From positions 1 to 20,513 of the IMG/VR virus record IMGVR_UViG_3300022602_000508: DNA of 20,513 bases. One strand, written 5' to 3'. The stretch comes from a virus. Position 1 is the stretch's first letter. Every line of letters starts with the position of its first letter. The position numbers and the translations under genes were made by a program. Under the pieces are notes generated by a model. The model did no database searches. It had not been told where the DNA came from and saw nothing but the letters and a program-made list of their open reading frames with translations. Positions 1 to 20,513 of this stretch are shown in pieces.

Positions 1-2
1 TC

Positions 3-2423
3 AAGGTACAGGGTTTAGATCAAGATGCTGCTAGAGGTATCACCACAGCTGGTGCTCGCCGAGACCAACCAATAAACGCTGCGTTTGGAATACTGACGCC
101 CGGTGGCAGCCAGTTCGTTATGGATGATAACCTCGATGAGAAATACATTCGTCTGCGCACTCAGCAGGGCACACAGATACTGATCAATGACACCGAGGGT
201 TTTATATACCTGATAAGCCGCGATGGCAACAGCTGGATGGAGCTGGGCGTTAACGGTGCAATAAACGTGTATGGCAGCAGTGACATCAGCGTGCGCAGCC
301 AAGGAACCTTGAATCTTCACGCCGATCTAGACGTAAACATAGAAGCTGGTCGCAGCATATTCATCAAAGCCAGAGGACAAGCCAGCAGTATTCTCAACAA
401 TGCAAGCCCTCCTAGCAATCCAAACAGTGGTGCTGTCGTCAAAGCTGAGACTGCTAACAATGCTCAGGTACCGGCCATCTCCACCAACGACACGCAGGTA
501 ATGATCATTGCGCCGACATCTGGCATCACTGGCACTTTCGTTGCGGGCATGGACATCACCGGTATACCATGGAACAATCCCAGTACCAACACAGCAGCTC
601 CTACCACCCCAGTCAACAGCAATACCAATGCCGCAGCTGGCAGCGGTGCGCCGGTGGTTGTCATAGGTGATGACATAGCAGCAAATGTTGGGCCAACAAT
701 AGCTCAGCAATACCCTGGCAGTCTGTCAAATGTGAGCGTGAGTGCTACCACGTCTGACGTTTTAACAACGGTCCAAAATGATTCCTCACTGCAGAATCCG
801 CAATATGCTATTTTGTCTGTGGGTGGCAATGATTACAATGATGGTCAGGGTACTCCGGGCGTGACAACCACCAATCTGCAGAACATACGCAGCAGCATGA
901 ATGCTCAAAAATATATCTGGATATTACCAGAAAATCCTGATGCCCATGCTACAGTATATGGATTTGCTGCAGGAAATGGCGATGCTGTACAGGATATACC
1001 TTTCAATGCAGACGGTACTGTTGATTACACCACACTTAACCAGAACATACAGGGTAACATCGGTCAGATAGTCACTCCTACCCCGCCACCAAACACCACC
1101 AGCACGCAGACCACCAACACCAACACAACTCCTAAGGCCACGCTGGCCGATGTGACTACCAACGAAGATGGTAGCATGACATATCTGCATGTTATCTTTG
1201 GTCCTGGCAACCAAAGCACGCTGAGCAATGCTAGCACCATAGTTGGTACGCTGCAGAATGAAACCACAAACACACCAATCACTGTTACCAACAACAATAC
1301 CACCCAAGCTGGTATTATCATGATGAATGCTCACCTTGACATGCATCTGACCAGCGATCGTGACATGTACCTTCAGAGCACTGGTCTCATGTCGCGCACA
1401 GCTCAAACCAACATGTTTGATTATGCATACGGCAGTTATGACCTAGCAGTGGGAGGTTATCTTACCATGCAGAGCAATGGTTTGCTCAGTGTTGGTACTA
1501 CCAACAACATCGTGATGGGAGCCAGCAGAATTGATCTCAATGGACCTGCACCGTCTGCTGCCAAAGCAGCTCCTCCAGCTCTAAAACCCATTGATAGCCA
1601 ACAGCGAGACACGGTGGTTACTGCACCTGGACAGCTCACCTTTACGCTGCTCAATACCATCGTAAGCCAACTGCCTGCTCACGAACCATTCCAAGGTCAT
1701 GCAGCCACTGCACAGGGATTCAACGGGCATGTGGAAACAGGCAGCAGCACTGATCCATATACAGGGCAACCTTTGTTGCCCGGACAGGTGCTGGGTACTC
1801 AAAGCAAACCTCTGGATCTCAAAGGCACACCTAACAGCAACAGTCCGCCTGGAAATTACAAGGGGGAAGGCTACAGCAACAGCGGACAGCCCCAGTACAG
1901 TTATCAAGGCTCAGCCACTGACCAAGTGCCGCCTGGCAGCCTCAGGACCAGCCAGGCGGGGGCTGAATTCATTGCCAAGTTTGAAGGCAAGAAATCTCAG
2001 GTATATCTGGACAGTGCCGGTCTGCCTACCATAGGCATTGGACATCTGTTGTTACCAGATGAAAAAGCTGGCAATTACGTGACCATAAATGGAGCCAAAC
2101 GGCCTCTGACATCACCTCTCAGCGAGACAGAGATTTTTGATCTGTTCAAACAAGACCTTGCACCCAAGGAAGCCAAGGTACAAAAGAGCGTGACTGCCAA
2201 GATCAGCCAAACTCAGTTTGATATGCTGGTAAGCTTCACTTATAACATTGGCAACTGCAACAGCATAGCTGCGATATTAAATGCTGGCAGCTATGACGTG
2301 ACTGAAAAATGGATGAGCTACTGCCATGCCGGTGGCAAGGTCATACCTGGATTGCAGAATCGCAGGCGAGCAGAATGCACGAATTTCTGCGGTGGTAATC
2401 CCATAAACAGCGGCGGCGTCTAA
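3..2423 (+). CDS. Baseplate central spike/hub protein, gp5-like, with C-terminal lysozyme (5' end outside window)
   Basis: The frame is open to the window edge. The first Met is codon 120, but the 39 codons before it already read like the end of a gp5/VgrG OB-fold (FGILTPGG, then QFVMDDN), so the true start lies upstream. Residues below count from that Met. Residues 1-85 carry the VMDDN..EKYIRLRT, GTQILINDTEGFIYL and alternating beta-helix repeats typical of gp5/VgrG spikes. Residues about 176-317 form an SGNH-hydrolase-like insertion. A Thr/Asn/Pro linker follows (about 318-340), then a second beta-helix stretch (about 400-475) and a Gly/Ser/Pro-rich linker. Residues 608-756 are a GH24 lysozyme. 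By family, the spike sits under the tail tube, and its lysozyme locally opens peptidoglycan during injection. In T4 gp5 the lysozyme precedes the beta-helix, whereas here it follows it. The spike role is well supported; the SGNH call is moderate. Confidence 0.88.
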   Translation, partial: KVQGLDQDAARGITTAGARRDQPINAAFGILTPGGSQFVMDDNLDEKYIRLRTQQGTQILINDTEGFIYLISRDGNSWMELGVNGAINVYGSSDISVRSQGTLNLHADLDVNIEAGRSIFIKARGQASSILNNASPPSNPNSGAVVKAETANNAQVPAISTNDTQVMIIAPTSGITGTFVAGMDITGIPWNNPSTNTAAPTTPVNSNTNAAAGSGAPVVVIGDDIAANVGPTIAQQYPGSLSNVSVSATTSDVLTTVQNDSSLQNPQYAILSVGGNDYNDGQGTPGVTTTNLQNIRSSMNAQKYIWILPENPDAHATVYGFAAGNGDAVQDIPFNADGTVDYTTLNQNIQGNIGQIVTPTPPPNTTSTQTTNTNTTPKATLADVTTNEDGSMTYLHVIFGPGNQSTLSNASTIVGTLQNETTNTPITVTNNNTTQAGIIMMNAHLDMHLTSDRDMYLQSTGLMSRTAQTNMFDYAYGSYDLAVGGYLTMQSNGLLSVGTTNNIVMGASRIDLNGPAPSAAKAAPPALKPIDSQQRDTVVTAPGQLTFTLLNTIVSQLPAHEPFQGHAATAQGFNGHVETGSSTDPYTGQPLLPGQVLGTQSKPLDLKGTPNSNSPPGNYKGEGYSNSGQPQYSYQGSATDQVPPGSLRTSQAGAEFIAKFEGKKSQVYLDSAGLPTIGIGHLLLPDEKAGNYVTINGAKRPLTSPLSETEIFDLFKQDLAPKEAKVQKSVTAKISQTQFDMLVSFTYNIGNCNSIAAILNAGSYDVTEKWMSYCHAGGKVIPGLQNRRRAECTNFCGGNPINSGGV
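645..1070 (+). other. SGNH/GDSL-hydrolase-like domain inserted in the spike, probably inactive
   Basis: The segment has the order of SGNH blocks. A beta strand leads into GDDIA (residues 183-187 from the Met at 120) where GDS is expected. GGND (residues 235-238) follows at the right distance for block III, and near the end comes FNADGTVDY, where DxxH is expected. The nucleophile Ser is replaced by Asp and no catalytic His is visible, so I infer a binding or structural module rather than an esterase. A chance resemblance is possible, but strand-GD, then SVGGND, then a late DG motif fits the fold well. Confidence 0.55.
1941..2390 (+). other. GH24 (T4-type) lysozyme domain at the spike C terminus
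   Basis: The catalytic triad spacing matches T4 lysozyme exactly. Glu622 (in KFEGK) is followed 9 residues later by Asp631 (in YLDSAG), and 6 later by Thr637 (in PTIGIGH), equivalent to E11-D20-T26. A later FTYNIGNC segment and GLQNRRRAE (residues 744-752) match the family's C-terminal signature. All key residues are present, so an active muramidase acting on host peptidoglycan is expected. Residues are numbered from the Met at position 120. Confidence 0.93.
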
Positions 2424-2446
2424 GCATCCCTAGCAAAAATACCTGG

Positions 2447-2466
2447 TATAAATCATGGCTAAATAT
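2447..2466 (+). promoter_or_regulatory. Candidate T4-like late promoter upstream of the gp25-like gene
   Basis: The 72-nt gap after the spike gene contains TATAAATC (2447-2454) and GCTAAATAT (2458-2466), about 30-40 nt before the next start codon. T4 late promoters consist of a TATAAATA -10 element. The 9-mer GCTAAATAT recurs exactly in the gap before the gene at 18210. This is inferred from motif and location only, and which of the two words would serve is unclear. Confidence 0.4.
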
Positions 2467-2495
2467 CATGATACTAAGAGGTCACATCCATACTC

Positions 2496-2894
2496 ATGGC
2501 TATTATAGCTCCTACCAAAGTGTTTTACGGATTCAGCACGCTTGATACCAATGCTAAGAATCAAGCGTTTGCAGATGTTCCGTTAATTGAGCGCGATCTG
2601 TACAATCACTTCAACACGCTACCTGGTGAGCGGGTGATGATGCCTACCTATGGTTGCAGCATCTGGGATCTGCTCTTTGAACCATACGATGATGCATTGG
2701 TGCAGGCAGTGATAGCAGAAGCTACCAGGATAGTGCAGAGTGACAGCAGAGTGATACTGCAGAGCATAGTGGTAAACCAGATCAACCAAGGTCTCTTGGT
2801 GCAGATGCAGCTGTTCTATCAACCCTATGGAGTGGTCAATTCTTTTAGTGTCCAATTCGACCAAGACGCAGTAAACTACGATCAGATAGCATGA
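2496..2894 (+). CDS. Baseplate wedge / sheath-initiator protein, gp25-like
   Basis: This 132-aa protein matches the size and layout of the GPW/gp25 family (T4 gp25, TssE of type VI secretion), which joins the baseplate wedge to the first sheath ring. The N-terminal half has the LIERDLYNHFNT helix and PGERVMMPTYG (residues 43-53), close to the family's PGER/P.FG turn, followed by IWDLLFEP. The C-terminal half alternates strands (VILQSIVVN, LLVQMQLFY) as in gp25. The family's EPR motif, expected after the central helix, appears here as SDSR (residues 82-85), keeping only the Arg. The start is ATG, with a weak AGAGG about 14 nt upstream. The gene sits between spike and gp6-like genes, and its stop lies 12 nt before the gp6-like start, consistent with co-translation. 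Confidence 0.88.
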   Translation: MAIIAPTKVFYGFSTLDTNAKNQAFADVPLIERDLYNHFNTLPGERVMMPTYGCSIWDLLFEPYDDALVQAVIAEATRIVQSDSRVILQSIVVNQINQGLLVQMQLFYQPYGVVNSFSVQFDQDAVNYDQIA

Positions 2895-2906
2895 TGAGGA
2901 ATTAAG

Positions 2907-5900
2907 ATGGCAGTCAGTCAGCAACAACGTCAAAAGCAGCTGTTTGCTGCCGAAGACTGGCAGGTCATCTACCAGGCTTTTACCCAGGTAAACTTCAACG
3001 CCTATGATTTCCCTACCATACGAACTGCGATGGTAGAGTACATACGTCTAAACTACCCAGAAGATTTCAACGACTGGACAGAGAGCAGCGAGTTCGTGGC
3101 TATCATTGACCTGCTGGCCTATCTTGGTCAAAGCTTGGCATTCAGGATGGATCTCAATACTCGTGAGAACTTCCTCGATACGGCCCAACGTCGTGACAGC
3201 ATATTCCGCCTGGCTCGCATGCTCAACTATCAGCCACAGCGCAGCATACCCAGTGCAGGCATACTTAAAGTATCGCAGATAGTCAGCAACCAAGACATCT
3301 ATGATGCCAACGGTCTCAACCTCAAGAATACTCCTATCAACTGGAACGATCAGAACAATCCAGATTGGCAGGAACAGTTTACTTTGGTATTAAACGCATC
3401 ATTGAACAGCACCAATTATTTTGGCAATCCTGCTAAGAGCGGAGTAGTTAACAACATACCAACTGAACTATATGCCCTAAACAACACAGCTATACCTACC
3501 AGCGTGGTGCCATTCACTGCTGTTGTTGGTGGCAACAACATGAACTTTGAGCTGGCAAATCCAGATTTCAACGGAGCGACAGGCGGTAATGCCACGGTGC
3601 TCGGTACCACTGGCTATTTCTTTGAACGGGATCCAAATCCAATCAACAGTTGGTACATCATCTATCAGAACGACGGCAATGGTTATGACAGTGCTAACAC
3701 TGGATTCTTCTTGTTTTTCAAACAGGGTACCATGGGCTTTGCAGATTATCAGTTAGATTTACCGATCGCGAATAGATTGATAGACGTCAATGTCAGCGGC
3801 ATCAACCAAACTGACGTTTGGGTACAAAACATCAACACTGCAGGCTTGGTGACTGCCAATTGGACCCAGGTACCTAACGTCAATGGTTTCAACGTAATAT
3901 ACAATAGTGTCAACAACAATGTGCGCAATATCTACAGCGTCATTACCAGAGATTTCAACGGTGCTGATCAGATAAGCCTGCGTTTTGCAGATGGTAACTT
4001 TGGCACGGTACCGGTTGGTCTGTTGCGTGTATGGTACAGGGTGAGCAACGGGCTGCAGTATCAGATACGCCCAACAGACCTCACCAATCTCAAGTTCAAT
4101 TTCAGTTACAATGACAATCTGTTTAATACCTATAGCGTGGCATTCAACACCAATCTGCAATATACTGTGGCCAACAGCCAGACCACACAGAGCAATCAGC
4201 AGATACAGTTGGCAGCTGAACAGGTTTACTATACCCAAGATCGCATGGTAAATGGCGAGGACTACAACCTATTCCCGCTGCAGAGCAGCCAGGCTTTGAA
4301 AGTCAAAGCTCTGAATAGAACCTACAGTGGTCAGAGCCGTTATCTGGACATCAATGATCCCACTGGCACCTATCAGAACATAAACGTGTTTGGCACTGAC
4401 GGAATACTGTACGAAGAATATGATATAAATGCGCAAGAAGTGGTCATTAACGTGGGTACACCCAATGCTGTGTACGTGATTGACAACATCCAACCTATGA
4501 TAGATGCCAGCAGCAATGCCACCTTTGCCCAAGCAGCGTTAGAATTGCAGAACTTTTTCTACAAAAACTTCCCAAGGTACACCGCAACAGGTGCATATTG
4601 GAACCTTGTTTCGGCCAACACTGGCAGCAGCACCGGCAGCATTGACGTGGGAGGCTTTGCGCAAAGGCTAGGACAATATGCCACGGCAGGCAGCGGTGAA
4701 GCCTATATTGCTTCGGGCAGTTTGTTGCAATTCAAGACTCTTAGCAATGTGACAACATGGACCAGCGTGATCAGTGTGGTTGGAGATGGAACTGGTATCA
4801 GTAACACAGGAATCACACCAAGTGGTCTTGGTGCAGTCACGCTTAGCACAGTGATTGACGATGTCAGCACGCTGCAAAGTATATGTGCGCCCTGGGAAAC
4901 CACACTAACTTCATCTGAACAGACAGCTATAGCAGCTGCCATGGACTACAAGCAGACTTTTGGAATAGGTTATTCGCCATTGTATCAGACTTGGTATGTG
5001 ATAACCAATCCCAATCTCAGCACAGGTCCTGAATTTAACCTACAGAATGCACAAGATACATCTGGTACCAATGCAGATGCCAGCTGGTTGCTCAAGATAA
5101 TCTACAATACTTCAAGTTGGATAATACAAAGCCGTGCTCAACGTTATGTTTTTGAAAGCGTTGATCAAGTGCGTTTCTATTTCAGCAACAGCGAAAAGAC
5201 CATCGACAGCAGCACAGGTAAAGTTTTGTATGATTCAGTAACGGTACTGGGAGTCAATCCAGCTCCGCTGCCACCAGCTCCGGCACCAGCTCTGGGACAG
5301 GACTATCTGTGGCAGATCTATGGACAGGAGATATATCCAGATGGTTATGCTGATCCGACCAGTGTGCGAGTGACCTTCCAAAGCACACAGGATCCAACCT
5401 TGCCTGACAATCCAGATGAGTTTGTGACCATAGTCAATCCAGATGTCACGCCCCCGAGCAAGTATGTGTTCTGGGTGAAATATACCAGCAGCGAAGGCTA
5501 TCAGTACTACCAACCAATAGACATACCAAACTATCGCATATACAGCGCTCCCAGTGCCGTTCCTTCGCCTCCCAATGGCAATTGGCATCAAGGTGAAGTG
5601 GCCTATGTGATCAGTACCAGCGCTTTCCTGCAATACAGCAATGGATCATTGACCGATGTTACTGCAAACTACAAGGTTAGGCTGGGACGCAACAACATCA
5701 GCTATCTATGGCAGCACTATGCTGCATATGATCAACGCATCAATCCTGCCATAATGAACATCATAGATATCTACATATTGACAGCTACCTACAATGATAA
5801 TCTAAGAAATTGGATAGCCATAGGTGGAAGCGCAGATACCGAGCCACAACCGCCAACCATCAGTGATCTCAATGCCACGTTCTCTTATTTTGAACAGTTC

Positions 5901-6317
5901 AAGATGATGACCGATCAGATAGTGTGGCATCCAGTCACCTATCAGCTGCTGTTTGGTGCACAAGCACAACCAGAATATCAAGTGTTGTTCAAAGTTGTAA
6001 AGGTACCTGGTACCAGTAACAGTGATAACGAAGTCAAGAGCTTGGTTAAACAACAGATAGACACCTATTTCTCGTTGGCAAACTGGGATTTTGGGCAGAA
6101 CTTCTATTTCACAGAAATGGCCACATTCATACAGATGAACCTAGCAACCATAGTGGCAACCATAGTGATGGTGCCGACCAGTGGCAGTGCCAAGTTTGGA
6201 GACCTGTTTGAGATCATAGCCAATCCTGATGAGATATTCATCAGCTGTGCTACTGTACAGAACATAGTGATAGTTGGTAGCCTCACTGAGGCACAGCTGG
6301 GGATAAACAATGGTTGA
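2907..6317 (+). CDS. Baseplate wedge protein, gp6-like, greatly enlarged
   Basis: The 1136-aa product starts at ATG 2907 behind a good ribosome binding site (TGAGGA, 6 nt spacing). Its first 110 residues are the gp6 signature: a helix, DFPTIRTAMVEYIR, then a WTESSEF...LAYLGQSLAFRMDLNTRENFL block and an LARMLNYQPQR turn. RFADGNFG (359-366) followed by VWYRVSNG is the baseplate-J-like core strand region. T4 gp6 has about 660 residues. The extra length here is spread over the middle, including a Pro/Ala-rich hinge (about 785-796) followed by an LWQIYGQEIYPDGY segment. The last 170 residues (helical FSYFEQFKMMTDQIVWHPVTYQL, then a ferredoxin-like strand pattern) resemble the gp6 C-terminal domain that forms the inner baseplate ring. 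Its stop overlaps the next start by 8 nt. Confidence 0.88.
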   Translation: MAVSQQQRQKQLFAAEDWQVIYQAFTQVNFNAYDFPTIRTAMVEYIRLNYPEDFNDWTESSEFVAIIDLLAYLGQSLAFRMDLNTRENFLDTAQRRDSIFRLARMLNYQPQRSIPSAGILKVSQIVSNQDIYDANGLNLKNTPINWNDQNNPDWQEQFTLVLNASLNSTNYFGNPAKSGVVNNIPTELYALNNTAIPTSVVPFTAVVGGNNMNFELANPDFNGATGGNATVLGTTGYFFERDPNPINSWYIIYQNDGNGYDSANTGFFLFFKQGTMGFADYQLDLPIANRLIDVNVSGINQTDVWVQNINTAGLVTANWTQVPNVNGFNVIYNSVNNNVRNIYSVITRDFNGADQISLRFADGNFGTVPVGLLRVWYRVSNGLQYQIRPTDLTNLKFNFSYNDNLFNTYSVAFNTNLQYTVANSQTTQSNQQIQLAAEQVYYTQDRMVNGEDYNLFPLQSSQALKVKALNRTYSGQSRYLDINDPTGTYQNINVFGTDGILYEEYDINAQEVVINVGTPNAVYVIDNIQPMIDASSNATFAQAALELQNFFYKNFPRYTATGAYWNLVSANTGSSTGSIDVGGFAQRLGQYATAGSGEAYIASGSLLQFKTLSNVTTWTSVISVVGDGTGISNTGITPSGLGAVTLSTVIDDVSTLQSICAPWETTLTSSEQTAIAAAMDYKQTFGIGYSPLYQTWYVITNPNLSTGPEFNLQNAQDTSGTNADASWLLKIIYNTSSWIIQSRAQRYVFESVDQVRFYFSNSEKTIDSSTGKVLYDSVTVLGVNPAPLPPAPAPALGQDYLWQIYGQEIYPDGYADPTSVRVTFQSTQDPTLPDNPDEFVTIVNPDVTPPSKYVFWVKYTSSEGYQYYQPIDIPNYRIYSAPSAVPSPPNGNWHQGEVAYVISTSAFLQYSNGSLTDVTANYKVRLGRNNISYLWQHYAAYDQRINPAIMNIIDIYILTATYNDNLRNWIAIGGSADTEPQPPTISDLNATFSYFEQFKMMTDQIVWHPVTYQLLFGAQAQPEYQVLFKVVKVPGTSNSDNEVKSLVKQQIDTYFSLANWDFGQNFYFTEMATFIQMNLATIVATIVMVPTSGSAKFGDLFEIIANPDEIFISCATVQNIVIVGSLTEAQLGINNG

Positions 6318-9300
6318 AAAGCGTCGCGTAATATCTCTGCTACCTGGTGTTAACCAAACAGAGACTTTGACCAAATTTTTTGCAGCTACAGTTGATCACA
6401 TGTTCCAGCCAGAGAGCGTGGAATTCCTCAGTGGATACATTGGTAGCAAGCCTGTGTATTACAATCCAAAAACTGATTATTACATTGGTGAACCAACCAA
6501 AAGCAGGAACGATTATCAGCTACCTGTGACTGCGCTAAGCAAGAACACCTACAGCGGTTCAGTAACCAATATCATGTTCTATCATGATTATGTAAACAGT
6601 TTGCAATTCCAAGGTGCGGTGGTAACCAATCAAAGCAGGCTATTTGAACAAGAATACTACAGCTGGTCACCTCCAATTGATCTGGACAAACTCATTAACT
6701 ATACCAAATATTACTGGGTGCCCAGCGGACCAAGCCCAATATTGCTGTTGTCTAATACCAATCTATTGGTTGATGCAGTAGGCAAATCTCAATTCACTTA
6801 TTCTGGTACCTATCAGCTATCAAGCACTGGAGAGATAATCACTGGTGACTTGGTTTTCAGTACCGGATTGGTCATCACTGCGACCAATGACGCTACCAGT
6901 TCTATCAATAACGTACCTTACATCATCAACAATGTTGGTCGAGCCATACAGCTGCTGGATCTAGTTGGTTATCGCGATCCTAACTGGGACAATCGCGGAT
7001 GGGACACACAGGCCTGGGACGGCGATGCTACTATCTATCAAAAAGACTATATGACTCTGGCTAGATGTCCAGATCCCAGCAATCAATGGAGTGCTAACAA
7101 TCGTTGGTTCCACATAGATGTTTTGATGCAAAGCGGCACTGGTTCTGTTCCTTCCTATCAGACCAGGGCTCAGCGACCAATCATTGAATTCAGCGCCAAT
7201 CTGCAGTTGTATAACAGCGGATTCAGGGGTCGTGCCAATGCCTCATTTGTTTTATCAAATGTGCCCGATGTATTCGCTGCTATAGTTGGTCAATCCAGAT
7301 ATTCAATCAACGGCATTGAACTGATAGATGGTCAGACCATACTGGTCACTGGTGACAGCGACCCCTTGGTTAACAACAGGGTGTACCAAGTTGGAGGACT
7401 GTCAACCCTTGGAGTGATCACTCTCACAGAAGTTGGAGGACCGCCAGTTTACGGTGATGCTATTTTGGTTGAATTTGGTACTCTAATGGTGAACAGCGTG
7501 TCATACACTGCCAACGTGCAGTATTGGTATAACGGCGCTGCATGGATCGAGGCTCAGCAGAAAGTGTTGTATGCTGCACCGTTGTTCAATCTCTATGATT
7601 ATGACGGCAATTATCTGGCAGATCCCAGTGTCTATCCCGGCAGCACGTTTACAGGCAATGCCATATTCACCTATCAAACTGACATTTATGCAAGCATAGA
7701 CAGTGAGTTAGGCTTGGCACCATTGCTGGATCAGTTCGGAGATTATGTGTTTAACAATACCATAGTCAGCCAGACCTATACATATCAGTACAACACTTCT
7801 ACTACCACGGCAATACAGGGCTTTGCCTATTACAGAGACAACTCTACACCGGTGCCTGAATTCAATAACCAATGGTATAAATCACCTCAACCTAGCAGGC
7901 AGTATATTGTGAATGATTTCACAGTAAACATACCCACTTACAGCTTCACCATAGACCAAGTACCTGATGATAATCTTGGGCTCTTTCCCAGCATCTATGT
8001 GACTATTATACAAGATCAATCAGGTGTGTTGCTGACCAATGGTGTTGACTACACAGTATCCAACAACATAGTAAGCCTTAAAACACCTGCTACAGCCGGT
8101 CAGCGTGTGTTGATACGCAGCTGGAGCAGAGGAGCTCCAATACATCTCACTGGTTATTATGAGTTACCGCCCAATCTCACAGCCAATGCAAACAATGAGC
8201 AGGTAGTTACCATCAGCCAAAGCCAATTTGCCCAACAATTTGAGAGCATCATATTGAACCAGCCGGGCCTGATAGGATCACCGCTGGGCAATAACAATTA
8301 TCGCGATACTCCACAGATATTGGGCCTTGGACAGTTCATTCTTCAGCACAAAGCTCCTTTGATCAAACCAATGGTTCTGAGCAGCGGCAACATCACCGTT
8401 GGCATCAACACCGTGATGAACAACACAGAGCCCATGCAAGCCATGCAGTTTGCGCAGAACCAATACACGCGATTTTACAACAGGTTCATACAAACACTGT
8501 TCACTTTGAGCGCCAATGGTTATACTGCAGCGCAGAGTCCACAGACTTGGGTGAGCACTGCATTAACGCAGATCAATCTTGGTAAGAACCCTACCAGTCC
8601 TTGGGCCAACAGCGGCATAGATGGTCCTCAGGCAGGCTACACATATCTGCGCAGCACTGCTCCTACCTATGTGCCGCCAACTGGTACACGATTGGGCGTG
8701 AGCAAGGCATACATGCCAATGGTATATTATGAACCATTGACCGTGGGTTACAACTTGGTCATACAGTGTCACGATGGTGCACGTTTCGTGATGGCCAAGG
8801 ATGATCTGCCGCTAGGCACTATAGAATACGGATTAACCAGCACCAGCGATCCGCTGTTGTTAACCAGTCCCGTGGCCGCAGCATGGCTGCAGTGGGAATT
8901 GGATCTTTTCAACAACATGCCTGATGCCTACAGCAATCCTCAAGCTATGATGGCCATGGACATCGTGGCATACACGCCCGGCAAGTGGAGAAGCAGTGAT
9001 TACACACTGGCAGAATACCTTCAGGTCACTTATCCAATGTTTGATCGGTGGGTAATCAGCAATCAAGTTGATTATCGTGCCAACACCACTTATGATCCTG
9101 CCGATCCGTTCACTTGGAATTATTCAGCTTTGCGTGATAAGAATGGTCAATCAGTGCCAGGCTATTGGCAGGGCATATATCGTTGGTTCTATGACACAGA
9201 TCGTCCTCACTTGGCACCATGGGAAATGCTGGGCTTCAGCCAACAGCCCCCATGGTGGACTGAAGAATACGGCCCTGCACCATATACCAGCGGCAATACC

Positions 9301-12300
9301 TACATGTGGAATGATCTCGCTGCTGGATTGATACGACAAGGTCCGCGAGCGGGAATATACCTGCCAGGTGTGCGTCCTGGTTTGTTAAGTTGTATACCTG
9401 TAGACGCACAGGGTAGCCTGTTACCTCCAATATTGGCTGGCACAGTGGTAGGACAGCCTAGCCAAGCACAGGCTTCTGCTGCATGGGTATTTGGCGACGG
9501 TAGTCCAATAGAATCAGTATGGATCTACAGTAACGACTATAGCTTTGTAATTGCGCAATATAGCTATCTGATGAAACCTGCGCAATTCATAGAATACAAC
9601 TGGGACACTTTGCGCCAGCTCACAGTGTTTCCGCAGCAAGAGACCAGCCAGAGCATTTACATTGACACCTATAACAGGCGTTCGAACGCTGATCTCTATG
9701 TGCATCGAGAGAATCCCAGTGCCATTGGCGGCAACATCAATGTTCCAAACGAAAGCACTCTAACCTACTATGGTAGCGGTGGTATACAGCACTGGATAAC
9801 AGAATATGTGGTGAGCCAAAACCTTAATGTCACGCAATATTTTGGCAGCATAGTTAGAGGCACAACTGCACAGTTGGCCCATCAAGCTGGCGGATTCGTG
9901 GCCAGTAACCTCTATCTCACAGCAGACAGCTTTGGTCAAATAGGCTACACCAGCCAGATAATACCAAGTGAAAATGTGCACACTTATCTGTACAAAAGCG
10001 CTAGCATACGAGAAGTTTTTTACAGTGGGGCGATCATCACGCAGGTCAATGGCGGATGGCGAGTGGTAGGCTATGATAGCATAAACCAATTCTTCCTTAT
10101 CATTCCCAGCAATCTCAATGGTGCTAAGACTACTGTGGTAGTGGGGTCTGACAAAGTATTTTGGTACAAGGTAGGAGTAGATGCAGCGCAGGAAGTGCCA
10201 TACGGTACTGTGTTCACTACCAAACAAGCAGTATTTGATTTCTTGGTAAGCCTGCAAAGATACCAGGAATACCAAGGATTCGTGTTTGATCAGTTGAACG
10301 TTGAAAATAACACGACACTGGACTGGGTTCAAAGTGGAAAAGAGTTCCTATTTTGGAGCCAGGGCAACTGGGCAAATGGCAATTTCATTGCACTTAGCCC
10401 GCTAGCACTTAATGTGAAGTATCATCAAACCTTTGGCAGCGTGCAGTTTGTCAATGCTATCATTGGCGGCACCTATCCGATACTAGACAAGATAGGAGCT
10501 AGGATAGACGGTGTGAATCTCACGGTCCTTAGATATGATGACACCATCACGGTAACTCCAACTGGGACACAAAATATCTACGGTATGAGATTGTTTGCCA
10601 ACACCATAGAAAGCGTGTTGGTCATTAACAACTTAACCAGCTTCAACGATACGGTATACGATCCACTCTACAATCTTTACCAACCACGCCTCAAGCTGTT
10701 TGCCTATAGGACCAATGATTGGGATGGACGTGTTGATGCCCCTGGTTATTTCCTCTATCAGAGTGGTACTGATAACCAATGGACTTTGGTCACCAATTTT
10801 GAAAAGACAGCCAGCGATTTCACCAAATATTACAACATAGATCAGCCAAAGAATTACACCAGCATTGATCCGATTACAGGCAATCTAGTACTGAACGAAA
10901 CCACCTTAGCTGCAGTGGATGTACAGGTCATCAGTGACATGGCCAAACATCAGATTGGTTATCAACATCGACCATATCTGGCCAATCTACTGTTGGAAGA
11001 AAGCACAGAGTTCCAATTCTATCAGGGTTTCATTAAACAGAAGGGAACTCAAAGTTCATTTAATGCGCTGCTGCGCAATGCAGCTATATCACCTCCGCCC
11101 AGTCTCTATGAATATTATGAAGAATATGCATTGAGAACTGCAAGGTTTGGCAGCACGGCTCTGAACACTAGCATTGATTTCATCATTCCTCAGAACCAAT
11201 ATCGCAATGATCCTCAACAGATACAAGTTTTTGGGGTGCAGAGCACCGATAAAGAATTCAGCAGTGTTATTACTTTGATACCCAATGATCCGTTGATATT
11301 GGTACCACCAATCAGTTACAGCAGCGAGAATGATCCGCTTTTCCCCTTAATGAACACTACTGTGCCAAATTTCAACAGCGATCTGCCCACAGCAGGATAT
11401 GTGCTGGTCGGTGAAACCACTTTTACCATTGCCAATGCTACAGTGTTAAGCACGTTCTGGGAAAGCCAAAATGCTGCTGGAAATCCCATAGTCAACGGCG
11501 ACACAGTTTGGCAGTTCATCACAGAGAAACAGACCTGGGATGTTTGGAAGTTCAGCACAGCAAACGTCAACATCATCAACACCACACCCAGCATCTCCAC
11601 AGGACAGCCGACTGTGATCAACTGCAGCGGCAATGTTGGATTAAAATCAGGCGATGTGATCGTGTTAGATGGAATCAGCAATGTCAGTGCTCTGCAAGGA
11701 ACGTTCACTGTAGGTAACATAGTTGGTGGCGGAAACAGCTTCACAGTGGGCGTGAACACCTTCACAATTGGTGCTGGCGGTAACGTCACAGCTTATAAGT
11801 CCACTCGCTTTGCTACTAACTATGAGCGAGATCTCTATCCGCCATTGAACGGTTGGCAAGAAGGTGACATTGCCTATGTGGATAAAACCGGCTATGGTAT
11901 CAATGGTTGGACGGTATATCTGCGCTTAAATCACCAGTGGATGCCGCAGCGCAGCCAAACCTATGATGTCAATGCTAACCTAATGCTGCAAGGCAAGCTC
12001 TACAGCCAGAGCCAAGGCACTGTGTATGCATATCTGGAATATTATGATCCTGCCAAGGGTTTCATCCCCAGTGAAGCACGCAAGAATCTGGATCGCATCA
12101 GCATCTATGATCCTGCCAGCTATAACTCGGGTAACGTGGAAATATATCCGTTGAATGCCACACGAGCATGGGGACCCGAGCATGTGGGCGAGACCTGGTG
12201 GAACCTATCCAGCGTGAGATACTATGATTACGAGATCAGTGACAACAGCTATCGTTGGCAGCATTGGGGACAGATAGCGCCAGGTACCTCAGTGGATGTG

Positions 12301-15300
12301 TATGAATGGGTAGAAAGTCCTGTAAGCCCCGACATGTGGGCTACCTATGTGGCTAATGGCACCAGTTTTGCACAATATGGCTACAATTACACTCCAACTG
12401 GATTCGTTTTGAACAGCAATGATCCTGCATACACCACGCTGACTGAATATACCACATCGGCCAATGTGCCAATCACACGCTACTATTTCTGGGTAGGCAA
12501 TGCAACCACACTGCCGTTGCCAACCGGACGAACCATTAGCACACTGCAGATCAGAGATATCATATCCAATCCTACCGGTTATGGGGTGCGATGGTATGCA
12601 GCCATAGACAGCCGCACGATTTTGGTCAGCGGTGTGGGAAGGTATCTCAGCGGTACCGACACTGTGTTAAGCTTGCTGTACACGCACGAAGCCAACAATC
12701 AGATTGATTACAAGCAATATGATCTGCTGCGACCAAACGATCCTGACAGCCTGCCCAGTAATTTCTTCTGGAACAAATTGCAGGATAGCCTCACAGGCAA
12801 AGATGGCGAAGGTCAGAACGTGCCTGATCCCTACCTCAGCGAAATCATGCGATACGGCACTCTGATACGTCCGCGCCAAAGCTGGTTCAAGTATCGCCCC
12901 ATAGCAGCCGAAACCTATGTAGCCGAAGCCAACAAACTACTGGGGACCATATTGTTAGTTCCAGACATCAATCGCAGTAATTGGGTGGATTATTTCTATA
13001 CAGCCGAAGCGGCTCCTAGTGCAGACTACACGGTTGGTACCATCAGCAGCAGGAACGCACTGGGTGGTAACATACCCAATCTCAGCACTGTGTTGGTGCT
13101 AGGCGGTGCTGATACCAACAATCTCTGGAAGCTGTATCAATATCAGTTCAATGGTGGAAACTATCTGTGGACAGAGCTTGCTGTGCAGGCCTACAACACA
13201 CCAAACTATTGGTACTATGTAGATTGGTATCTGCCAGACAGCGGAGTGACCAGCCTTACCATACCAAACTACGTGGTACAGAACGACAACGACAGAGCAC
13301 AATATGCAGGAGTGAATGGCACCATTGTCAAGGTTTTGAACCGAGGTGATGGCTATTGGGCTCTTTATAAATGGGTCGGTAGCACTTTAGGCACATGGGC
13401 CACTGTGGGTTATCAAAACGGCACCATACAGATCAGCACAGGTGTGTACGATGGCAGCATCAACACCATGCTGTTTGGCACCACACCGTTTGACAGCACC
13501 GGCTTCGACATCTTCCCGCATGTGGAATTTGCCAGCATGATACAAGGTTTGGTAAAGGTGATATTTGCTAACCCAAATCCTGCCATACCTGGCGAGAGCG
13601 TGTACCTAAACCAACTGTTCTTCACTATGATCAACTACGTGTTAGTGGAGCAGGGTTTCGTGGATTGGTTGTTCAAGACCAGCTTCATATACCTTCGCGG
13701 ATTCAATCTTCCTCTGAGCACCAGCCAGCTCTATCAACCTGATTACAGCGATGCTCTGCTAGCCTATCTCAATGAAGTTAAACCTTATCATGCCAAGGTT
13801 CGTGCCTTTGTGACTCAGCGCACATGGCAGGACAACGCTGTGGTTTACACCACAGACTTTGACAATGAAGCAGCTGGTACCACCAGCAATCTAGCTTGGC
13901 AGCAGAACTATCTCACAAATCCTGAATTGATCAGGACTCTGAAGATCAGCCTGTTGTTTGATCGGGTGGCCAGCAACAGCGTGGGTTGGGCCAGCAAGAC
14001 ATGGAGCGTGCTTGGCTGGGAGTTTGAAAACACTACATACGGAGAACCAACCTGGGGTGCGTTTACTCGCATCAGAGATTTCTATGCGCCCACGGCAGAC
14101 ATGATACGCAAGGATGATCCTAACCTCATTCCAAACAGCGACTATCGCGGCATCATAATGGATGCACTGGGATTCCGTTTCGGACCAGGTTGGGACTTCA
14201 TGCCCTGGGATTCACCCACAGGATTTGATGCTGATCAAGCTTCATTCACCAACTATCTTGACATCATAGTCCAAGGCGGACTGGCACCAGTCTACGACAA
14301 GTTCTATGGTACTGGTATCAAGCGCACATTCCAGCTCAGCAACATACCTCAGAGCCCACAAACACCGGTGGTCTGGGCCAACGGTATGCTGCAACAGTAT
14401 GGAGTTGATTGGATCATACCAAATTGGGTAACTGATCTGCTGTTGGCAGCTGGCGGATCTGGCTATGCTGTTGGCGACCAACTGCATCTGGACATCACAC
14501 CGGCTGTGTCGCCAACTGTGTTTACAGTAACTGAAGTTGACACCAACGGGGCTATATTGGCTTGGACGCTGGACAGCAGTGGTTCCTATGATCTGTTCCC
14601 CAATGGCCCAGTTGGAGTGGTATACCCAGAGTACTCCACGGGCATTGGGGTTGGAGCACAGTTCCAGCCAACCTGGGGCGGCAGCACTTTGGTATTCTAC
14701 ACAGCACCTCTAAGCAACGCAGCTCCAAACGTGTTTGTGTTGTACACTGGCACCACTTTCGTGGCAGCGCCGACCGGCCCCATTGATATCATCAATGACG
14801 GTAACAGGTTTGCACAACCCTATGTGGACCAAGATCATCCTGAAGAGCTTTATAAGTTTAGGACTCCCAGCAGCGTGAGGTTGGATACCTACCAGCAAGC
14901 AGCAGGAGGAGCACCAGTCATCATCATGCAGATCTATCAGCTCGATGGCATGCGTGATCATTTCCCACTGGGTATCGCGCCCATGGATCAAGGCAGTGTT
15001 ATCGCTCAGATTGATGGCAAGATGCTCACATACGGATTGACCAATGATTACGTGATAAACTGGACCACCAATCAGATGGTGTTTTTGGTGCCTCCCATTG
15101 GCAAGACTCTGCAGATATTGACCATTGCCACAGGTGGAAGTGGCATAGGCATGCATGTCATAGTACCAGTGGCCTCTGGCAATGGATATCAGCCAGGTGA
15201 CATTGTCACTCTAGCAGGTGGCCAAGATGTGAATTATCGCGCAGCAAGAGTGCAGGTTGTGAGCGTCCAGGCTGTGAACGTGGCAATACAAACTGGAGGA

Positions 15301-17424
15301 TTTGGTTATAGCGTTGGTGACACCTTGATATTGTCAAATGATTATCAGAGTTCTGAGACCAATCCTGTACAACTCACGGTGACCAACGTCACAGTTAGCC
15401 ATGGCACCATCACAGCAGTAAAGCTGGTACAACCTGGACAATACACATTCACGCCAGAGATCTACAGCTATGAGACTTCTGGCATGGGATCGGGCGCTAA
15501 CATCACAGTGAACTGGGGAATTGACACCATCACTGTGGCAAGTCCGGGCGAGTATAGCATATATCCAACTGCACCAATCGCTCAGGCAAGCACAAGCGGC
15601 AGTGGCACAGGTGCTACATTCCAAAGCCTGTATGACCATCAGGTAAGCCAAAATCAATTCACATCCAACGGAATCACCAACGACTTCATGATTTCTAATG
15701 CTGTGCCAAACAACGATGCCAATCTGTTGTTGATAACTCAGAATGGCCAAATCCTAAACAGCAGCAATGCCGACATCACAGTAAACGGCAGGATAGTTAC
15801 CATCACACCTATCCCTCCGGACAACAGCATAATCACTATCTCGCTGTTTGAAAGCAGTAACTTCAGCATAGTGCATGATCAAGAGATACAGATGCAGACC
15901 AGTGTGTATGTATACTCATTGGCATTCCCTCCATTCAGCACGCAACCTCCATATCTCAGCACCACGTTGGCTAGAAATGGTAACTATCTCAACGGACCTA
16001 TCATGAGCGTGTACAGGGCAGATGGGAGCACAAACAGCTTTTCTAGCCAATACATGCCGGCGAATCCAGCTTATCTTTTGGTATATAACGGCAATTATCT
16101 CAGCACCTATCTCACCGATTATACCATCAGTGGCAACGACGTCCTGTTCTTTACACCACCAGTGGCTGGTGTCATCGTGTCGTTGGTTGTAATTGATCCT
16201 AATTTTGGATATGGTTACCAGATTGCAAACAATCAGCTGCAATTTGAAATTTCACCTCCGCTAGGTTTTGGTATCGGAGCATGGAATAACTATTATGGCT
16301 GGAGCCCCAGCGAAGCTGTGCAGCCAGAAACTGGCCAGACTGTGAAAGTGATCACATATAGCCAAGATGTCAGCTATAAGTTCCGCACTCAGACGCTGCC
16401 TGGACCAGCATATCCAAACGTGCCTGGCAACACAGCGGGTACATTCGTGCTGATAGATGCACCATACAATGACAGCACGCTTATGGTCTGGCTTAACAGC
16501 AACATGCAAACACTGTTGTATGATTACACATTGACAACTGTGTCTGCAATACCTGGTTATGCAATCACAGGATGGAATGTGTACGGGTGGAACACAGAAT
16601 ATGGCGGAGACAAAGCAGTTGTGTTTGCATCAAACATCGCTGTACAACCCAGTGATATCGTCACAGCTCAATATATGCATGCACTGCCTCAGCAGCCTGA
16701 CATAGCTTGGCGCACCATAATGAGCGACACTGCTGTGACCAGCACTGTGATCAGTGATGCAAACAAGACCGTGACTCTGTCCGAAGTCACGGTGTATAGC
16801 GAAAGCATAGAAGTGGCTAACTTGGCAGTGCTGGATCAACCAACTCTCACGCTGCCCGGTACTATTTGGATAGGTGACGAGCGCATAGACTATTGGATGG
16901 TTACCCCCGCTCCTACCAGCAGCTGGCCTGATCGCGGTTTCTTGCAGCAGCTGATCAGAGGCACATTTAACACTCCGGTTGGTAATGTAAGCACACTGTA
17001 TGATACTATCTTCTATGACGGCGACGGTCAAACCACTCTGTTTGCCACTGCTTCTGGCACGAGGCCAGCAGGTGGCAATGTGGTGGTCAGCATAGGCACA
17101 AACGTGCAGGTAGACACGGATATCAATGCAGAAGTAGGTACGTATACCATAGTAGAAAATCCAATAGGAAAACCAGCTGGCACATACGTAGGATTTGTGC
17201 AACCGCCGGTGGTTGGATGGCGCAACATCAGGCTGGCAAGTCCTCGCCTCGAAGTTCAGATCACCAGCCCCATCAGCCATCCAGTTGGTAGCACGGTCAT
17301 AGCAGCAGGTACTAATGAAACAATACCCGGCGGATATAATTGGATATCTGCACCAAACGGGTTACAGTATAGCACAAGTAGCATGGCACAGTACATGCTT
17401 GATCACCCCGGAACCAGGACATAA
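6310..17424 (+). CDS. Giant virion protein (3704 aa), baseplate/tail-fibre type, in gp7 position
   Basis: One uninterrupted frame, roughly 0.4 MDa, starts at an ATG inside the last codons of the gp6-like gene (ATGGTTGA overlap), so it is probably translationally coupled. Recognisable segments in order: an N-terminal adaptor (residues 1-145: LLPGVNQTETLTKFF, LSGYIGSKP.YYNP, LFEQEYYSW, NYTKYYWVPSG); WD-rich NWDNRGWDTQAWD (about 225-240); YQHRPYLANLLLEES with FYQGFIKQKGT (about 1550-1590); VDVYEWV (1995-2001); MRYGTLIRPRQSWF (2180-2193); KPYHAKVRAFV (2491-2501); alternating beta modules (about 2669-3410); and a C-terminal WIGDERIDYW...LIRGTFNTP segment. I recall these motifs from giant uncharacterised structural proteins of marine T4-like phages, but cannot verify it. 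By position it may replace gp7 and possibly gp8/gp10. The exact role is unknown. There is no transmembrane segment and no catalytic motif I recognise. Confidence 0.75.
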   Translation: MVEKRRVISLLPGVNQTETLTKFFAATVDHMFQPESVEFLSGYIGSKPVYYNPKTDYYIGEPTKSRNDYQLPVTALSKNTYSGSVTNIMFYHDYVNSLQFQGAVVTNQSRLFEQEYYSWSPPIDLDKLINYTKYYWVPSGPSPILLLSNTNLLVDAVGKSQFTYSGTYQLSSTGEIITGDLVFSTGLVITATNDATSSINNVPYIINNVGRAIQLLDLVGYRDPNWDNRGWDTQAWDGDATIYQKDYMTLARCPDPSNQWSANNRWFHIDVLMQSGTGSVPSYQTRAQRPIIEFSANLQLYNSGFRGRANASFVLSNVPDVFAAIVGQSRYSINGIELIDGQTILVTGDSDPLVNNRVYQVGGLSTLGVITLTEVGGPPVYGDAILVEFGTLMVNSVSYTANVQYWYNGAAWIEAQQKVLYAAPLFNLYDYDGNYLADPSVYPGSTFTGNAIFTYQTDIYASIDSELGLAPLLDQFGDYVFNNTIVSQTYTYQYNTSTTTAIQGFAYYRDNSTPVPEFNNQWYKSPQPSRQYIVNDFTVNIPTYSFTIDQVPDDNLGLFPSIYVTIIQDQSGVLLTNGVDYTVSNNIVSLKTPATAGQRVLIRSWSRGAPIHLTGYYELPPNLTANANNEQVVTISQSQFAQQFESIILNQPGLIGSPLGNNNYRDTPQILGLGQFILQHKAPLIKPMVLSSGNITVGINTVMNNTEPMQAMQFAQNQYTRFYNRFIQTLFTLSANGYTAAQSPQTWVSTALTQINLGKNPTSPWANSGIDGPQAGYTYLRSTAPTYVPPTGTRLGVSKAYMPMVYYEPLTVGYNLVIQCHDGARFVMAKDDLPLGTIEYGLTSTSDPLLLTSPVAAAWLQWELDLFNNMPDAYSNPQAMMAMDIVAYTPGKWRSSDYTLAEYLQVTYPMFDRWVISNQVDYRANTTYDPADPFTWNYSALRDKNGQSVPGYWQGIYRWFYDTDRPHLAPWEMLGFSQQPPWWTEEYGPAPYTSGNTYMWNDLAAGLIRQGPRAGIYLPGVRPGLLSCIPVDAQGSLLPPILAGTVVGQPSQAQASAAWVFGDGSPIESVWIYSNDYSFVIAQYSYLMKPAQFIEYNWDTLRQLTVFPQQETSQSIYIDTYNRRSNADLYVHRENPSAIGGNINVPNESTLTYYGSGGIQHWITEYVVSQNLNVTQYFGSIVRGTTAQLAHQAGGFVASNLYLTADSFGQIGYTSQIIPSENVHTYLYKSASIREVFYSGAIITQVNGGWRVVGYDSINQFFLIIPSNLNGAKTTVVVGSDKVFWYKVGVDAAQEVPYGTVFTTKQAVFDFLVSLQRYQEYQGFVFDQLNVENNTTLDWVQSGKEFLFWSQGNWANGNFIALSPLALNVKYHQTFGSVQFVNAIIGGTYPILDKIGARIDGVNLTVLRYDDTITVTPTGTQNIYGMRLFANTIESVLVINNLTSFNDTVYDPLYNLYQPRLKLFAYRTNDWDGRVDAPGYFLYQSGTDNQWTLVTNFEKTASDFTKYYNIDQPKNYTSIDPITGNLVLNETTLAAVDVQVISDMAKHQIGYQHRPYLANLLLEESTEFQFYQGFIKQKGTQSSFNALLRNAAISPPPSLYEYYEEYALRTARFGSTALNTSIDFIIPQNQYRNDPQQIQVFGVQSTDKEFSSVITLIPNDPLILVPPISYSSENDPLFPLMNTTVPNFNSDLPTAGYVLVGETTFTIANATVLSTFWESQNAAGNPIVNGDTVWQFITEKQTWDVWKFSTANVNIINTTPSISTGQPTVINCSGNVGLKSGDVIVLDGISNVSALQGTFTVGNIVGGGNSFTVGVNTFTIGAGGNVTAYKSTRFATNYERDLYPPLNGWQEGDIAYVDKTGYGINGWTVYLRLNHQWMPQRSQTYDVNANLMLQGKLYSQSQGTVYAYLEYYDPAKGFIPSEARKNLDRISIYDPASYNSGNVEIYPLNATRAWGPEHVGETWWNLSSVRYYDYEISDNSYRWQHWGQIAPGTSVDVYEWVESPVSPDMWATYVANGTSFAQYGYNYTPTGFVLNSNDPAYTTLTEYTTSANVPITRYYFWVGNATTLPLPTGRTISTLQIRDIISNPTGYGVRWYAAIDSRTILVSGVGRYLSGTDTVLSLLYTHEANNQIDYKQYDLLRPNDPDSLPSNFFWNKLQDSLTGKDGEGQNVPDPYLSEIMRYGTLIRPRQSWFKYRPIAAETYVAEANKLLGTILLVPDINRSNWVDYFYTAEAAPSADYTVGTISSRNALGGNIPNLSTVLVLGGADTNNLWKLYQYQFNGGNYLWTELAVQAYNTPNYWYYVDWYLPDSGVTSLTIPNYVVQNDNDRAQYAGVNGTIVKVLNRGDGYWALYKWVGSTLGTWATVGYQNGTIQISTGVYDGSINTMLFGTTPFDSTGFDIFPHVEFASMIQGLVKVIFANPNPAIPGESVYLNQLFFTMINYVLVEQGFVDWLFKTSFIYLRGFNLPLSTSQLYQPDYSDALLAYLNEVKPYHAKVRAFVTQRTWQDNAVVYTTDFDNEAAGTTSNLAWQQNYLTNPELIRTLKISLLFDRVASNSVGWASKTWSVLGWEFENTTYGEPTWGAFTRIRDFYAPTADMIRKDDPNLIPNSDYRGIIMDALGFRFGPGWDFMPWDSPTGFDADQASFTNYLDIIVQGGLAPVYDKFYGTGIKRTFQLSNIPQSPQTPVVWANGMLQQYGVDWIIPNWVTDLLLAAGGSGYAVGDQLHLDITPAVSPTVFTVTEVDTNGAILAWTLDSSGSYDLFPNGPVGVVYPEYSTGIGVGAQFQPTWGGSTLVFYTAPLSNAAPNVFVLYTGTTFVAAPTGPIDIINDGNRFAQPYVDQDHPEELYKFRTPSSVRLDTYQQAAGGAPVIIMQIYQLDGMRDHFPLGIAPMDQGSVIAQIDGKMLTYGLTNDYVINWTTNQMVFLVPPIGKTLQILTIATGGSGIGMHVIVPVASGNGYQPGDIVTLAGGQDVNYRAARVQVVSVQAVNVAIQTGGFGYSVGDTLILSNDYQSSETNPVQLTVTNVTVSHGTITAVKLVQPGQYTFTPEIYSYETSGMGSGANITVNWGIDTITVASPGEYSIYPTAPIAQASTSGSGTGATFQSLYDHQVSQNQFTSNGITNDFMISNAVPNNDANLLLITQNGQILNSSNADITVNGRIVTITPIPPDNSIITISLFESSNFSIVHDQEIQMQTSVYVYSLAFPPFSTQPPYLSTTLARNGNYLNGPIMSVYRADGSTNSFSSQYMPANPAYLLVYNGNYLSTYLTDYTISGNDVLFFTPPVAGVIVSLVVIDPNFGYGYQIANNQLQFEISPPLGFGIGAWNNYYGWSPSEAVQPETGQTVKVITYSQDVSYKFRTQTLPGPAYPNVPGNTAGTFVLIDAPYNDSTLMVWLNSNMQTLLYDYTLTTVSAIPGYAITGWNVYGWNTEYGGDKAVVFASNIAVQPSDIVTAQYMHALPQQPDIAWRTIMSDTAVTSTVISDANKTVTLSEVTVYSESIEVANLAVLDQPTLTLPGTIWIGDERIDYWMVTPAPTSSWPDRGFLQQLIRGTFNTPVGNVSTLYDTIFYDGDGQTTLFATASGTRPAGGNVVVSIGTNVQVDTDINAEVGTYTIVENPIGKPAGTYVGFVQPPVVGWRNIRLASPRLEVQITSPISHPVGSTVIAAGTNETIPGGYNWISAPNGLQYSTSSMAQYMLDHPGTRT
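14314..16539 (+). repeat. Degenerate tandem beta modules of type 'F.l.n.p ... NG....DYti ... pP..g'
   Basis: Five diverged copies were read in the last quarter of the giant protein: 14314-14430, 14998-15123, 15667-15855, 16024-16197 and 16429-16539. A lone earlier copy sits at 7990-8130. Each has a strand ending in a small turn (ANGML, IDGKM, QNGQI, YNGNY, LNSNM, TNG), then DYT/DWI/DYV/ADI, then usually a strand ending in pP..g. Such modules are common in tail-fibre head-binding regions. The repeats are protein-level; there is no exact DNA repetition. Confidence 0.65.
14428..15630 (+). repeat. GYxxGD ... GxY beta repeats in the giant protein
   Basis: A second module type is interleaved with the first. 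GGSGYAVGD...SGSYDLFP...GVGAQFQPTW spans 14428-14678. GNGYQPGD starts near 15178, GFGYSVGD near 15298, PGQYTFTP with MGSGANITVNW follows, and PGEYSIYP with GSGTGATFQ ends near 15630. The consensus G.GY..GD, then strand, then G.Y...P, then GsGa.f is a recurring element of phage tail proteins. Its function is unknown, but probably a rigid spacer or glycan-facing surface. Confidence 0.65.
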
Positions 17425-17427
17425 ATA
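17421..17427 (+). promoter_or_regulatory. ATAAATA word over the giant gene's stop codon, candidate late promoter
   Basis: ATAAATA overlaps the TAA stop of the giant gene (17422-17424) and matches seven of eight positions of the T4 late -10 TATAAATA. It lies only 5 nt before the microgene ATG, so a transcript starting about 10-13 nt downstream would lose that start codon. If it is real, it would serve the 198-aa gene at 17572. Confidence 0.25.
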
Positions 17428-17432
17428 ACATC

Positions 17433-17567
17433 ATGCCTGAACAGAAACAAGATGACAAGAAACCAGATAGTCAGTTGCCAGACGAGGATGGCACGGTGAT
17501 GATCTATGGTTTCCTACAGATCAGAGACGCACAGACCGGGCAGGTGCTGGTTAACGTGAGGGCTTGA
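17433..17567 (+). CDS. 44-aa microgene, copy of the N-terminal motif of the next gene
   Basis: An ATG frame of 44 codons fills the 147-nt gap between the giant gene and the 198-aa gene. The first 20 residues are charged and probably disordered (Lys/Asp/Pro/Gln). The rest, a GTVMIYGFLQIRD turn and TGQVLVNV, parallels the N terminus of the downstream protein (GHVLIRD, then TGEILVD) residue for residue over about 18 positions. That similarity, and the way it fits between stop and start, support real coding. Its ribosome binding site is weak (AGGA about 13 nt upstream). I infer a small virion or assembly component that folds like, or pairs with, the neighbour's N-terminal beta hairpin. It could also be a remnant of a tandem duplication. 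Confidence 0.62.
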   Translation: MPEQKQDDKKPDSQLPDEDGTVMIYGFLQIRDAQTGQVLVNVRA

Positions 17568-17571
17568 TCCG

Positions 17572-18168
17572 ATGGCAATGATTGATAACAGTGAACAATT
17601 GATCAGCGGTCATGTGCTGATACGCGATTTGGTCACTGGCGAGATACTGGTCGATAAATTCAATGCCATCAACTATGAAAATTTCTCCATCAGCTTGGCA
17701 CGTACCATAGCAGATCGTCCAGACAGCTGGATACAAGAGATGTGCTTTGGTAACGGAGGGGCCACTGTCAGCGAGATCGGTACCATAACCTATTTGCCGC
17801 CAAACGTGATTGGTCAAACCGCAGAACTTTACAATCAGACCTATTACCAGGTGGTGGATGACCAAAGCCCGTTGGATCTCGATCCCAGCCAGAATTACAT
17901 CAGTACAGCACACGTTGATGGCACTACCTACACAGATGTTATCGTGACTTGTCTGCTTGATCTGGGTCAACCATCTGGACAAGATGCTTTTGATACAGCC
18001 ACCAACATAGGTGGCACGTACGTTTTCAATGAACTGGGTCTGAAGGCGTATAGCCCAAATGGACCAAACACTGGCAGATTGCTAACCCACGTGATCTTCA
18101 GTCCGGTACAAAAAAGCTTGAACAGGCAGATACAGATTGTTTATACCATTCGCATACAGACGGTGTAA
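17572..18168 (+). CDS. Conserved tail-associated structural protein, function unknown (198 aa)
   Basis: The 198-aa product starts at ATG 17572, 4 nt after the microgene stop; GAGGG about 11 nt upstream can serve as its ribosome binding site, and a second ATG lies two codons later. The N-terminal GHVLIRDLVTGEILVDKFNAI opens the protein, followed by an FSISLARTIADRPDSWI helix, an MCFGNGGATV turn, and LYNQTYYQVVDDQ in the middle. The C-terminal half alternates strands (TDVIVTCLLD, YVFNELGLKAYS, RLLTHVIFSPVQKS, QIQIVYTIRI). This order resembles, from memory, a family of small structural proteins next to fibre genes in marine T4-like phages. No enzyme motif, signal peptide or membrane segment is visible. 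It may connect the fibre proteins that follow to the baseplate; that is inference from position only. Confidence 0.8.
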   Translation: MAMIDNSEQLISGHVLIRDLVTGEILVDKFNAINYENFSISLARTIADRPDSWIQEMCFGNGGATVSEIGTITYLPPNVIGQTAELYNQTYYQVVDDQSPLDLDPSQNYISTAHVDGTTYTDVIVTCLLDLGQPSGQDAFDTATNIGGTYVFNELGLKAYSPNGPNTGRLLTHVIFSPVQKSLNRQIQIVYTIRIQTV

Positions 18169-18174
18169 GGAGCT

Positions 18175-18183
18175 GCTAAATAT
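18175..18183 (+). promoter_or_regulatory. GCTAAATAT word, candidate late promoter before the fibre gene
   Basis: The 41-nt gap between 18169 and 18209 holds GCTAAATAT, identical to the 9-mer at 2458-2466 before the gp25-like gene, and at a similar distance from the next start codon (about 26-29 nt). This resembles the T4 late -10 element TATAAATA. The evidence is recurrence plus placement only. Confidence 0.42.
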
Positions 18184-18209
18184 GCTTGCAATCATAACAG
18201 GTGGACGAT

Positions 18210-19121
18210 ATGTCAGAGAACATTTATCAATTTAACGGGTCGCTACTGGTAAGCGTAGCCGACGGTGCACTGAACACCAGCGCTGCTCCCATAGCTTTTC
18301 CAGGTAGAGGTTACACCAATTACGGTGCACCTGTGCTACAGAACCAACTATGGGACATGCAGCATTTTGCAGGGTCCGTGGCGCCAACACCATTGCTGCA
18401 AGGAGTGGTTTGGTACAACACCAATGCCAATGAACTGCAGGTTTATACAGGCACTGCTTGGTCTGCGATCTTCTCAGACAACCAGACCAACGCGCCTGCT
18501 ACTAACCTTACCTATGATCTTGGTACCAACAGCCTGCAGTTCAACAACATCTATGCTGGCACAGTACATGCAACAAACATCAACGCGTCTAATATCACAG
18601 GCGCAAGCAATCTTTTCTACACGACCCAGACCAATCTACCGGCAGTAAACAACACATACAATTTGGGCAGTGCCAGTTATGTGTTCAACACAGTGTATGC
18701 TACCACGTTTAACGGCACTGCTACTCAGGCACAATACGCAGACGTGGCAGAACGCTATGCTGCAGATGCAGAACTAGAAGTTGGCGATGTGGTACGTTTG
18801 GGCGGCGATGCAGAAATAACGTTGACTACATCAGACTGCGACATGTCTGTGTTTGGTGTGATATCAGACAAGCCTGCATTGCAAATGAACAGCAAGGCAG
18901 GTACAGATGCAACGCATCCATATGTGGCACTGTTAGGACGCACGCCGTGCAAGGTAGTAGGACGTTGCTCAAAGGGCGACAGGCTGGTATCAAGCAGCAC
19001 TCTTGGTGCAGCCAGGGCAGCCGACGGCGGCGAAGATCCTCATTGCATCATTGGTCGTGCTTTGGCAGACAAGCAAGTTGACGATGTGGGTCTGGTTGAG
19101 ATTGTGATAGGACGCGCCTGA
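18210..19121 (+). CDS. Tail-fibre-like protein with C-terminal chaperone/peptidase-G2-like domain
   Basis: I start this at ATG 18210, because AGGTGGA (18199-18205) is its ribosome binding site. An in-frame GTG at 18201 lies inside that site and is an unlikely start. The product has 303 aa. The N-terminal part (PGRGYTNYG, NQLWDMQHFAGS, LLQGVVWYNTNANELQVYTGTAW) matches a collar-like domain common in fibre proteins. Two copies of a DLG...FNNIYA.T module follow. From about residue 172, QYADVAERYAADAELEVGD, VVRLGGDAEIT and VFGVISDKPA resemble the C-terminal domains of fibres that trimerise as an intramolecular chaperone, in some families cleaving themselves off (peptidase G2). Four Cys lie in that domain. 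I cannot assign a cleavage residue, so self-cleavage is unproven. Confidence 0.8.
   Translation: MSENIYQFNGSLLVSVADGALNTSAAPIAFPGRGYTNYGAPVLQNQLWDMQHFAGSVAPTPLLQGVVWYNTNANELQVYTGTAWSAIFSDNQTNAPATNLTYDLGTNSLQFNNIYAGTVHATNINASNITGASNLFYTTQTNLPAVNNTYNLGSASYVFNTVYATTFNGTATQAQYADVAERYAADAELEVGDVVRLGGDAEITLTTSDCDMSVFGVISDKPALQMNSKAGTDATHPYVALLGRTPCKVVGRCSKGDRLVSSSTLGAARAADGGEDPHCIIGRALADKQVDDVGLVEIVIGRA
18510..18716 (+). repeat. Two diverged 21-codon modules in the fibre gene
   Basis: The modules lie at 18510-18572 (TYDLGTNSLQFNNIYAGT) and 18654-18716 (TYNLGSASYVFNTVYATT), 144 nt apart. They share T-Y-(D/N)-L-G-(T/S), an aromatic Phe-Asn and a V/I-Y-A step. This is the typical short shaft repeat of trimeric phage fibres. 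The DNA is diverged, so the duplication is old. Confidence 0.7.
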
Positions 19122-19122
19122 T

Positions 19123-20049
19123 ATGACCTATGCCAGCGGTGGCCTCATACAAGCCAGCGACTACAATGGCTTCGTGGGCAGCACGGCGCCTAACACCGCA
19201 TATTCAAGTTCGGCCGCAGCAACAGATAAAGTAGCAGCACTGATTGGTGTTGGCTATGGTGATCGCGGGTACGGTCAAACCAGTACCAACGTGATACCAA
19301 CCAGTTCTGGTTTGGCAGTATCTGCAGGTCAATGGAATAATTTGCTCAATGCCATGGGCACAATCAATACTCATCAGGGTTCTGGACTCACGCTGCAGCC
19401 CACTGTAGCTCCTGGTGGTACCATCACTTATCAATCAAGCATACCCACCAACATAGCCACCCTTGACACCAACAGGCTCACTGCTAGTATCACTCAGATG
19501 AGCGTGGCTAGCGTGTTGACCAGCAGCATTAACACAGCATGGTCAGGCACACTCACTCACCAATTCACAGTGAATTTTGGTACCGAAGATGCTGCTAGAT
19601 ATTTCTTTAACAGCGGCGGACAGATACGTTGGAGTGGCAGCAACACTGGAGGCACCACAGGTAGTGCAGCGGCATGGGCAGCATTGCTGAACGCCATGGG
19701 TACCATAAAGATGGACGCGACTACCACTACATACACAGGGTCAGGTGGCACCATAACCAACAACATAGGTTATTACGGTTTAACTGGTTCATTGGTCCAA
19801 AATTTCATACACTATGGATCTGGTACCTATTACAGTGGGATCTACTACAGCATACAGGTTAGCCGCAGCAATTACGTTGGGACCAATGGCGGTAACGGCA
19901 GCTTGATTAACTGCACTGTCACATTCAGCGATGCGGCAGGTGGTATAGGTAACGTGAATGGTACTACCAGCAGCTACATAGATCAATACAAAGCTGGCGG
20001 CGTGTTGACCATAGCTAATCCAACGTTCACTACGACAACTCCTCTCTGA
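19123..20049 (+). CDS. Second fibre/tail structural protein (308 aa)
   Basis: The ATG lies 1 nt after the stop of the preceding fibre gene, so translation is likely coupled; no strong ribosome binding site is visible. The Gly/Ser/Thr-rich protein has a GYGDRGYGQ turn, then WNNLLNAMGTINTHQGS (about 71-87). The centre is HQFTVNFGTEDAARYFFNSGGQIRWSG (from residue 146), which resembles, from memory, a domain seen in phage tail proteins. A second W..LLNAMGTI motif follows about residue 185, then TNNIGYYGL and repeated short beta strands to the end. There are no Cys, membrane segment or enzyme motif. It is probably a virion surface or fibre-associated protein acting with its upstream neighbour. Confidence 0.75.
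   Translation: MTYASGGLIQASDYNGFVGSTAPNTAYSSSAAATDKVAALIGVGYGDRGYGQTSTNVIPTSSGLAVSAGQWNNLLNAMGTINTHQGSGLTLQPTVAPGGTITYQSSIPTNIATLDTNRLTASITQMSVASVLTSSINTAWSGTLTHQFTVNFGTEDAARYFFNSGGQIRWSGSNTGGTTGSAAAWAALLNAMGTIKMDATTTTYTGSGGTITNNIGYYGLTGSLVQNFIHYGSGTYYSGIYYSIQVSRSNYVGTNGGNGSLINCTVTFSDAAGGIGNVNGTTSSYIDQYKAGGVLTIANPTFTTTTPL
19333..19707 (+). repeat. Duplicated W..LLNAMGTI motif
   Basis: Eleven-codon copies sit at 19333-19365 and 19675-19707, 342 nt apart in the same frame. Protein identity runs W, two variable positions, then LLNAMGTI. Codons differ at several wobble positions, so this is not a recent copy. Confidence 0.75.
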
Positions 20050-20078
20050 CAAGTTGACTAAATCTGCCTGCTGCGGCA

Positions 20079-20100
20079 CAATCGTTTGCGAGAACGATTG
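20079..20100 (+). promoter_or_regulatory. RNA hairpin with GCGA (GNRA) tetraloop abutting a ribosome binding site
   Basis: CAATCGTT (20079-20086) pairs perfectly with AACGATTG (20093-20100). A U-G pair (20087/20092) closes a GCGA loop (20088-20091). There is no U-tract after it, so it is not a typical intrinsic terminator. Its last G is also the first G of GGAG (20100-20103), the likely ribosome binding site of the gene at 20110. A role in mRNA stability, processing or translation control is inferred. Confidence 0.7.
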
Positions 20101-20109
20101 GAGATCAGC

Positions 20110-20466
20110 ATGGATGAGCGACTAGAAAAAGCCTTGGAATTTTCAAAATACCGCATAGGGCTCTTCAATCGCAAAGAAGATCTCAAGATCAAGTTCAACA
20201 ACATGTTGGTGCATGCGCACAACGGCGGTATCTTCAAAGTCACGCAAGAGCTGATAGTTTTCGTCAAATTCCTAGTTGACAGCAACAATGACCGCGTGGT
20301 TCTGATTGATGAAAATGGAAATCCAATAGAAGTAAATGATCTACAGGATTTCCTCGATGACATAACCAGCAAATATTTTGAAGCTAGCAACTATTATCAT
20401 GCTGAATACAGCAAGCTTAGGAGTGCTCGATCAGTAAAGAGCATATATGAGTTTGTCGATGAATAA
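20110..20466 (+). CDS. Small charged conserved hypothetical protein (118 aa)
   Basis: I choose ATG 20110 because GGAG (20100-20103) sits 6 nt before it. An in-frame TTG at 20086 falls inside the hairpin stem and is unlikely. The product is rich in Glu, Asp, Lys and Arg, unlike the neutral Asn/Thr/Ser-rich virion proteins before it. It reads as helix (MDERLEKALEFSKYRIGL), basic helix (RKEDLKIKF), a NGGIFKVTQELI strand, acidic NDRVVLIDENGNPIEVNDL, and a long C-terminal helix (DFLDDITSKYFEASNYYHAEY...). From memory this layout occurs in small uncharacterised proteins of T4-like cyanophages. No catalytic motif is visible. It may be an assembly factor or regulator; I do not assign a function. Confidence 0.75.
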   Translation: MDERLEKALEFSKYRIGLFNRKEDLKIKFNNMLVHAHNGGIFKVTQELIVFVKFLVDSNNDRVVLIDENGNPIEVNDLQDFLDDITSKYFEASNYYHAEYSKLRSARSVKSIYEFVDE

Positions 20467-20513
20467 CTATCCTCCTGGTTTTAATCTACCGCGCGGATTT
20501 GTGATGTTTGCAC
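20459..20513 (+). CDS. Start of a further gene, cut by the window end
   Basis: An ATG overlaps the previous stop by 8 nt (ATGAATAA) and the frame stays open to the edge: MNNYPPGFNLPRGFVMF. An in-frame ATG 12 nt earlier (20447), preceded by AAAGAG, is an alternative start. Only 18 codons are visible, so the product cannot be named. The overlap suggests it is co-translated with the charged protein upstream. Confidence 0.5.
   Translation, partial: MNNYPPGFNLPRGFVMFA

Follow-up and report, generated by a model that had tools for sequence, protein, structure and literature searches.

The window, the whole 20,513-nt stretch of DNA analysed here, contains genes for a gp5-like spike with lysozyme (P0003; 3–2423), gp25 (2496–2894), a gp6-like baseplate wedge protein (2907–6317, + strand; PHROG 10646, E=0; PHROG 219, E=4e-18), a giant virion/baseplate protein of 3704 aa belonging to the PHROG 10938 family (6310–17424, + strand), a 198-aa protein, and two small fibre-like or unassigned proteins, in that order. 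The gp6-like protein has 1136 aa, compared with 660 aa for gp6 of T4. Consistent with the earlier note, which described an unbroken 11.1-kb frame of 3704 codons filling more than half of the window, the giant gene is a single open reading frame with an ATG start and no internal stop, and takes up 54% of the window. The encoded protein has a computed mass of ~410 kDa and a computed pI of 4.6. A stop-free run of 3704 codons is expected by chance with a probability of ~10^-84 at the composition of the window, so a chance reading frame was rejected. An assembly artefact was rejected as well, because intact homologues are present in independent contigs and isolates.

The giant gene overlaps the gp6 gene by 8 nt (ATGGTTGA). 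Specifically, at the junction (...ACAATGGTTGAAAAG) the ATG of the giant gene occupies positions 6310–6312 and the TGA of gp6 positions 6315–6317. The overlap is kept exactly in close relatives of the window. The coupling to gp6 proposed from the sequence thus holds, the upstream gene being gp6-like by its PHROG matches.

The 198-aa protein (P0005; 17572–18168, + strand; PHROG 11259, E=1.5e-70) follows the giant gene at a distance of at most 1.5 kb in 48 of the 57 eligible loci. Its PA5oct counterpart has been detected by mass spectrometry (MS), and the protein is probably a co-expressed virion protein. In the group of 121Q, CBB and XaC1, the gene lies ~7.5 kb away from the giant gene. The C-terminal part of P0006 (18201–19121 of the window) is common to tail-fibre and unassigned virion PHROGs, and P0007 (19123–20049) matches no PHROG or Pfam family. 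At the other end of the window, the gp5-like protein carries an inserted GDSL/SGNH-hydrolase-like stretch at aa 213–302 (Pfam E 0.0013, below cut-off), which retains GGND, has GDD in place of GDS, and is possibly inactive.

A family of giant virion proteins in the slot after gp6

The family profile of PHROG 10938 (3324 aa), whose annotation is "virion structural protein", aligns with the giant in three stretches at E=0 and 1266.6 bits, the best stretch covering aa 597–2230. By tblastn, relatives with ~22–34% identity are found in ~60 phage records, including RaK2, CBB, 121Q, PA5oct, Atu_ph07 and other sequenced jumbo phages; nearly all of these genomes are ~285–490 kb long. In the 12 annotated reference records, the giant is one gene of 3138–4555 aa, and the gene immediately before it carries a gp6 annotation or has the size and place of gp6. 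More generally, a gp6-sized reading frame (~1,000–1,400 aa) abuts the giant gene in nearly all relatives with sufficient upstream sequence; in Salicola phage SCTP-2 (L007; giant at 6624–15914) the gene in the place of gp6 encodes 3096 aa and is unassigned. RaK2 gp465, CBB gp236, 121Q gp582, PA5oct gp355, Atu_ph07 gp180 and the proteins of Phosso and SCTP-2 are homologous to the giant throughout the core, in many cases with homology reaching the C-terminus. The position after gp6 and the size class are the same in these relatives, whereas the C-terminal third of the window protein has diverged and carries other inserted modules. At the DNA level, phage records contain no near match to the window.

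At least 593 candidate stretches in IMG/VR, recruited with the aa 900–1500 block, encode a relative of the giant. Among the best 80 of these at least 593 stretches together with the close set, complete giant reading frames are present in 60 loci and range from 2242 to 4913 aa; most family members have 3,000–4,900 aa. Four loci (L080, L093, L100 and L113; G007–G010) contain relatives with open frames of 6194–6311 aa, unusually long among phage proteins. Given these numbers, the window protein is an average member, ordinary in size, of a widespread and abundant jumbo-phage family that has a PHROG entry and no named functional role. A 17-kb IMG/VR fragment filed under another record name (L015) codes for aa 1–2717 of the giant without a single difference.

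Members of the family are present in virions. CBB_236, which is the orthologue of the window protein by locus tag, was found in CBB virions with 21 unique peptides by MS (PMC5259590), and PA5oct gp355 carries an ESI-MS/MS flag in its record. In phAPEC6, gp245 (382 kDa), which adjoins the 'baseplate wedge' protein gp244, was detected with 17 peptides by MS (PMC7247149); we infer from gene order and mass that it is an orthologue of the giant. The description of the gene as structural fits these virion data from relatives. The earlier note had further taken the architecture to be one to which no function had been assigned. As an unrecognised architecture it does not stand, since ~60 sequenced jumbo phages carry a member of this PHROG family and virion MS has seen it in several; the other part stands, in that no assignment of function for PHROG 10938 giants was found in the literature searched.

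A conserved core and a variable C-terminus with fibre-type modules

An alignment of 13 reference members was used to divide the protein. The core, aa 1 to ~2600, is aligned in all 13 with a few weaker stretches; the C-terminal third drifts fast and gives no tblastn match in phage records at E<1e-5. AlphaFold2, run with 62 family members, gave a confident model for aa 1–1110 (pLDDT 87.7, pTM 0.83) and a fair one for aa 1560–2700 (pLDDT 78.1), poor past aa 2510 (aa 2510–2700). Fold searches with these two regions revealed no clear fold beyond two accessory modules. A BFVD search returned the giant's own family and fibres, and PDB sequence searches with the whole giant, its N-terminal part, and the A1 and A5 profiles returned no relevant match. 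All features described below lie on the + strand.

The N-terminus (aa 1–110; 6310–6639) contains a putative helix with the family-conserved signature LLPGxxQTxTLxxFFxAT, modelled with low confidence in the monomer (pLDDT 50–80 over aa 1–60). These first ~110 aa match nothing known, and the adaptor N-terminus that had been suggested for the protein was not recovered. The most conserved part of the core is aa 900–1500 (9007–10809), with the PWEMLGF and WxGRxxAPG blocks. The two blocks singled out in the earlier note, VDVYEWV (aa 1995–2001; 12292–12312) and RPRQSWF (aa 2187–2193; 12868–12888), are indeed conserved in the family. A further conserved block, EQxxxDWxFKTS ... EVKPYxxKxR, is located at aa 2400–2520 (13507–13869) and resides in a separate gene in L076 and L071. 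In these two loci the giant is naturally split: into 2780 and 1301 aa in L076 (7451–19732), and in L071 (2855–17742) into halves of 2608 aa and of 780 aa or more, with an extra 1416-aa reading frame between them.

Two accessory modules are predicted in the core. The first is a beta-sandwich at aa 532–618 (7903–8163) whose modelled fold resembles the N-terminus of T7 gp17, CBA120 TSP4 and, more weakly, domain 2 of T4 gp10. In VIA searches it aligns with 7rfv with Z of 6.2 and rmsd of 1.2 (63 residues aligned), with 7ey9 with Z of 6.0 and rmsd of 2.0 (69 aligned), with several T7-like fibres at Z of 5–6, and with T4 gp10 in 5iv5 at Z of 3.4. A CBM_X2 match at the same module is below cut-off. 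The second is a beta-barrel at aa 1744–1832 (11539–11805), predicted to be E1-FCCH-like or endosialidase-barrel-like, with Z of 10.4 to UBA6 (rmsd 1.6, 75 aligned) and Z of 8.7 to the phi92 endosialidase (rmsd 2.3, 78 aligned). An E1-enzyme function was rejected, as this small barrel is also common to phage endosialidases.

In profile comparisons within the protein, copies of the aa 532–618 module recur in the C-terminus. The copy at aa 2872–2945 (14923–15144) matches the first module with an hhalign probability of 58 and the copy at aa 3228–3300 (15991–16209) with 94; the latter matches the first module with 97 (E 2e-10), and the copy at aa 3110–3190 (15637–15879) does so with 92. Other pairs of modules inside the giant reach probabilities of up to 96, and weaker traces are present at aa 2665–2712 and aa 3345–3460. 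PF03906 (Phage_T7_tail) falls on aa 3228–3300 in the same register, with E of 0.12, below cut-off. Close to the C-terminus, an IGxExIxY...RG module at aa 3485–3577 (16762–17040) is also found in a cyanophage gp7-slot protein. The C-terminus is thus modular and fibre-like, as had been read from the sequence, by internal profile matches, with the fold seen for one copy (aa 532–618); the tail-fibre N-terminal module fold of the T7 gp17/TSP4 type is predicted for this copy only. In T7 gp17, the XD region of CBA120 TSP4 and T4 gp10 domain 2, the fold is like that of aa 532–618 and, by profile, that of at least three C-terminal repeats; there the T7 gp17/TSP4-type module belongs to a trimeric fibre, whereas here it is embedded in a giant wedge-slot protein. 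An apparent sheath homology in the C-terminus through PF22639 (gp18 domain I) was rejected: the match is below cut-off and lies over a repeated GxGYxxGD sequence.

Relationship to gp7 and the make-up of the wedge

T4 gp7 has 1032 aa, in agreement with the ~1030 residues quoted in the earlier note. It resembles the giant in its gene position right after gp6, in the overlap with gp6, and possibly in a KG[T/I] segment. It differs in size and has no full-length similarity to the giant, and Pfam gp7 domain V is not found above cut-off in the reference jumbo genomes. Specifically, full-length profile comparison of the giant with T4-type gp7 gave an hhalign probability of 0.3, and profile comparisons with T4 gp6, gp8, gp9, gp10 and gp11 were all negative. 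All Pfam models run on the giant and its segments detected no gp7 domain, no gp8 (PF09215), and no N- or C-terminal domain of gp10. No sequence match to gp7, gp8 or gp10, the proteins against which the earlier note had proposed segment-wise structure prediction, was found in the giant; by fold, a gp10 domain-2-like module was seen at Z of 3.4. Wedge proteins with gp7 folds are missing from the Foldseek and VIA hits over the core (aa 1–1110 and 1560–2700), an absence that is weak. The models PF09684 (P2-type tail protein I) and TIGR02242 have no match in the giant either; the latter weakly matches the cyanophage S-PM2 protein at its KGT motif.

One sequence link between the giant and gp7 is suggestive and modestly significant. 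The segment GFIKQKGTQSSFNALLRN (aa 1573–1592; 11026–11085, + strand), predicted with low confidence to form helices at aa 1564–1578 and aa 1580–1587, is in register with the KG[T/I] segment of gp7 in profile comparison. A GF[IM]xxKGT-type sequence is conserved here across the giant family, and FYxxKG[T/I]xxSxxFxF is the motif of the short cyanophage core that is homologous to T4 gp7. When the giant was cut into 146 sliding segments and these were compared with the cyanophage gp7 core, those containing KG[T/I] scored best, at 18.5 and in exact register, the next unrelated segment scoring 14.6. Column shuffles reached this score in 0 of 200 cases for the cyanophage core and in 1 of 200 for the T4 plus cyanophage core, counts that are somewhat flattering because the motif was picked by eye before the test. 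The match spans ~20 residues, with E of 0.004–0.05 in direct comparison, and it scores no better than other parts of the giant when T4 gp7 is the only reference. The link appears to be new and is modest; the family itself is known, with no assigned function.

A giant is also found in the gp7 slot of cyanophage S-PM2. S-PM2p084 (3048 aa; L138, 1073–10219) is like the window protein in lying directly after gp6, in its giant size, and in having a KGT motif and an IGxE...RG module; unlike it, the rest of the protein has no detectable homology to the giant and the genome has a separate annotated gp8 gene. The S-PM2 core is homologous to T4 gp7 (hhalign probability 92.7, E 4e-7) and corresponds to aa ~693–788 of T4 gp7, with a profile that already includes T4 rows. 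Despite this short homologous part, the S-PM2 protein is annotated as a virion structural protein only.

Based mainly on position, gp6 coupling and detection of relatives in virions, with the KG[T/I] segment as suggestive evidence, the giant is probably what jumbo phages have in place of a gp7-type baseplate wedge protein, greatly enlarged and with built-in fibre-like modules. Translation coupled to gp6 would favour joint production of the two wedge proteins. In the wedge core, the gp6 dimer would be contacted by the KG[T/I] segment and the helices next to it, and the rest of the giant's core would spread outward and form the baseplate periphery. The inserted and C-terminal modules may be docking points for fibres, including the 198-aa protein and the products of the fibre genes, or may stiffen the rim. 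The giant may in this way cover structural ground of T4 gp8 and gp10, without homology to either.

The earlier note had gone further, suggesting that the protein may combine roles of wedge and peripheral baseplate proteins. In a true merger, one chain would have taken over the gp7, gp8 and gp10 functions, and the wedge would consist of gp6, gp25, gp53 and the giant; we regard this as unlikely. A single large gene does lie between gp6 and the fibre genes, and the aa 532–618 module is weakly like T4 gp10 domain 2 (Z 3.4), but a gp10-like fold is common to many unrelated fibres, and similarity to gp8 is nowhere to be found in the giant. The window being a 20.5-kb fragment, the absence of separate genes was examined with the Pfam models for gp8, the gp9/10 N-terminus and gp7 domain V on 12 reference jumbo genomes and two long relatives of the window. 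None gave a match above cut-off, and gp53 was detected in 9 of the 12 reference genomes, in 3 of these above cut-off; BW3TFN, a gp8-like Pfam family, has no match in the jumbo genomes either. This absence is a weak test: in the S-PM2 control, the annotated gp8 barely registers with its model (21 bits, below cut-off), and that for gp9/10 gives no match. Consistent with the Pfam results, counterparts of gp5, gp25, gp6 and gp53 are recognisable in jumbo phages and that of gp7 is not, and the T4-core matches for CBB in the part of the source consulted list gp6, gp25 and gp53 and none of gp7–gp12 (PMC5259590). However, PA5oct encodes a separate protein with the gp10 C-terminal domain (gp358, E 1e-23), three genes downstream of its giant, which puts a gp10-type part outside the giant in this phage at least. 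The claim that gp7, gp8 and gp10 are missing as separate genes thus holds to the extent that Pfam fails to detect them in nearly all 12 reference genomes, and gives way in PA5oct; the merger itself finds no sequence match of the giant to any of the three.

Equally improbable in our judgement is a role at the baseplate periphery or as a fibre anchor, with the gp7 slot occupied by coincidence and another protein pairing with gp6. The folds that can be identified are those of fibre-type modules and the full-length comparison with gp7 is negative, as such a protein would have it, but three features speak against it: the gene strictly adjoins and overlaps gp6, the KG[T/I] segment is conserved, and so, to a high degree, is the 2,600-aa core.

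As an enlarged gp7-type protein, the giant would place a family named only 'virion structural protein' in databases within the machine that triggers tail contraction. The gp7-slot assignment gives these very large proteins a role that can be tested, and could account for the failure of gp7 searches in jumbo phages. More speculatively, and with little confidence on our part, the jumbo lineage might build its outer wedge round one giant chain replacing T4 gp7, gp8 and gp10, which gains and loses fibre modules (~2,600 to 6,300 aa) and has come apart again into separate genes in certain lineages. The largely unrelated-looking giant in the cyanophage gp7 slot suggests that, beyond the T4 group, proteins of this slot may often be oversized.
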